From Leptotrichia sp. oral taxon 223 (lineage in GTDB: Bacteria; Fusobacteriota; Fusobacteriia; Fusobacteriales; Leptotrichiaceae): a DNA stretch of 64,000 bases. The notes below the pieces were generated by a model. It was not told where the DNA came from, did no database searches, and was given only the letters and a program-made list of their open reading frames with translations. Below, piece by piece: positions 1-64,000 of the stretch; position 1 is the first letter of the stretch, and each line of letters starts with the position of its first letter. Made by a program: the position numbers and the translations under genes. The stretch spans positions 1,054,001 to 1,118,000 of the forward strand of contig NZ_JABXYU010000001.1 of NCBI RefSeq assembly GCF_013394795.1. The letters are read 5' to 3'.

Positions 1-1984
1 CATTACTGTCCCTATCTAATATTCCTGAAGTAATGTAAGGTTTTCTGTCTTTTGCCTGATAAAAAATAAGAGGTCCATATATATTTGATTTTTGATATTG
101 ATCTAAAATTTTACTTATCACATTAGCTTGTTTTGTTTCTTCAACACCAGAGTAAGCAGCATCTATTCCTACTTCTGTTATCCATATTTTTTTATTTCCA
201 TCACCGTGTTCTGACATTATCTGATATAATGTTTTTTCTCCTCCTCCAGGTGCTACAACGTCGCCTATCATGTTTGCCCATCCATTATCTCGAAAAGTTC
301 TGGCATAAATCCCGTAAGGATGGTGCGACAAACCATCAAAATAGCCTTTTGCACCAGCTCTATACATTCTTTCTAAAAATTCCATAGGTCCAACATATCC
401 TGTTGCACTATTACTAGCACCTACCGTCATTCCACCCGCCATAACATTTACATCATTATGAGCATCATGTGCTGCTGTATACGCTATTTTTAGTAAATCA
501 GTATAATGTTCAGGATTCGGTCTAGGATTTTGAATAGTGTCATGCCAAAATTCTGGATTTCCTGGTTCATTCCAAAATTCATAGTCTATTACTCCCTTTG
601 GAGCATATCTTTTTACTAATGCGCTTACAAAATTTGAGAACTCATTATTATACTGTGGAAGCGGTGCAAACGAAGCAACCCACATTTTTCTTGCATTTAA
701 TGCATTTTTTTGAGCAGCTGAAAGACTGTCCGCTCCTGTCGCCCATTCTGGAGCACCACTTATCTGCATTAAAACTTTTAAGTTATATTTTCTTGCAAGA
801 GCAATGGCGTCATCTACATCCTGCCAGTCATATCCTCCATTTTTCTGAGATTGAATTCTATTCCACGAAGCTGTGATTCTTACCCATTGAAATCCCACTC
901 TTGCTGCTTTTGAATAAGAGTCTTCCGCTTCTTGAAGATTACTTCTCCAAAATGGATTAACAGGTTGTATTCCAATTCCTCTCACATTATGTATTTTTGA
1001 ATCGTCTTTCTTCTGCTTTTTAGGATTGGAGGCATCATCTTTTCCGCCACCAGCTTTTGGAGGCTTAGAATTACCGTCTTTTCCACCTCCAGCTTTTGGA
1101 GGCCTAGAACTGCCACTTCCACCTCCACCGTGGTGTCCAATTCCGCCAACAATTGCTCCGACAGCAGAAGCTCCCGCTACTCCGCCGATAATAGGCCCAA
1201 CAGGAACTTTCCCTCCTATATTGCCTCCTAAAGATCCTATATTTCCTTTTGGCTGTCCTATATTTCCAATAATATTACCGGCTTTTTCCGCTGTATCTGA
1301 ACAGTTCAATATTACCGCATCGCTATTTTCTGGATTATCTGGAAATACTTTATTCCCGTCAACAACTCTAACTATATTTGAACATTTTAAAGTTATTTCA
1401 TTTGAATTAGCTGTTCCGCCGTTATTTATCGCTGTTTCATTTTTTGGCAGATTTTCAGATACACTGGAACATTTTAATATTATATCATTTGAACCGCCAC
1501 TGTCTGATAACGGTATTTCAGCTTTATTTACATTTTTTACTGTATTTGAACATTTCAGCTGTATTCCCTTAATGCTTCCAGTTTTATCCGTTTGAAATAA
1601 TTCATTTGCATTAATTATTCTAACTATATTTGAACATTTCAGTATTTTTTCATCAGAATTTCCATTTTTTTCTGCTTCACCTGCTGTATTTTCACTTGTA
1701 TTTAAGCATTCCAGCAGTATATCTTTGGAATTAACTTTATTTGTTCCAATCAGATTCTCACTGCTGTTTTCAGAATTTAGACATTTTAAAAATATATTAT
1801 TGCCATTATTTACAGCTGTTCCCATTCCCTGTGCAGTTTCTCCTGCCATATTTGAACATTTTAATAATATTTCGCTGTTATTTTTTATTTCACTTGCTGA
1901 AGACGTTACATTTCCTGCATTTTCAGCCATTATTGAAAAACTTGTAAAAATAAAGAGCAAAACCTCAACTATAAATCTTTTCAT
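1..1984 (-). CDS. Secreted clan-A glycoside hydrolase with N-terminal Cys-repeat stalk (3' end outside window)
   Basis: The reading frame is open from the ATG at 1984 (AGGAGATACAG upstream) to the window edge, giving 661 visible residues. Residues 1-20 form a signal peptide. Residues 38-230 hold eight imperfect repeats of about 27 residues built on a (I/V)xLKCSN core, with cysteines at 43, 68, 93, 117, 145, 172, 201 and 228. A Gly-rich hydrophobic stretch and two PPKAGGGKD units (about 235-320) follow. The rest is a TIM-barrel hydrolase domain with FWNEPGNPEFW (predicted acid/base E473) and WITEVGID (predicted nucleophile E604), as in retaining clan GH-A families such as GH39 or GH5. Substrate unknown. 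It probably acts on glycans at or outside the outer membrane. The C-terminus and any anchor are not visible. Confidence 0.85.
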   Translation of the reverse strand, partial: MKRFIVEVLLFIFTSFSIMAENAGNVTSSASEIKNNSEILLKCSNMAGETAQGMGTAVNNGNNIFLKCLNSENSSENLIGTNKVNSKDILLECLNTSENTAGEAEKNGNSDEKILKCSNIVRIINANELFQTDKTGSIKGIQLKCSNTVKNVNKAEIPLSDSGGSNDIILKCSSVSENLPKNETAINNGGTANSNEITLKCSNIVRVVDGNKVFPDNPENSDAVILNCSDTAEKAGNIIGNIGQPKGNIGSLGGNIGGKVPVGPIIGGVAGASAVGAIVGGIGHHGGGGSGSSRPPKAGGGKDGNSKPPKAGGGKDDASNPKKQKKDDSKIHNVRGIGIQPVNPFWRSNLQEAEDSYSKAARVGFQWVRITASWNRIQSQKNGGYDWQDVDDAIALARKYNLKVLMQISGAPEWATGADSLSAAQKNALNARKMWVASFAPLPQYNNEFSNFVSALVKRYAPKGVIDYEFWNEPGNPEFWHDTIQNPRPNPEHYTDLLKIAYTAAHDAHNDVNVMAGGMTVGASNSATGYVGPMEFLERMYRAGAKGYFDGLSHHPYGIYARTFRDNGWANMIGDVVAPGGGEKTLYQIMSEHGDGNKKIWITEVGIDAAYSGVEETKQANVISKILDQYQKSNIYGPLIFYQAKDRKPYITSGILDRDSN

Positions 1985-2116
1985 TCTGTATCTCCTTTCT
2001 AAAATTGTCATTTATAAAAGCCAAAAAAGCCTGAATTTTTCAGCACTTTTTCAACATATACTTAATTTTTTCTCCTTATATATCTAAAATACTTTATAAA
2101 ATTAATAAACATAATT

Positions 2117-3853
2117 TTATAATCTATCGAAATTTAAATTATTGATTATATCTATAGCATCCTTTTCAGATATAGTTTTGTTGTTATCTTTTTTTATTTC
2201 ATCTTCAGAATATCTATTATTTTTTACAGCATTGGTTCTTAAAGTCGAAACCTTGTTGCTGTTTTCTTTTAGATTAGCAGCTATATCTATTCTGTCTTCT
2301 TCCGGTATATCATAATAGGTATAAGCCGCCGCCCTTGCTTCTCTTATTTCATCTTCAATATATTTTTTATTTTTTGCAGTGTTCTTTTTTAAAGTTGAAA
2401 TTTTTTTATTTGTTTTGTTCAGATTGCCAGCTATGTCTATCCTGTCTTCTTCTGGTATATCATTGTAACCATAGGCTGCTGTTCTAACTTCTTTTATTTT
2501 TGGCTTATTTTTAATGCTTCCTATTCTGTATCCCACTCTTATACCGAATGTATCGATTTTACCTTTAGTTTTGATAGGATTGACTATATCTTTCGGCTGA
2601 TATTTAAAATTTGCCCTTTCATAAAGAGCTTCTATAGAAACTGGCCCTAATTCCGTACCTAATCCTCCAGCATAATAAAGTCCGCCATGAAGATCTTTCC
2701 TGTTAAAATTTTCCTCCTTTATTTCACCATGCACATATCCTATCCGTCCAACGGCATAAACAAGATTATTTCCCTTGCTGTTTACTAAGTTAATCTTTGT
2801 TGTAGCATAAGCGGGATAGGTTCTTAAAACGTGTTTTTGCTCTTTATCATTAAAAAAGGCAGTAATATCAAGGAATTTTTGCTCTACACCCAGCCCCAGC
2901 TCAACAACTCCCTGATTATCAAATAAATACTCCAATCCGACAACAGGCATTTTTTTAATATCAAAATCTGATTTTGCAGACTGCCATTTATTATTTTTCA
3001 TTCCTGTTCCCCAAAATTGCTCTGGCTGGACATTGTATCTGTTTTTGAAATTATATCCTGCATTTATTCTAAGCTCTCCACCATTCCATTTTCTTTTTTG
3101 AATTTTATCAGTAGTATATTGCATATCTCCCGTTTTAGCAAAAATATCTGTCCTGAAAGGATCAAAAGGCACAGTTTTATTCTTTTTCTTTGGTAAATTT
3201 TTTATGTTTCCAATACTGTATCCTATTCTTACGCCAATCGTATTTATGTTATCTTTAGTTTTTTTAAAATTATTTATGGTACTTATATTGTTTCTGTTTA
3301 TGTTACCTAAATTTACTTTATCGTACCGCAAATTTGATCTTTCATACAAAGCTTCAATAGAAATAGGGCCGACTTGAGTACCTAAACCTCCTGCATAATA
3401 AAGTCCGCCACGAAAATTTTTATCCTTTAAATCTTCTTTGTTGTCCTTCCCGGCTTTAGCATAAGCATATCCTCCTCTTCCAATAATATAGAGCAAATCA
3501 TTTCCCGCTTTAGAAGTTATTAAATTATACTTACCAGTCAGATACATCGGTGTTATTTCATACATTTTCATCTCATTTTTATCTTTTAACGCCGAAGATT
3601 TTACAGAAAATTTATGTTCCGCACCGATTCCTAGCTCAATTCTTCCCTGATTATCAAACAGCCATTCGATTCCTGCAACAGGGCCATTTTTGAATTTGTA
3701 GTCATAATTGACATTTGAAAGCCCTTTCTGATGTTTGGTCAAATCATTTTTATATGCCCTGTCAAAGTCCCAGCCTCCACTTATTTTAATTTCTTGAGCC
3801 ATTGCAGCAGTTGCTGACAGCATCATTGTGCTTAAAATACGTAATTTTTTCAT
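2117..3853 (-). CDS. Outer-membrane beta-barrel protein with internally duplicated barrel domain
   Basis: The protein has 578 residues with a signal peptide ending MAQ (about residue 20). Two homologous halves follow, roughly 21-225 and 255-470. Each has a LFDNQG segment, an RGGLYYAGGLGT or HGGLYYAGGLGT segment, an SIEALYER strand and a GVRIGY or GIRVGY strand near its end. This is the alternating aromatic/glycine style of small outer-membrane barrels. The C-terminal 110 residues carry two copies of a DIPEEDRIDIA unit with charged helical spacers, plus a third degraded copy (SEKDAIDII). The last residue is Leu and no C-terminal aromatic strand is seen, so insertion would depend on internal beta-signals. 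Function unknown; an adhesin or porin-like surface protein is possible. It lies 132 bp upstream of the hydrolase gene on the same strand. Confidence 0.7.
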   Translation of the reverse strand: MKKLRILSTMMLSATAAMAQEIKISGGWDFDRAYKNDLTKHQKGLSNVNYDYKFKNGPVAGIEWLFDNQGRIELGIGAEHKFSVKSSALKDKNEMKMYEITPMYLTGKYNLITSKAGNDLLYIIGRGGYAYAKAGKDNKEDLKDKNFRGGLYYAGGLGTQVGPISIEALYERSNLRYDKVNLGNINRNNISTINNFKKTKDNINTIGVRIGYSIGNIKNLPKKKNKTVPFDPFRTDIFAKTGDMQYTTDKIQKRKWNGGELRINAGYNFKNRYNVQPEQFWGTGMKNNKWQSAKSDFDIKKMPVVGLEYLFDNQGVVELGLGVEQKFLDITAFFNDKEQKHVLRTYPAYATTKINLVNSKGNNLVYAVGRIGYVHGEIKEENFNRKDLHGGLYYAGGLGTELGPVSIEALYERANFKYQPKDIVNPIKTKGKIDTFGIRVGYRIGSIKNKPKIKEVRTAAYGYNDIPEEDRIDIAGNLNKTNKKISTLKKNTAKNKKYIEDEIREARAAAYTYYDIPEEDRIDIAANLKENSNKVSTLRTNAVKNNRYSEDEIKKDNNKTISEKDAIDIINNLNFDRL

Positions 3854-4217
3854 AATTTTTCTTCTCCTTAATTTTACAAATCTCTTTTTTATAATTTTAT
3901 GCCCTAAAATTTAAAAAAAATTATAAAAAAATAAAAATTATTATATTTTGACTAAAATATACCTTTCTTACTAAATACATTTTACTAGATTTTTTAGGTT
4001 TTTTCAAGAAAAAAAATAATACAGCAGCATTATATAATTAAACACAAAGTTAATTTTCTTATTGAAATTGGTTTTTTTTCTTGCTATAATCATAGCAAAA
4101 CTACTTTAATACTAAATTCAGAAATTATGACTGCTTTGCTCAAATCTTAGTTTTGTCTAATTTAACTTAATTTTGAAGAAGTTTACTATACAAATAATAA
4201 AAATGAGGTGTTACGAT
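3854..4217. other. Intergenic region between divergent genes
   Basis: This holds the AT-rich upstream region of the barrel-protein gene (AAGGAG 10 nt before its ATG), a promoter facing right at 4062-4090, and about 120 nt of likely leader before the radical SAM start. Positions 4097-4146 resemble 30982-31031 upstream of msrAB (see findings). No coding sequence was recognised. Confidence 0.6.
4062..4090 (+). promoter_or_regulatory. Sigma70-type promoter for the radical SAM gene
   Basis: TTGAAA at 4062-4067 and a perfect TATAAT at 4085-4090 are separated by 17 bp. Transcription should begin near 4097, leaving a leader of about 120 nt before the start codon at 4218. Confidence 0.65.
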
Positions 4218-5585
4218 ATGAAAGTAAAAATGATACTCCCTGCTCTTACAGAAGCTGAAAGCCCATTTTGGCGCCCTGTCAAATACTCATTGTTTCCCCC
4301 ATTGGGACTGGCGACACTTGCAGGGTATTTTTCAGAAGAGGATGAAATAGATTTGCAGGATCAGCATGTAGAAAAGTTAAATTTAGAAGATAATCCTGAT
4401 CTGGTTATTATTCAAGTGTATATTACAAATGCTTACAGAGCTTATAAATTAGCCGATTATTACAGAAAGAAGGGCAGTTACGTAGTATTAGGAGGACTTC
4501 ATGTGACTTCATTGCCTGAAGAGGCGCTGGAACATGCCGACACTATAATGATTGGCCCGGGAGAAGATATTTTTCCTAAGTTTTTACAGGACTTTAAAAA
4601 CAAAAATCCGCAAAAAATGTATATTTCTACACACAGGACGTTAATTGGAGCCCCTCCTGCACGAAGAGACTTGATTAAAAGGAATAAATATCTTGTACCA
4701 AATTCTATCGTTGTAACTAGAGGCTGCCCTCATCATTGTGATTTTTGCTACAAAGACGCTTTTTACCAGAATGGAAAATCATTTTATACTCAGCTTGTCG
4801 ATGATGCGCTAAAAGAAATTGACAGGCTGCCGGGAAGACACCTGTACTTTTTAGATGACCATTTATTAGGAAATCCTAAATTTGCCACGGAACTTTTTGA
4901 AGGAATGAAAGGAATGAACAGGCTGTTTCAAGGCGCGGCAACAGTTGACTCAATACTTACGGGAGATTTAATAGAAAAGGCCGCTCAAGCTGGATTAAGA
5001 AGTCTTTTTGTAGGATTTGAAACATTTTCCCCAGAAAATCTGAAATCCAGCAATAAAAACCAGAATTTAAAAAGAAACTATGAAAACGCAGTAAAGAGGC
5101 TTCATTCGTTGGGAATTATGATAAACGGGAGCTTTGTATTTGGATTGGATTACGATGACAAGGACGTCTTTAAAAGAACTGTTGAATGGGGAGTAAAAAA
5201 CGCCATAACAACTTCTACTTACCACATCCTAACTCCTTATCCAGGAACAAGGCTGTTCAAGCGGATGGAAGATGAAGGCCGAATAATAACAAGAAATTGG
5301 GATTTATACGATACAAGACATGTTGTCTACAAAACTAGAAATATGACTGCCGATGAAATTGAACAGGGCTATAACTGGGCATACAAGGAATTCTACAAAT
5401 GGTCAAATATATTTAAAGCAAGCGGAAATCATGAAATATCCAAACATAAGTTAAAACACTTTTTTTATACTGCTGGCTGGAAAAAATTTGAACCTTTCTG
5501 GAATTTCATAATAAAAACTAAGCACTTAAACAATATGACTCCCGTACTTGAAAGCATACTAAGCAATGTCAGAAAAAATAAATAA
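4218..5585 (+). CDS. B12-binding-domain radical SAM protein
   Basis: I place the start at ATG 4218 because GAGGTG lies 7 nt upstream. An in-frame ATG at 4173 has no ribosome site. The product has 455 residues. The N-terminal 150 form a cobalamin-binding-like Rossmann domain (GGLHVTSLPEEA). The radical SAM barrel carries the CxxxCxxC cluster motif in RGCPHHCDFCYKD. This architecture (BchE/P-methylase/hopanoid type) catalyses methylations or rearrangements of unactivated carbon using a [4Fe-4S] cluster and SAM, sometimes with cobalamin. The substrate cannot be told from sequence. It is monocistronic and is one of few plus-strand genes here, so the neighbours give no clue. Confidence 0.8.
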   Translation: MKVKMILPALTEAESPFWRPVKYSLFPPLGLATLAGYFSEEDEIDLQDQHVEKLNLEDNPDLVIIQVYITNAYRAYKLADYYRKKGSYVVLGGLHVTSLPEEALEHADTIMIGPGEDIFPKFLQDFKNKNPQKMYISTHRTLIGAPPARRDLIKRNKYLVPNSIVVTRGCPHHCDFCYKDAFYQNGKSFYTQLVDDALKEIDRLPGRHLYFLDDHLLGNPKFATELFEGMKGMNRLFQGAATVDSILTGDLIEKAAQAGLRSLFVGFETFSPENLKSSNKNQNLKRNYENAVKRLHSLGIMINGSFVFGLDYDDKDVFKRTVEWGVKNAITTSTYHILTPYPGTRLFKRMEDEGRIITRNWDLYDTRHVVYKTRNMTADEIEQGYNWAYKEFYKWSNIFKASGNHEISKHKLKHFFYTAGWKKFEPFWNFIIKTKHLNNMTPVLESILSNVRKNK

Positions 5586-5698
5586 AATAATAAAAATTAA
5601 GTGAACTTAGAGTTCTGAAAATATAATCATTTGTTATTTTTAAGTCAATGTTAAGGCAGTTTTATTCTATTTAATAAGTTGAAATGTTTACAATTTGG

Positions 5699-5734
5699 AG
5701 AGAAAACCATTTTTTATTATTGCTGGTTTTCTCT
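5699..5734. terminator. Hairpin after the radical SAM gene
   Basis: A perfect 11-bp stem (AGAGAAAACCA / TGGTTTTCTCT) has a 14-nt loop. It lies between the 3' ends of two convergent genes. The following tract is TCTTAATTT rather than a clean U-run, so it may act as an attenuated or bidirectional terminator. Confidence 0.5.
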
Positions 5735-5776
5735 TCTTAATTTATTGAAATTGTTTTTTCTAGTTTTTTTGAAAAG

Positions 5777-6811
5777 TTATCTATTTTTTTGAGTTAATAT
5801 ATACTCATAATATTCCTTATATTTTTTTCCTATATTTGACAAATCTCTTTCTGCAGCGATATTATAAGCATTTTCTGTAATTTCATCCAAGTTTTTCACA
5901 TTATTTTCCACAATATTTCTTATTTTTTCACAAAATTCTTCGTTAGTCCTAGCCTTAAAGCAAGTTTTTCCATCTTCCAGCCAGTCTTCGTACACAGGAA
6001 TATCTCTCACTACAAGCGGTAATTTTGCTGAAAGTGCTTCCAGCACCACAATTCCCTCATTTTCTTCATAAGTCATAAATAAAAAGGCTTTGGCGGCACT
6101 GAACGCCCCAATTAGAATATCTTTGTCAACATACCCTGGAAAAATCAGATTTTCTGGAGGAGTTTCGATAATTTTCTGTATTTTGTCAGGCAGCATTGAT
6201 TTTACACTTGATGAACCGAACCAAAGGAACTGGTAATCACTGCATTTTTCTGCCACTTTTACAAAATCTTTTATCCCTTTTCTCTCAAAAGGCAGTCCAG
6301 CCGTTATAATTAATGGTTTATTTATGTCATACACTGATTTGTACTCATTTAAAAATTTTTCTTTTAAAGCCTCATTTTTATTAAATTTATTTATATTTAC
6401 GCCGTTTGAAATTACCCTAATTTCCTTTTCCTTTTCCAGATATTTTGATTTTATCAGGTTTTTCGTATATTCTGACGGAGAAATTAAATAATCTGCTTCA
6501 TTATATAATTTTTTCGTCCAGAATTTTATAATTGGTGACAAAACGTAACTTCCCTTTATGCTCCCACGAAAATCTTCATATGTCGTATGTGTATGATAAA
6601 TCACAGGCTTGCCTTTTTTCTTGGCCTGTTTTAATACTTCGTACGACTTTAATGCAACTGTATTTATATGTGCTAAATCGTAATCATCTTCTGGATCCTG
6701 TGTAATTTCAACATTATTTGCTCCAAGGGCTTCTACCTGATGATTTAAGGCTTGTCCAACGCCGGATTTGCTGAAGGAACTTTTCCCCTCTGAATATAGT
6801 AAAACTTTCAC
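5777..6811 (-). CDS. Glycosyltransferase family 4, LafB/CpoA-like glycolipid galactosyltransferase
   Basis: The product has 344 residues starting at GTG 6811, which has GAGGAG 10 nt upstream; an ATG at 6820 is only 1 nt from that site. The N-terminus MKVLLYSEGK and SGVGQALNHQ, the HTHTTYEDF segment and the EX7E motif (ENEGIVVLE) resemble Streptococcus CpoA and Lactobacillus LafB. Those add a second hexose to glucosyl-diacylglycerol at the inner membrane. The gene directly follows and overlaps the LafA-like gene, as in those organisms. Donor and acceptor are inferred, not shown. Confidence 0.75.
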   Translation of the reverse strand: MKVLLYSEGKSSFSKSGVGQALNHQVEALGANNVEITQDPEDDYDLAHINTVALKSYEVLKQAKKKGKPVIYHTHTTYEDFRGSIKGSYVLSPIIKFWTKKLYNEADYLISPSEYTKNLIKSKYLEKEKEIRVISNGVNINKFNKNEALKEKFLNEYKSVYDINKPLIITAGLPFERKGIKDFVKVAEKCSDYQFLWFGSSSVKSMLPDKIQKIIETPPENLIFPGYVDKDILIGAFSAAKAFLFMTYEENEGIVVLEALSAKLPLVVRDIPVYEDWLEDGKTCFKARTNEEFCEKIRNIVENNVKNLDEITENAYNIAAERDLSNIGKKYKEYYEYILTQKNR

Positions 6812-7970
6812 GACTATCATACTCCTCTATTGTTTTTTTATAAACCGCTTCCACTCTTTCCCCAAATTTTTGTGCTGTATAATCCTGTGAAGCGACAAAA
6901 GCATTTTCGATAATTTTTTCCCGAAATTCCTTATCTTCCTTTAAAAGCATTATAGAATTAATAAATTCCTCTTCTGTTCTGTAAACAAGTCCCGCCTCAT
7001 TTTTTACAAGCAAGTCTTCCAAATTCAAGTCATATCTTGCCACAACAGGTGTTTTTGCAGCCATTGCCTCTACAAATGTAAGCCCCTGTGTTTCCGATAT
7101 GCTCGCATTCAAAAATACATCCCCCATCTGATAATAAGCTGCCACCTTATCATGCGGCACTTCCCCAGTAAAAATAACCCTATCTGAAATACCAAGTTTT
7201 TCAGCCTGTTTCTTCAAGTCATCCAAAATTCTTCCACGCCCGACAATCATAAATTTAAAATTTTCATCTTTAATTTTGGAAAACATATCAATTAATATAT
7301 CAATACTTTTCTCTTCGGCAATCCGTCCAATATACACACAAAGAAAATCACTCTTTTCTATCCCAAAATTTTCCCTCATAAATTCCAAATCTTCATCAGA
7401 ATAATTTCCACGATAAAACTTATCCAGCTCCAGTCCAGTTGGAATAACATTCATTATCTGATCAACGCCATAAGAATACAAAATATCTTCGACTTTTCGT
7501 GTAGGCACAATTAGAGCGTTGCATTTCTCACAATAAAACTTACTAATTGCAGCCGCAATCTTTTTCCCAGCCGAAACAAATCTTGAACCAAAAATATAAT
7601 GTGTATAATATTCATATAGTGTATGGTATGTATGAACAAGCGGTATTTCCAAATTAACCGCAGCAAATCGTGAAAATGTCCCTACACCCCATTCTGTCTG
7701 GGAATGAATAATATCAAGCTCCAGTCTTTTTATTTTTTTTATTATTTTTGAAGAATAAATCATTCCTAGCCGGTACTGTGGCAACGGCTTAAATTCCACA
7801 CTCGGTATTCGCAAGACATTAGGCTCGACTTGTGGCGCATCAGGATCAGTCGTAGTAATAATATACACCTTATGCCCCAGCTTTCTAAGCTCCTTTTCAA
7901 GTGTCATAATCGAACTCACAACCCCATTTACCTGAGGTCTGTATGTATCTGTAAATATCCCAATTCTCAT
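6714..7970 (-). CDS. Glycosyltransferase family 4, LafA-like 1,2-diacylglycerol 3-glucosyltransferase
   Basis: The product has 418 residues. It is a GT-B fold enzyme with the N-terminal nucleotide-fold start RIGIFTDTYRPQVNGV and a C-terminal donor-binding domain (YIGRIAEEKSID, then EX7E in ETQGLTFVE). The N-terminus and the pairing with a CpoA/LafB-like gene match monoglucosyl-diacylglycerol synthases, which make the first glycolipid of the membrane leaflet or lipid anchor. The last 33 or so codons run into the next gene in another frame, an overlap of 98 nt, so its C-terminal tail (about 385-418) is probably not part of the catalytic fold. Confidence 0.8.
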   Translation of the reverse strand: MRIGIFTDTYRPQVNGVVSSIMTLEKELRKLGHKVYIITTTDPDAPQVEPNVLRIPSVEFKPLPQYRLGMIYSSKIIKKIKRLELDIIHSQTEWGVGTFSRFAAVNLEIPLVHTYHTLYEYYTHYIFGSRFVSAGKKIAAAISKFYCEKCNALIVPTRKVEDILYSYGVDQIMNVIPTGLELDKFYRGNYSDEDLEFMRENFGIEKSDFLCVYIGRIAEEKSIDILIDMFSKIKDENFKFMIVGRGRILDDLKKQAEKLGISDRVIFTGEVPHDKVAAYYQMGDVFLNASISETQGLTFVEAMAAKTPVVARYDLNLEDLLVKNEAGLVYRTEEEFINSIMLLKEDKEFREKIIENAFVASQDYTAQKFGERVEAVYKKTIEEYDSRESFTIFRGEKFLQQIRRWTSLKSSGRSPWSK

Positions 7971-8239
7971 TTTTACACTTCTCCTTCTATAATAAAATCA
8001 CTTCCAATTCTATTTTTCCCCTTTTGAAAATTTTTTTAGGTTATTATAAATTTTCACATAAATAATTATCTTATTATATTTTACCTGTATCATTTTTTTT
8101 AAATACAGTAATTCTATTTCAATTTTAGAGCAAAAAATTTTGAAAAACATTGAAATAAAAACACAATATAACTACAATTTTAAAGTAGGTTTACTGTATT
8201 TACTTTATAAAATTTAAATAAAAAAACTTCTCAATTACG

Positions 8240-9115
8240 CTAATTTTTAGGAATTTCCAAAAAGAATCTTCCTATTTTTCCTATTCTATAATCTTTCAAT
8301 ATTCTTCTTGAAATAATCTCATAATTATGTTCATCATTTTTAGATACTCCTAATCTCTTTTCCAGAATTTCCAGTATCTTATGATTTTCCATTCCAAAAA
8401 TTTCCTCATCAGTTGTATATTCTTCCAGATTATACACTTTTACTAGATTCTGAATTTTTCCCAAATCCTTTAATTTATCCAAAAATTTCATAGCAACTTG
8501 TTCTAACTGCAATACATTATCCTTTATTGAACCAGTAATTGCTAAATTATAAGCCACTTCATCATCTTCAAACTTTGGCCATAATACTCCTGGTGTATCC
8601 AGCAGTTCCAATTTTTCATCAATTTTTATCCATTGCTTTCCACGTGTAAATCCTGGAGTATTCCCCACTCTTGCTTTATTTTTATTCACAAATTTATTAA
8701 TAAATTTAGACTTCCCAACATTAGGGATCCCAACAATCATGGCTCTTACTTCAGTTTTACGAAGTCCCTTTTTTTTCATCTTTTCCAATTTTTCCGCATA
8801 AATTTTATCCGTAATTTTTCGCAGCTCATTAAAATTAGTCCCTTTTTCCACACTCAAAGCTACAAAATAATCAGACAAATTATTTTCCAGAAAATAATCT
8901 TCCCAAACCTTCAATTCCCTATTGTCAATTAAATCCACCTTATTCAGCACAATAATTTTTTTCTTGTTATTTGCCAATTTTGAAATATCTGGATTTTTAC
9001 TCGAAATCGGAATCCTTGCATCCAAAATCTCAATCACAATATCAATTATCTTAAGATTTTCGACAATTAAATCCTTCGTCTTTTTCATATGCCCTGGATA
9101 CCAGTTTATATTCAT
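8240..9115 (-). CDS. rbgA: Ribosome biogenesis GTPase RbgA (YlqF)
   Basis: The 291-residue protein shows the circularly permuted GTPase order: NKVD (G4, residues 58-61) precedes GIPNVGKS (G1, 129-136) and DTPG (G3, 173-176). The N-terminus INWYPGHMKK is diagnostic of YlqF/RbgA. In Bacillus this GTPase acts at a late step of 50S subunit assembly. The C-terminal ANTAR-like RNA-binding helices are present by length. It stands alone, with about 270 bp on the left and 590 bp on the right. Confidence 0.93.
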   Translation of the reverse strand: MNINWYPGHMKKTKDLIVENLKIIDIVIEILDARIPISSKNPDISKLANNKKKIIVLNKVDLIDNRELKVWEDYFLENNLSDYFVALSVEKGTNFNELRKITDKIYAEKLEKMKKKGLRKTEVRAMIVGIPNVGKSKFINKFVNKNKARVGNTPGFTRGKQWIKIDEKLELLDTPGVLWPKFEDDEVAYNLAITGSIKDNVLQLEQVAMKFLDKLKDLGKIQNLVKVYNLEEYTTDEEIFGMENHKILEILEKRLGVSKNDEHNYEIISRRILKDYRIGKIGRFFLEIPKN

Positions 9116-9325
9116 TCTTTCATTCTCTCCATTTTCTATCTATTTTTTATAAAAAATATTATCTAAATTTTTATTTTTAATCCTAAAATTAAGGTTAATT
9201 TTAAAATTAAAGATAAAAACTCAATATTCTCAACCTTTTCTATCTATTTCTCAGTTTATTTTTATTTCAATTTATTTTTATTAATAATTATTTTCTTATT
9301 TTATTTATATTAGTTTTTTTAACGC

Positions 9326-9349
9326 AGAGGTATCAGACGCCATACCTCT
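9326..9349. terminator. Short perfect hairpin in intergenic DNA
   Basis: AGAGGTAT at 9326-9333 pairs exactly with ATACCTCT at 9342-9349 around an 8-nt loop. Read leftward the stem is followed by GCGTTAAAAAAACT, not a U-run. Read rightward it is followed by TATTTCTTT. It may terminate transcripts from either side, but this is uncertain. Confidence 0.35.
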
Positions 9350-9479
9350 TATTTCTTTAAATAATTACAATTCAAATTGTATTCAAAAATCTCAAACAAT
9401 TCTTTTTTTATTAACGAAATTTTGCTTGAGAATTCATTTAATTAAATTATTTTTTATAATTAAATTAAAAATATCGTGA

Positions 9480-9579
9480 TTTTTTTGAAATAAAAACTAC
9501 TGTCTGAGCTTTTTCAAAATATTAAAGTTAAAGTAATAACCTCTATTAAAAAGCGAGTTTAGTTTTTGTTTCAAAAAAA
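9480..9579. repeat. 100-bp MITE-like inverted repeat
   Basis: The left arm (9480-9514) and right arm (9548-9579) are reverse complements over about 32 bp with few mismatches. The outer 20 bp match at 19 positions. The central 33 bp is AT-rich and has no reading frame. It could be a miniature transposable element or a transcript-end hairpin. No flanking target duplication was established. Confidence 0.5.
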
Positions 9580-9599
9580 TGCTTAGACAAGCCAGATTT

Positions 9600-9629
9600 G
9601 CAAAGGGAATGGCGACTGTTCCCCTTTGC
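9600..9629. repeat. Hairpin GCAAAGGGAA / TTCCCCTTTGC
   Basis: The two arms at 9600-9609 and 9619-9629 pair with a single bulged base around GGCGACTG-containing loop sequence. The right arm belongs to the dispersed repeat also found near 19979. In that second copy the left arm is missing, so the structure is not conserved. Confidence 0.45.
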
Positions 9630-9677
9630 TTTATAAAAAAGAAAAAATATATAAATTACAAAAAAAATATTTATTAA
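9608..9677. repeat. Dispersed intergenic repeat, copy 1
   Basis: It begins ATGGCGACTGTTCCCCTTTG and ends in an A-rich tract with ATATTTATTAAC. It is closely matched by 19979-20048 and more weakly, in its second half, by 26523-26575. It lies just downstream of the rsmI stop codon. Confidence 0.55.
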
Positions 9678-9703
9678 CGACCATTCGTTAAAAAAATATA
9701 TTC

Positions 9704-10393
9704 TTATTGATTTTTTAAATAAATACCATCATCATTTATTGCCCTTATAAATAAAACAATCTCTCCCTTAATTGGCTTTTCTTCCAGCTTTTCTATAATT
9801 TCAGAAACATTTCCACGGATTATTTCTTCGTAAATTTTGGTAAGTTCCCTTGTGATTACGACGTAACGTTCTCCCAGATATTCCTTTATATCCTTTAGGG
9901 TTTTCAAAATTCTGTTGGGTGATTCCAAAATTACGATTGTCCGCTCTTCTTCCTTTAATTTATTGAAAAGTGTCTGTCTGCCTTTTTTTTTTGGTAAAAA
10001 GCCTTCGTATGCCATTCTTCGCATATCCAGTCCTGAAATGCTTGCACCTGTTACAATTGACGAGGCTCCTGGTATTCCGACAACTTTTATCCCAACCTTC
10101 AGAATCTCATTTACCAGCTCAAAGCCAGGATCTGAAATACATGGCGTTCCAGCGTCTGTTACAAGCGCAATTGTTTTCCCATCTTTTAGAAGATTAATAA
10201 TGTTTGTGATTTGATGAAGCTTATTATGCTCATGGTATTGGTACACTGTTTTCTGGATTTCGTAGTGGGAAAGAAGTTTTTTTGTAACTCTTGTATCCTC
10301 CGCAAAAATATAATCAACTTCCTTCAAAACTTTTACCGCTCTAAAAGTTATGTCCTCTAAATTTCCAATTGGTGTACCAACAACATAAAACAT
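9704..10393 (-). CDS. rsmI: 16S rRNA (cytidine(1402)-2'-O)-methyltransferase RsmI
   Basis: The 229-residue protein starts FYVVGTPIGNLEDIT and contains AEDTRVTKKLL, TDAGTPCISDPG and GEIVLFI, all hallmarks of RsmI in the tetrapyrrole-methylase fold. It 2'-O-methylates C1402 in the 30S decoding centre using SAM. Many homologues run to about 280 residues. This one ends right after the core fold, so the usual C-terminal helical tail is absent, probably as a lineage feature. It follows ctpA by 48 bp. Confidence 0.92.
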   Translation of the reverse strand: MFYVVGTPIGNLEDITFRAVKVLKEVDYIFAEDTRVTKKLLSHYEIQKTVYQYHEHNKLHQITNIINLLKDGKTIALVTDAGTPCISDPGFELVNEILKVGIKVVGIPGASSIVTGASISGLDMRRMAYEGFLPKKKGRQTLFNKLKEEERTIVILESPNRILKTLKDIKEYLGERYVVITRELTKIYEEIIRGNVSEIIEKLEEKPIKGEIVLFIRAINDDGIYLKNQ

Positions 10394-10441
10394 ATATTTC
10401 TCCTAATTTTTAATTTCTTTTCTTAATTTTTCTGCTTCCTA

Positions 10442-11761
10442 TTATTTTTTTCTTTTTCCTGTTCCTGCTATTTTTTTATTCATTTCTTCAATTGCTCTTT
10501 TTAACTGAACATCTCCTGCCGAAATAATCTTTTTAGCTTCTTCTGCACCTTTATCTTTTATAATAATATCTTCAATTTCTTTTTCCCTGTTTTTTCTAGC
10601 CTGCTCACTGTCATTTGCGTATCCTTTCAATGCAAGCAGTTCTTCCATTTTCACTTCTATATCCGGTTCAATTCCTTTTTCATGAATGTAGTTCCCTTTT
10701 GGTGTAAAGTATTGGGCAATAGTAAGTTTTATGGCATCTTCCGTTCTTAAAGGTATAACTTGCTGAACGATTCCTTTTCCAAATGTCTTTTCTCCAATGA
10801 TTGTACCACGTTTGTAGTCTTTAATTGCACCTGTAACAATTTCTGACGCACTTGCGCTTGCTTTGTTTGTCAATACGATTAATGGGAAATTACCTAGATT
10901 TTTTGAAGTTCTGTTATAGTTTCTCTGCTGTCCATTTTTATACTTCAAGTAAACAATTAAATCTTCTTTTACAAAAAGTGAAGCTATATCTTGCGCTTCT
11001 TGCAGTGATCCTCCCGGATTAGAACGCAAATCCAAGATTAATCCCTTCATTCCTTTAGCCTGTAAATCTTTAATGGCTTTCTCAACTTCAGCTCCAACAT
11101 GATTTCCAAATCTTAACAAGCTCACATAACCGATATTGTTTTCAAGCATCTTGCTTTCTACCATTTCCAGCTTAATTTTCGCTCTTGTCAATGTGAATTT
11201 CATTGGATCCTTTTTGCCTTCCCTAACTACTTCTAAATCAACTTTTGTACCTTCCTTGCCCTTCAAAAGCTTTACAGTTTCATTTGCTGTAAGAGGTAGG
11301 ATATCCTTTCCATCGACTTTTATAACTTTATCTTTTATTTTAATTCCTACTTTTTCTGCCGGGCTTCCAATAAATGGCGAAATAACTTCAAGAGCTTCTC
11401 CTTTTTTCTTGCTGATGCTCATTCCAACTCCAACATATTCCCCTTCCATGTCTTCAGAAAAATCTGCCAGATCCTCTTTGGACAAGTATTCAGAATAAGG
11501 ATCCTTAAGCCTGTTTACAACTCCTGCAACAGCCCCTTCATAAAGCTCCTTTTTACTTGGAGTAGCTTCCTTTCCAACATAATTATTTTCAATAATATTT
11601 ATTACATCCACAATTCTGTTCAATTCTGTTGCATCTTTTGAATATCCGGCACTTGTATTTTTGTCATTTCTTGCTGTCTTTATTATAGTAGTTGCCGCAA
11701 ATAAAGGCATACCTACCAATACTAATCCCAACACTGCCTGCACTATTTTGTTCTTTTTCAT
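10442..11761 (-). CDS. ctpA: C-terminal processing peptidase (S41 family)
   Basis: The 439-residue protein has an N-terminal membrane anchor or signal (6-24), a PDZ domain (about 105-195) and an S41 protease core. The SASASE motif gives a predicted catalytic Ser304. GEKTFGKG gives the partner Lys329, 25 residues later as in D1 protease. It would trim C-termini of envelope proteins in the periplasm. The C-terminal tail is lysine-rich. It sits upstream of rsmI on the same strand. Confidence 0.9.
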   Translation of the reverse strand: MKKNKIVQAVLGLVLVGMPLFAATTIIKTARNDKNTSAGYSKDATELNRIVDVINIIENNYVGKEATPSKKELYEGAVAGVVNRLKDPYSEYLSKEDLADFSEDMEGEYVGVGMSISKKKGEALEVISPFIGSPAEKVGIKIKDKVIKVDGKDILPLTANETVKLLKGKEGTKVDLEVVREGKKDPMKFTLTRAKIKLEMVESKMLENNIGYVSLLRFGNHVGAEVEKAIKDLQAKGMKGLILDLRSNPGGSLQEAQDIASLFVKEDLIVYLKYKNGQQRNYNRTSKNLGNFPLIVLTNKASASASEIVTGAIKDYKRGTIIGEKTFGKGIVQQVIPLRTEDAIKLTIAQYFTPKGNYIHEKGIEPDIEVKMEELLALKGYANDSEQARKNREKEIEDIIIKDKGAEEAKKIISAGDVQLKRAIEEMNKKIAGTGKRKK

Positions 11762-11853
11762 TTCTCCTCCTAAAATATACTTAAACAGTCAACTGCAAGA
11801 TTTTACAATTAACCATTGTATTTAAATAAACTCTTTTAAATATTACTTTAATT

Positions 11854-12591
11854 TTATGGATATCTTAATAACATTAAAAATTCTTTATTTCCCTTTGCAC
11901 CTTTTATTGGCGAATCTTCTACACCAGCCAGTTCATATCCACATTCCTTTGAAAAGGAAATTATTTTTTTTATGGCTTCATCATGATATTCTTCATTTTC
12001 CACAACACCATTTTTGCCAATTTTTTCTCTTCCAACTTCAAATTGAGGCTTAACTAACATTACAATTTTTCCATTTCTGTCAAGAAATTTCTCAAAATAT
12101 GGAATAACCTTTGTCAAGGAAATAAAAGAAACATCAATTACAATGAAATCCACCTTTTCATTCCCAATATCCTCTTCCTTCAAATCCTTTATGTGTATTT
12201 CCTCCAATGAAACAACTTTTTCATTATTCCTCAATTTCCAGTCAAGCTGATTTTTTCCAACATCAACGCTATATACACGCCTTGCCCCATTCTGCAATGC
12301 ACAGTCTGTAAATCCGCCTGTAGATGCCCCAATATCAAGCACCAATTTATCACTAAAATCCAAATTCCATGCCTTTATAGCTTTTTCCAGCTTTAATCCA
12401 CCACGGCTGACATATTTTAATTTGTCTTTAATACGAATATTCAGCTCATCATTGTCCTTAAACATTGTTCCAGCCTTTGTTACAACCTGCTCATTTATAA
12501 TAACGTTTCCAGCCATTATTTCCCGCTTGGCTTTTTCCCTTGTTTCAAAAAACTCCCGCTCTACCAGGATTAAATCCAGTCTTTTTTTCAT
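11854..12591 (-). CDS. tlyA: TlyA family rRNA 2'-O-methyltransferase
   Basis: The 245-residue protein has an N-terminal S4 RNA-binding domain (KKRLDLILVERE, residues 1-60) and an FtsJ-like methyltransferase domain with the SAM motif DIGASTGGFTDC. TlyA enzymes methylate 16S C1409 and/or 23S C1920. Older annotation calls them hemolysins. Length and order match the family. It is 92 bp upstream of ctpA. Confidence 0.92.
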   Translation of the reverse strand: MKKRLDLILVEREFFETREKAKREIMAGNVIINEQVVTKAGTMFKDNDELNIRIKDKLKYVSRGGLKLEKAIKAWNLDFSDKLVLDIGASTGGFTDCALQNGARRVYSVDVGKNQLDWKLRNNEKVVSLEEIHIKDLKEEDIGNEKVDFIVIDVSFISLTKVIPYFEKFLDRNGKIVMLVKPQFEVGREKIGKNGVVENEEYHDEAIKKIISFSKECGYELAGVEDSPIKGAKGNKEFLMLLRYP

Positions 12592-12773
12592 TGCTTTCTC
12601 TTTCCAGTTTGTAATAAATAAAAGATAACTTATAATAAATCATATCCCTTATTTTTCTATTTATTTTTTATTACTAAAATCATATTTACAAAAAATAATT
12701 CATAAACTTATTTATTTTACCATATTTTAAGCCATTTTTCAAATTTTTAAGCAAAGATGGACAGAGCAAAAAG

Positions 12774-12803
12774 AAAAAATCACAGCCAGATATAACTGCG
12801 ATT
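12774..12803 (-). terminator. Rho-independent terminator of the DUF212 gene
   Basis: On the minus strand an AATCGCAG / CTGTGATT stem (one G-U pair, arms 12796-12803 and 12778-12785) is followed by TTTTTT. It lies 18 bp after the stop at 12821. Confidence 0.7.
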
Positions 12804-12820
12804 AATCCTGAAAATATTTT

Positions 12821-13282
12821 TTAACCTAATATGTATCCTTTGAATAAAAACCCTATGACAACTCCAAGAACGCTTCCCCAAAATACTTCCAACGGCGTAT
12901 GTCCAAGAAGCTCCTTAAATTTTTCATTAATTATTTCTATACCGTCGTGATGTTCAATGGCTTCCACTAATGTATTCAAGGCTTTTGCATGTTTCCCGGC
13001 CTGCTGTCTTACTCCTGTCGCATCATATAAAACAATTCCTGCAAATACCATCGAAATTGCAAATTCGATTGAACTGAATCCTTTTAGCAAAAATACACCT
13101 GTTACAAGGGAAACAACTGTCGAAGCATGGGAACTTGGCATTCCGCCAGTCTGGATAAGTCTTGCCCACTGAGGTTTCTGTCCCTTGAATACAGGAAAAA
13201 AAACTTTATAAAACTGTGCTGAAAAGCATGAAATAGCCGCAACATCAAGAAGCCTGTTACCAAACAGTATTCCTCCACTCAT
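12821..13282 (-). CDS. Divergent PAP2 family protein (DUF212, YuiD-like)
   Basis: The 153-residue membrane protein carries TGGMPSSHAS, QQAGKHAKALN and LGHTPLEVFWG, characteristic of the DUF212 branch of acid phosphatase/vanadium haloperoxidase-like proteins. Three to four hydrophobic segments are visible. It probably acts on a lipid phosphate, but no activity is established for the family. It ends the yhbY-rnj gene run. Confidence 0.88.
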   Translation of the reverse strand: MSGGILFGNRLLDVAAISCFSAQFYKVFFPVFKGQKPQWARLIQTGGMPSSHASTVVSLVTGVFLLKGFSSIEFAISMVFAGIVLYDATGVRQQAGKHAKALNTLVEAIEHHDGIEIINEKFKELLGHTPLEVFWGSVLGVVIGFLFKGYILG

Positions 13283-13312
13283 TTATTTTTTCCTCTCTAT
13301 TTTCCTTAAAAT

Positions 13313-13651
13313 TTATCTTTTATTTCCTTTACTTTTTCTAAATTCATTAAATTCAGGCGTAATTTTTGCATCCTTTGTAGTCTTAGGCTTGAAAAATATT
13401 AACACATTTCCTATTTTATCTACAAATACTGATTTTGTTTTTTGAGCAACTTCCGCTGCCATCTCCCTGTCAAATTCAACTGATGAATTTTGCAGAATTT
13501 TGACTTTTATCAATTCTCTTTTTTTCACAACTTCGGCAATTGACTTTAGAACATTCTCATCAATTCCATCTTTTCCGATTCTTACAATCGGATCCAGATT
13601 ATGTGCCAATTTCTTTAAAAAAGCTCTCTCCTTGCTTGAAAGCTGTATCAT
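13313..13651 (-). CDS. yhbY: YhbY/CRM-domain RNA-binding protein
   Basis: The 112-residue protein consists of one CRM domain (SSKERAFLKKLAHNLDPIVRIGKDGID) plus a short basic tail. YhbY proteins associate with pre-50S ribosomes. It starts 3 bp after the RNase J stop codon, so the two are almost certainly co-translated. Confidence 0.9.
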   Translation of the reverse strand: MIQLSSKERAFLKKLAHNLDPIVRIGKDGIDENVLKSIAEVVKKRELIKVKILQNSSVEFDREMAAEVAQKTKSVFVDKIGNVLIFFKPKTTKDAKITPEFNEFRKSKGNKR

Positions 13652-13654
13652 TTT

Positions 13655-15532
13655 CTAAACCTCCATTATAATCGGTAAAATTATAGGCTCCCTGTCTGTT
13701 TCCTTGTTTAGGAACTCTCCTACTTTTGCCCTTATTCTCTGTTTAATTTTGCCTATTTCTTTTATTCCTTCGTTTTCCATACTGCTAAGTTCCAGTCTGA
13801 CTAGCTCTTTTGTCTCGGACAACAGTTTTTCAGCATCTTTATTGTACACAAATCCACGAGTTACAAGTTCCACCTGTTTATTGAACTTTCCATTTCTATA
13901 TTGAGAAATCGAAATAATAACTATCCCATCATCAGCCAGATTTTGTCTGTCTTTCAATACGGCATTCCCAATATCCCCAATTCCAAATCCATCAATGAAC
14001 GTTGCGCCGCTAGGCACTTTTCCCACGTTTCTAAATTGACTTTTGGATAATTCCAGCTTTGCTCCATTTTCTGACAAAATAACATTTTTTTCAGGAACTC
14101 CAACAGCCATTGCCAGTTCCTTATGTTTCTTTATCATTGCATATTCGCCATGCACCGGCAAAAAGAACTTAGGTTTTACAAGATTTATCATCAGCTTCTG
14201 CTCTTCCTGACAGCCATGCCCTGATACGTGTATCCCGATTCCTTTTTCAAATACAACACTTGCATCACGTTTCATAAGCTGATTTATATTTTTAGTCGCA
14301 GCCTTCTCATTTCCTGGAATAGGCGTTGCCGAAATTACAACTGTGTCCCCTTCCCTTAGCGAAATATATTTATGCGTTCCGTTTGCTATTCTTGAAAGTG
14401 CTGCAAGCGGTTCCCCTTGTGTTCCAGTACATAAAATAAGCACCTTGTCAGCTGGATATGTTTCAACTTTATCAATATCAATCATTATATCTTTTGGTAT
14501 TTTCAAATATCCAAGGTTTGAGCAGATTTCAAAGATTTTTACCATGCTTCTTCCGTCAATTGCGATTTTTCTTCCATGTTTTGTCGCAATATTTACGATT
14601 TGCTGTAATCTATGCACGTGTGAGGCAAATGCAGCCAAAATAATTCTTCCATCAGCTTTTGAAAATTCATCCTTCAAACTTTCCCCAACTGTTCTCTCCG
14701 ATGGCGTAAATCCAGGAATTTGTGCATTTGTACTGTCTGAAAGCAGTAAATCTACACCTTCCTCACCTAGCTGGGCCAATCTTCCAAAGTCAAATCCTTC
14801 CCCATCAACTGGTGTCAAGTCAACTTTAAAATCTCCAGAGTGCAAAATTGTTGCCGCAGGAGTTTTTATACAAATTGCATAACAGTCTGCGATACTGTGC
14901 GTTACGCTTATAAATTCCACTGTAAAGTATTTTGATACTTTTAAAATCGTTCTGCCGCTAATTACTTTTTCTTTTGGAAGTTTTGCATCTTTTTTCTCAA
15001 ATTTTGCCTTCGCAAGTGCAAGTGTCAGTCTTCCCCCGTACATAGGAATATTTTCTGTCCCTAATTTTTGGTAGAAATAAGGGATTGCCCCTATATGATC
15101 TTCGTGTCCGTGTGTCAAAAGCAAGCCTTTTATTTTGTGTCTATTTGACTCCAGATATGAAAAGTCTGGAATGATGACATCTATTCCCAAATGCTCATCT
15201 TCAGGGAAAGTGAGCCCTGCGTCCACCACAATAATTTCATCCTTATATTGAAAAGCTGTCATATTTTTCCCGACTTCCTCAATTCCTCCAAGCGGGATTA
15301 CGTACATTTTCTCTTCTTTTTCTTTTCCGTCAACTTTTCTGTCTATGTGTCTATTCCTGTCGTTCACTCTTGGAATATAACGTATTTCATTTTTTTCATC
15401 TAAATGTCTTCGGTTCGTACTTTTCCTTCTAAATCTTTTCATTCCTGATTTTATTTTATTAATATCTTCCTTTTTTGAAAAATTTCTTTTAAAAGTTTGA
15501 TTTCCGAACTCAGCTTTTTCTTTTTCTGACAT
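13655..15532 (-). CDS. rnj: Ribonuclease J
   Basis: The 625-residue protein has a metallo-beta-lactamase core with HGHEDH (residues 141-146) and a beta-CASP domain. RNase J is a 5'-3' exo- and endonuclease in mRNA turnover and rRNA processing. The first 75 or so residues are a lysine/arginine-rich extension not found in the Bacillus enzymes, whose sequence starts near the MYVIPLGG segment at 76. A start at that later Met is possible, but the long form has a good ribosome site (GGAGGTG 6 to 8 nt upstream of ATG 15532). Confidence 0.93.
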   Translation of the reverse strand: MSEKEKAEFGNQTFKRNFSKKEDINKIKSGMKRFRRKSTNRRHLDEKNEIRYIPRVNDRNRHIDRKVDGKEKEEKMYVIPLGGIEEVGKNMTAFQYKDEIIVVDAGLTFPEDEHLGIDVIIPDFSYLESNRHKIKGLLLTHGHEDHIGAIPYFYQKLGTENIPMYGGRLTLALAKAKFEKKDAKLPKEKVISGRTILKVSKYFTVEFISVTHSIADCYAICIKTPAATILHSGDFKVDLTPVDGEGFDFGRLAQLGEEGVDLLLSDSTNAQIPGFTPSERTVGESLKDEFSKADGRIILAAFASHVHRLQQIVNIATKHGRKIAIDGRSMVKIFEICSNLGYLKIPKDIMIDIDKVETYPADKVLILCTGTQGEPLAALSRIANGTHKYISLREGDTVVISATPIPGNEKAATKNINQLMKRDASVVFEKGIGIHVSGHGCQEEQKLMINLVKPKFFLPVHGEYAMIKKHKELAMAVGVPEKNVILSENGAKLELSKSQFRNVGKVPSGATFIDGFGIGDIGNAVLKDRQNLADDGIVIISISQYRNGKFNKQVELVTRGFVYNKDAEKLLSETKELVRLELSSMENEGIKEIGKIKQRIRAKVGEFLNKETDREPIILPIIMEV

Positions 15533-15584
15533 TTAGCAAGCACCTCCTTCTTTTAATTTTTTATATTTATTTAATCTCCATATT

Positions 15585-17558
15585 TTATCTGTTTGCCAGT
15601 TTTTTATTATTATTTGCTTCCTGCTGTTTTTTCTTTTCTTCGGCTTCTTTCTTTTTCAGCATTTCTTGCTGAGTTTTCTTAATAACGTATTTATCTCTGT
15701 ATTTCAGTATAAATTTAAGTGCCACATTTCCAGAAGCTACTCCCCCGTATCCTCCACCTTCTACAATGGATACAAATACAATTTGAGGGTTGTCTGATGG
15801 AAAATATCCTGCAATCCATGAGTGATTATCTCCAAAACCCGAGTTTTGTGCCGTCCCTGTTTTTGCAGAAACTGGATAACCGCCAATCCTTAACAGTTTT
15901 GCAGTCCCTCCATAACCGCTTACAGGCAATCTTAAAGCATTCTGCAATAATTTCAGATTTTTGGGGCTGATATTTAATTTTCTTACAACTTTTGGAGCAT
16001 TATTTTCAACTTTTCCTGAATAAGTTACAAATCTGTCCACAACTGTAGGTTTTAACTGAACCCCATTATTCGCAATAGCCTGATAGGCAGAAGCGATTTG
16101 AATAGGAGTTACCAATACATACCCTTGCCCTATTGACATATTTATCAAATCCCCAGGCAGCCATCGCTGATCCTGTTTTTTCTTAAATCTTTTTTTCTTC
16201 CATTCAGGGCTTGGCAAAGTCCCAGACAATTCTCCTGGAATATCAATTCCAGTTTTAGATCCAATTCCAAATTCTTTGGCGTATTTTACTATATTTTGCA
16301 CTCCGGCTTTCTGGGAAAAAACATAATAATACGTATTTACAGATTGCTCAATAGATTTTGCAAAGTTAGTTATCCCGCTCCCATGTTTATGTGAATCTCT
16401 GAATATCAGCTTTCCATATCGATATTGCCCTGTTGAATTTACTGTTGCATATGGCGAAATTCCTGATTCCAGAATCCCTGTCCCAGTTATTGCCTTAAAA
16501 GTAGATCCTGGAGGATAAAGTCCAGCAATACCTTTATTTACAAGTGGCTTTGCCTTTGAATTTACTAGTTCACTCCACTGATTATCGGGTATTCTTGAAC
16601 TTAATAAATTTAAACTGATTTCAGGATTGCTGACAAATGTAATAATTTTCCCAGTTTTTGCCTCCATTGCAATAAAAGCTCCGCTTTTTCCTGAAAAAGC
16701 GTCTGTCATATATTTTTGCAACTCCATATCAAGTGATAAATAGACGTTTTTCCCTGCGACACTTTCAGTTGTTTCCATTTGTCTTATAACATTTCCCTTG
16801 GCGTCAACTTCGACATTTTCCTTTCCATCTTGTCCTTTCATTTCCTTGTCATAAGAACGTTCCACACCTTTTTTCCCAATCAAGTCACTATTTCTGTAAC
16901 CTTCTTTTTCCAAATCCTTAAATTCCTTTTCACTGATTGGCTTTACATATCCAATCACGTGTGAAGCTAGAGAGTCTTCAGGATAATATCTCTTGTTATA
17001 CTCAACTATATCAATTCTGTCATTATCAATTTTTTCAATTGCCCTTAATGCAACTTGTTTTTCCAAATCTTCGATAACAAGAATCCTTTTATCCGTTCCC
17101 ATTCTTTGCTGCTTAAAAAATCTGTCAATCAAATAATCAACTTGATAACCTGTAATCTGACTTATTTTGTTTATATCAGTTATCGTTTCCTTTATACGCT
17201 CTGCAACTGCTTTTCGTTCTTGCGAAAGTCTTGCATCTATCTGTTCTTCCGTCATATTCTTTATTTCTTTTAATAACGCCACGTCTTTTGGACTCAACGG
17301 TTGTGTATGCAAATGAATTACTTGATAACCTGTTGTATTTTTCGCAAGTAATTTCCCTTCCCTGTCATAGATTTCTCCACGTGTAGCTTTTATTACATTG
17401 GTTCTAATTCTGTTTTGTAACGCCTGTTCTGCATACTCAGACGCATCTAATACCTGTAATATAAATAATCGTGCTACCAATAGTAAAAAAACTGTTCCCA
17501 CAAGAACAAGAAAAACTATAAACCGTATATTTTTTTCTTCTTTATCTAATTCTCTCAT
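15585..17558 (-). CDS. mrdA: Penicillin-binding protein 2 (transpeptidase)
   Basis: I place the start at ATG 17558, preceded by GAGGGA, giving 657 residues. A TTG 21 bp upstream is weaker. An N-terminal membrane anchor is followed by a PBP dimerisation domain and a transpeptidase domain with PGSTFKA (catalytic Ser near 352) and KTGTAQ. This is the elongation-specific wall cross-linker, acting with RodA and MreB in the periplasm. It lies 52 bp upstream of rnj and just after rsfS. The C-terminal 30 residues are K/E/Q-rich. Confidence 0.93.
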   Translation of the reverse strand: MRELDKEEKNIRFIVFLVLVGTVFLLLVARLFILQVLDASEYAEQALQNRIRTNVIKATRGEIYDREGKLLAKNTTGYQVIHLHTQPLSPKDVALLKEIKNMTEEQIDARLSQERKAVAERIKETITDINKISQITGYQVDYLIDRFFKQQRMGTDKRILVIEDLEKQVALRAIEKIDNDRIDIVEYNKRYYPEDSLASHVIGYVKPISEKEFKDLEKEGYRNSDLIGKKGVERSYDKEMKGQDGKENVEVDAKGNVIRQMETTESVAGKNVYLSLDMELQKYMTDAFSGKSGAFIAMEAKTGKIITFVSNPEISLNLLSSRIPDNQWSELVNSKAKPLVNKGIAGLYPPGSTFKAITGTGILESGISPYATVNSTGQYRYGKLIFRDSHKHGSGITNFAKSIEQSVNTYYYVFSQKAGVQNIVKYAKEFGIGSKTGIDIPGELSGTLPSPEWKKKRFKKKQDQRWLPGDLINMSIGQGYVLVTPIQIASAYQAIANNGVQLKPTVVDRFVTYSGKVENNAPKVVRKLNISPKNLKLLQNALRLPVSGYGGTAKLLRIGGYPVSAKTGTAQNSGFGDNHSWIAGYFPSDNPQIVFVSIVEGGGYGGVASGNVALKFILKYRDKYVIKKTQQEMLKKKEAEEKKKQQEANNNKKLANR

Positions 17559-17616
17559 AAATTCCCTCTTCATTTCCAATACATTGATTATTTTAACAAA
17601 TTATTTTAAAAAATGG

Positions 17617-17970
17617 CTATTCTCCATCATTTTCTTCATTCACGCCATTATAAAAATCATCTAATCTGTAATATTCCCTTGCATCCTTGCTAAACACGCT
17701 GACAATTAAATCCCCTGCGTCAATAAGAACCCAGTTTGCCTCTTCAAGTCCTTCCACGCTTTTCACATTATCAAGGCTCTTCTTTATATCAGTCGCTATC
17801 GCTTCAATATTTCTGGAAGAACTCCCAGTACACAAAATCGAATAATCAAAAAATGGTGATTTCCCTCTCATGTCATACACCTTTATATCCTGTGCCTTTT
17901 TATCTTCCATAATATTAATTATCTCTTGAACTTCTTTTTCATAATTATTATTTACTTCGCTCATTCTCAA
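17617..17970 (-). CDS. rsfS: Ribosomal silencing factor RsfS
   Basis: The 117-residue protein matches the RsfS/Iojap/YbeB fold (QDIKVYDMRGKSPFFDYSI, then WVLIDAGDLIVSVF and AREYYRLDDFY). It binds uL14 on the 50S subunit and blocks subunit joining in stationary phase or starvation. The start is TTG 17970 or the ATG two codons later. It precedes mrdA by 58 bp. Confidence 0.92.
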   Translation of the reverse strand: MRMSEVNNNYEKEVQEIINIMEDKKAQDIKVYDMRGKSPFFDYSILCTGSSSRNIEAIATDIKKSLDNVKSVEGLEEANWVLIDAGDLIVSVFSKDAREYYRLDDFYNGVNEENDGE

Positions 17971-18152
17971 AAATTTCCTTTCTTTTTTTACATTATTTTT
18001 TATTAATTCTATTTCAACTTTTTATTTTAAACTTTTTTATTTATCAAAATTTTACAAAAAAATTATTATAATGCCACTACTAAAGTATATTATATTATAT
18101 TATATATTTGACTAATTTTCAATTTATTTCTCAATTTTATCAAAATAAAAAA

Positions 18153-18866
18153 TTACATATAAAAATTGGCAATAACTCCACACACCACAATTGCCGCAGT
18201 TTCTGCCCTCAAAATACGTTTTCCCAAACTGATTTCTATCGCCTTATTATTTTTTAAAAAATCAACTTCCTCTTGTGTGATTCCACCTTCCGGGCCAATT
18301 ATGTATAAAATATTTTTATCTTCTTTTTTTATTATTTCTGACAATGATTTTGATTCACCACTATTTTCATAAGCAAATATTATTTTATCATATTTCTGAT
18401 AATCAATTTCTGTCAGTTTTTTTACAGGTGTAATTTCAGTAAATTTTACCCCCCTGCATTGTTTCAGGGATTCCCTTACAACTACATCCCACTTTTCCTT
18501 TTTTTCACTAATTTTTACGACAACTCTTTCGGTTTTTAAGGGAATTATCCTATTTACTCCAATTTCTGTCAGTTTCTGTATTGCCATATTCATTTTATCA
18601 TTCTTCAAAATTCCCATTGCAACATCAATATTTACATTTAAGGAGTATTTGTCTTCTTTTTTTCCCAATATTTTTACAGCGACTTCCTTTTTTGAAATTT
18701 CGGCAATTTTCGTAAAATATTCATATTCTCCATCAATTATCCGCAATTCATCGCCTATATTTAGACGATAAACATTCTGAATGTGATTACAGTCTGACTT
18801 TTCCTTTATCAAAATTTTCCCATTATTTTCATCAATATTTTCTTTTTCCGCTATTACAGTCAACAA
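18153..18866 (-). CDS. rsmE: 16S rRNA (uracil(1498)-N3)-methyltransferase RsmE
   Basis: The 237-residue SPOUT enzyme has a PUA-like N-terminus (NHIQNVYRLNIGDELRIIDG) and the knotted C-terminal SAM site (IGPEGGITQEEV, SLGKRILRAETA). It methylates U1498 of 16S rRNA. The start is a TTG pair with GAGGTG 8 nt upstream. It directly follows ruvB. Confidence 0.92.
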   Translation of the reverse strand: MLTVIAEKENIDENNGKILIKEKSDCNHIQNVYRLNIGDELRIIDGEYEYFTKIAEISKKEVAVKILGKKEDKYSLNVNIDVAMGILKNDKMNMAIQKLTEIGVNRIIPLKTERVVVKISEKKEKWDVVVRESLKQCRGVKFTEITPVKKLTEIDYQKYDKIIFAYENSGESKSLSEIIKKEDKNILYIIGPEGGITQEEVDFLKNNKAIEISLGKRILRAETAAIVVCGVIANFYM

Positions 18867-18903
18867 TAGCTTTTCACCTCATTTTTTTATTTAAATTTTT
18901 ACA

Positions 18904-19917
18904 TTATTTTCCTTTTTCACCAAATATTTTTTCAATTCCCAAATGTCTATATCCAAACTCCGTTACAACTCTTCCACGTGGAGTTCTTTTTATAAACCCT
19001 ATTTTCACTAAATACGGCTCATAAACTTCCTCTATCGTCCGTCTGTCTTCCCCGAGTAAAAGCGACAATGTTTCGATTCCGACAGGCCCACCATTGTACA
19101 CATTTATAATTGAAAGCAAAATATTCCTATCTAATTCATCAAGTCCATTATCATCCACTCCCAGAAGCCTTAGAATACCATCAACGCTTTCCTTTTCCAA
19201 AACACCTGAACCTTCCACCAACGCAAAGTCCCTTGCCCTTTTCAATAGCCTATTTGCAATTCTAGGTGTTCCTCGGCTTCTTTTGGCAATTTCCGTAATT
19301 CCGTCCTCATCATATGAAATATTAAGAATATTTGCCCCTCGTCGTATAATTTCCTTCAATTCTTCTAATTGATAGTATTCCATCCTATGAGTAACTCCAA
19401 ATCTATCACGAAGCGGTGTACTTAGCTGTCCTGCCCTCGTAGTCGCCCCAATTAGCGTAAATCGTGGCAATTCCACACGAATACTTCTCGCAGATGGTCC
19501 TTTCCCAATAAGAATATCCAGTTCCCCGTCTTCCATTGCAGGATATAAAATTTCCTCCACCGATGTATTCAATCTATGAATCTCATCAATAAACAAAATA
19601 TCATTTTCCTCCAAAGACGTCAAAATAGCCGCTAAATCTCCCGCTTTCTCCAGTACAGGCCCAGTTGTTATCTTCAAGTTCACTCCCATTTCTGTGGCAA
19701 TAACTCCCGCAAGGGTAGTTTTCCCCAGTCCTGGCGGTCCATATAATAAAATATGATCAAGCGATTCATTCCTCATTTTAGCAGCCTTTATAAATATATT
19801 CATTTTCTCTTTCAAATCCTGCTGGCCAATATATTCCTTAAAAGTTCTTGGCCGTAAACTTCTTTGAATATTGTCTTCCCCTAATTCCTTAGGTTCCAAT
19901 ATTCTTTCCTCATTCAT
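18904..19917 (-). CDS. ruvB: Holliday junction branch migration helicase RuvB
   Basis: The 337-residue AAA+ motor has Walker [10 protein letters not shown], Walker B IDEIHR, sensor [10 protein letters not shown] and the C-terminal winged helix ([17 protein letters not shown]). It drives branch migration with RuvA. The second of two adjacent ATGs (19917) fits the GAGGAG site better, at 5 nt against 2 nt. ruvA and ruvC are not in the window. Confidence 0.95.
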
Positions 19918-19978
19918 CATTTCTCCTCAATATTTTTTCTTTATTTACTTAAACTTTTACTATTTATAAATTAACACT

Positions 19979-20048
19979 AATGGCGACTGTTTCCCTTTGC
20001 TTTATAAAAAAGAAATAACAAAAAATTATAGAAAAAACATTTATTAAC
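19979..20048. repeat. Dispersed intergenic repeat, copy 2
   Basis: It matches the 9608-9677 copy from ATGGCGACTGTT through TTTATAAAAAAGAAA to ATTTATTAAC with scattered differences. It lies between the DUF445 and ruvB genes. The left hairpin arm seen in copy 1 is absent. Confidence 0.55.
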
Positions 20049-20082
20049 TAAAATACTCTAAAATAAAATTTTAAAATATTTT

Positions 20083-20709
20083 TTATATCTGTTTTAGTAA
20101 TAGCATTATAAAAAATTGAAATAATGCAATTACTCCTCCCAATACTCCGCCAATAATTTCAATATGCTTCAATTCATTTTTAGATACGGATAAAATAATT
20201 TGTTCCATTTCTTCCAGTGAAAAGTTTTTCATTTTTTCCAACATTATTTCTTTAAAGTTTATTTTATCTTTTGCGATTTTTATTATTTCTTCCACTATTT
20301 CCTCTTTGTTTTCTAAAATTGACTTTTTAAAATATGATTTTATTTTTTCTATTAATGAATCATTTAAAAACATTTTTAATAGCGGATTTTTTTCTAATAC
20401 ACTATTTTTCAGCTTTTCGCCTATAATTTTGTCAAGCAGTTTATCCAGAATATCATCGTTAAAAGCATTGCCATTTTTTAGTTTTTCAGTAATGTATTCC
20501 ACTGAGATAAGTTCCTTTTCTATTGTTTCAGCAATGTTTACTGAAATTCTGTCCCGATTTTTAGGGATTAGTCCCTGTATTTTAAAAAATAGCAGGTTTA
20601 TTTCCTTATAAGGCCTGAATAGCAGCTTTATTGCCAGATAATTTGTAAACCATCCTATAATTATTCCGACAAAAACCATTATGGCAAGCTGTATTAATAA
20701 ATTTCCCAA
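20083..20709 (-). CDS. DUF445 family membrane protein
   Basis: The start is TTG 20709, with GGAGG 5 nt upstream, giving 208 residues. The more distal TTG 20721 would place the ribosome site inside the gene. An N-terminal transmembrane helix with GWFTNYLAIKLLFRPYKE is diagnostic of DUF445 (YheB/YtxP type). A helical middle part and a C-terminal transmembrane helix follow. Function unknown; family members are inner-membrane proteins. Confidence 0.82.
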   Translation of the reverse strand: MGNLLIQLAIMVFVGIIIGWFTNYLAIKLLFRPYKEINLLFFKIQGLIPKNRDRISVNIAETIEKELISVEYITEKLKNGNAFNDDILDKLLDKIIGEKLKNSVLEKNPLLKMFLNDSLIEKIKSYFKKSILENKEEIVEEIIKIAKDKINFKEIMLEKMKNFSLEEMEQIILSVSKNELKHIEIIGGVLGGVIALFQFFIMLLLKQI

Positions 20710-20787
20710 TTTTTCCTCCAAATTTATAGCTAACGAGCAATTTTATTATAAATTTTTACTCAAAAATTATAATATTTTGTTTTTGCA

Positions 20788-21210
20788 TTATCCAGCAATT
20801 GCCCTTCCATATTCTCTACATTTTTCAATTTTTTCATCATCGTCAACAGCCAGATGAATGATAAGTCCGTCATTTACAATAGAAAATCCTTCATTTATCA
20901 TTTCTTCACGCCAAGTCTCCATCCAGCCGCCTTGTCCCCAGTCATAGGAGCCAAAAAGCCCAACTGTTTTTCCAAAAATCTTGTCTTTTATCCCTTCAAT
21001 AAATTCTACCATTTCAGGCGCAACTTCTTCTGCTCCTCCAGCAGGCGATCCGAATGCTATAAAATCAGCATTAACTGCACTTTCATCAGCTTCTTCCACA
21101 TTTATCAGTCTTACAGTGGCTCCAGCATTTTCTGCACCTTCGCCAATGTATTTTGCCATATCTGCAGTATTTCCAGTACCTGTGTAATAAATTATATTTA
21201 ATGTTGCCAT
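20788..21210 (-). CDS. Flavodoxin
   Basis: The 140-residue protein starts at ATG 21210 (GAGGG upstream). TGTGNTADMA is the FMN phosphate loop, and FGSYDWGQGGWM and the conserved acidic sheet complete the flavodoxin fold. It is a low-potential electron carrier for anaerobic metabolism such as pyruvate oxidoreductase or radical SAM activation. It follows ackA by about 70 bp. Confidence 0.93.
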   Translation of the reverse strand: MATLNIIYYTGTGNTADMAKYIGEGAENAGATVRLINVEEADESAVNADFIAFGSPAGGAEEVAPEMVEFIEGIKDKIFGKTVGLFGSYDWGQGGWMETWREEMINEGFSIVNDGLIIHLAVDDDEKIEKCREYGRAIAG

Positions 21211-21277
21211 TATTTCCCTCTTTTCTTTATAATTTAAAAAATTATTTAAAGCCAAACTCTAAAGTCTGGCTATTTTC

Positions 21278-22474
21278 TTATTTCGTTAATTTGTAAGTGT
21301 CTCTTGCTATTACAAGCTCTTCTGCCGTTTCAATCTTGTAAATTTTAACTTTTGAATTTTTTGTTGATAATTCCACATTTCCTGGCAATCTCTGTGCATT
21401 CTTTTCTTTGTCCAGTTCAATTCCAAAATATGAAAGCGCATCACAGATATACTGTTTCGCTCCAACTGAATTTTCCCCAATTCCACCTGTAAAGGCGATT
21501 GCGTCAATACCGTTCATTGCTGCAACGTAAGCTCCAATATAAAGCTGTATTCTGTAGCAGAACATTTCATAAGCTAAAATAGCTTTTTCATCCCCAGCTT
21601 TTTTAGCTGTATCTAAATCACGAAAATCTGAACTTGTTCCTATCATTCCCAAAATCCCAGACTTCTTGTTCATTCTGTTATTCATTTCATCCAAAGATAG
21701 TCCTCTTTTTCTCATAATATAAATAACAGAAGCAGGATCTACATCTCCTGTTCTAGTTCCCATCATAACTCCTGCAAGCGGTGTCATTCCCATTGATGTA
21801 TCTACAACTTTACCATTTTGAACTGCTGAAATGCTCGCTCCATTCCCAAGATGGCAAACTATAATTTTTGAGTCCTCTTTTCCCAACATTTCTCTTGCCA
21901 CTTCACTTACATATCTGTGAGAAGTTCCATGAAATCCATATTTTCTTACTTTCAAATCAGTATAGTCTTCGTAAGGATAAGGATACATGTACGCCTTTGC
22001 TGGCATTGTCTGATGGAAAGCTGTATCAAATACAACTACATTCTTTTTACCAGGAAGCAATTTTTGGATAACCTTTATTCCCATTATGTGTGCTGGGTTG
22101 TGCAAAGGGGCAAGCGGCGCAATTTCTTCAAGATTTTTTATAACTTCATCGTCTACAATTACAGATTTTTCATAATATTCTCCCCCATGGACAATTCTAT
22201 GTCCTATCGAGTCAATTTCATCCACGCTTGATATTACCCCTATTTTCTCATCCTGAAGTGTCTTTAATATAAGTTCCACCGCAACTGTATGATTTTCCAT
22301 AGGAACTTCCATTTTATCAATTTTTTCTCCAGTTAACAGATTTTTATAGCTGAAAATAGGATTAGCAATCCCTATCCTTTCACAATTTCCTTTAGCCATC
22401 GATTGCTCATTAGTCATGTCAATAAGTTCAAATTTTGCAGATGAACTCCCGCAATTTATTACCAAAACTTTCAT
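21278..22474 (-). CDS. ackA: Acetate kinase
   Basis: The start ATG 22474 follows TTTGGAGGG and gives 398 residues. Signatures are VLVINCGSSSAKFEL at the N-terminus, FHGTSHRYVS and TRTGDVDPA. It converts acetyl phosphate plus ADP to acetate plus ATP, the main substrate-level phosphorylation step of fermenters. It lies downstream of pta with 127 bp between them. Confidence 0.96.
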   Translation of the reverse strand: MKVLVINCGSSSAKFELIDMTNEQSMAKGNCERIGIANPIFSYKNLLTGEKIDKMEVPMENHTVAVELILKTLQDEKIGVISSVDEIDSIGHRIVHGGEYYEKSVIVDDEVIKNLEEIAPLAPLHNPAHIMGIKVIQKLLPGKKNVVVFDTAFHQTMPAKAYMYPYPYEDYTDLKVRKYGFHGTSHRYVSEVAREMLGKEDSKIIVCHLGNGASISAVQNGKVVDTSMGMTPLAGVMMGTRTGDVDPASVIYIMRKRGLSLDEMNNRMNKKSGILGMIGTSSDFRDLDTAKKAGDEKAILAYEMFCYRIQLYIGAYVAAMNGIDAIAFTGGIGENSVGAKQYICDALSYFGIELDKEKNAQRLPGNVELSTKNSKVKIYKIETAEELVIARDTYKLTK

Positions 22475-22601
22475 TTTTCCCTCCAAATTTATATTTTTAT
22501 TTTTACCTTCCAATATCAAACTATTAAAGTTAATCACTTTCAATGTTTTGACAAAATAGTTCTATTTTTTATCTTATGTTTAAACTGATTTTACATAAAA
22601 G

Positions 22602-23606
22602 CTACATTTCAGATTCCACAGCTGTAATTGCTACAACCTCAACTATATCCTCCACGCTGCATCCTCTCGAAAGATCGTGAACTGGACGTGCCAACCCTTG
22701 GATTAACGGTCCTAGCGCTTTTGCCTTAGCCAATCTCTGTGTCAATTTGTAACCGATATTTCCTGAATCCAAGTCAGGGAAAATCAATACGTTTGCCTGT
22801 CCTGCCACTTTTGAGTCAGGTGCTTTTGCAGCAGCCACTTCTGGAATAATTGCAGCATCCAGCTGTAATTCCCCGTCAAAGTCAAAATCAACATTTCTAA
22901 CTTTTAAAATTTCAATAGCTTCCCTAACTTTGCTTACAGATACCCCATCGGCACTTCCCTTTGTAGAATATGATAAAAATGCCACTTTCGGTTCTTTTAT
23001 TCCGGCAGTAAATCTAGCTTTTTCCGCTGCAGAAATAGCAATGTCGGCAAGCTGCATGGCTGTAGGATCAGGAATTACTCCTCCATCTGAATATACAAAG
23101 GTTCCGTTATATCCAAATTCAGGCGTATTTGTTATCATGATAAAAGAACTCGATACTGTCTTTAGCCCTTCCTTTGGCCCAATTATGTGAATTGCCGCTC
23201 TTAAAACATGCGCTGTTGGTGAAGCTGAACCTGCTACCATTCCGTCGACTCTGCCCTGATGTACAAGCATTGCCGCAAAATATCTTGGATCTGACATGAG
23301 TATCGCTTTTGCCGTTTCAAATGTCATTCCTTTTTTCTCTCTTCTTTTTTTCAAGAGCTCTGACATATTGTCAATTGTTGCACATGAATCAGGATTGTAA
23401 AATATCGCTCCTTCCAATGAAACTCCAATTTTGTCTGCTTTTGCCTTTATTTTTTTTTCATCTCCGACTAAAGCTATTTTTGCAATTCCTTCACTAATAA
23501 TTTTTTCTGTAGCCCGCAAAACTCTTTCATCCTCTGTTTCCGGTAAAATAATAGTTTTGTTCAGTTTTTTAGCCTTTTCTTTTAATTCGTCTGTCAATGT
23601 GTTCAT
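22602..23606 (-). CDS. pta: Phosphate acetyltransferase
   Basis: The 334-residue short-form enzyme has GMVAGSASPTAHVLRA, SSSFIMI and LIFPDLDSGNIGYK. It makes acetyl phosphate from acetyl-CoA and feeds ackA. AAGGAGAG precedes the ATG. No N-terminal regulatory DRTGG domain is present, in line with simple fermentative enzymes. Confidence 0.95.
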   Translation of the reverse strand: MNTLTDELKEKAKKLNKTIILPETEDERVLRATEKIISEGIAKIALVGDEKKIKAKADKIGVSLEGAIFYNPDSCATIDNMSELLKKRREKKGMTFETAKAILMSDPRYFAAMLVHQGRVDGMVAGSASPTAHVLRAAIHIIGPKEGLKTVSSSFIMITNTPEFGYNGTFVYSDGGVIPDPTAMQLADIAISAAEKARFTAGIKEPKVAFLSYSTKGSADGVSVSKVREAIEILKVRNVDFDFDGELQLDAAIIPEVAAAKAPDSKVAGQANVLIFPDLDSGNIGYKLTQRLAKAKALGPLIQGLARPVHDLSRGCSVEDIVEVVAITAVESEM

Positions 23607-23638
23607 AATTTTCTCTCCTTTTCAATTTTCTTTTTTTA

Positions 23639-24841
23639 TTAATCAAACATAGCTTCAACAAATTCCTTTGTATCAAATTCCCGCAAATCCTCAATTCCTT
23701 CTCCGACACCTATAAATTTAATCGGTTTTTTCAGCTCTTCTGTAATTGGGAAAATAATCCCTCCTTTTGCCGTCCCGTCAAATTTTGTCAAAATAATTCC
23801 TGTCAAATCCACGATTTCATTAAATATTCTAGCCTGTTCCAATCCATTCTGCCCAGTCGTGCTGTCAATCACAAGCAAAGTTTCAAAGTCGGTTTCCCCA
23901 GACTGTTCACATATAATTTTATTTATTTTTTCAAGTTCCTTCATCAAATCACGTTTATTGTGCAGTCTTCCAGCCGTATCCAGTATTGCCACATCAAATC
24001 CACGATTTTTAGCAGTTTTCACCGTATCAAAGATTACAGCGGCAGGATCGCTCCCATGCGCCTGTTTTACAACTTCCACGCCAGTCCGTTTTCCCCATTC
24101 CTCAACTTGTTCAATCGCAGCGGCTCTAAACGTATCTCCAGCTCCAATAATAACCTTTTTCCCGCTATCCTTCAATTTTTTTGCTATTTTCCCAATGGAA
24201 GTAGTCTTTCCAACTCCGTTCACTCCTACAATTAACAAAATATTCAGTTTCCCATCCTGCAATTTTAATTTCGTGCTATTTTCATCGTTATAAACAAGTT
24301 TTGCTTTAAGCAATTCCTTTAATTCATCATAAATTTGCTCCGATGTTTTCAATTTTTTTCGTAAAACTGATTTTTCCAGCTCCTCCACAAGCTGCATTGT
24401 CATATTCATTCCAATATCCGACTGAATCAAAAGTTCCTCCAGTTCCTCGTATAAATCATCGTCTATCGCTTTTCCCAGAAGCATTTCCTTCAATCTTCCA
24501 AAAAATCCCTTCTTAGGAGTCGCCAATCTATCTTTTAATGGCTTTAATTTAGGTTTGCCCTTTGTTTTTTCATTTGATTTCTCTTCTGTTTCTTCTATTT
24601 TTGCGTTTTCAATTTTTTCTCTTTCAGTTTCAGAATTTTTTTCATTATTTTCAGATTTTTTAACACTTTTTCCTAAAATTTCCTCAGCTGTTTGTCTTAT
24701 TTCCTTTTCAGTTTCATCTTTAAGCTTGCTTATTTCGTTTTGGCTGTTTTCAATTTCTTTTTCCACTTGATTTTCCAATGTGTTTTTCTGTTCTTTTTCA
24801 TCTCTTTTCTTTTTCCCAAATTTAAAAAAATTCTTCAGCAT
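23639..24841 (-). CDS. ftsY: Signal recognition particle receptor FtsY
   Basis: The 400-residue protein has a highly charged N-terminal 100-residue A-domain, then the SRP GTPase NG domains: GVNGVGKTTSIGKIA, GDTFRAAAIEQ, DTAGRLHN and TKFDGTAKGG. It docks ribosome-SRP complexes at the membrane. Its ATG overlaps the tsaB stop codon by 1 nt, so translation is coupled. Confidence 0.95.
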   Translation of the reverse strand: MLKNFFKFGKKKRDEKEQKNTLENQVEKEIENSQNEISKLKDETEKEIRQTAEEILGKSVKKSENNEKNSETEREKIENAKIEETEEKSNEKTKGKPKLKPLKDRLATPKKGFFGRLKEMLLGKAIDDDLYEELEELLIQSDIGMNMTMQLVEELEKSVLRKKLKTSEQIYDELKELLKAKLVYNDENSTKLKLQDGKLNILLIVGVNGVGKTTSIGKIAKKLKDSGKKVIIGAGDTFRAAAIEQVEEWGKRTGVEVVKQAHGSDPAAVIFDTVKTAKNRGFDVAILDTAGRLHNKRDLMKELEKINKIICEQSGETDFETLLVIDSTTGQNGLEQARIFNEIVDLTGIILTKFDGTAKGGIIFPITEELKKPIKFIGVGEGIEDLREFDTKEFVEAMFD

Positions 24842-25581
24842 TATTTCTTATCCCTTTCCGCCTGTGATTTTTCCAGATAATCCGGTTTCAAGTTAAAAAT
24901 ATCTGTTTTTCTTACCACACCAGCATTTTCCAAATTTTTATCCAAAAACATCTGTACAAAAGTCATTGTATTAATTGTCAAATTCTTATCTTCAAATATT
25001 TTCACACAGTTTACCAATTTATCCAATATTTTAGTCTTATAATTAAAAACTGCATCTCCAATCAGATAAACTTTTTTATTATTTTTCTTATTTTCAATTA
25101 TTTCCTCAATTACATTATCCAACTTTGCAACCTCATAATTTTTTACCAATTTTAGCCTATTTTCGCTCGAAGTTTCATAAGCCGCACAATAAATCTTTTC
25201 CTTTCGTGAATCAATCAGCGAATATATTTTTACATTTTCATCATTTTCCAAACTTGTTTTCAAATTATAATACCCCTGAAACCCAAGTGCATCCAGTTCA
25301 TTCACCTCATAAAAATTTACATTCCGTCCAAAAAACAATCCCTTAACAACCGAAATTGCTATCCGAACACCCGTAAACGAACCCGGCCCTATCGAAACAA
25401 TCACATTTTCAATTTCGTCCAACTTTTTCCCAGTCCATTTCAAAAGGCTGTCAATCTGATCCAAAATCGTAGTAGAATGTGTTTTTGCCATTTCCACATG
25501 AATTTCCCCCAGCAGTTTATCTTTCTCATAAAGTGACAATCCAGCTAGTCTAGTCGTAGTCGTTATCGCAAATATCAACAT
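24841..25581 (-). CDS. tsaB: tRNA t6A modification factor TsaB
   Basis: The start ATG 25581 has GGAG 6 nt upstream and gives 246 residues beginning MLIFAITTTT. It is an ASKHA-fold protein with VSIGPGSFTGVRI, typical of TsaB. TsaB pairs with TsaD and TsaE in threonylcarbamoylation of A37. The last 100 residues are more divergent than usual. Confidence 0.92.
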   Translation of the reverse strand: MLIFAITTTTRLAGLSLYEKDKLLGEIHVEMAKTHSTTILDQIDSLLKWTGKKLDEIENVIVSIGPGSFTGVRIAISVVKGLFFGRNVNFYEVNELDALGFQGYYNLKTSLENDENVKIYSLIDSRKEKIYCAAYETSSENRLKLVKNYEVAKLDNVIEEIIENKKNNKKVYLIGDAVFNYKTKILDKLVNCVKIFEDKNLTINTMTFVQMFLDKNLENAGVVRKTDIFNLKPDYLEKSQAERDKK

Positions 25582-25724
25582 ATTTTTCTCCATTTTTCAT
25601 TTTTCTTCACTTTTACAATAAAACTTCTTTAAAATCAAATCTGATAATCAATATCCCTCTCAAAAACTAATTTTGCTTAATCCAGTAATCAATTTAATAT
25701 TAAACCCAAACATTAAAAATTAAA

Positions 25725-26177
25725 TTATTCAATTTCAAAATCTACTTTTTTCCCATTTTCAATCTTATAAACTGACACTTCACGAGCCACATCCGAATAA
25801 TGATTTATCTCAACAAATACCGCATCCTCAGGCATCTCATCCAAAATCTTATCCGCCCACTCAATAATCACAACACTTCCATCTTCCCCAATATAATCCT
25901 CAAACCCAATCTCATAAATCTCCTCAGAATCATTAATCCTATACACATCAAAATGATACACTGGTACATCCCCAGAATTATATTCAATCACATAAGTAAA
26001 CGTCGGACTTTTCACATTCTCCGTAATATTATAATATTCACAAATCTTCTTAGTAAACGTAGTCTTCCCTGCTCCCAAATCTCCAATAAGTCCTAGACAG
26101 CCTCCGTTTTTTAATTTTTCTGCTAAATTTTTTGCTAATTTATCTATCTCATTAAATGTTAATATTTTATTTTTCAT
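25725..26177 (-). CDS. tsaE: tRNA t6A modification ATPase TsaE
   Basis: The 150-residue protein has a P-loop GDLGAGKTTFTK, SPTFTYVIEY and HFDVYRI, followed by IIEWADKI: the complete TsaE signature. It is an ATPase that regenerates the TsaBD complex. It lies 143 bp upstream of tsaB on the same strand. The ATG at 26177 is preferred to a GTG four codons upstream. Confidence 0.93.
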   Translation of the reverse strand: MKNKILTFNEIDKLAKNLAEKLKNGGCLGLIGDLGAGKTTFTKKICEYYNITENVKSPTFTYVIEYNSGDVPVYHFDVYRINDSEEIYEIGFEDYIGEDGSVVIIEWADKILDEMPEDAVFVEINHYSDVAREVSVYKIENGKKVDFEIE

Positions 26178-26730
26178 AATTTTTCTCACTTCTAAATATC
26201 AATTAAATTCTATTTTTATACTAAAGTCCATTTAAATAACGAATTTATTACAAACTTTTCTAATTAAAGGATATAAACCTAATATTTTCAAATAATTAAA
26301 ATATAATTTTCATTTTTTTAATATAGTCTAATTTAAGCTAATCCGTCGGAGCATTTTTCTGTGCTGGCAAAACTGTTTGAGCATAGCGAGTTTTTTGTCA
26401 GTGCAGAAAAATGTCGTAGACTAGCCATAGGTTATTGCGTAGCAATCTTGCCACAATTTTGATTATTAGGATAAACCTTTACTGCAAGATAAGGTTTTGC
26501 GGCAATGAGCAATCCTACAAAAATAAAAAAGAAAAAACATAGTAATATGAAAAAAAATATCTATTAATCAAAATATCTAAAAATAATAAAAAACAATTTA
26601 GTTGAATGATTATAAATTAGTTATTAAACAACCTTATTATAAAAATTTATTTTTATTTTTAAATGAAATTTAGTATTAAATAAAAATATATTTCATTAAC
26701 AAATATTTCTTCTATAATTTTTAAAATTTT
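26178..26730. other. Intergenic region rich in inverted repeats
   Basis: No coding sequence was recognised. It holds a motif-family copy at 26214-26239, a long inverted repeat at 26351-26415, a second nested structure at 26431-26515, a third partial dispersed repeat at 26523-26575, and another motif-family copy at 26656-26679. Confidence 0.6.
26351..26415. repeat. Long imperfect inverted repeat
   Basis: GCATTTTTCTGTGCTGGC at 26351 onward pairs with GTCAGTGCAGAAAAATG near 26396-26412, about 19 of 24 positions. The arms enclose TTTGAGCATAGCGAG. It could be a REP/MITE-like element or an RNA hairpin. Purpose unknown. Confidence 0.5.
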
Positions 26731-27237
26731 TTATTTTTTATACACTTCAATAATTTTATTAATAATTTCCGTTGTGGAAATGTTATCCACAAAGGATAAA
26801 ATCTTTACTTCTCCACCATTTTTTTCAACAACTTTTGTTTCTGGCAAGTCTTCTTTTTTATAATCTCCACCTTTTACGTGAATGTCTGGCTTTAAAATAT
26901 CCAGCAGTTTTTCTGGTGTTTTTTCGTTAAAAATTACTGTATAATCTACAAACTTTGTACCCAAAAGCACAAAAGCTCTATTTATTTCATTATTTATCGG
27001 CCTTTTATCTCCCTTATTCACTTTAACCGAAGCATCGCTATTTATACCAACAACCAAAATATCGCCTAAATTTCTAGCTTCCTCTAGATAAGTTAAATGC
27101 CCAACATGTAAAATATCAAAAACTCCGTTAGTAAAAACTACCTTTTTCCCAGCCTTCTGCAATCTCACTATTTCATCTCTCATTTTATCAATAGTCAGTA
27201 AATTATCCTTAAAACTTTTTCCCAATTCTCTCTCCAA
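26731..27237 (-). CDS. rfaE2: D-glycero-beta-D-manno-heptose 1-phosphate adenylyltransferase-like (RfaE2)
   Basis: The 168-residue nucleotidyltransferase has TNGVFDILHVGH (the HxGH motif), GDKRPINNEINRA and GGDYKKEDLPE, all matching the C-terminal domain of HldE. It would activate heptose phosphate for LPS core or another glycan. It is a stand-alone short form lacking the kinase half. Related cytidylyltransferases share these motifs, so the sugar is inferred. Confidence 0.8.
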   Translation of the reverse strand: MERELGKSFKDNLLTIDKMRDEIVRLQKAGKKVVFTNGVFDILHVGHLTYLEEARNLGDILVVGINSDASVKVNKGDKRPINNEINRAFVLLGTKFVDYTVIFNEKTPEKLLDILKPDIHVKGGDYKKEDLPETKVVEKNGGEVKILSFVDNISTTEIINKIIEVYKK

Positions 27238-27538
27238 TATATTTATCTATTTATAATTATAACATATTTAATTCATAATTTACTCAATCCCTAAATTTAT
27301 TTAATTTTAAAAAGGTTTGAGCATACATCAAATTATACCACATTTTTTACAAAAAAAGAAAATTTTTCTATTTTTTTTCAACTTTTATTTTTTCTAATTT
27401 CAACAATTTAATTTTAAAAAGGTTTAAGTATATTCTCACATTTTTTATCAAAAAAGAAAAAGAAGCATAAGCTTGCTGCTTTTACTTCTCCCAATATTTA
27501 TAAAATTTTTATATATTTTACAAATTAAAACAAATTTA
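27238..27538. other. Intergenic region with a direct repeat
   Basis: It holds two near-copies of an approximately 55-60-bp sequence at 27300-27363 and 27407-27460, both beginning TTTAATTTTAAAAAGGTTT, and a weak terminator. No gene was recognised. Confidence 0.55.
27460..27483 (-). terminator. Weak terminator after the VOC gene
   Basis: On the minus strand AAAAGCA pairs with TGCTTCTTTT across a 9-nt loop, followed by TTTTTCTTTTTT. The stem is short. Confidence 0.4.
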
Positions 27539-27967
27539 CTAAAATTGTAATAATCCATTTTCATCAAATTTAAAATCTGGTCCCCAAACCACTTCCCAAT
27601 AGTATCCATCTAAATCACAAAAATACGCATGGTAACCACCCCAAAATACATCTTGAGGTTCTTTTACAATAATCCCTCCTGCTTTTTTTACCAATTCAAC
27701 AATTTTATCTACATCATCCTTATTTTTTACATTGTATGTTAAAGTAATTCCTGAAAATCCGTTACCTGTCGGAGGATTAATTTCATTAATATCTTTTGCA
27801 AGTAAATCTAAAGGAAATAATTCAAATTTTGTTCCAGGCGTATCAAAAAAGCATACCGGAGGATTGTCTACTTTACATTCTGTTTTATATCCCAAACCAT
27901 CCCTGTAAAACTTTAATGCTTTTTCCATATTTTTTACACCCAAACAAATACAAGTTATTTTATTCAT
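27539..27967 (-). CDS. VOC family (glyoxalase-fold) protein
   Basis: The 142-residue protein begins NKITCICLGVKNMEKALKFYRDGLG and ends in DLDGYYWEVVWGP. These are the two beta-alpha-beta-beta-beta modules of vicinal-oxygen-chelate proteins. The family includes lyases, dioxygenases and resistance proteins, so no substrate can be assigned. GAGGGAG precedes the ATG. It follows the first FtsZ-like gene. Confidence 0.85.
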   Translation of the reverse strand: MNKITCICLGVKNMEKALKFYRDGLGYKTECKVDNPPVCFFDTPGTKFELFPLDLLAKDINEINPPTGNGFSGITLTYNVKNKDDVDKIVELVKKAGGIIVKEPQDVFWGGYHAYFCDLDGYYWEVVWGPDFKFDENGLLQF

Positions 27968-28024
27968 TGTTCTCCCTCTCTTCAGCTAACATTTTTGCTA
28001 GCATTTTTCTTTTATTTTATTTAT

Positions 28025-28873
28025 TTATTTAGAAAAATCCGTTATCAGCATTTCCACTTCAATTTTATCTTCAAGCTCAGTATCCATAATGTATCCCCAT
28101 AGCATATTTGTTTGGTCTGCTCCAAATTTTTCATTTATAATCATAGTTACTTCCTGTAAATCCGTTAATCCAATGTCTGGTCCTGCTGTAATGCTTAACA
28201 GTATCTTTCTCGCTTTTTGAAGATTTTTTATAAAAGGGCTGTTTATTATTTGTTCTGTAGCAAGTTTTACCTTATCCTGTCCTTTACCTTTACCAAATGC
28301 TATTATGCCTTCCCCTGAATTTCCTAGCATTATTTTTACATCATCAAAATCAAGATTCACTACCCCTTGTTTTTTTATTAGATTTGTTATAAATTCTACG
28401 TTTTTTATAAAAATTTCATCTCTTTTTTTAAATAATTTATCAAAAGTTACACTAGAATCTGCTTCCACTAATTTTTTAAGAGGCAAAACTATAACAGTAT
28501 CAGAAACTTCTTCTAATTTCTTGATTTCCTCATTTTCTCCATTTGAATTAATTGATGTAGCAACTACAATCACTGTCAATATTCCCATTGTTTTTGCAAC
28601 TTCTGAAACAACATAGGCTATCTCATTATTCTTCTTTTCCGACATTTCCGTCAAAATAAATACTAAATCAGTATTTTTCAATGCATCCTGCACTTTCTCT
28701 CTTAAATCCTCAGAAACCAATATTTTTGATTCTACATTCAATTTATCCAAATTCTCCTGATTTGTATCAATTCCCACAAATTCAACTTCTGCAATCTCTT
28801 TTTCCACCATTTTATTCAAGACACCATTTCCCACCGTACCAATTCCGACAACTTTTATTCCGATACCGTCCAT
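28025..28873 (-). CDS. Divergent FtsZ-like protein A (degenerate GTP-binding signature)
   Basis: The 282-residue protein aligns across the FtsZ globular domain: IKVVGIGTVGNGVLNKM at the N-terminus, then EVEFVGIDT. However, the tubulin/FtsZ signature GGGTGTG is replaced by EMSEKKNNE (residues 76-84) and the T3-loop glycines are absent. The T7 loop survives as GVVNLDFDDVK (N173, D175, D178), and LLSITAGPDIGLTDLQEV follows as in FtsZ. GTP binding is therefore doubtful while the inter-subunit catalytic loop persists. There is no C-terminal FtsA/ZipA-binding peptide. AAAGGAG is 7 nt upstream. It may modify division, for example by binding FtsZ, but this is inference. The true ftsZ is not in the window. 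Confidence 0.8.
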   Translation of the reverse strand: MDGIGIKVVGIGTVGNGVLNKMVEKEIAEVEFVGIDTNQENLDKLNVESKILVSEDLREKVQDALKNTDLVFILTEMSEKKNNEIAYVVSEVAKTMGILTVIVVATSINSNGENEEIKKLEEVSDTVIVLPLKKLVEADSSVTFDKLFKKRDEIFIKNVEFITNLIKKQGVVNLDFDDVKIMLGNSGEGIIAFGKGKGQDKVKLATEQIINSPFIKNLQKARKILLSITAGPDIGLTDLQEVTMIINEKFGADQTNMLWGYIMDTELEDKIEVEMLITDFSK

Positions 28874-28945
28874 ATTTTTTCTCCTTTAGTTGTAAAATTT
28901 TCTATATTTTAACATACTTTCTCAAAATATAGTTAAATTTTTTTA

Positions 28946-29458
28946 CTATTTTTCATACAATTTTGCCTTTTTTTCCAATAATAAAAAATCAATCGTATGC
29001 TTTATATAATCCATTGACATATTATTTATTTTTTGATTGTATAATTTTATTGCTGTTTTTTTAATTTTTTCTTTATTAGCATAAATAAATCTTAATTCCT
29101 TTAAAATTAATTTTTTGTAGCCTTCATCTGATTCCTTGTGAACATCATAATATTTAATTACCGTTTTATCAAAAATTGGAATCATATTACTTATTTTTAT
29201 AGTTCCCAGTAAAATATTTCTTTGTTTATCGGTAATTCTAATAATAAAATTATTTGACTTTCGTATTTTTCCATTATTATAATCTCTTTTTTTATTTGGA
29301 GATGATAACGGTGCTAAATAATCACAATTATTCACTCTTAAAAGCACTCCAATATATTTTCGTGTTTTCGTATAATTATCTCCTGAATAATTTAAAACTC
29401 TACCTTCAAAAAGTTTCAAATAATTTATATAGCTTTCATCTACTTCATATAACCTCAT
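28946..29458 (-). CDS. toxN: Type III toxin-antitoxin endoribonuclease, ToxN/AbiQ family
   Basis: The start ATG 29458 has GAGGGGG 5-7 nt upstream and gives 170 residues; an upstream in-frame ATG lies inside the terminator. Features of the ToxN/AbiQ fold are MRLYEVDESYINYL, KYIGVLL, APLSSP (residues 49-54, with S53 at the position of a known key serine) and SNMIPIFD. ToxN cleaves RNA and is held inactive by ToxI RNA repeats, which are found just upstream with the expected terminator between. Such systems act against phages. Confidence 0.9.
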   Translation of the reverse strand: MRLYEVDESYINYLKLFEGRVLNYSGDNYTKTRKYIGVLLRVNNCDYLAPLSSPNKKRDYNNGKIRKSNNFIIRITDKQRNILLGTIKISNMIPIFDKTVIKYYDVHKESDEGYKKLILKELRFIYANKEKIKKTAIKLYNQKINNMSMDYIKHTIDFLLLEKKAKLYEK

Positions 29459-29470
29459 AAATTCCCCCTC

Positions 29471-29499
29471 GAAAAAAAGCCACCATAATTGGTAGCTTT
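29471..29499 (-). terminator. Terminator between ToxI and toxN
   Basis: On the minus strand AAAGCTACC / GGTGGCTTT (9 bp, one G-U pair, 6-nt loop) is followed by TTTTTTT. This is the standard attenuator placed between antitoxin array and toxin in type III systems; limited read-through sets toxin expression. Confidence 0.8.
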
Positions 29500-29505
29500 G
29501 CATTT

Positions 29506-29622
29506 AAAGTTGCTTCATTTTAAGGTAGTGCAACACCTGTTTTTATCTGTCCTTCATTTTAGGGTAGCGGAACACCCGTTTTTATCTGTCCTTCATTTTA
29601 AGGTAGTGGAACACCTGTTTTT
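29506..29622 (-). ncRNA. toxI: ToxI antitoxin RNA: three 39-nt repeats
   Basis: Three tandem units lie at 29584-29622, 29545-29583 and 29506-29544, read on the minus strand as AAAAACAGGTGTTCCACTAC and so on. Units 1 and 2 differ at four positions (AGGTGTTCCACTACC against GGGTGTTCCGCTACC). Unit 3 diverges at its 3' end. Units fold as pseudoknots and bind ToxN in known systems. Repeat lengths of 35-36 nt are described for ToxI and AntiQ, so 39 is slightly longer. ToxN is expected to cut between units. Confidence 0.85.
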
Positions 29623-29641
29623 AAATTTTTCTTTCAATATA

Positions 29642-29669
29642 ATTATATCATATTTAGTTAATTAGTCAA
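29642..29669 (-). promoter_or_regulatory. Promoter of the toxI-toxN locus
   Basis: TTGACT at 29669-29664 and TATAAT at 29647-29642 are separated by 16 bp on the minus strand. Transcription should start near 29635, about 13 nt before the first repeat. Confidence 0.75.
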
Positions 29670-29712
29670 TGTTTTTTTCTTTTTTTATTTATAAATTTTT
29701 AAATTATTTTTA

Positions 29713-30690
29713 TTAATCGCAAAAATCTGTTGCAATCAAATATACTTTTACACAGCTTCCTTTTTGCTCAAAATCTTCAAAATTTTCAAATTTAGATTCT
29801 TCAAAGACTGTTCCCCATGCGAGAAATAAGTCTGGATTTTCTGAACTTTTGGCTACTGCTGTGGCGATTTGGCTGATTTCTTCGAGGCGTATGTCTTTTC
29901 CTGAGGTTATGTTCATTAGTATTTTTCCAGCGCCTTTTATTGAGTGTTCCAGAAGCGGTGTATTCAGTGCCTGTTCTACTGCCTTTTTTGCTCTGTCCTC
30001 TCCATCTGTTTTTCCAAATCCTAGTACTGTTTTGCCTGAATTTCGTAGTATAGATTTAATGTCTGCAAAGTCCAAATTTACAATTCCTTGTTTCTTTATT
30101 AAATCCAATATCCCTTTTACAATTATTACAAAGGATTTTTCCCCTTTTTCATAGATATTTGCCATTGGAATGTCTGGGTATAAATCATTTAATTTTTGAT
30201 ATGGAATGACTATTACAGTATCAGCAAAATGTTTTAATCTTCGCTTTCCTTTCTTAGCAAGCTTTATTTTATTAGGAGCCTCAAATTTAAAGGGCTTTGA
30301 TACAACTGCAACTGTTAATATATCCATTGATTTTGCAATTTCTGCGATAATAGATGAGGCGAATGTGCCGGTTCTTTCACCCATTTCAGCCATAATAAAT
30401 GCCATGTCTGCCTTTTCCAGCTCTTTTTTGACTTGCATCTTTAACCCTTCTACGGCTTCATAAGAAATTATTGAAGATACAAATATTTTTGTATCAGCTT
30501 TTGAATTGTTTAAATTGATTCTTTCGGTATCCACGGCTATAAAATCAGCTCTTATATCCTTTCCTACTACCATTTTATTTATCACATTGCTCCCTGTTTT
30601 CCCTATCCCTATAATTTTTATTTTTACTCCATTTAATGTTTTTTTACTGATATTCCTTTTTTCTTCAACATCTTCGGCAATGTCCCACAT
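29713..30690 (-). CDS. Divergent FtsZ-like protein B (degenerate GTP-binding signature)
   Basis: The 325-residue protein has the FtsZ layout with a 20-residue N-terminal extension: IKIIGIGKTGSNVINKM, then ADFIAVDTE. The signature at residues 102-110 reads EMGERTGTF, keeping only TGT of GGGTGTG, and no T3-loop glycines are present. Downstream FtsZ landmarks are intact: AEIAKSMDILTVAVVSKPF, the T7 loop GIVNLDFADIK (N205, D207, D210), EDRAKKAVEQALNTPLLEHSI and LMNITSGKDIRLEE. It is closer to canonical FtsZ than protein A. GGGAGG is upstream of the ATG. No C-terminal tail follows the core. Polymerisation by itself is unlikely if GTP is not bound. Confidence 0.85.
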   Translation of the reverse strand: MWDIAEDVEEKRNISKKTLNGVKIKIIGIGKTGSNVINKMVVGKDIRADFIAVDTERINLNNSKADTKIFVSSIISYEAVEGLKMQVKKELEKADMAFIMAEMGERTGTFASSIIAEIAKSMDILTVAVVSKPFKFEAPNKIKLAKKGKRRLKHFADTVIVIPYQKLNDLYPDIPMANIYEKGEKSFVIIVKGILDLIKKQGIVNLDFADIKSILRNSGKTVLGFGKTDGEDRAKKAVEQALNTPLLEHSIKGAGKILMNITSGKDIRLEEISQIATAVAKSSENPDLFLAWGTVFEESKFENFEDFEQKGSCVKVYLIATDFCD

Positions 30691-31186
30691 TGTCCTATCC
30701 TCCCAAATAATCTTACTACAAAATCATTTTTTTTATTATATGCAGCTTTGAAGTATATCACACAAATCTTTGTTTTACCTTTCAAAAAAAGTTGTTTTTA
30801 TTTTTTACTTTAAAACTGCTTTAAAAACATACAAAAACTATCTTGTAACAATAGTAATAACAATTTTATCAGTCTATTGCTAAAAAAATTCTAATATATA
30901 GCAATTCTAGTTTAAAACGAGAATAATAGGTTAGTTTTTTACATATTTTTACTTCAATTTTGAATGGATTGAGTATATAGTAAAACTGCCTTAAAACCGA
31001 ACCCAAAAGCTATGACTATTTTGCTCAAACCCTAAATTTTTAATAGTTCTATTTTAAATGGGTTCGAATATATATTATAAAATTATAGAAAAATATTACT
31101 ATATTTCATTTTTTTTTATCAATTTTTAGTTTATACTATTCTTGTAGATACAAAAAATATTTAAATATAAATCGGGAGGCGGTTTT
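30691..31186. other. Intergenic region upstream of msrAB
   Basis: It separates the divergent FtsZ-like B and msrAB genes. Positions 30982-31031 repeat the sequence at 4097-4146, and 31051-31073 carries a motif-family copy. TATACT near 31133 may be a -10 element for msrAB, but no convincing -35 was found. GGGAGG lies 8 nt before the msrAB ATG. Confidence 0.5.
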
Positions 31187-32266
31187 ATGAAATCTAGAAG
31201 TTTACTATTATTCTTAATACTATCTTTAGCTTTATTTTCAGTAGTATTGTCAAATAAAAACAAAAATCGAAAGAACAGAAATGAAAATAAACCGAAAAAA
31301 GAAAATATGATTCAGACAGGAAATGAAGACATTAGAGAAATTTATCTTGCCGGCGGCTGCTTCTGGGGACTTGAAGCATATATGGAAAGAATTGACGGGG
31401 TAAAGGATGCCACGGTTGGTTATGCGAATGGTAAAACTGAAAAAACCAGCTATAATATCATCGGGGCAACAGATCACGCAGAAACAGTTCACGTAAAATA
31501 TGACGCAAACAAAATTTCTTTGAGCAAACTGCTTAAATATTACTTTCAAGTTGTAGATCCTACTAGCATTAATCAGCAGGGAAATGATAGAGGTAGACAA
31601 TACAGAACAGGAATTTACTATACCAACCCTAAAGACAAGGACATTATTTCACAAGAAATTGAAGAAGAGCAAAAAAAATATAAAGACAAAATTCAAGTTG
31701 AAGTCCTGCCTTTGAAAAATTACATATTAGCAGAAGAATACCATCAGGACTATTTAAGAAAAAATCCTAACGGATATTGTCACATTGATGTCAGTAAGGC
31801 AGATGAAGTTATCATTGATCCAAAAGATTATCCAAAACCGAGTGACGAAGAATTGAAAAAACGGCTTACTCCACTGCAATACAGCGTTACACAGAAAAAA
31901 AATACTGAACATTCTTTTTCAAACGAGTACTGGGACAATCATGAAGCTGGAATTTATGTGGACATAACAACAGGAGAGCCATTATTTTCCTCAAAAGATA
32001 AATACGATTCAGGCTGTGGCTGGCCAAGTTTTACAAAACCTATTTCAAAAGATGTTGTAACTTATGCAAATGATACAAGTTTTAATATGGTAAGAACAGA
32101 AGTGCTTAGTCGAAGCGGAAAAGCCCACTTGGGACATGTTTTTGATGATGGACCTAAAGACAAAGGCGGGCTTCGTTATTGCATAAATAGTGCTTCAATC
32201 AAATTTATCCCATTAAAAGATATGGAAAAAGAACATTATGGATATTTAATAAAATTAGTTCAGTAA
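31187..32266 (+). CDS. msrAB: Fused methionine sulfoxide reductase MsrAB, exported
   Basis: The 359-residue protein has a hydrophobic N-terminal signal (5-22) and a basic linker, then an MsrA domain (GGCFWGLE, nucleophile C58) and an MsrB domain (GCGWPSF, then RYCINSAS with nucleophile C332). The fusion repairs both S- and R-methionine sulfoxide in exported proteins. Electrons should come through the ccdA-thioredoxin pair encoded next. This gene set resembles the Fusobacterium nucleatum msrAB-modRS operon and the pneumococcal msrAB2 locus. Confidence 0.94.
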
Positions 32267-32290
32267 AATGAACAGGATAGGAGAGAATTT

Positions 32291-32929
32291 ATGTTTAATC
32301 AGCCATTATTAGTAGGAAGCGTGTTTTTAGGAGGAGTAGCTAGTTTTCTATCTCCATGCATTCTTCCCATTGTTCCTGTATATTTAGGTATTCTAAGCAA
32401 AGGGAAAAAAACAGTGCTTAATACCTTTCTATTCATTCTAGGCCTTTCGCTTACTTTCGTGAGCATAGGTTTTAGCTTTAGTTTTCTTACAGGAATATTC
32501 TTTAATGATACTATAAAACTTATGGCAGGAATAATTGTAATAATATTGGGACTACACCAGACAGGTATACTAAAATTTAGCCTTTTAGAAAAAAATAAAA
32601 CTCTAAACTTTGATTTAATTGGAAAAAATTCTTCATTGCAGGCTTTTTTGTTAGGACTGACATTTAGTCTGGGGTGGACTCCATGTGTAGGCCCTATTCT
32701 TGCCTCAGTGCTTGCTCTTGCAGGAGAAAAAGGATCTGCAGTCTATGGAGGGCTAATGATGTTTATATACGTCTTAGGTCTTGCCACTCCATTTATTCTA
32801 TTTTCCTTTTTCTCTCAGGAATTGCTAAAAAAAGTACGAGCTTTAAATCAATACACAAACTATTTTAAAATCTTTGGTGGATTTCTAATTATATTTATGG
32901 GAATTTTACTAATAATAAATAAATTTTAA
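32291..32929 (+). CDS. ccdA: Cytochrome c biogenesis/thiol-relay membrane protein CcdA
   Basis: The 212-residue protein has six hydrophobic segments and the paired cysteine motifs SPCILPIVP (after helix 1) and WTPCVGP. CcdA/DsbD-beta proteins carry reducing power from cytoplasmic thioredoxin across the membrane. TAGGAGAG precedes the ATG, 24 bp after msrAB. Its task here is to feed the downstream thioredoxin-like protein and MsrAB. Confidence 0.93.
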   Translation: MFNQPLLVGSVFLGGVASFLSPCILPIVPVYLGILSKGKKTVLNTFLFILGLSLTFVSIGFSFSFLTGIFFNDTIKLMAGIIVIILGLHQTGILKFSLLEKNKTLNFDLIGKNSSLQAFLLGLTFSLGWTPCVGPILASVLALAGEKGSAVYGGLMMFIYVLGLATPFILFSFFSQELLKKVRALNQYTNYFKIFGGFLIIFMGILLIINKF

Positions 32930-33055
32930 TGATTTTATTTTTTAAAAGTAATAATTTTTTAAATTTTTTAAAACAATTAGTAATCAAAATAATTTACAAA
33001 AATAATTACAAAAAATATTTTAAATTTGCTATAATACAGAAAGGAAGTAATTTTT

Positions 33056-33526
33056 ATGAAAAAATTAATTGCAGCAATTGCAACTTTATTAAGTTTTGGA
33101 GCGATTTCATTTGGAAATACATTGCAGGGAGTTCAGTTAAAGGATATTAATAATAAACCTGTTTCCCTTAACAAGTATAAAGGTAAGAAAATATATATTA
33201 AAATGTGGGCTTCATGGTGTCCTATCTGTCTTTCAGGGTTAAGTGAAATTAATTCTTTAAGTGCAGATAAAAGTAAGAATTTTACAGTTATAACAATTGC
33301 TTCTCCAGGACAAAAGGGAGAAAAACCTACAGCTAAATTTATTCAGTGGTATAAAGGGCTCAATTACAAAAATACTACTGTATTGCTGGATGAAAAGGGA
33401 GAAGTACTAAAAAGGGCAAAAGTTTTGGGGTATCCATCAAACATTGTACTGGATGGAAACTTGAATATTATTAAAACTTTGCCGGGACATCTGACTGCTG
33501 CACAAATCAAAGGAGCTGTTAAATAA
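33056..33526 (+). CDS. Exported TlpA/thioredoxin-like protein
   Basis: The 156-residue protein has a signal peptide (1-20) and a thioredoxin fold with the active-site WASWCPIC (C55, C58). YPSNIVLDGN supplies the cis-Pro region. It should shuttle electrons from CcdA to MsrAB outside the cytoplasmic membrane. Its stop codon is immediately followed by the GTG of the response regulator. Confidence 0.92.
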   Translation: MKKLIAAIATLLSFGAISFGNTLQGVQLKDINNKPVSLNKYKGKKIYIKMWASWCPICLSGLSEINSLSADKSKNFTVITIASPGQKGEKPTAKFIQWYKGLNYKNTTVLLDEKGEVLKRAKVLGYPSNIVLDGNLNIIKTLPGHLTAAQIKGAVK

Positions 33527-34309
33527 GTGTATAGTATTTTAATAATTGATGATGAACCGATTATAAGAAGAGGTATTAAAACCTTTATTGATTTTGAAAA
33601 ATATAAGATAAATGATATTTATGAGGCAGAAGATGGTAATTCTGCCTTAAAGACTTTTTCTGAAGTTTTGCCTGATCTTGTCTTGCTTGATATAAATATT
33701 CCCTTTAAAAATGGGCTGACTCTTGCACAGGAAATGAAAGAGCTGAAAAACGATGTAAAAATAGCCATCATTTCAGGATATGACTACTTTGAATACGCTC
33801 AAAAGGCTCTAAAAATCGGAGTTGAAGATTATATTTTAAAACCTGTTTCAAAGACTGATATAAATGAAATAATCTCAAAACTGATTTACAGACTGGAAGA
33901 AACTAAAAAATACAACGAAGCCAGAAAAATTATTAATAAAATCAGTCACACTGAAAAAACTGCCAAAGATGTTTCCTACAGCAAGTATAAGGATATTTTA
34001 ACAAAAAAAATTGAAGACAAATACAGCGAAATTTCCTTTAACTTAAATTCACTGGCGGATGAAATGAACTTATCCTCAGGATATTTAAGTTCGCTTTTTA
34101 AAAATTTATTTGGTATTCCTTTTCAGGACTATTTAAATAATATGCGGATGGAAAAGGCAAAGCTACTGCTTTTGACAACGGATCTGAAAAATTATGAAAT
34201 TGGAGAACTCGTGGGAATAGAAAATTTTAACTACTTCAATTCAAAATTTAAAAAAACTTTTGGAATGACTCCAAAAGAGTTTAAAAAAAGTGTATTGGAG
34301 AAACTATGA
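33527..34309 (+). CDS. modR: Response regulator, receiver plus AraC-type DNA-binding domain
   Basis: The 260-residue protein has a receiver domain (IIDDEP, phosphoacceptor D55 in LVLLDINIP) and a C-terminal AraC-family double helix-turn-helix (about 165-258, ending TFGMTPKEFKK). The start is GTG 33527, directly after the upstream TAA, with AAGGAG inside the previous gene. It is coupled to the kinase by a 4-bp ATGA overlap. By analogy with fusobacterial ModR it likely controls this redox operon; the symbol is assigned on synteny. Confidence 0.88.
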   Translation: MYSILIIDDEPIIRRGIKTFIDFEKYKINDIYEAEDGNSALKTFSEVLPDLVLLDINIPFKNGLTLAQEMKELKNDVKIAIISGYDYFEYAQKALKIGVEDYILKPVSKTDINEIISKLIYRLEETKKYNEARKIINKISHTEKTAKDVSYSKYKDILTKKIEDKYSEISFNLNSLADEMNLSSGYLSSLFKNLFGIPFQDYLNNMRMEKAKLLLLTTDLKNYEIGELVGIENFNYFNSKFKKTFGMTPKEFKKSVLEKL

Positions 34310-35988
34310 AATTAAAAAGAACTATGAAAAACTCGATGCTGCTTCAGCTATTTTTTTACTATCTGATTGGAAACTTATTATTCATCCTGTTTTTAAGCAG
34401 TATTTTTTACTATACTTCAAAATACATCATAATGAATAAGGAAATTGAGTATACTAACGAAAATGTTATAAGTACATCCCGTTATATTACTCTTTATGCT
34501 GATAAATTGAAAAATATGATTAATCTTTTGTCTGTTGATGCCGATGTTAGAAATTTTTTAATATCAGGAAATGAAGATTCAAAAAAGAGCATTAAAAAAA
34601 TGATATATTCAATTCTTGGGAATAATAAAGGAATTAAAAGTATTACTGTAATCGGAAAAAATGGTAACATTGTATCCAGTGATAAAAATAATGATATGAA
34701 AATATCAGAAAATATGATGAAGGAAAAATGGTATGTCGATGCGATAAACAATTCAGATATGCCCGTTTTTAACCCCAGCAGAAAAGATTCCGCCTCTTCT
34801 ATGAACTCAGCTCTCTGGTTTCTGTCAATCAGTCGGGACATAAAAAATTCAAAAGGGGAAAATCTTGGTGTTATCGTTTTTGACATTAAATATGGAATTC
34901 TTGAAAGATATTTAAATTCTATTTCTTTCGGAAAACAAATCGACAATATTATAGTAGACAAAAACAACAATATTATTTATTACAAAGATGTGAAATGTTT
35001 TGCTGATAAAAAATGTCTTGCAAAATTTTCAGAAAAGAATAAAAATAAAGATACATATTTATACGAAACACAGATTGAAAATACAAACTGGAATTTAAGA
35101 AGCCTTGCAAACACAAATGACTTAGTTACCTTAAAGAAAAATTTTTCTCACATAGTTATCATCATTTTCCTAGTTTCACTAGCTTTTTCCTCCATTATTA
35201 CATTTATCGTAATAACAAAGATTCTAAAGCCTTTAATAAAACTGGAAAATCATATGCAAAACTTTGAAAATAATCTACGGGAATTTCATTTAAGTGAAAA
35301 AACAGGCTATGAAATTCAGAACCTTGTGGAACATTTTAATATAATGGTTGAAAAGATTAAATATTTGCGGGAATATGAAATAAAGGCTCTCCACAGCCAA
35401 ATTAATCCGCATTTTCTGTATAATACGCTAGATACTATCATTTGGATGGCAGAATTTGAAGACAATGAAAAAGTAATCAGTATTACAAAATCACTTGCAA
35501 ACTATTTTAGGCTCTCCCTTAGCAACGGATACGAAAAAATACCGTTAAAAGATGAAATTATGCACACTAAAGAATATTTATTCATACAAAAACAGAGATA
35601 CGAAGACAAACTTTCCTATTTTTTCAACATAGAAGATGAAAGCCTGCTTTCCATCGAAGTTCCAAAAATCATAATCCAGCCAATTGTAGAAAACTCCATC
35701 TATCACGGAATAAAAAACCTTTCCGGAAACGGAATCATCACAATCGACGTTTACAGACAAAACAGCACAGTCAATATCTCAGTTAAAGACAACGGAATAG
35801 GCTTTGAAAAGGCTAAACAGTTCAAAAAAAGCAAGACTGGCGGAGTTGGAACCCAAAATGTCGATAAAAGAATAAAATTCTATTACGGAAAAAATTATGG
35901 TGTATTTATAAATAAAGAGAACAAAACCGAAGGAGCAGAAGTAATTATAAAAATTCCGCTTCAATCCAGTAATAATACATTATTTTAA
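34306..35988 (+). CDS. modS: Sensor histidine kinase, LytS/YesM type
   Basis: The 560-residue protein has transmembrane helices at about 12-36 and 282-305 around an extracytoplasmic sensor domain, then HAMP and a His_kinase domain with QINPHFLYN (H369) and an ATPase with QPIVENSIYHG and DNGIGF. It pairs with the AraC-type regulator. The signal is probably oxidative damage or redox state of the envelope, inferred from its operon. Confidence 0.88.
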   Translation: MKLKRTMKNSMLLQLFFYYLIGNLLFILFLSSIFYYTSKYIIMNKEIEYTNENVISTSRYITLYADKLKNMINLLSVDADVRNFLISGNEDSKKSIKKMIYSILGNNKGIKSITVIGKNGNIVSSDKNNDMKISENMMKEKWYVDAINNSDMPVFNPSRKDSASSMNSALWFLSISRDIKNSKGENLGVIVFDIKYGILERYLNSISFGKQIDNIIVDKNNNIIYYKDVKCFADKKCLAKFSEKNKNKDTYLYETQIENTNWNLRSLANTNDLVTLKKNFSHIVIIIFLVSLAFSSIITFIVITKILKPLIKLENHMQNFENNLREFHLSEKTGYEIQNLVEHFNIMVEKIKYLREYEIKALHSQINPHFLYNTLDTIIWMAEFEDNEKVISITKSLANYFRLSLSNGYEKIPLKDEIMHTKEYLFIQKQRYEDKLSYFFNIEDESLLSIEVPKIIIQPIVENSIYHGIKNLSGNGIITIDVYRQNSTVNISVKDNGIGFEKAKQFKKSKTGGVGTQNVDKRIKFYYGKNYGVFINKENKTEGAEVIIKIPLQSSNNTLF

Positions 35989-36016
35989 AACTCATTAGCT
36001 AGAAATAACCAATACA

Positions 36017-36058
36017 AAAATAGGACACCCACTAAAGAATGTCCTATTTTTTTTATTA
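36017..36058. terminator. Bidirectional terminator between kinase and upp
   Basis: An 11-bp perfect stem (AAAATAGGACA / TGTCCTATTTT) with a 12-nt loop is followed by TTTT on the plus strand. The A-run on the left makes a U-run on the minus strand, so it can serve both convergent operons. Confidence 0.8.
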
Positions 36059-36065
36059 AAAAATT

Positions 36066-36689
36066 TTATTTTGTTCCAAATATTCTATCTCCCGCATCTC
36101 CTAATCCTGGATAGATATATGCATTTTCAGTAAGTCCGTCATCAATTGAGGCAATGTACAGATCTACATCAGGATGCTTTTCACAAAATTTCTTTATTCC
36201 TTCAGGAGCACCAATAATACAAAGTACCGTAATGTTCTTTACACCTCTATCCTTTAGATAATCAAGCGTGTAAATCATTGAACCACCTGTTGCAAGCATT
36301 GGATCTACTACGAAAACTTGACTTTCGACAACGTTTGCGGGCATTTTTGCGTAATAGTAGACAGGCTCTAAGGTTTCTTCGTTTCTGTAAACTCCCAGAT
36401 GTCCTACTTTTGCGTTTGGAAGAAGCTGCAATATTCCATCTATCATTCCAAGTCCTGCTCTCAGGATGGGAACCAAGGTTATTGGTTCATCCAGAACTTT
36501 TGTAGTAGTTTTCTGAATAGGAGTTTCTGTTTCAATCTCCTTTAGAGGCAAATGCTTTGTCGCTTCATAAACCATAAGTCCTGCTATCTCGTTCAGACTT
36601 TCCCTAAAAAGTTTAGTATCTGTATTCTTATTTCTCAAATTTGTAAGCTTATGTTCAATTAGTGGATGTTTCAATTCAAAAACTGCCAT
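36066..36689 (-). CDS. upp: Uracil phosphoribosyltransferase
   Basis: The 207-residue protein carries [11 protein letters not shown], the PRPP-binding [12 protein letters not shown] and the C-terminal [12 protein letters not shown]. It salvages uracil to UMP. CGGAGTG precedes the ATG. Confidence 0.96.
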
Positions 36690-36748
36690 TAATAATCACT
36701 CCGTTCTTTTTATACTCAAACTCTTTCAAAAATCACAATATTAATTTT

Positions 36749-37045
36749 TTAAAAAATAATATCATCTACAGGCAAAACAGCAGCACCCATTGAAATGGAC
36801 TTACCTAAATCTATTTTCATCATTTTTATAAGCCGCATAATTTCCTTTGCCTGATCATCTTCCAGATAAGTTACTAAGACACTGTCTGTTCCTGGCCATA
36901 CATGACTGTTAAAATGCTTTAAGGTTTTGCTCCAGCGGCTGTAAACCTGTGGAATTATTGCATACTGCTCAATTCCATATTCACGCATTTCCTCTTTCAT
37001 TTTATCCATAAAGTAGGAATCAAAATATATTTCTATCCTCTTCAA
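36749..37045 (-). CDS. PII-like transporter-associated protein (PG0541 type)
   Basis: The 98-residue protein starts at TTG 37045 with AAGGAGGTG 6 nt upstream. The beta-alpha-beta pattern (KRIEIYFDSYFMDKM, then DSVLVTYLEDDQAKEIMRLI) resembles small PII-like proteins encoded after RND pumps, as with PG0541 of Porphyromonas. It is 43 bp downstream of the RND gene. The family may sense a small molecule and modulate the pump; no ligand is known here. Confidence 0.65.
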   Translation of the reverse strand: MKRIEIYFDSYFMDKMKEEMREYGIEQYAIIPQVYSRWSKTLKHFNSHVWPGTDSVLVTYLEDDQAKEIMRLIKMMKIDLGKSISMGAAVLPVDDIIF

Positions 37046-37088
37046 GAAAGCACCTCCTTTTCTTTAAATTTTATTTACTATTATCTAT

Positions 37089-40000
37089 TTATTGCGATCT
37101 TTCAGCCATTTTTTTAGCTTTTCTTGCTTCCTCTTTTTCCTTTTGTCTTCTTTCTTTTCTTTCCTCAACTATCGAATAAGCCACAGGTATAAAGAATAAT
37201 GTCAATAGCGTACAGAATGAAAGTCCAAACATAACCGCTACCGCCATTCCTTGATAATAACCCGAACTTCCCTTGCTTGAAAATACCATCGGAATCCATC
37301 CAAGCACCGTTGTAAGAGTTGTCATAAGTATTGGACGAAGCCGTGAACCTGCCGCTTCTACAAGGGCCTCCCTAATTTCCATACCCTTTTGCCGCAGACT
37401 CGATACGAAATCCAATAATACAATCGCGTTATTAACCGCCATACCGAACAGCATCAGAATACCAATCATAACGAACATGCTAAGCTGTATTCTTGTTACA
37501 GCCAGCCCAAACATTACTCCAATCATTGACAATGGCAATGCCAGCATCATTATTATCGGTAGAACAAACGATTCCAACTGTACTGCCAGTACGATATAAA
37601 TAAGTGCTACCGAAATCATAAGGGCATTCATAATTTCTCCACCCATTTCCTTCTGGCTTTGAGCATTTCCTGCTGGAGCAATCTTATATCCTGCAGCAGG
37701 ATTGGTTTTCTGGAACGACTCATTTACAAATTTCGCCGCATCATTTAGCCCTTTGGATTTATCCAAATTTGTACCTACTGTTACAATTTGAGAACCATTG
37801 TAAGTTTCTATCGAAGCTGCTCCTTCCACTTGTTTCATTGTAGCTATATCTCCTAATCTTACAAATTGTCCCCCACTTGTTTTTATCATTATATTCAGTA
37901 TTTTGTCAAGTGAATTTTTATATTCATCTTCAAATTCCATCTGAACTTTTAATGTTTCTGTATTGTCAGTTATTTCTATCGGAGCCACTCCTAGCACTGT
38001 CTGATTTAACATTCTAGTTATATCTGTAACGCTTAGCCCATAACTTTCTGCCTTTACCCTGTTTACTTCCAGTTGTGCCTGAGGATATCCACCTTCTGAT
38101 GAAGATTTTACGTCCTTAAACCAAGTCTGCTGTTTCATATCCGCTATAATTGCATTGGCAATTCTGTTAATTTCTTCCGAATTATCTCCTTCTATCTGGA
38201 AAGAATAATCTTTTGAAACTGAACGTCCTCCAGCTTTTGATGGAGAAACTGCAATTGTAACATTTGGGATATTGCTCATTTGTTCACGCATTCGCTCCAT
38301 GGCCTTCATTGTATCTTTTTTTACATCAACATTGACTATTGCCGCTTGAGCATTTACTATCGTAGTATAGCTTTTGGTAACAGGATCTTTTTTTACTATT
38401 TCTTCCATTCTTTTGGAAATATCATGCGCAACTTCCACGTCAAGTCCTGTTGAAAGCTGTGCGACTACTGAATACTCGTCATTGTCAATTGTCGGGAAAA
38501 ATGCTGTTTTTACAGTTTTTCCAAGTCCAAAAACAACAACAATAAACAAAACTATTACACCAATTATAACCGCTTTTCTATGTTCCAGCGCCTGTCTTAC
38601 AAGGTTCTTATATTTATCTCTAAAAGCGTTAAACCTGTACGCTTTCCCTGACGCTCCTGATATTTTCTCAATATTTAAAAATACGCTTGATGCCATTGGA
38701 ATAAACAGCATTGCCACAACAATCGAAGTTGACAGCGCAAACATCATTGAGAGCGAAATTCCCGCAAATACTTCCTTTGCAAATCCTGGAAACAATACGA
38801 TTGGTAAAAATACGCAGACTGATGTCGCTGTTGAAGCTATCATTGGAACTATTACCTCATTCGTTCCACGTACTGCCGCAACCAGTGCAGGTTCCTTGTT
38901 AAGCTGTATATGATCGAATATATTATCTAGTGTAACCACCGCATTATCCACCAGTGATCCGATAGCAAGCGCAAGTCCCATAAGCGAAATTAAGTTTAAC
39001 GTGATTCCTTGCGTATTTAAAAGGAAAAAAGTAAATGCGGCCGATATCGGAATAGACATTCCTACCACAAGCGATGCCCTTAAATCTTTCAAAAATACAA
39101 ATAATACAATTATTGTTATAACTAACGCCTGCAAACCATTATTCGTTACGTTAGAAATTGCGTCTTTTACCTTTATGCTGTTATCGACTACTATTTCATA
39201 CTTTGAACCCGCCGGGAATAACGGCTTCATATTTTCCAGCTCTTTTTTAGCAATATTGGCAATTTCAACCAGATTCCCGTCCTTACTTTTCTGAATTACA
39301 ACGGCAACCATATCCTGTCCATCATATTTTGCATAAGATGTCTTGTCTTTATTTCCATATTCAACAATTGCCACATCGCTTAGCCTTACTGTCTGATTAT
39401 TATTATTGGAAATTATAATATTCTGTATCTGATCCAGCTGCTTCAATTCTCCGTCAACTCTTAGGATAAACTCTTTTGAACCATCTTTTACTGTACCTCC
39501 AGGAACAATTGTATGAGCCGCCTTAATTTTAGAATATATTTCACTCGGAGATAAATTGTATGCCTGCAATCTATATGGATCCAGCCTTACCTTTACCTGC
39601 CTTGTGGCATTACCAAATACTGATATGTTTCCAACCCCTCTGTTTCTTTTAAGTCTTGGCTCCAGCGTTTCTTCTATAAATGAAGTAATTACTGCTTCGT
39701 CTGCCCCTCTTATTGAAATCATCATTGCCATATCTGAACTTCCGCCAGTTACATTCAATTTTGAAACTATCGGATCATCAGCATCAGATGGCAGATCTTT
39801 TTTTATTTTATCTATTTCAGACTGTATCTGCACCTGCTTTATATCCGTATCTGTACCAAAGTTAAATTCTACCATAACGCTCGAAGTTCCATAAGTTGAA
39901 GTTGTTGAAATATTCTTAATTCCATCAACATTTAATGCCGCATCTTCTATCTTTTTTGAAATCTGAGTCTTAACGTCTTCCGAAGCCGCTCCAGTCCATG

Positions 40001-40148
40001 TTGTATTAACGGCTACCATCGGAAAGTTAAAGTCCGGTATCAACTCCTGCTTCATTGATCGCATAGCTACAACGCCTGAAAAAACCATGAATATCAGTAT
40101 CATAGTTGTAGAAACGACTCTTTTCGTTGCAAAATCTGCTACTGTCAT
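37089..40148 (-). CDS. RND family multidrug efflux transporter (AcrB type)
   Basis: The 1019-residue proton-driven pump has twelve transmembrane segments in the usual two halves and two large periplasmic loops. Features include PDFNFPMVAVNTTWTG near the N-terminus, GSLVDNAVVTLDN in TM4 and the repeat LFGMAVNNAIVLLDF in TM10. It exports hydrophobic compounds through the adaptor and TolC encoded upstream. The TM4 Asp is followed by Asn, as in many HAE-family members. Confidence 0.93.
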   Translation of the reverse strand: MTVADFATKRVVSTTMILIFMVFSGVVAMRSMKQELIPDFNFPMVAVNTTWTGAASEDVKTQISKKIEDAALNVDGIKNISTTSTYGTSSVMVEFNFGTDTDIKQVQIQSEIDKIKKDLPSDADDPIVSKLNVTGGSSDMAMMISIRGADEAVITSFIEETLEPRLKRNRGVGNISVFGNATRQVKVRLDPYRLQAYNLSPSEIYSKIKAAHTIVPGGTVKDGSKEFILRVDGELKQLDQIQNIIISNNNNQTVRLSDVAIVEYGNKDKTSYAKYDGQDMVAVVIQKSKDGNLVEIANIAKKELENMKPLFPAGSKYEIVVDNSIKVKDAISNVTNNGLQALVITIIVLFVFLKDLRASLVVGMSIPISAAFTFFLLNTQGITLNLISLMGLALAIGSLVDNAVVTLDNIFDHIQLNKEPALVAAVRGTNEVIVPMIASTATSVCVFLPIVLFPGFAKEVFAGISLSMMFALSTSIVVAMLFIPMASSVFLNIEKISGASGKAYRFNAFRDKYKNLVRQALEHRKAVIIGVIVLFIVVVFGLGKTVKTAFFPTIDNDEYSVVAQLSTGLDVEVAHDISKRMEEIVKKDPVTKSYTTIVNAQAAIVNVDVKKDTMKAMERMREQMSNIPNVTIAVSPSKAGGRSVSKDYSFQIEGDNSEEINRIANAIIADMKQQTWFKDVKSSSEGGYPQAQLEVNRVKAESYGLSVTDITRMLNQTVLGVAPIEITDNTETLKVQMEFEDEYKNSLDKILNIMIKTSGGQFVRLGDIATMKQVEGAASIETYNGSQIVTVGTNLDKSKGLNDAAKFVNESFQKTNPAAGYKIAPAGNAQSQKEMGGEIMNALMISVALIYIVLAVQLESFVLPIIMMLALPLSMIGVMFGLAVTRIQLSMFVMIGILMLFGMAVNNAIVLLDFVSSLRQKGMEIREALVEAAGSRLRPILMTTLTTVLGWIPMVFSSKGSSGYYQGMAVAVMFGLSFCTLLTLFFIPVAYSIVEERKERRQKEKEEARKAKKMAERSQ

Positions 40149-40323
40149 TTTTTATTTCTCCTTAATCTTTTTTGCTTTCGTCTAACTGCACATATTTTTT
40201 ATCTTTTTTTATAAAACAGCCAAACAAATTCAGAAAATATAAAGTTTTCAAAATTTGCCTGACTGACTCCATTAAAATATTAATTTTCCGTTTTTATATG
40301 CATTTTAAGTTAAAATCAACAAT

Positions 40324-41439
40324 TTACTGCACTTTTCTCACTGCTTCATTAGCCTGTACAACATTTTGCCCATCTACTATAAGCTCTACACCTGCAGTAA
40401 GCCCATTTCCAGTAACTGCTGCCATTTCCTGATTCTGATTTGTAACTTTTATCGGTATCGCAACCGCTTTGCCATTTTGAACTATATAGACTACCTGTTC
40501 TACTCCCTTTACAACAATAGCTTTTTTAGGGATAACTAGTCCATTTTCAGCTCCAGTGTCTATACTTGCAGTTCCATACATTCCGCTTTTCAGCTTTCTG
40601 TCAGGATTAGGAATTTTTATTTTCACAACAAATTGTCTTGTCGCTGAACTTGCCGCAGCTGATACTTCATATACAGTTCCTACCAGCTCTTCCCCTTGCA
40701 GCTCATCAACTTTTACCTTTGCCTGCGTTCCTACATGGATTTTATTTATTACTTCTGATGAAACTCCCACTTCCAGCTGCATTTCCGATTCATTTACCAC
40801 AGTAAACAAGGCGCTTCCTGCTGATGTCTGCTGGTGAAGTTCCAAATTCATATTTGCAATCGTTCCTGTTGTATTCGTTTTTATTACAGATTTTCTATTT
40901 GTGTCGTTTGCAGAATCTAGCTCTGCCCGTGCCGAACTTAAACTGTTTCTTGAGGCATTTAACTGCGCTCTTGCAGCATCATAGTTAGTTTTTGCCTTTA
41001 GATAGTCTGTTTCAGTTACCAGTCTTTTGTTGTAAAGCATATTATATTTTTCGTAATTGATTCTCGCTTCTTCAAGTGCAGCCGCAGCTGAGTTGATATT
41101 TGACGAAGCTGTGTTTACATTTGAAGCTGCACTTCTTACATTTGATCTGGCAGCCTGATTATCAATTGATACAATTACCTGTCCCGCATTTACGCTGTCC
41201 CCATTTTTTGCATTTATTACAACTATCTCTCCAGAAGAAGTCGCTGTGTAAGGTACTTCCTCAATCCCTTTCAAGGTTCCGCTCGCTGTATATCCCAAGG
41301 AAATTGAATTTTGTCCAATAACCTGCACTTTTACCGGCCTTGCGTTATTTGTTACAGCCTGTTTTTTCTTTCCACAAGATATGGCAAACATCGCAAGTAT
41401 TGCCAAGCCTACTATGATTTTTTTATTATATAATTTCAT
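40324..41439 (-). CDS. RND efflux periplasmic adaptor (membrane fusion protein), probable lipoprotein
   Basis: The 371-residue protein has a signal with AISCGKKK (C22 as likely lipidation site). A lipoyl half-motif (GEIVVINAKNGDSVNAGQVI), a long alpha-helical hairpin rich in Ala/Ser/Asn and the second lipoyl half follow, then GVEQVVYIVQNGKA. It bridges the RND pump and TolC. A 175-bp gap precedes the RND gene; no separate promoter was resolved there. Confidence 0.92.
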   Translation of the reverse strand: MKLYNKKIIVGLAILAMFAISCGKKKQAVTNNARPVKVQVIGQNSISLGYTASGTLKGIEEVPYTATSSGEIVVINAKNGDSVNAGQVIVSIDNQAARSNVRSAASNVNTASSNINSAAAALEEARINYEKYNMLYNKRLVTETDYLKAKTNYDAARAQLNASRNSLSSARAELDSANDTNRKSVIKTNTTGTIANMNLELHQQTSAGSALFTVVNESEMQLEVGVSSEVINKIHVGTQAKVKVDELQGEELVGTVYEVSAAASSATRQFVVKIKIPNPDRKLKSGMYGTASIDTGAENGLVIPKKAIVVKGVEQVVYIVQNGKAVAIPIKVTNQNQEMAAVTGNGLTAGVELIVDGQNVVQANEAVRKVQ

Positions 41440-41478
41440 TGTTTATCTCCTCCTGTTTTCATATTTTATCAAACCTGA

Positions 41479-42753
41479 TTAATCAAGAAAAGCTCCATAC
41501 TGTGATACAAGATAATAATATTGAAGTCTTGAATTTGCATAATTTACACGGCTTTGTCTTAATTTTGCCTCTGCATCAAGCAAGTTGTTCATTGTTATCA
41601 AATTATAGTTATATCTTTCCTTTTCCAATTCATATGTTTCTTCCGCACTTTCCACCGCAACTCTCAACGCTTCCAGACTTTTTTCCAGCGCCTGCAGCTT
41701 GTAATATGTTTTTCTCATATTTGCCTTAACCTGTTCCAATGTCTGTTCTGATTTCACCGCTGCAATTTCCTCAGTTTTCTTGGCATATTTCACATCATCT
41801 TTTCTTTTTCCCCAGTCAAAAATGTCCCAAGTGAATTTTACTCCTGCTGCCGATGAAAAATCCTTCACTTCAAATGCATCCTTTAACTTATTTTTTGAAC
41901 TTAATGCTCCATAATTTACTACTCCATTAATTACTGGGAAAAAACTTGCCCTTTCCAGCTTTGTATTTTTTTTGCTTAGATCAATCTGTTTCTGTGCGAT
42001 TTTATACTCAGTATTCTGTGTTGTCAATTTTTCCATATCCTTTTCCAAGTCAATCGTTTTGGTAAAATTGTCCTCCACTCCAAATGGCACTATTTCAATG
42101 CTGCTTGGGTTCGGCACTCCAATCAGTATTCCCAAAGACTCTTTTGCAATCTCGATATTTCCCTGCTGTTCTACAATCTGTGCCTCCATAGCCTTCAGGC
42201 TTCTTTCGGCCTCCCTGTATTCAGGCTTTGTAACCATTCTCAAGTTATATTTCTCAGTCTGAATTTTATAATTTTCTTCCAATGCTTCCTTCGACTTTTG
42301 CAGCACGCCAAGCGTACTAATCGCATCATATACGTCAATATATGCCTGAACCGTACTTAAAACCGTATCTTTTTTTGTCTTATCTAATTTCAGCTCAGCT
42401 AATTTCAAGTTATCCTTGCTTATTTCATTTCCTAGCTTCAATTTTCCGCCTGTAAAAAGCGGCTGTGATAATGACAGATATTGTTGATATGCTTCCCCAG
42501 TCTTTTGCGACATGACATTTTTAAAGTAGGCGTTTGCCGAAGCGTTGTAGCTCACTGTAAAAAATCTCTGTTTCCACGTTCTGCTTACATCTATCTGTCC
42601 TCTGTCCACTTCTAGCATTCCCACTTTTATATCCTTGTTATTTTTCACCGCCATTTCAGCAGCTTCCTGAATCGTTATCTTTTGTGCAAAATTGGGAATT
42701 GCCATTAACAATAGCAATATTGATACTACTATTTTATTTCTGTTTTTTTCCAT
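41479..42753 (-). CDS. TolC family outer-membrane efflux protein
   Basis: The 424-residue protein has a signal peptide ending NFAQ and two OEP repeats of helices and beta-strands: AAEMAVKNNKDIKV near the N-terminus and NLLDAEAKLRQSRVNYANSRLQYYYLVSQYG at the C-terminus. It forms the outer-membrane exit duct for the efflux system. It is 39 bp upstream of the adaptor gene. Confidence 0.93.
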   Translation of the reverse strand: MEKNRNKIVVSILLLLMAIPNFAQKITIQEAAEMAVKNNKDIKVGMLEVDRGQIDVSRTWKQRFFTVSYNASANAYFKNVMSQKTGEAYQQYLSLSQPLFTGGKLKLGNEISKDNLKLAELKLDKTKKDTVLSTVQAYIDVYDAISTLGVLQKSKEALEENYKIQTEKYNLRMVTKPEYREAERSLKAMEAQIVEQQGNIEIAKESLGILIGVPNPSSIEIVPFGVEDNFTKTIDLEKDMEKLTTQNTEYKIAQKQIDLSKKNTKLERASFFPVINGVVNYGALSSKNKLKDAFEVKDFSSAAGVKFTWDIFDWGKRKDDVKYAKKTEEIAAVKSEQTLEQVKANMRKTYYKLQALEKSLEALRVAVESAEETYELEKERYNYNLITMNNLLDAEAKLRQSRVNYANSRLQYYYLVSQYGAFLD

Positions 42754-42775
42754 TTTCCCTTCTTCCTTCCTGAAC

Positions 42776-43402
42776 TTATCTTAATGCATTATTTATAAAC
42801 TTTATTATTTCCTTCAGCGAATTTTCAATTTTATCTGTATTTTTTATATTAATCAGCTCATCATCCTTCATATTCCTAAAACTTTTTAAGACAAATTCAT
42901 CATACAGAAATTCCTCTATTGAAGTTAATATAAATTCTGATATAATCTGTGCCTTGTATTTATTCCCATTTTCCCTGTTAAATTTTTCAACAATATTTGT
43001 TTTTATAAAATCAATTGATTTTCCCCGCAGTTCTTCAAAAAAACTTCTTAATTTTGGATCAATCGAATATTTCTCAACCGCTTTTAGTTTCATATTATTC
43101 AAAATTTTAACAGCATGATTCATTTTAGCTTTTGCGTAATCTTCTAGAACCTTTTCTGGCATTTGATCAACATTTATATTTTCAAGATTTCCAATTGCTT
43201 CCTTTTTTATTTTTTCTAAAACTTCATAAAGCAGCTCATCCTTAGTTGCAAAATACGTATAAAAACTCCCTTTAGATATTCCTAAATCCTTTGTAATATC
43301 CTCCACCTTTGTTTCCTCGTATCCGTTTTTTGCAAACAGTTCCCACGCCTTATCGACGATTTTCTTCCTTTTCTGGCTTTTTACATTTTTCTTTCTTTCC
43401 AA
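42776..43402 (-). CDS. TetR/AcrR family repressor of the efflux operon
   Basis: Starting at TTG 43402 (AGGTGG 7 nt upstream) it has 208 residues. The helix-turn-helix region is GYEETKVEDITKDLGISKGSFYTYF. The ligand-binding C-terminal domain is divergent, as usual. It is the first gene of the TolC-adaptor-RND cluster, and a palindrome sits at the predicted transcription start, so autoregulation and control of the pump are likely. Confidence 0.88.
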   Translation of the reverse strand: MERKKNVKSQKRKKIVDKAWELFAKNGYEETKVEDITKDLGISKGSFYTYFATKDELLYEVLEKIKKEAIGNLENINVDQMPEKVLEDYAKAKMNHAVKILNNMKLKAVEKYSIDPKLRSFFEELRGKSIDFIKTNIVEKFNRENGNKYKAQIISEFILTSIEEFLYDEFVLKSFRNMKDDELINIKNTDKIENSLKEIIKFINNALR

Positions 43403-43427
43403 CCGCTTACCACCTAACAAATAAAAT

Positions 43428-43441
43428 TGACTTGTAAGTCA
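43428..43441. promoter_or_regulatory. TetR operator candidate (palindrome)
   Basis: TGACTT GT AAGTCA is a perfect 6-bp-arm palindrome placed at the predicted transcription start of the efflux operon. Position and symmetry fit a TetR-family operator; binding is inferred. Confidence 0.55.
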
Positions 43442-43448
43442 TTTTAAT

Positions 43449-43477
43449 ATAATATAACGTTTTTTCCATTTTGTCAA
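43449..43477 (-). promoter_or_regulatory. Promoter of the tetR-efflux operon
   Basis: TTGACA (43477-43472) and TATTAT (43454-43449) are separated by 17 bp on the minus strand, a near-consensus housekeeping promoter. The operator palindrome lies directly downstream. Confidence 0.75.
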
Positions 43478-43688
43478 TTATTTTTGTATTTGAAAATTTA
43501 TTTTTTATTTTCGGTGTATTGTCAAGTCAAGTGCAACAAAAAGTAAAAATAATATAAAAATAAAATTTTTTTCAGCCATTCCTTCCGCTTTTATCCGATA
43601 CTGTCAAAAAACCTTCTTTATTATTTGAATAATAGCCGTTATTGACGATAATAGCAACATTATTCTCAAAAATGTGAAATATATTTTA

Positions 43689-43716
43689 TTGACTTTTCTG
43701 TTTAATCGGATATACT
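43689..43716 (+). promoter_or_regulatory. Promoter of the vWA gene
   Basis: TTGACT (43689-43694), a 16-bp spacer and TATACT (43711-43716) lead to a short leader of about 40 nt before the ATG at 43765. Confidence 0.6.
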
Positions 43717-43764
43717 TTAATTAGGAAGAATTAATTTTATTAAAAAGACAAGGATGTGATTTTG

Positions 43765-44508
43765 ATGAAAAAAATTTTTAATTTATGTTTTTTTCTTTTG
43801 GTAAGCCTAGTTATTTTTCCAGCTTCAAAAACTAAAAAAGTTACTTTTGGAAAAAAAGCAGATCCAAAAAAAATGGAATTGGTATTTATTTTAGATAGAA
43901 GCGGTTCAATGGGCGGGCTGGAATCAGACACCATCGGAGGCTTTAATTCAGTTCTGGAAAAACAAAGAAAAGACAAGAACGGACAAGTAAATGTAACAAC
44001 TGTTCTGTTTGACAACGAATATGAATTACTGCACAGCAAAATTCCGATACAGCAAGTAAAGCCCCTAACTGAAAAAGAATATTTTGTAAGAGGCAGCACT
44101 GCCCTTCTGGATGCAATTGGAAAAACTATTTCCCAAGTAAAGGCTGAACAAAATAAATTAAATTCCAAGGAACGATCTGAAAAAATACTATTTGTCATCA
44201 TTACCGACGGAATGGAAAACGCAAGCAAGGAATACACAGTAAACGCAGTAAAAAAACTAATCAGTGAACAAAAAGAAAAAGAAAACTGGGAATTTTTATT
44301 TTTAGGAGCAAATATAGATGCTATAAAAACAGCCGAAAGCTTTGGAATAGAAAAATCCAGAGCCGCCCAATACAAATCTGACAGCATAGGAACTCAGCTA
44401 AACTACGACTCAATAAATAACGCAGTAGAAGAGTTTCGACTAAACAACAAAGTTAATGACAGCTGGAAGGATAAAATAGAAGAAGATGTGAAAAAGAGAG
44501 GAAAATAA
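43765..44508 (+). CDS. Secreted von Willebrand factor type A domain protein
   Basis: The 247-residue protein starts at ATG 43765 (a GTG 9 bp upstream is less likely; AAGGA upstream). A signal peptide (1-22) is followed by a vWA domain with the full MIDAS metal site: DRSGSM, GSTALLDAI and TDGMEN. It probably binds a protein or matrix partner outside the cytoplasm. The absence of other domains is unusual. It is a solitary gene with its own promoter and terminator. Confidence 0.85.
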   Translation: MKKIFNLCFFLLVSLVIFPASKTKKVTFGKKADPKKMELVFILDRSGSMGGLESDTIGGFNSVLEKQRKDKNGQVNVTTVLFDNEYELLHSKIPIQQVKPLTEKEYFVRGSTALLDAIGKTISQVKAEQNKLNSKERSEKILFVIITDGMENASKEYTVNAVKKLISEQKEKENWEFLFLGANIDAIKTAESFGIEKSRAAQYKSDSIGTQLNYDSINNAVEEFRLNNKVNDSWKDKIEEDVKKRGK

Positions 44509-44558
44509 TTATTTTAAAAATCTTTTGGAAATGTTATAGCAGCCATTTTGAACAAAAA

Positions 44559-44591
44559 ACAGGGATAAGATTTTTTACCCCTGTCTTTTTT
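44559..44591. terminator. Bidirectional terminator after the vWA gene
   Basis: ACAGGG / CCCTGT with a 14-nt loop is followed by CTTTTTTT on the plus strand. On the minus strand the same stem is followed by TTTTTTG, serving the convergent DUF1269-like gene. Confidence 0.75.
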
Positions 44592-45262
44592 TACTTTTTA
44601 AATTTATTTTTCAAATCCAGTACAAATTTTGTCAAATCTTCTGTAAACGCTTCTGCATTAGCTTTTACCTTTTCTGAAAAATTATCTAAATTGCTTTTTA
44701 TTTCTTTAGATTTATTTTCAAATTTTTGCTTTAACTCTTTGTATTCAACATCTGTTTTTAATTTTCTTTCATATTCTTCTGCCAGTTCCAAGTCTTTTCT
44801 TACAATTGAGGCATCTTTTCTTAAAATAGTTTCCGCTTCATATTTATTTAAAAAGTTGTCGAGTTCAGAAGTATCTGATTCCGATGTCAGCAAAATCAAG
44901 GCATAATGATCATTCACCAAATATTTTGACACATCTTCAAAGATGCCAACTACTTTTTTATCTGCTTTTTCTCCATGGCTTTCTCCTAACAAAGCCCCAA
45001 TAGTTCCACCAAAGATAACACCTAGTGGCCCTCCGATAATTCCAATTAATCCTCCAAGCAGCCCGCCGTTCAAAAATCCTATATTCCCATTTGCATTTAC
45101 TTCAAATCCATCTTTAAAAGACAAGCTGTCATTTTCTTTTTTCACAACAGCCGCCTGAGTGATTACATAATTTTCTCCTAAATATTTTGCTTTTATATCC
45201 GCCAATGCCTCAAATGCGCTTAGCTGATTCTTAAATGTTGCAAGCAGTACATTGTTTTCCAT
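44591..45262 (-). CDS. DUF1269-like glycine-zipper protein with coiled-coil tail
   Basis: The 223-residue protein starts at ATG 45262 (AAAGGG upstream; earlier in-frame ATGs lack a site). A ferredoxin-like N-terminal half (MENNVLLATFKNQLSAFEALADIK) surrounds a Gly-rich membrane-like hairpin (GGLLGGLIGIIGGPLGVIFGG), as in DUF1269 or general-stress 17M-type proteins. The last 75 residues are charged helical coiled coil. Function unknown; it may be a stress-response membrane-associated protein. Confidence 0.7.
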   Translation of the reverse strand: MENNVLLATFKNQLSAFEALADIKAKYLGENYVITQAAVVKKENDSLSFKDGFEVNANGNIGFLNGGLLGGLIGIIGGPLGVIFGGTIGALLGESHGEKADKKVVGIFEDVSKYLVNDHYALILLTSESDTSELDNFLNKYEAETILRKDASIVRKDLELAEEYERKLKTDVEYKELKQKFENKSKEIKSNLDNFSEKVKANAEAFTEDLTKFVLDLKNKFKK

Positions 45263-45458
45263 AATCATCAACCCTTTCATATTTCTTTATTTTTATAAAA
45301 TTATATTAACCTTCTCTAATTATGAACTTTTAAAACCCGTATAGTCCTAAACTTTAAATAAAATGCCCATAATTTTTGAATTTAGTTTCAAAGATTTTAT
45401 ACATCATTTAAATTATCTTATTATACTCTTCCAAAAATAGTTTTTATTGTGCCGTCAC

Positions 45459-47102
45459 TTATTTTTTACTTTTTAAAAACAAATTCATCCCCATTATTCC
45501 TGCAATAACAAACCCTAGCAGTCCTAGTCCAGAAATTCCAAAGATTTTTGGCGGGATATTTGCCAAAGCCAGTATTGAAGAGCCGACAAACAATGATGAA
45601 ATAATAATTGCCAGAACTAACTCCTCAAAAGTCTTTTGAAATTTTTCAAAACCAATTATTTCATGCTTATGCTTTAATTCATTTTTTTGAATTTTTTCTA
45701 GAATCATTTTTAAATCTGTCGGCAAAGTTAGCCAGTTGTCAGAAAAGGTTTCTAGTTTAAAAGCATTTTGCTTTAAAATATTTATTGGATTCATTCGCTC
45801 TCTGGCTATTTTATCCATATACGGATACATGACCTTCGTTATATTAAGATTTGGATCCAGATGCCGTCCTATTCCTTCAATTTGCCCAATTCCCTTTACT
45901 AGCAGGTAAATGTCTTCAGAAAGCAGAATCTGATTGTCGCTGAATATCTTTCTTGCCTTTTCAAAAAGCACAACCACATCCAGAGTTTCCAGCGAATTTC
46001 CGTCTATCATTTCCATCAGCCCGTAAAGTTCCCGTTCCAGCTTTTTTTCATCTGCAACTTCAAACTTTATCGCCAGTTCCCGTATCACTTCAATCATTTT
46101 TTTTACATCTTTTTTCAACGAATAAAGAATTAAGCTGATTAAAAGTTCCCGCTCATTTGGGTAAAGCCTTCCCATTGCACCAAAATCAATAAATACAATT
46201 TGTTCATTTTCCTTTATAAATATATTGCCGGGATGAGGATCGGCATGAAAAAATCCATGTTTTAAAAATTGTGTCAAATATAAATCAAGTCCGGTTCTTG
46301 CAACCTTTTCCGGTTTCTGCCCAATTTTTATGATATTTTCAATATCTGTAATCTTAAATCCCTCAATCATTTCCATAGTCAGAATACGATCGTTGGAAAG
46401 CTCCTTATACACGGCAGGAACGTGAATTCTCTTATCATCCTTAAAGTTATTTGCGAAACGGAGTATATTATTCAGCTCATTATTTAACGAAAGCTCTTCA
46501 TTCAGCATTTTTTCAAAACTTTCAACAATCTCGCTAATATTCATTCTTTTCAAATAATCGTAATATCGCTCAAGCGTTTTTGAAAGGTTTTTCATAATAC
46601 CCAAATCTGCCTCAACAACAGGGCGTATATTTTCCCGCTGCACCTTTATAACAACTTTTTCCCCAGTTTTTAATTTCGCTCTAAATACCTGTCCTATTGA
46701 AGCTGATGCCATTGGATATTCTTCTATCCCGCTAAAATAATCATCTACGTCAATTCCAAGCTCCAAATTTAATTTCTGGCTTATATTAACTTTCTCGACT
46801 TCCACATTATCCTGCAATTTCTGCAGTTCTACAATGAGCTCCTCTGGCAAAATATCCTTTCTGTTGCTTAACATCTGTCCAAATTTCACATACACAGGCC
46901 CCAGCTCTTCAAGCGCCATCCTCACTCTTTCATAGAAAGTGTATGAGTTTATCTCCCTTATCCGCTCGCTGTACTCTTTTTTTACCCTTTTTGGAACAAA
47001 CCTTTCCAGATCTCCCTGCTTAAAAAATTCCTCAAATCCATATTTAATAATGACTCTCGGAAGTTCAAGCATTCTTTTTATATTCTGATTAAATATTGCC
47101 AT
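45459..47102 (-). CDS. ABC1/UbiB (AarF) family atypical kinase
   Basis: The 547-residue protein has KFGQMLSNRKD (the KxGQ motif), ASIGQVFRAKL (the Ala-rich loop), FFHADPHPGNIF and FIDFGAMGRL, and two C-terminal transmembrane helices. UbiB-like ATPases support lipid or quinone metabolism. In anaerobes without ubiquinone the role is unclear. It is 19 bp after rseP. Confidence 0.9.
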   Translation of the reverse strand: MAIFNQNIKRMLELPRVIIKYGFEEFFKQGDLERFVPKRVKKEYSERIREINSYTFYERVRMALEELGPVYVKFGQMLSNRKDILPEELIVELQKLQDNVEVEKVNISQKLNLELGIDVDDYFSGIEEYPMASASIGQVFRAKLKTGEKVVIKVQRENIRPVVEADLGIMKNLSKTLERYYDYLKRMNISEIVESFEKMLNEELSLNNELNNILRFANNFKDDKRIHVPAVYKELSNDRILTMEMIEGFKITDIENIIKIGQKPEKVARTGLDLYLTQFLKHGFFHADPHPGNIFIKENEQIVFIDFGAMGRLYPNERELLISLILYSLKKDVKKMIEVIRELAIKFEVADEKKLERELYGLMEMIDGNSLETLDVVVLFEKARKIFSDNQILLSEDIYLLVKGIGQIEGIGRHLDPNLNITKVMYPYMDKIARERMNPINILKQNAFKLETFSDNWLTLPTDLKMILEKIQKNELKHKHEIIGFEKFQKTFEELVLAIIISSLFVGSSILALANIPPKIFGISGLGLLGFVIAGIMGMNLFLKSKK

Positions 47103-47121
47103 TTATTCTACTTCCTTTTTC

Positions 47122-48327
47122 CTAAAAATACTTAGTAACATCAAAAAATACAATAACCAGCATTAATACAAGTAAAAATATCATTCCAATCATATGTATT
47201 CTTTCTTCTATTTTTTTATTTACCTTTATTCCAAAAAATTCAGGAATGACGAATATCAGCCTTCCCCCGTCAAGTGCCGGAATAGGCAGTAAATTCATAA
47301 TTCCAATGTTTATTGAAATAAGAATAAATATCCCAAGCAGTGCAAAAAATCCACCTTGCCCATAAGCCTGCCCAATAATTTTTGGCAGCCCGACAGGCCC
47401 TGTCATTTCCTTCATTGCCACTTTCCCAGTTACAAGCATTCTCACGCCATCCAGAGTCAACTTAAAATAATCTCCAAACATTATAAAACTCATTTTTATT
47501 CTTTCACCGACATTAGTTTTTTGTGGCAAAACCTGTATTCCAAGCAGATTTGCCTTCGCCTCACCGTAGTAAGTCAATTTCACATTTTCTGTAATTTCCT
47601 TGTTATTTCTCAAAATTTTCAAGCTTACATCTTCATTTTTATAATTCTTACTAATTTTCGCAACTTTTTCTGACATTTCCACCCAGTTTGACACATTTTC
47701 ACCATTAACCGCCAAAATTCTGTCATTTACTTGCAATTTTCCCTTTGCCCTTGAATTTGCCTGAATTTCCCCGACAACTGGCGCCGTATATTTTATAGGC
47801 ATAATTCCCGTTATAGAAAGCAGCACAAACAATGCAATCAATGCTGAGATAAAGTTCATCATAACTCCTGCAATCAGCACAACAAATCGGCTAAACGGCG
47901 GCTTTGTAAAAAATCCGTTCTTCTGAATATTTTCCTGCTTTTTCAATTCCTCTTCCACAGCCTTATCCAGCCGTTTCGACACTTCATTGACAAATTCTTC
48001 ATCTTCAGTTTCCCTTGTTTCACCTTCCATATTCTTTAACTTCTGTTCTCTTTTCAGTTCCTCAATAATCTCATCAGTCTTTTCCTTCTTAAATCCCTTC
48101 AAATCAAATTTTTCAGGCTGCATACCCTCGATATTGACAAATCCCCCAAGTGGAAGCGCCCTAATCGAATACACCGTTTCCCCTTTCCTCGCTGAAAAAA
48201 TCTTAGGCCCCATTCCAATAGCAAACTCCGAAACAGGCATCCCAAAATACTTAGCAGTGGCAAAATGCCCCAATTCATGCAAAAATACAATTAATCCCAA
48301 AATTACTATCGTAAAAATTATTCCCAT
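47122..48327 (-). CDS. rseP: RIP metalloprotease RseP with extra charged insertion
   Basis: The 401-residue protein has FLHELGHFATAKY (zinc ligands H17 and H21), a PDZ domain and the C-terminal NLLPIPALDGGRL. It is an intramembrane protease that clips membrane-bound regulators or signal peptides. Residues about 75-138 form a K/E-rich insertion where the family usually has around 20 residues. It shares an upstream leader with an MFS gene (see findings). Confidence 0.92.
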   Translation of the reverse strand: MGIIFTIVILGLIVFLHELGHFATAKYFGMPVSEFAIGMGPKIFSARKGETVYSIRALPLGGFVNIEGMQPEKFDLKGFKKEKTDEIIEELKREQKLKNMEGETRETEDEEFVNEVSKRLDKAVEEELKKQENIQKNGFFTKPPFSRFVVLIAGVMMNFISALIALFVLLSITGIMPIKYTAPVVGEIQANSRAKGKLQVNDRILAVNGENVSNWVEMSEKVAKISKNYKNEDVSLKILRNNKEITENVKLTYYGEAKANLLGIQVLPQKTNVGERIKMSFIMFGDYFKLTLDGVRMLVTGKVAMKEMTGPVGLPKIIGQAYGQGGFFALLGIFILISINIGIMNLLPIPALDGGRLIFVIPEFFGIKVNKKIEERIHMIGMIFLLVLMLVIVFFDVTKYF

Positions 48328-48364
48328 TTATCTGTTCTCCTAATTTTCTTTTATTTTTATATCT

Positions 48365-48419
48365 ATACTATTTCCCATTTAAAGAGTAAAAATCAAAAAT
48401 TCATAAAATTAAAGTCATT
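48365..48419 (-). repeat. Shared leader repeat upstream of rseP
   Basis: Read on the minus strand it begins AATGACTTTAATTTTATGA and ends in GGGAAATAGTAT. It is closely matched by 54668-54723 upstream of the MFS gene, at a similar distance and in the same orientation. Confidence 0.55.
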
Positions 48420-48689
48420 ATTTTTACTATGCTATTATACAACCTGTGTAACTATTAAAATATCCTTTAATTAAATTTAATCATTAAGTATCCATCTTAA
48501 GGACTTTTATAATTTTAGTTTATAAATATTATGATTAATAATAGTTTTTTCTATTTTTTATTGAATTTTTTTGTAACGTAGGATACTTAAGAATTAAATT
48601 TGATTTTTTTAACAAAGCTATCAAATTAATTATTGTAGAATTTTATTTCTATTTTTTAAATAGGATTTAGTATTAAAATAAATTATTAA

Positions 48690-48728
48690 AAAATACTGCT
48701 TTAAATGAGAAAAACCCATAAAAAGCAG
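48690..48728 (-). terminator. Terminator after sepF
   Basis: On the minus strand CTGCTTT / AAAGCAG (7 bp, 19-nt loop) is followed by TATTTTTTAATAA. The large loop lowers confidence. Confidence 0.45.
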
Positions 48729-48761
48729 CCAAATTCCAAAACTTAACTTAATATTTTAGTA

Positions 48762-49301
48762 TTATAATAAGTTACTATCTCTTGATTCTTCTCCCAATGA
48801 AGCATCAATATCTTCATAGTCGATTCCAACTGGAATAGAAGTCAAAACTTTGTCAGTAACTTTTGAAAGGTGCGCATTCATTGCATAGGCAGCTCCACTC
48901 ACAAAATCTATTACCCTTTGTCCCACTTCATACTCTAAAAATTCCAAACTGAATGTTACAACTTTATTTTCTTTTATTGCATCCGCAATTAATCTCGAAT
49001 CTTCAAAAACTTTTGGTCTGATAATCGAAACATAACTTACTTTTGACGACGCCATTTTTGTACTTTCCTCCTTTTTTCCTACTCCAAAAAGACTTCCAAT
49101 GCCTTTTTTCTCTTCTGGTTGTTTTTCCTGTTCAACTCGGTTTACTGTCGGTTTTGGTTGAACTTTTGCTTGCTGATTTTGTGACGGCTGTTCTGCTGCC
49201 GCTTCTTTTCTTTCATCATTTGACAACTCTTCAGATAACTCATCGTCATCATCTTCAATATCATCGCCAAAAAATTCCATTAATTTTCTTTTAAGTCCCA
49301 A
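48762..49301 (-). CDS. sepF: Cell division protein SepF
   Basis: The 179-residue protein has an N-terminal amphipathic helix (MGLKRKLMEFFG), an acidic and Q-rich linker and the SepF fold (SIIRPKVFEDSRLIADAIKE, VVTFSLE, RVIDFVSGAAYAMNA). SepF anchors FtsZ to the membrane by binding its C-terminal peptide. It follows the yggS homologue by 12 bp, the order seen in Bacillota (ylmE-sepF). It is relevant to the FtsZ-like pair at 28-30.7 kb. Confidence 0.94.
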   Translation of the reverse strand: MGLKRKLMEFFGDDIEDDDDELSEELSNDERKEAAAEQPSQNQQAKVQPKPTVNRVEQEKQPEEKKGIGSLFGVGKKEESTKMASSKVSYVSIIRPKVFEDSRLIADAIKENKVVTFSLEFLEYEVGQRVIDFVSGAAYAMNAHLSKVTDKVLTSIPVGIDYEDIDASLGEESRDSNLL

Positions 49302-49313
49302 AGCATAAACCTC

Positions 49314-49997
49314 CTATTCAAATAACTTACTTCCTATTCTAATTATAGTCGCCCCATTTTTCAGGGCTTCCATATAATCATTCGACATTCCCATAGAAAT
49401 TTCCGTAACATAATCATATTGCTTCTGGTATTCTTCTTTCAGTTTTCTCATATTTGAAAAATAATCATTTATTTCATCCTCAGACGCTTCAAGTGGAGCC
49501 ATAGTCATAAAACCAGCTATTTTTACATTACTCATAGAAAAATACTTTTCGCTATTTTTTTTAAAATCTTCAATATAAACTCCTGTTTTGGATTCTTCCT
49601 TTGAAACATTAATTTGAACTAATCCATTTATAATTCTGTCATTTTCAATAGCTTTTTTATTTATTTCCTCTAAAAGTTCATAAGAATCAATCGAATGTAT
49701 TAAATTCACACTATTAATTATATACTTTATTTTATTTTTTTGCAACCTTCCAATAAAATCCCATTTGATATTTTTATATTTTTCATCTGAAAATTCATTC
49801 AGCTTGTCCCGATAAAGCTGAGCCCGATTTTCACCAAAATAATCATAGCCCATCTCAATCAGAGCCTTATGCTCCTCCACATTCAAATATTTACTTACAA
49901 ATAAAATTTTCACTTTTTCAGGATACGGAGAATATTTTTTTATATCTTCCAAAATTTTTTTATAATTCTGCTGAATTTTTATGCTATCAAGTTCCAT
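49314..49997 (-). CDS. PLP homeostasis protein YggS/YlmE (PLPBP)
   Basis: The 227-residue protein has KILFVSKYLNVEEHKALI (PLP-lysine region), FGENRAQ, WDFIGRLQKNKIKYI, HSIDSYELLEEIN and SMGMSNDYMEA. It binds pyridoxal phosphate and keeps amino-acid and vitamin B6 balance. The sepF gene is 12 bp downstream. Confidence 0.95.
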   Translation of the reverse strand: MELDSIKIQQNYKKILEDIKKYSPYPEKVKILFVSKYLNVEEHKALIEMGYDYFGENRAQLYRDKLNEFSDEKYKNIKWDFIGRLQKNKIKYIINSVNLIHSIDSYELLEEINKKAIENDRIINGLVQINVSKEESKTGVYIEDFKKNSEKYFSMSNVKIAGFMTMAPLEASEDEINDYFSNMRKLKEEYQKQYDYVTEISMGMSNDYMEALKNGATIIRIGSKLFE

Positions 49998-50069
49998 TTT
50001 TGCTCCTTATTATTTTTGACTTGCTTTATATATGATATTTTTACAGTTACAACTATTATAACCTTTTTT

Positions 50070-51419
50070 TCAAATAAATTCAACAAATACATCATTTGCC
50101 AGCAGCATTCCTTTTTTTGTCAGCCGAAGCCTTATTTCATAGGCATTTCCCGCTATTTTCCCATCAAAATATTCATTATTTTTGACTTTATTTTTTATTT
50201 CTTTTTCTTTTGCGGCAATAAATTTTTCAATTTTTTCAAATTTTTTTTCAGAAAAATCCACTTTTTTTACAGCAAATTTTTTCAGCAATCCATTTTTTAT
50301 AAGTTTTTCAACTTTCTTGTCCTCAAAATACCCAATTCCTTCCTGAATCAGCCTTAACCCCAGTATTTTCTTCAATTTTTCACTTTCAGCTTCATCCACA
50401 ATTTCCACTGTATTCTCGTCAATCGGTAATTTTTCACTATCTAGAAATTTATAATATTTATTAAATGTCCGCACATTGCTATGCCGGTTTTCACCATAAT
50501 AAGCTGCCGCACTCATTCCGACACCAATAAATTTCTTATTTCTCCAATATTTCAGGTTATGCCTTCCGCCATTTTTCTGCCTTTTCTCAATCATCTCAAA
50601 ATCTTCTATATTTTCCAAAAATTTATTTTCTAATTTTTGACTTTTAAAATTTTCGTTAATACTTATATTTCCCTCAAAATTTCCATCAATTCGTGCAAAA
50701 TTCGATATTTCATAATGACAGTACCCATTTTCATTAAAAAATTCAATAATCATCTCATACATCTGAGCTTCCACATCCTGATCAATTTCCGACAGAATAC
50801 CCTTTTGCAACTTGCTCCAGAAAACAGTCCCTTCCTCCCATATAAGCGAATAAATCGACACATTTTCAGGCTTCAATTTTTTCAAAATTTCCAAATCCTT
50901 CTGCAAATCTTCAATGCTTTGATTAGGAATCCCAAACATCAAATCTACAGTTATATTCTCAAATCCAGCTTCTCTAGCCATTTTGTACACATTTACCGCA
51001 TCATCTGAACTATGCTGCCTTCCAATAAATTTCAGTACATGATTCTGAAAGCTCTGTATCCCAATACTCAAACGATTTATCCCAATTTTCCGAATTTCCT
51101 CCAATTTTCCCAAAGTCATATCTGTCGGATTCAATTCCAAAGTAATTTCCGCATTCCCAGTCCAGTCCAATTCATCCATTATTTCCCTTATCATCTCAAC
51201 TGGCAATACCGAAGGCGTTCCTCCTCCAAAATAAATCGTATCATACTTAAGTTTCGGATACATCCTAATCTCCTTAATCAAATAATCCACGTATCTCCTA
51301 TACTCTTTTTCCATTCTCACAAACGTGCAAAAATCACAATATTCACACTTTTTATTACAAAATGGAATATGAATATATATTGCATCAATATCTTTTTCTT
51401 TTATTTCTATCTTTTCCAT
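50070..51419 (-). CDS. hemW: Radical SAM heme chaperone HemW
   Basis: The 449-residue protein has YIHIPFCNKKCEYCDFCTF (the CxxxCxxC with the extra HemW-type Cys), GGGTPSVLP, NRLSIGIQSF and RHNLKYW. HemW carries heme and is often misannotated as a coproporphyrinogen oxidase. About 40 extra residues, rich in Asn, Glu and Lys, lie between SNFAR and RHNLKYW. The start lacks a clear ribosome site. Confidence 0.9.
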   Translation of the reverse strand: MEKIEIKEKDIDAIYIHIPFCNKKCEYCDFCTFVRMEKEYRRYVDYLIKEIRMYPKLKYDTIYFGGGTPSVLPVEMIREIMDELDWTGNAEITLELNPTDMTLGKLEEIRKIGINRLSIGIQSFQNHVLKFIGRQHSSDDAVNVYKMAREAGFENITVDLMFGIPNQSIEDLQKDLEILKKLKPENVSIYSLIWEEGTVFWSKLQKGILSEIDQDVEAQMYEMIIEFFNENGYCHYEISNFARIDGNFEGNISINENFKSQKLENKFLENIEDFEMIEKRQKNGGRHNLKYWRNKKFIGVGMSAAAYYGENRHSNVRTFNKYYKFLDSEKLPIDENTVEIVDEAESEKLKKILGLRLIQEGIGYFEDKKVEKLIKNGLLKKFAVKKVDFSEKKFEKIEKFIAAKEKEIKNKVKNNEYFDGKIAGNAYEIRLRLTKKGMLLANDVFVEFI

Positions 51420-51514
51420 ACTTTATTTTTTTCACAAGTTCTCTCTAAAAATTTTATTATATTTTTTTATTTTATGTTGGCAAATCTTTTTTATATACAA
51501 AAGCAGACCTGAAA

Positions 51515-51584
51515 CAAAAAAGATCAGAAAAAACTGAACTTCCTCCAAAAAATTGGATATTTAGTTTAAGTAATCTTCTGATCT
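51515..51584 (-). terminator. Long terminator-like hairpin after the phosphomutase gene
   Basis: AGATCAGAA / TTCTGATCT forms a perfect 9-bp outer stem around a 46-nt loop with additional inner pairing. On the minus strand TTTTTTG follows, so it probably ends the upstream transcript. Confidence 0.6.
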
Positions 51585-51594
51585 CTTTAAAAAA

Positions 51595-53313
51595 TTATAA
51601 TCCTAAAAATTTTGAAAATTCTTCCATTGTTTTATCAAGTTTTGCTTTTACATTTTCGTTTGAATCTGCATTTACGCTAAAGTAGAATTTGATTTTTGGC
51701 TCTGTTCCAGATGGACGGGCTGTAATGTAAGTGTCGTCTTCAAGAACAAATTGTAAAACGTTTTCCTTTGGTAATTTTATTTCAGTTTCAGCTCCTGTTT
51801 CCAGATTGTATTCTTTATGTGAGAAAAAATCACGTTTAATTTTTATTTTTTTACCAAGCAGTTCGTCTTTTATATTTTCTCTCAAGTTAGACATAAGCGC
51901 TGCCATTTGTTCGATTCCATCTTTACCTTTAAGAGTTACAGATTTTATTCCTTCCAGGTAATATCCAAATTCTTTATATAATTTTTGCAATTCTTCATAA
52001 ATTGAACTTCCTATTGAATCATAGTAAGTGGCCATTTCAGCGATTACCATTGAAGTTACCAGCGCATCCTTATCTCTTGCGTGTGTTCCAATCAAATATC
52101 CGTAACTTTCCTCAAATCCAAATAAATATGTTCCATCCAATTCCTTATTTTCAAATTGTCTAATTTTTTCTCCGATATACTTGAATCCTGTCAACGTTTT
52201 CATAACTCCAACATTTTTTGAAGGTGCAACTACATCGATCATCGGTGTAGAAACAACTGTTGTTATAACTTTTGCATTTGCAGGAATATCTTTCTTGTTG
52301 TTTAATAAATATTGCAGCAATAATAATCCAACTTGGTTTCCATTTGGATAATACCATTCATTTTTGTCATCTTTTACAGCAATACCGATTCTATCCGCAT
52401 CAGGATCGTTTGCCATAACTAATTTTGCACCAATTTCATCAGCTAATTTTACGCCAAGTTTAAATGCCGCTTTTTCTTCAGGATTTGCATAAGTTACAGT
52501 TGGAAAGTTTCCATCTGGCTCAATTTGTTCCTTTACAACTTCATAGCTGTATCCAAAATCAGATAAGATTCGTTTCATTGGACGTCCACCAGTTCCGTGA
52601 AGCGGAGTATAAACTATTTTGAAATTTTCTTTTCCTGGAACATTTGTTTTTAAAGTTTGTGTTTTAATTGCATCTAAATAATCATCATCAATTTTTCCAT
52701 CCAGTTGAATAATTAATCCTTTTTCTCTTCCTTCTGCTTCAGAAATTACTTTAATTTCTTCAAGAGTTTGAATTTTATTAACTTCAGCAACAATCGCAGG
52801 TGCATGAGGATCTACAACTTGAGCTCCGTCATCCCAGTAAACCTTGTATCCATTGTATTCCACAGGGTTATGAGAAGCAGTTACGACGATTCCAGCCATA
52901 GTCCCTTTATATCTTACTCCAAACGATAATTCAGGAGTGGAACGCAAATCTTCATAAATGTAGGCCTTAATTCCATTAGCAGCCATAACTCTCGCTGTAT
53001 TCAGGGCGTATTCTCTTGAACCGATTCTGCAGTCGTGGGCAATAATAATACCTTTTTCCTTTGCCAATTTTTCATCAAAACCTAACATATAATTTGCAAG
53101 CCCTTGAGTCGCTTTTCTAATTACGTATTTATTAATTCTGTTAGTTCCAATTCCACGAACGCCTCTAATTCCACCAGTTCCAAAGCTCAAGTCCTTAAAG
53201 AATCTGTCTTCAATTTCCTTATCATTTCCAGCCAGACTTCTTAATTCTTCCTTGTCTTTTTCATCAACAGCTTCTGAATTTAACCAGTATTCATATTTTT
53301 TCATATATTCCAT
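51595..53313 (-). CDS. pgcA: Phosphoglucomutase/phosphomannomutase family phospho-sugar mutase
   Basis: The 572-residue protein has the phosphoserine loop TASHNPVEYNGYKVYW, the metal loop DPDADRIG, the sugar loop GFEESYGYLIG and the phosphate loop RPSGTEPKIKFY. It interconverts hexose 1- and 6-phosphates for glycan and glycolipid precursors. AGGAGG 6 nt before the ATG supports the start. Confidence 0.93.
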   Translation of the reverse strand: MEYMKKYEYWLNSEAVDEKDKEELRSLAGNDKEIEDRFFKDLSFGTGGIRGVRGIGTNRINKYVIRKATQGLANYMLGFDEKLAKEKGIIIAHDCRIGSREYALNTARVMAANGIKAYIYEDLRSTPELSFGVRYKGTMAGIVVTASHNPVEYNGYKVYWDDGAQVVDPHAPAIVAEVNKIQTLEEIKVISEAEGREKGLIIQLDGKIDDDYLDAIKTQTLKTNVPGKENFKIVYTPLHGTGGRPMKRILSDFGYSYEVVKEQIEPDGNFPTVTYANPEEKAAFKLGVKLADEIGAKLVMANDPDADRIGIAVKDDKNEWYYPNGNQVGLLLLQYLLNNKKDIPANAKVITTVVSTPMIDVVAPSKNVGVMKTLTGFKYIGEKIRQFENKELDGTYLFGFEESYGYLIGTHARDKDALVTSMVIAEMATYYDSIGSSIYEELQKLYKEFGYYLEGIKSVTLKGKDGIEQMAALMSNLRENIKDELLGKKIKIKRDFFSHKEYNLETGAETEIKLPKENVLQFVLEDDTYITARPSGTEPKIKFYFSVNADSNENVKAKLDKTMEEFSKFLGL

Positions 53314-53410
53314 GGTACGCCTCCTAAAATTTTTTTATTTAAACGATTTTAATTATTTTACTAGCTTCTTTTAAACTAATTATCTCCAAAAATTTCTCTA
53401 TTCTATATTA

Positions 53411-53438
53411 ATTTTACCACATTTATTTGATTTAACAA
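53411..53438 (-). promoter_or_regulatory. Promoter of the phospho-sugar mutase gene
   Basis: TTGTTA (53438-53433), a 16-bp spacer and TAAAAT (53416-53411) on the minus strand give a leader of about 90 nt. Confidence 0.5.
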
Positions 53439-53456
53439 GTACCTAAATGAAAAAAA

Positions 53457-54626
53457 TTACAATTTTTTTACTAAAATTAAAACTAGCACAAAAGACATTA
53501 CAATAATATTCACAACAAATGGAAAAAAAGGATTAAAATTTAATAAATGCCCAGAAACCAGCGAACCAATTGCAGTTCCAAGTGAACCTACCGCAGAAGC
53601 CACTCCCAGTATTTTCCCCTGATTTTCCCTATATCTCTGAGCAATAATCGTATTTCCGAGCGAACGTACAATCTCATAAGTCATCGTATAAACAGCCATC
53701 AGAATGTACGGAGTTACACCAAATTTTACTTTGAAAAAAATTCCCGCCATCAATATTATCCCAACAAAAATCAAAAATTTATAAACACTTTTCTCCTTAA
53801 ATTTTTTTAATAATTTCCCCAGCAAAAATGCAGTTCCAAAAAAAGCAAGCAATGACGAGCACATTACAAAAGTCCCGATTGCATCGGAAGAAACTTTTTC
53901 ATAAAATTTTAAAAAATAGTTTAAAGCGCTCCCGTAAGAATAAATTCCTATTCCTGAAAGCAGTATTATAAGGCAGAAAAATTTGGAATATCCATCCAAT
54001 TCCTTAATATATCTAAAAGTTGCAAACGGATTCAAGTCCTTTTTATTTTTTTCTTTCCCAAAATTATTATCTTTTTGCACAATTTCCTTCATAATCAGCA
54101 AAATAATTACCGAAACAATACTTCCGCCAACAAACTGCAACGCAAAGGAGAATCGCGGATCATTCATGGCAGTTGCCGTATATCCCCCTATTTTCTGCCC
54201 AATCGCCCCGCCAATTACAGTGGCAGAGCTGACTTTGGCAATATTCTTCGCCTTTTCTTCTTTTTCAGAAAGCTGACTCACATATCCAAATGCCACAGCA
54301 AATGTTCCCCCTGAAGCAAATCCCGAAATCATCCGTGCCAGAAATATAAGCGGCAAATTCGTCCCAAATCCAAAAATAAGCTGCGACATTCCATAACAAA
54401 ATGGCATAAACACAAATATCCTCTTCATCCCAACTCTATCTGCCAAAGCCCCCAAATAAGGCGAAGAAATAAACATCGCCATACTCATAAACGCCAGTAA
54501 TTCCCCCGAAATACTTTTCTTCCATCCTCTCAGTTCAATTAGTGCAGGCGTTGCAGGATGCCCTAAATTATAAACAATAATACATAAAAACATCAGTATT
54601 ATCATCCTATCTATATTTTTTTTCAT
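53457..54626 (-). CDS. Major facilitator superfamily transporter
   Basis: The 389-residue protein starts at ATG 54626 (AGGAG upstream; an earlier in-frame start at 54692 lacks support). Twelve hydrophobic segments are visible, with the motif-A-like ALADRVGMKR between TM2 and TM3. This layout fits drug or sugar efflux antiporters. The substrate is unknown. Confidence 0.88.
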   Translation of the reverse strand: MKKNIDRMIILMFLCIIVYNLGHPATPALIELRGWKKSISGELLAFMSMAMFISSPYLGALADRVGMKRIFVFMPFCYGMSQLIFGFGTNLPLIFLARMISGFASGGTFAVAFGYVSQLSEKEEKAKNIAKVSSATVIGGAIGQKIGGYTATAMNDPRFSFALQFVGGSIVSVIILLIMKEIVQKDNNFGKEKNKKDLNPFATFRYIKELDGYSKFFCLIILLSGIGIYSYGSALNYFLKFYEKVSSDAIGTFVMCSSLLAFFGTAFLLGKLLKKFKEKSVYKFLIFVGIILMAGIFFKVKFGVTPYILMAVYTMTYEIVRSLGNTIIAQRYRENQGKILGVASAVGSLGTAIGSLVSGHLLNFNPFFPFVVNIIVMSFVLVLILVKKL

Positions 54627-54667
54627 TTTTCCATCTCCTTTCCTTTTAAATATTTCTGTTAATTCTA

Positions 54668-54723
54668 ATACTATTTCCTCTTTAAATAGCAAAAATCAAA
54701 AAAATCATAAAATTAAAGTCATT
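54668..54723 (-). repeat. Shared leader repeat upstream of the MFS gene
   Basis: It matches 48365-48419 upstream of rseP, from AATGACTTTAATTTTATGA to GGAAATAGTAT on the minus strand, with a few changes. The start codon is about 42 nt away, versus 38 nt for rseP. Confidence 0.55.
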
Positions 54724-54770
54724 TTTTTAAAAGATTATCCTATTATGCTTGTTTATTAATTATTTTTGAT

Positions 54771-54804
54771 TAAAAAAAAATCAATAAAAATTATTTATTG
54801 ATTT
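54771..54804 (-). terminator. Terminator after the TM2 gene
   Basis: AAATCAATAA / TTATTGATTT is a 10-bp perfect stem with a 7-nt loop, followed by a run of T residues on the minus strand. Confidence 0.75.
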
Positions 54805-54831
54805 CCCATTTTTAAATATTCTTAAACCTTA

Positions 54832-55119
54832 CTAATCTGATATTCTACCAAATTCATCAGCTGGCTTTTGTACTGCTTTTATTATTTGAATAACACATAT
54901 TACAAATTCTACAAAAAGAATTACCATTCCAACCAAAAGAATATATGTTAATACTCCTATTATTCCTGCAATTAAAAAATATATTCCTTCCTGTTTTCTA
55001 CCCGCATAAAATGAATGGATTCCGAAAGCTCCAAAAAACCAGGCTAATAAGCAATAAATTACTTTATTGTATTTAGGTTTTTCATTTTCTATATTTTCAG
55101 GCAAATTAGTTTCTGACAT
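54832..55119 (-). CDS. TM2 domain membrane protein
   Basis: The 95-residue protein has two hydrophobic helices with the TM2 signature (LAWFFGAFGIHSFYAGRKQEGIYFLI). It is a small inner-membrane protein of unknown function, common in diverse bacteria. It is separate from the ybaB and tRNA transcription unit. Confidence 0.85.
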   Translation of the reverse strand: MSETNLPENIENEKPKYNKVIYCLLAWFFGAFGIHSFYAGRKQEGIYFLIAGIIGVLTYILLVGMVILFVEFVICVIQIIKAVQKPADEFGRISD

Positions 55120-55169
55120 AATAAGTCCTCCTTAAAATATATTTATATATAAACATAATTTTTAATTTT

Positions 55170-55528
55170 TTAGAATAATCCTGGAATACTTACTCCGCCA
55201 GTAACTACTTCCATTTCCTTTTCAGCCATTTCTTCAGCTTTATCCAAGATTTCGTTTACTGCGTTTACAATTAAGTCAGAAACTATTGTTGCATCATTTT
55301 CCTCAATTGCATCTTTTAATACATCCAACGAAATTGATAAGTCTACAATTTTTTCTGTCCATTTGCTTTTACAGTGATTCCTCCACCAGCAACAGATGTT
55401 TCTACAAATTTGTCCTTTAAGCCTTCTTGAATTTTTAACATTTCTTGTTGCATTACTTGAGCTTGTTTAATTATATCCTGCTGATTTCCACCAGATTTGC
55501 TTCCAGCTCCTTTTATTTTTCTAACCAT
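55170..55528 (-). pseudogene. ybaB: YbaB/EbfC nucleoid protein gene with apparent 1-nt deletion
   Basis: Frame 1 encodes 61 residues (MVRKIKGAG, then QAQVMQQEMLKIQEGLKDKF and SVAGGGITVKANGQ) and stops at KKL. The next frame continues the family without a gap: IVDLSISLDVLKDAIEEND, AVNEILDKAEEMAEKEME and SIPGLF, with stop at 55170-55172. One extra A in the six-A tract near 55346-55351 restores a normal 119-residue protein. It may be a sequencing error, a true frameshift or slippage. YbaB binds DNA and is usually found next to dnaX-recR, which are not visible here. Confidence 0.85.
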
Positions 55529-55595
55529 AGCTGATAATTCCTCCTACGAATTATGATTTAATATTTATAACAAATTTTATTTTTATAAAAAAAAA

Positions 55596-55680
55596 TGGTG
55601 GAGAGGGAAGGATTCGAACCTTCGAAGGCTGAGCCGGCAGATTTACAGTCTGATCCCTTTGGCCACTCGGGAACCTCTCC
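55596..55680 (-). tRNA. tRNA-Tyr (GTA)
   Basis: The 85-nt gene has the long variable arm of Tyr tRNAs, anticodon GTA, acceptor stem GGAGAGG / CCTCTCC and an encoded CCA. It is last in the five-gene operon. Confidence 0.95.
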
Positions 55681-55703
55681 ACAACATTCTAAATTTTAAA
55701 TAG

Positions 55704-55780
<77 letters not shown>

Positions 55781-55785
55781 TTAAA

Positions 55786-55862
55786 TGGCGGAAGTGACGA
55801 GACTTGAACTCGCGACATCTTGCGTGACAGGCAAGCACTCTAACCAGCTGAGCTACACCTCC
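55786..55862 (-). tRNA. tRNA-Asp (GTC)
   Basis: The acceptor stem is GGAGGTG / CACTTCC with one G-U pair. The anticodon loop CTGTCAC gives GTC. CCA is encoded. Confidence 0.94.
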
Positions 55863-55866
55863 ATAA

Positions 55867-55943
55867 TGGTGGTCACAATTGGGCTCGAACCAATGACCCC
55901 CTGCTTGTAAGGCAGGTGCTCTCCCAGCTGAGCTATGCGACCA
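55867..55943 (-). tRNA. tRNA-Val (TAC)
   Basis: The acceptor stem is TGGTCGC / GTGACCA with one mismatch-type pair. The anticodon loop CTTACAA gives TAC. CCA is encoded. Confidence 0.93.
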
Positions 55944-55982
55944 TAAAACAATCACCATTTAACTAATATTCAATTTTTAAAT

Positions 55983-56057
55983 TGGTACGGCCTAGGGGGA
56001 TCGAACCCCTGTTACCGGGATGAAAACCCGAGGTCCTAACCACTAGACGAAGGCCGC
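55983..56057 (-). tRNA. tRNA-Glu (TTC)
   Basis: The 75-nt gene has acceptor stem GCGGCCT / AGGCCGT, anticodon loop TTTTCAT giving TTC, and an encoded CCA. It is first in the operon. Confidence 0.95.
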
Positions 56058-56102
56058 GCACCATTCCCTAATCTGCTTTCCCATTACTCACAGACAAGAA
56101 AT

Positions 56103-56131
56103 ATAATATCATATTTAATTTTATTTGTCAA
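56103..56131 (-). promoter_or_regulatory. Promoter of the tRNA operon
   Basis: TTGACA (56131-56126), 17 bp, then TATTAT (56108-56103) on the minus strand. The start lies about 40 bp upstream of tRNA-Glu, and the whole run of five tRNAs appears to be one transcript. Confidence 0.8.
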
Positions 56132-56176
56132 CAACTTTTATAAAAAATTTTGAGTTTCTTTAAAATTTATTATTTT

Positions 56177-56767
56177 TTACATTTTTATTACTATTATTTT
56201 CTGCAAACCATTTAGTTCATGCTCAATTTCATCATTTGCTGATATTTTCACAGTAACTCTGTTTGAATAATTCTTTTCAAGTATTTCTATTCCAAATTTT
56301 AGTGTATTTGCATTTAAAAAAGTTTCTATTTCTGAAGTATATTCATAATCATAATCTAGGATGAAAATGGATTTTTCCACATATTCTACAATTTCTGCCT
56401 CATTGATAGCTAATTTCGCAGTTTTCGCATAATTTCTTATAAGTCCGCCTGCCCCTAGTTTTATTCCTCCAAAATATCTCGTCGCAACTATCGCCACATT
56501 ATATACATCCAGAATATTAAGTATTTCTGCCATCGGTTTTCCCGCTGTACTGCTTGGCTCTCCGTCATCATTGTATTTAAAGTATTCCTGTCCATTTTCC
56601 ACCACTCTGTAAAGCGGAACATTGTGAGTTGCATTTGGATGCATTTTTCTTATTGAATCAATAAACTTTTCAGCTTCAACTACTGTCGAAACTGGTTTAA
56701 TATACCCAATAAACTTTGACTTCTTTTCTTCAAATTCAATTACCGTTTCCTTTGCTACAGTTTTCAC
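56177..56767 (-). CDS. YigZ/IMPACT family protein
   Basis: The 196-residue protein has KKSKFIGYIKPV, HPNATHNVPLYRV, YNDDGEPSSTAGKPM and ATRYFGGIKLGAGGLIRNY, the YigZ signatures, with a C-terminal DUF1949-like ferredoxin fold. The family may act in translation control or RNA binding; the bacterial role is unsettled. Confidence 0.92.
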   Translation of the reverse strand: MKTVAKETVIEFEEKKSKFIGYIKPVSTVVEAEKFIDSIRKMHPNATHNVPLYRVVENGQEYFKYNDDGEPSSTAGKPMAEILNILDVYNVAIVATRYFGGIKLGAGGLIRNYAKTAKLAINEAEIVEYVEKSIFILDYDYEYTSEIETFLNANTLKFGIEILEKNYSNRVTVKISANDEIEHELNGLQKIIVIKM

Positions 56768-56819
56768 GCTTCTCCTCCTTTCATTTTATAAATTTAAAAT
56801 GATATTATTATGTTATCAT

Positions 56820-56869
56820 AAAAATAAAACTCAGACAACCTATTTTTATAATTAAGTTTATCTGAGTTT
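56820..56869 (-). terminator. Terminator after the 386-residue secreted protein
   Basis: AAACTCAGA / TCTGAGTTT (9 bp) with inner AAC/GTT pairs is followed by TATTTTTA on the minus strand. Confidence 0.65.
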
Positions 56870-56950
56870 CTATAATTTTTTAGTTTCAATACCACTGAGT
56901 GTAACTTTTTATAAATATTGCCGCTTTAGCAGTTCTGAATACTTCCAAAA

Positions 56951-58111
56951 TTAGCTTTTTATATGATTTTTATTTTGAGTCTTCCCAGCCTTCTCTTTTT
57001 CCTTTTCTCTCTCATCTTTTAAAATTTCATCCAGCAGCTTAATTACTCTTGTATTTTCAAACTCTTTTCTGTATCTGCTTATTACACTTTCATCTGCAAT
57101 GGAAAGCATTTGTGCAACTGCAAGATAGAGCGCCAGTTCAGACTGCTCATTAAAATAAACATCTTCATAGCTTACATCCTTTGTTGAAACATTGTCCAAA
57201 TAATATTTTACTGCATTTTCTATTCCATAATTCATCATGTTTTTAGCTATTTTAATTTCAGCAATTTTTAACTTAAAACCTCTTACATAGTCATCTGGAA
57301 CACCAAACTCCTTCTGATTTTTTCCAATTTTAAAGTAGTCAATTATACGCTGATATTTATTTATTTCCTGCTTCTGATTTTCCAAATTTTCTTTCCCGCT
57401 GTCCAGAATTTCCTTTACGCTTTCACCGTAAGTCCTTGTATCCTCTAAGACATTTTCAGCGTCTTTATCAGAATCATCATCAGCATCCTTATTTTGTATA
57501 ATCCCTTTTTTATTGTCATAAGAAAATCCATCAGGCAGGTCATTTGCCTCATTATTAGTTTCTTCCTCATCGTCAGTCAAATAATCGCCCAATGTTTCAA
57601 TGAACATTATCATATCCAGATTTTCACTTAGTGTATCAACAAGTTCCATTGCTACAGAATTTTTATAACGGCGTTTTATAAGGTTGTAATAAAATTTTGC
57701 TTTTTTTTCATCGCCTTTCAGCTTATAGTAGGTAAATTCGTTTGAAAGTTTATCAAATCGTGTTGAATACGGAGCAATTTTATCCATATATTCCCTTGCT
57801 TTTCTAAAGTCCTTTTTTTCTCCCACTATGTAGGCTCCTACAAGAACTGCACCCAATGTTTCATTTCTTTCATCTTTTTCATAAATTTTCTTTAATTTTA
57901 AGAGATTATCATTTTCCTGCCCATCTTCTGTAAAAAAATTTTTTTCATCTTTGATCTCATATTCAAATTTTATCGTTTCATCAATTACATCCTGCTTTAT
58001 CCCAATTTTGGAAAGCCTGTCCTGTATGAGTTCAGCTCTAGTGTATGCTGACAGTTCACATCCCAGCGTTAAAAAGAATGGCAATGATAACGATATAAAA
58101 ATTTTTTTCAT
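56951..58111 (-). CDS. Secreted helical protein of unknown function, paralogue 1
   Basis: The 386-residue protein has a signal peptide (1-22) with a Cys at 18; it may be a lipoprotein, though the motif LTLGC is not ideal. The rest is predominantly helical and lysine/glutamate-rich with TPR-like spacing. The segment SKIGIKQDVIDETIKFEYEI is repeated in paralogue 2, 18 bp upstream. A central acidic, low-complexity region (about 180-215) sets it apart. No known domain recognised. Confidence 0.75.
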   Translation of the reverse strand: MKKIFISLSLPFFLTLGCELSAYTRAELIQDRLSKIGIKQDVIDETIKFEYEIKDEKNFFTEDGQENDNLLKLKKIYEKDERNETLGAVLVGAYIVGEKKDFRKAREYMDKIAPYSTRFDKLSNEFTYYKLKGDEKKAKFYYNLIKRRYKNSVAMELVDTLSENLDMIMFIETLGDYLTDDEEETNNEANDLPDGFSYDNKKGIIQNKDADDDSDKDAENVLEDTRTYGESVKEILDSGKENLENQKQEINKYQRIIDYFKIGKNQKEFGVPDDYVRGFKLKIAEIKIAKNMMNYGIENAVKYYLDNVSTKDVSYEDVYFNEQSELALYLAVAQMLSIADESVISRYRKEFENTRVIKLLDEILKDEREKEKEKAGKTQNKNHIKS

Positions 58112-58128
58112 AAACTTTCTCCTTTTTC

Positions 58129-59010
58129 CTAATTTACCATTTTTGACAAGAAATCCTTGTCCTTTTCAGTTTCAGTCTGAATTTTCTTAGCAATCCAAGT
58201 ATCTTCCAGTTTTGCGCCATTACTTATTTTTAATAAGTCTTCCTTTATTTCCTCATTCATTATTACAACATTAAAATAAAGTATAACTTCCGCACGTAAA
58301 TTATAATTTTGTATTTCCTCGCTCACATTTTCATTTACAATATTATTTAAATATTCTGCAACAGCCTGCTTCACTTCTCCCTTGTCAAAAAGATTGCGAA
58401 TCTTATTCAAGTAATAAGTCAATTTCATAAAATAGTATTCCTCGTCAGAAACTCCCACTTTTCGACGTTCACTCTCGTTTTTTAATAATTTTAGCACTTT
58501 TTCCGTAAGCATCTGTTTTTCCTCAAAATCTTTTGCCACAAAAATTTTTGCTAGCGTAATGACAACTGTATCGTTATATTTTTGGGGAATTTCATCCATA
58601 TATTTTTCAAAACTTGGTATATCCCCCTTGTCCAGAGCATACATCATTTTTGAAAAAGTCTTTTCATATTCGTATGGCGTGTATTTTACAAACAAATCAA
58701 GGTACTTTTTGTAATCTCCACTTATTTTTGACTCAAAAATTGTAATTAGAGCCTGTGCCGCTATGTAGTTCCTCTCATCTTTCTGAAGCAATTTTTCCAG
58801 CTTTTCAATCCTTTCCCGAATAATTTTCTCATCATTTTCAAAATACTGCGTATCCCTTATCTCATAGTCCAGTGCCACCGTTTCATCAATTAATGCCTGC
58901 TTAACCCCAAGTTTCGACAGCGTTTCCTGAATTTTCTCCTTTTGTGAAAAACCATACGATCCAAAATTCATCATTAAAAATATTCCTAAAATCAAAAATA
59001 ATTTTCTCAT
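58129..59010 (-). CDS. Secreted helical protein of unknown function, paralogue 2
   Basis: The start is ATG 59010, at the signal peptide MRKLFLILGIFLMMNFGSYG; in-frame codons upstream have no site. The product has 293 residues. SKLGVKQALIDETVALDYEI and LLQKDERNYIAAQALI align with paralogue 1 (SKIGIKQDVIDET, KDERNETLGAVLV). It lacks the acidic insertion. The pair is co-oriented and almost contiguous, so tandem duplication is the simplest origin. Confidence 0.75.
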   Translation of the reverse strand: MRKLFLILGIFLMMNFGSYGFSQKEKIQETLSKLGVKQALIDETVALDYEIRDTQYFENDEKIIRERIEKLEKLLQKDERNYIAAQALITIFESKISGDYKKYLDLFVKYTPYEYEKTFSKMMYALDKGDIPSFEKYMDEIPQKYNDTVVITLAKIFVAKDFEEKQMLTEKVLKLLKNESERRKVGVSDEEYYFMKLTYYLNKIRNLFDKGEVKQAVAEYLNNIVNENVSEEIQNYNLRAEVILYFNVVIMNEEIKEDLLKISNGAKLEDTWIAKKIQTETEKDKDFLSKMVN

Positions 59011-59140
59011 CTTTACCACGTCCTTAAAATTTTGATAAAAACATTTTATACACTTACTGTTCATGTCTAAAATTACAACACTATATTATATCCCATATTT
59101 TCGATTTTCAAAAATTTTTATTGAATTTTCTTATATTTTT

Positions 59141-59905
59141 TTAAAGAAACAAGCTGATATTTATTCCTGCCAGTCGTAAAAAAAATTCCACAATTTCCAA
59201 AAAGCCGTGTGTTAAAAATGAACTTCCAAAATAAACAATTACAAAAATAATTAAAATCCCGTATCTTTCAATTTTATTATAAAACTCCCTAACTTTCTCC
59301 CCTGAAAAAGAATAAACTATTCTCCCTCCATCCAGCGGCGTTATTGGTATCAAGTTAAACAATCCAAGCAAAAGATTTATTAAATATATGTAAAGCAGAA
59401 TCGTCATAAAAATATTCTCAATATCCAGATGCTTTCCTAAAAATTTCAACAGCACAAGCGAAATTAGCGCAAGAGTGAAGTTTACCACTATTCCAGCGAT
59501 TGCAACACAAAATAATCCAAGCCGATGCGGCCTTAAATTATAAAAATTAACTGGAACAGGCTTTGCCCAGCCTACCAAAAATTTAAATCCGCTCAAAAGA
59601 ATGAGAATCGGCAGTATTATTCCCGTCAAATCAATATGCTTTAAAGGATTTAATGTTATTCTTCCTTTTCTTTTTGCCGTATCGTCACCAAATTTATAAG
59701 CCACATATCCGTGTGCCACTTCGTGAAGAGTCATTGATATTACAAAAACCGCAAATGAAATTATCATATCCCTTGAAATTTTTGTTGTAAAAAAAATCCT
59801 TGCAATAAAATAAATAATAATTGCAGCGATAATCCCCAGTTTTACTTCTGAATACCGAGGATTTAAAACCTTAAACCTGTCATAATAATTTTTTACTATT
59901 TTCAC
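59141..59905 (-). CDS. M50 family site-2 protease (YwhC/SpoIVFB-like)
   Basis: The start GTG 59905 has AAGGA 5 nt upstream and gives 254 residues. There are five or six transmembrane segments, with the zinc motif MTLHEVAHGYVAYKFGD and the C-terminal site NLIPITPLDGGRI. It cleaves substrates within the membrane; targets unknown. It is a second M50 protease in the window, distinct from RseP. Confidence 0.88.
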   Translation of the reverse strand: MKIVKNYYDRFKVLNPRYSEVKLGIIAAIIIYFIARIFFTTKISRDMIISFAVFVISMTLHEVAHGYVAYKFGDDTAKRKGRITLNPLKHIDLTGIILPILILLSGFKFLVGWAKPVPVNFYNLRPHRLGLFCVAIAGIVVNFTLALISLVLLKFLGKHLDIENIFMTILLYIYLINLLLGLFNLIPITPLDGGRIVYSFSGEKVREFYNKIERYGILIIFVIVYFGSSFLTHGFLEIVEFFLRLAGINISLFL

Positions 59906-59971
59906 AAAACTTCCTTTCCAAAACCGCATGTTTCTAATGCGTTTCCTGCTTCATTTTACTTTTACCCCTCT

Positions 59972-60402
59972 TCAATCCCCACTTCTACATCCTTCTTCCA
60001 AAACTGTATGTACTTCCATATTATTCAATTCAGAAAAAATCCCTTCTTTTGCAACTCTCAAAACTCCAGTCATTACAACCATTTCAACATAGTCATTTCC
60101 CTTAACTGTACTTTTGTAAAAGCCTTTGAAAAAATTAATTGCCTTATTATAATGTCCATTTTCATGTGCCTTTATTATTGGATTGTCATACTCATCTATA
60201 AGCAGAATTACTTTTTTACCATAATAATCATACAAATACTTAGACAAAAGCATTAATGCGTCATTCCAGTTTTCAGAATTTCTTCAATTAGTCCAGTCTT
60301 GTCAAAATAATAGTAATCATTTTGTATCATTACTTCAAAATTATCAATTCCAACTGGTAAATTTTTCTTTTTTTCTGATTCCTCATTTTTTCCCAAATAC
60401 AT
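59972..60402 (-). pseudogene. AAA-ATPase-like (PF09820-type) remnant
   Basis: Starting at ATG 60402, about 50 residues (YLGKNEESEKKKNLPVGI, then YYYFDKTGLIEEIL) match the conserved start of the family and then hit a stop. A second frame fragment (59972-60253) carries LLIDEYDNPII, a Walker B-like core motif, and GVLRVAKEGIFSELNN. The P-loop region between them and the whole nuclease-like C-terminal half are missing. A normal gene is about 550 codons long. This is a decayed, selfish-type or accessory gene. Confidence 0.75.
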
Positions 60403-60477
60403 CACCCCAATTTATTTTTATTTAAGTTAATTATACCAAATTTCATAAAAAATAACAAAGCATTTTAAAAAATTATC

Positions 60478-60510
60478 AAAAAAATATGGAGCACCAAAAC
60501 TGATACTCCA
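60478..60510 (-). terminator. Terminator after the amphipathic-repeat gene
   Basis: TGGAGTA / TGCTCCA (7 bp, one G-U pair) is followed by TATTTTTTT on the minus strand, 32 bp after the stop. Confidence 0.7.
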
Positions 60511-60541
60511 ACTAACATTTTTTATTACTTTTTTCCTTTTA

Positions 60542-60853
60542 CTATTTCTTAAACATTCCAGTAACTTTATTTGCTAAGCCCTTAGCCCCTTCTACTGTTT
60601 TGTCTACTGCTTCCTCAGTGCCTTTTTTCACATCTTGAACAATTTTATTATTTGAAGCTTTTTCTGCTAAATCTTTTGCGCCTTCCACAGTTTTTTCAAA
60701 AACTTCTTCTGTTCCTTTTTTAATATTCTGAGCAACTTCGCTCCCTGCAATTTCCTTTGTTTTGTCAGCAGCCTTGTCAGCCAAGTCTTTTGCTCCATCT
60801 ACAGTTTTTTTCAAAGCATCTTCTGCACCTTTTTTCAAATCATCAAATTTCAT
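60542..60853 (-). CDS. Small amphipathic-repeat protein (LEA/YtxH-like)
   Basis: The 103-residue protein starts at ATG 60853, preceded by GGAGGAG (6 nt). It consists of three repeats of about 35 residues built on KKG(A/T)E(D/E)xxxKTV(D/E)GAKDLA and (E/D)KA, all helix-forming and Lys/Ala/Glu-rich. It lacks a signal peptide or membrane span. Such proteins often accumulate in stress. It lies 49 bp after glmS on the same strand. Confidence 0.65.
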   Translation of the reverse strand: MKFDDLKKGAEDALKKTVDGAKDLADKAADKTKEIAGSEVAQNIKKGTEEVFEKTVEGAKDLAEKASNNKIVQDVKKGTEEAVDKTVEGAKGLANKVTGMFKK

Positions 60854-60902
60854 AATCTTCTCCTCCATTTTCATCATTATTTATAATTATTAGATAATTA
60901 TC

Positions 60903-62732
60903 TTATTCCACAGTTACTGATTTTGCCAAGTTTCTTGGCTTATCAACATCATTTCCTTTTAACTTTGATAAATAGTATGCTAATAGCTGATGAATCACGA
61001 TTGTTGGAAATCCTGCGTAATCATCTGCCACATCTGGAATATAGAACACTTCATCCGCCACTTCTTCCACAACTGTATTTCCTTCTTTTGCAATTGCGAT
61101 AACGTAGGCTCCTCTTGAAGTAACTTCCTTTATATTTGATACTGATTTTTCAAACAAATCAGACTGTGTAACGTTTACAACAACTGGCACTCCATCTGTA
61201 ATAAGTGCAATTGTACCATGTTTTAATTCCCCTGAAGCAAAAGCCTCTGAATGAATATACGAAATTTCCTTGGATTTTAACGCCCCTTCCACAGCGATTA
61301 CATAGTCAAGCCCACGTCCAAGATAGAACATGCTTTCGCTATCTTTAATCTTGTCTGCGACATTTTTTATTTTTTCGTCATATTCCAGCATTTTCTGAAT
61401 ACTTTGCTCCACATCATACAATTTCTTAATATCTTCAACTGCTTCATCTTTTGTAATTTTTCCAAATTTATATGCAAAATCAATTGCCATCAAATTTAAA
61501 ATTACCATTTGAGTAGTGTACGCCTTTGTAGAAGCAACAGCGATTTCAGGCCCTGCCCAAGTGTAAATAACGTGATCCGCTTCTCTTGCTATCGAAGAGC
61601 CAACTACATTTGTAATTGCAACAACTCTTGCCCCATGTCTTTTCGCTTCTTTCATAGCCTCAAGCGTATCTAAAGTTTCTCCAGACTGGCTTAACACAAT
61701 AACCAATGCTTTATCATCAATCACAGGGTTTCTATATCTAAATTCTGACGCAATGTCAACATCCACACGGATTCTTGTTTTTTTCTCAATAATATGCTTT
61801 CCGGCAAGCCCGGCGTGATAAGCAGTTCCGCAAGCCACGATATAAATATCATTGATTCCGCTCAAATATTCCTTTGTAAGCCCCGTATTATCAAAATTAA
61901 TATTATAATTTTCATCAACTCTGCTGTTTAAAGTTTTTACAAGCACTTCTGGCTGCTCATGAATTTCTTTTTCCATAAAATATTCATACCCACCTTTTGA
62001 AGCTGCTTCCAAATCCCACTCAACGTGTGTTACATCTCTTTTTATCTCATTTCCTTCAGTATCCATAATTTTTACAGAATCTTTTTTTATTTCCACGATT
62101 TCATTATTTTCAATCAAATATACATCTCTTGTATATTTCAAAATTGCTGGAATGTCAGAAGCAATAAAATTCTCACCTTTCCCTAAACCTACTATTAACG
62201 GACTTTCTTTTCTCGCAGCGATAATTCTGTCAGGCTCTGAAATTGACATCATTCCTAGCGCATACGCACCTTTAATAATTTTTAACAATTTTTTTACAGC
62301 TTCTAATAAATCACCTTCATAAAGGCTATCTAGCAAATGTGCCACAACTTCCGTATCAGTTTCAGAAACAAACTCATATCCTTTGGCAATTAAATCTTTT
62401 TTTAGTTCCAGATAATTTTCAATAATTCCATTGTGAACAACGACTAATGTCTTATCCTTGTTAAAATGAGGATGTGAATTTTCATCAGATGGCTTACCAT
62501 GAGTCGCCCATCTTGTATGCCCTATCGCAACTGTCCCTGAAAGCGGATGTTTTTTCAGCTCATCAGCCAAATTCTGCAATTTTCCAACTTTTTTCACAAT
62601 CTCAAATTTTTCATTTCCAGTATTAACAGCAATCCCAGCCGAATCATACCCTCTGTACTCCAATTTTTCCAACCCATCAATAACAAATTCCTGAGCATTT
62701 TTCGCTCCAATGTAACCTACAATTCCACACAT
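60903..62732 (-). CDS. glmS: Glucosamine-6-phosphate synthase
   Basis: The 609-residue protein begins MCGIVGYIG, with Cys2 as the glutaminase nucleophile. It has HTRWATHG and the two SIS isomerase domains (CGTAYHAG, SQSGETLDT, ending in KPRNLAKSVTVE). It makes glucosamine-6-phosphate for peptidoglycan and lipid A. Its leader carries a glmS ribozyme, so product feedback should destroy its mRNA. Confidence 0.97.
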   Translation of the reverse strand: MCGIVGYIGAKNAQEFVIDGLEKLEYRGYDSAGIAVNTGNEKFEIVKKVGKLQNLADELKKHPLSGTVAIGHTRWATHGKPSDENSHPHFNKDKTLVVVHNGIIENYLELKKDLIAKGYEFVSETDTEVVAHLLDSLYEGDLLEAVKKLLKIIKGAYALGMMSISEPDRIIAARKESPLIVGLGKGENFIASDIPAILKYTRDVYLIENNEIVEIKKDSVKIMDTEGNEIKRDVTHVEWDLEAASKGGYEYFMEKEIHEQPEVLVKTLNSRVDENYNINFDNTGLTKEYLSGINDIYIVACGTAYHAGLAGKHIIEKKTRIRVDVDIASEFRYRNPVIDDKALVIVLSQSGETLDTLEAMKEAKRHGARVVAITNVVGSSIAREADHVIYTWAGPEIAVASTKAYTTQMVILNLMAIDFAYKFGKITKDEAVEDIKKLYDVEQSIQKMLEYDEKIKNVADKIKDSESMFYLGRGLDYVIAVEGALKSKEISYIHSEAFASGELKHGTIALITDGVPVVVNVTQSDLFEKSVSNIKEVTSRGAYVIAIAKEGNTVVEEVADEVFYIPDVADDYAGFPTIVIHQLLAYYLSKLKGNDVDKPRNLAKSVTVE

Positions 62733-62779
62733 AATACTTCTCCTTCATAATATAAAATTACTAAAAAATGCTACTATAA

Positions 62780-62931
62780 TACCTTTGTAATCCCAATTAC
62801 TCGAAATTTTTGTATATTATTAAGGTTGTAACCACCTAAAGAGCATCCGCCGATTATTTCGATAACTCCTTCCCTCGTCACCTTCTGAAATATCATCGTT
62901 TACATTGATTATTCCAAAAGGGCTGGCGCTT
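62780..62931 (-). ncRNA. glmS ribozyme: glmS ribozyme (self-cleaving riboswitch)
   Basis: On the minus strand the leader contains the family landmarks in order: AGCGCCAG at the cleavage site (62930-62923), GACGAGGGAAGGAG, TTATCGAAATAATCGGCGG with ATGC (GGCGGATGC at 62843-62851), a hairpin, and GGGATTACAAAGG near the 3' end. Glucosamine-6-phosphate acts as cofactor for cleavage. Peripheral helices differ from Bacillus, so the right limit is approximate. Confidence 0.88.
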
Positions 62932-62958
62932 TTTAACTTTTATTTTCCAGTTAAAGTG

Positions 62959-62987
62959 ATTATATCAAATTTTTTATATTTTTTCAA
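62959..62987 (-). promoter_or_regulatory. Promoter of glmS
   Basis: TTGAAA (62987-62982), 17-bp spacer, TATAAT (62964-62959) on the minus strand. The start is predicted near 62952, about 20 nt before the ribozyme cleavage site. Confidence 0.75.
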
Positions 62988-63030
62988 TATGCGGCCCCGT
63001 TATTTTTTGTATGATTCTTTGTATATGTAC

Positions 63031-63065
63031 AAAAAAATAACCGCTATTTTTATGTAGCGATTATT
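63031..63065 (-). terminator. Terminator downstream of murE
   Basis: AATAATCGCTA / TAGCGGTTATT (about 11 bp with one mismatch) is followed by TTTTT on the minus strand. It separates the murE transcript from the glmS promoter. Confidence 0.65.
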
Positions 63066-63069
63066 TAAA

Positions 63070-63300
63070 ATTATTTCTAATATTTTTATTAGTACTCTCA
63101 CAATAAAATTGTCTTTTACATATAAATCTCTAAATTCTTCAGATATTTTATAAAATCCTTTGTTTCCTAATTTTAATAAAGTTTCTTATCTCCAACTAAT
63201 TTAAATATATAACCTCTGTACGTTTTTTCATAAATTGTCGGATTTTTTATTTTTTTTCGTTAAATTCAATTATTTTAGAAGTCTCTAGTTCAGGCGTATC
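63070..63300 (-). pseudogene. Decayed open reading frame between murE and glmS
   Basis: Three segments in shifting frames read as one protein-like stretch: ELETSKIIEFNEKK; NPTIYEKTYRGYIFKLVGDK; and ETLLKLGNKGFYKISEEF, then RDLYVKDNFIV. The shifts fall in A-rich runs (an A8 near 63253 and near 63173). No start codon or known domain was found. It looks like the tail of a lost gene or a cluster of sequence errors. Confidence 0.4.
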
Positions 63301-63316
63301 ATTTTACTGCCCAAAA

Positions 63317-64000
63317 TTACTCCATCTCTTCCAAAATATCTCTCACAACTTCCCTATCATCAAAATGCGTTTTTTCAGTTCCGATTATTTGATAAGTTTC
63401 ATGCCCTTTTCCTGCGATTAACAGGCTGTCGCCTTTTTGAAGTAATTTCATACCGTGTTTTATTGCTCTTTTTCTGTCAGCGATAATTAAATATTTGTCA
63501 AATGGATATTTTTCTTCAATAAGCCCTTTTTCTATATCCGCTAAAATTTTTACCGGGTTTTCTGTACGGGGATTGTCTGAAGTCAGAATGATGTAATCGC
63601 TGAATTTTGCGGCTGCTTTTGCCATTTTTGGACGTTTTTCGTGATCTCTGTCACCACCTGCGCCAAATATTGTTATTACCTGATTATCTGTGATTTGCTT
63701 TAAAGTTTTTCCGACATTTAAAAGCCCGTCGTCTGTATGTGCAAAGTCAACTACAATCCGTACTTCCAAATCATTTTTTATTGTTTCAAATCTTCCTGGT
63801 ACAGGCGGCATTTTTTCCAGTTTTTTCACAATATAGCTCATTTCAATGCCAAGTGACAATGCAGAAGCCACACAGCCAAGAATATTATATAAATTATATT
63901 CTCCGACTAAATCGACTTCAAATTTGTATTCTTCCTTTTGCTCTTCATTTATATCCTTTAAACGAGGATTTGTTTTTTCTAAATAATTTTTTAAGTCTAT
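63317..64000 (-). CDS. murE: UDP-N-acetylmuramyl-tripeptide synthetase MurE (5' end outside window)
   Basis: The frame enters at the right edge and is open for 227 residues. It contains LVGEYNLYNILG (ATP/glycan domain boundary), IVVDFAHTDDGL, FGAGGDRDHEKRPKM, DNPRTENP and LIAGKGHETYQI. The DNPR motif is typical of MurE that adds a meso-diaminopimelate-type residue; fusobacterial enzymes may use lanthionine instead. It adds the third amino acid to the peptidoglycan precursor. Confidence 0.93.
   Translation of the reverse strand: MDLKNYLEKTNPRLKDINEEQKEEYKFEVDLVGEYNLYNILGCVASALSLGIEMSYIVKKLEKMPPVPGRFETIKNDLEVRIVVDFAHTDDGLLNVGKTLKQITDNQVITIFGAGGDRDHEKRPKMAKAAAKFSDYIILTSDNPRTENPVKILADIEKGLIEEKYPFDKYLIIADRKRAIKHGMKLLQKGDSLLIAGKGHETYQIIGTEKTHFDDREVVRDILEEME

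Follow-up and report, generated by a model that had tools for sequence, protein, structure and literature searches.

The window, a 64,000-nucleotide stretch of DNA from Leptotrichia sp. oral taxon 223, contains at positions 28946-29669 of its minus strand a small toxIN-type locus that raises two questions: whether it encodes a working toxin with its RNA antitoxin, and whether it is a recent mobile arrival or an old resident of the chromosome. The favoured reading, given a probability of about 0.88, is a working type III toxin-antitoxin (TA) locus of the ToxIN/AbiQ family that has long resided on the Leptotrichia chromosome.

Organization of the toxIN locus

The locus contains a promoter, three toxI repeat units, a terminator, a ribosome binding site (RBS) and the gene toxN in canonical order. 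All four parts named in the original prediction (promoter, three repeats, terminator and ToxN) were thus located on the minus strand in the order proposed. The locus has all the elements of the published working definition of ToxIN, namely a ToxN homologue, a terminator and a repeat array (PMC5086642). The features, with the two flanking genes, are as follows.

29713..30690, minus strand: upstream FtsZ-like flanking gene, 325 aa (Pfam Tubulin 85.9 bits, FtsZ_C 71.2 bits)
29642..29669, minus strand: promoter, with -35 TTGACT (29669-29664), a 16-nt spacer and an extended -10 TGaTATAAT (TATAAT 29647-29642)
29584..29622, minus strand: toxI unit 1, AAAAACAGGUGUUCCACUACCUUAAAAUGAAGGACAGAU; stem 1 AGGU/ACCU, stem 2 UUCC/GGAC (three standard pairs)
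29545..29583, minus strand: toxI unit 2, AAAAACGGGUGUUCCGCUACCCUAAAAUGAAGGACAGAU; stem 1 closing pair changed from A-U to G-C
29506..29544, minus strand: toxI unit 3, AAAAACAGGUGUUGCACUACCUUAAAAUGAAGCAACUUU; stem 2 second pair changed from C-G to G-C
29472..29499, minus strand: intrinsic terminator in the toxI-toxN gap, AAAGCUACCA-AUUA-UGGUGGCUUU and a T-run
29464..29470, minus strand: RBS sequence GAGGGGG, before toxN
28946..29458, minus strand: toxN, encoding a 170-aa putative endoribonuclease of the ToxN/AbiQ family
28025..28873, minus strand: downstream FtsZ-like flanking gene, 282 aa (Pfam FtsZ_C 56.3 bits, Tubulin 24.1 bits)

The promoter matches 11 of 12 consensus positions. Such a match is weak evidence when taken alone, because the region is AT-rich and the number of promoter-like matches in it (9 observed vs 7.8 expected) is near chance; the promoter is kept in the orthologous loci. 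The terminator hairpin (29499-29476) with its T-run has a minimum free energy of -12.8 kcal/mol (z -5.0 vs shuffles) and is shared by the orthologues; it was absent from the output of a consensus terminator scan. The order of promoter, array, terminator and RBS is conserved at four orthologous loci. A longer open reading frame begins at 29503, and this start was dropped for the likely one at 29458, which has the RBS just ahead of it.

The toxin ToxN

ToxN gives a full-length match to the Pfam family PF13958 (ToxN_toxin; 124.8 bits, cut-off 25), a PADLOC AbiQ match of 135.7 bits and sequence matches to all four solved ToxN/AbiQ proteins (PDB 2xd0, E 6e-18), so that the comparison with ToxN families proposed as a check agrees with the original assignment. 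An NCBIfam search of ToxN yielded no match. An AlphaFold model, for which only the window and the locus proteins served as input (mean pLDDT 88.6), resembles the four solved ToxN/AbiQ structures (TM 0.75-0.84, Z 20.4-21.9), and the predicted fold is that of the ToxN/AbiQ family. The same model gave Z 12.6 with CptN and Z of about 7 with MazF-type toxins. Membership of the CptIN family was rejected: the sequence is that of a ToxN_toxin protein, the score with CptN compares with 20-22 for ToxN, and the units are of 39 nt, whereas those of CptIN are of 45 nt (PMC4627078).

The active site of Escherichia coli ToxN comprises Lys33, Thr52, Ser53 and Lys55, and Gln117 is among the residues that hold the RNA; toxicity is abolished by K33A, T52V, K55A and Q117A (PMC8860590), and the K55A protein is termed enzymatically dead (PMC9391042). 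The APLSSP motif and the S53-like serine reported earlier are both present in the alignment to solved ToxN. The residues aligned with Lys33, Thr52, Ser53, Lys55 and Gln117 are Arg, Ser, Ser, Asn and Glu, respectively. Arginine at position 33 is known from natural E. coli clusters (PMC8860590), and glutamate in place of Gln117 is common to the relatives on Fusobacterium phage phiFN37 and in F. vincentii. Lys56 and Lys57 come directly after the asparagine at position 55, and a slight alignment shift could bring a lysine back to this position. The paralogue at 1346 kb of contig C1 in the same genome (G000:C1:1346 kb, G000 being the genome that contains the window locus) has SSPSQTDY at the corresponding stretch, without any lysine. 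Because of the residues at positions 33, 52, 55 and 117, ToxN activity is considered likely, not certain. The toxN gene, with a dN/dS of 0.10-0.33 across five species (0.32-0.66 for the adjacent FtsZ-like gene), is under purifying selection.

The toxI repeats

The toxI array consists, as first described, of three 39-nt copies; they are direct, exactly spaced and 87-90% identical to the reference copy (TRF score 194). Because this spacing is kept three times and like arrays are found ahead of toxN in other species, the repeat is judged not to be due to chance. That the unit is slightly longer than those of ToxI and AntiQ had been noted; the characterised units are of 34-36 nt (PMC5086642), a small difference. 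The deviant 3' end ascribed to the third copy was also recovered: in the RNA sense, stem 2 of unit 3 is altered on both strands, being lengthened to GUUGC/GCAAC with five pairs, and the tail differs.

In each unit the 5' strand of stem 2 sits within the loop of stem 1, and the units therefore fit an H-type pseudoknot. Covariation was used to assess this structure, because nested-pair folding of single units gives z values near 0 and neither supports nor refutes a pseudoknot. Compensatory changes in both stems occur between the units of the window array, and the relatives agree. Ten distinct units, all of them from intact loci, entered the count: 95% of cells paired, two pairs had changed on both strands, and neither 500 shuffles (mean 0.110) nor any of the slid versions (at most 0.103) attained the covariation score of 0.233, which provides the pseudoknot potential that the original prediction had proposed as a check. 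The 38-nt units of the paralogue at 1346 kb were excluded from this count on account of MAFFT misalignment. Last units with the changed stem 2 include those of Fusobacterium and its phage, and the double change may have arisen once, long ago, and have been passed on to every last unit. An Rfam search gave no family at the gathering score; the best match, Phe_leader (22 bits vs gathering 55), is due to the hairpin of the terminator.

Successive units are separated by UAAAAAC, and unit 3 is followed by UUUAAAUGC. These linkers fit the A-rich sites at which ToxN is known to cut, AA^AU, GAA^AU and AAA^AA (PMC8860590), from which we infer the exact cut position.

Chromosomal site and its history

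The genes near the locus are chromosomal housekeeping genes. Both flanking FtsZ-like genes lie outside the TA system and are the neighbours at the orthologous loci as well. The GTPase domain of the 282-aa protein is barely recognisable (Tubulin cut-off 33 bits). At least four FtsZ-like matches are present in most Leptotrichia genomes, in which full-length FtsZ is located elsewhere. The nearest named genomes are those of Leptotrichia oral taxon 879 F0557 and L. hongkongensis JMUB5056.

Orthologues with the same flanking genes were identified in four other Leptotrichia species (G002, G006, G008 and G011), and the site is occupied or carries remnants in 11 of 13 Leptotrichia genomes, six of them with remnants. 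G003, G005, G009 and G012 have lost toxN and retain one repeat with the terminator; the junction lies in the T-run and leads into about 13 codons from the end of toxN. In G010 the start of toxN is fused by deletion to the end of the following gene, and in G004 two repeats are left, with about 4.5 kb of other sequence in place of toxN. No trace of the locus was found between the flanking genes of G001, and G007 is without the flanking FtsZ-like genes. Insertion into an empty site, which had been expected from the comparison with G003 and G009, was discarded in favour of loss that leaves remnants. On the FtsZ tree, several forks of which are weak, the genomes with a single repeat occupy about three positions. 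Because three of the four single-repeat junctions are identical, repeated deletion and between-species exchange of the site are equally likely. Two of these genomes, G005 (L082) and G009 (L066), retain promoter and terminator with the one repeat and have no toxin gene; their single repeats are possible orphan antitoxin RNAs, or remnants.

All five intact loci retain pairing in both stems, whereas four of the six remnants have one stem disrupted (stem 1 in G003; stem 2 in G009, G010 and G012). This pattern would be expected if the pseudoknot is preserved only as long as a toxin accompanies it (one-tailed Fisher 0.045, from small numbers). The loss of the toxin in six sister genomes suggests that its benefit is conditional. 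Together the sites provide a natural series of type III TA loss at one position, comprising intact ToxIN, single repeats that lack a toxin, and a broken fusion.

Alternative explanations

The replaced residues and the remnants could be read as signs that the locus itself is in early decay, with a catalytically weakened toxN and an array left over on the way to the state of the sister species. The positions of Lys55 and Gln117, both needed in E. coli ToxN, are indeed replaced (PMC8860590), and toxin-less remnants occupy the site in six related genomes. The toxN frame is nevertheless open and its dN/dS low across the five species, the units of intact loci all keep both stems, and the substitutions are shared with the phage and F. 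vincentii relatives, so they do not represent recent damage. Such decay is regarded as improbable.

Still less credence, indeed very little, is given to a recently acquired module of plasmid or phage origin that mainly serves its own maintenance. In its favour, plasmids commonly carry ToxN genes (161 records), and phiFN37 encodes a ToxN with 62% identity; against this, the site between the two FtsZ-like genes is the same in the 11 of 13 genomes, remnants included, and the surroundings are chromosomal. On the basis of this synteny we rejected an origin from a plasmid or a recent mobile element, and the earlier suggestion of a plasmid-derived module was not supported. The occurrence of the same site in four other species and of six remnants argues instead that the working locus of the favoured reading is a long-resident chromosomal one that has often been lost. 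It is a genuine, ordinary ToxIN locus of the kind that specialists would expect, ToxN having been recorded as common in Fusobacteriota and primarily in Firmicutes and Fusobacteria (PMC5086642).

Other ToxN loci in the genome and genus

Three further ToxN loci are present in the same genome; the antitoxins of its four ToxN loci differ, and the genome is thus suited to cross-talk tests. The array of one of them, L004 (G000:C4:56415-56927), and that of the window (29506-29622) have very similar pseudoknot cores, and the ToxN proteins of these two loci might therefore be cross-inhibited.

Another, L001 (G000:C4:165896-166387, minus strand), encodes a ToxN paralogue with about 33% identity to the window ToxN, and its antitoxin consists of tandem units of about 56-62 nt. 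Relatives of this type occur in G006, G009, G010, G011 and G026, and the loci L009, L010, L011, L012 and L030 belong to it as well. Their units covary as an H-type pseudoknot with an extra third hairpin: 92% of cells are paired, six pairs are altered on both strands, and a covariation score of 0.335 compares with 0.224 after shuffling and no more than 0.164 after sliding. This type deserves its own study, because its units exceed those of characterised ToxI (34-36 nt) and CptI (45 nt) (PMC5086642, PMC4627078). At about 1271-1272 kb of G008:C1 (L025/L029), a long-unit-type toxN contains several stops, with promoter and repeats present; this is a second case of toxin loss in which the antitoxin array is left.

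Proposed mechanism

By analogy with characterised relatives, ToxN is likely an endoribonuclease that is restrained by its RNA antitoxin and freed on phage infection. The single promoter would transcribe the three-unit array, and the terminator would end most transcripts, leaving a minority to read through into toxN, so that antitoxin is made in excess of toxin. Each unit would fold into an H-type pseudoknot, and ToxN would cleave the array into 39-nt units at the A-rich linkers, the probable sites being UAA^AA in the linkers that join units and UAA^AU in the one that follows unit 3. ToxN would then be kept inactive inside a closed ToxN-ToxI ring. Antitoxin excess through the terminator, cutting into units and trapping in the ring are all known from characterised ToxIN systems (PMC5772629, PMC8860590, PMC5086642). 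ToxI has a half-life of 3-4 min in E. coli (PMC5772629), and loss of transcription would free ToxN because the RNA is so short-lived. If the toxI supply stopped, for example through phage shut-off of host transcription, the antitoxin would be lost, and the freed ToxN would cleave RNA and halt growth and phage production. Phage-triggered release of this kind, via transcription shut-off, is reported for E. coli ToxIN (Guegler and Laub 2021, cited in PMC9391042). Within the ToxIN/AbiQ family, only some members are known to confer abortive infection.

Comparison with known systems

The ToxIN systems of Pectobacterium atrosepticum and E. coli (PDB 2xd0, 7d8o) share with the window locus the operon order, the terminator between array and toxin, the ToxN fold (model Z 21.8-21.9), pseudoknotted units and A-rich linkers. 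Their units are of 36 nt, whereas those described here are of 39 nt; the locus also differs in its chromosomal site, its three units and the Arg, Ser, Asn and Glu that replace their residues at the four positions named above. Stem 2 appears to be paired 2 nt nearer the 5' strand of stem 1 than in enterobacterial ToxI, and loop 2 is longer. Relative to the ToxI of Klebsiella and Vibrio and to the published E. coli numbering, the 5' strand of stem 2 lies 2 nt upstream and the 3' strand further downstream, which would explain the longer unit. The shift is variation within the ToxIN family. It is improbable that the 39-nt Fusobacteriota clade is a ToxIN sub-type with a pseudoknot register of its own, marked by the 2-nt shift of stem 2 and the longer loop 2, and with an active site that works without Lys55 and Gln117, accompanied by orphan antitoxins in G005 and G009; if so, these RNAs would counter incoming ToxIN, such as that of phiFN37.

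The AntiQ-AbiQ system of Lactococcus lactis (PDB 4glk) belongs to the same family, as the PADLOC AbiQ match and the model comparison (Z 20.4) indicate. Its array of 2.8 units (PMC5086642) is similar to the three units found here; it is plasmid-borne with units of 35 nt, and AbiQ is 31% identical to the window ToxN.

The nearest relatives found outside the Leptotrichiaceae are those of Fusobacterium, one of them on a phage. ToxIN of phiFN37 (L033) and of F. vincentii SB055 (L034) have the same unit type, a ToxN about 62% identical and a last unit in which stem 2 is likewise altered on both strands, with two units against three here. The phiFN37 locus adjoins head and neck structural genes in the phage genome. 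Viral contigs searched by protein gave no ToxN relative, and the search by unit pattern gave one, the IMG/VR contig L078, with a phiFN37-like locus of the same unit type. A 38-bp candidate structured RNA upstream of ToxN, HMP2_14852, apparently from Leptotrichia, has been proposed as ToxI (Fremin and Bhatt 2021, PMC8040213); it is probably of the same unit type.
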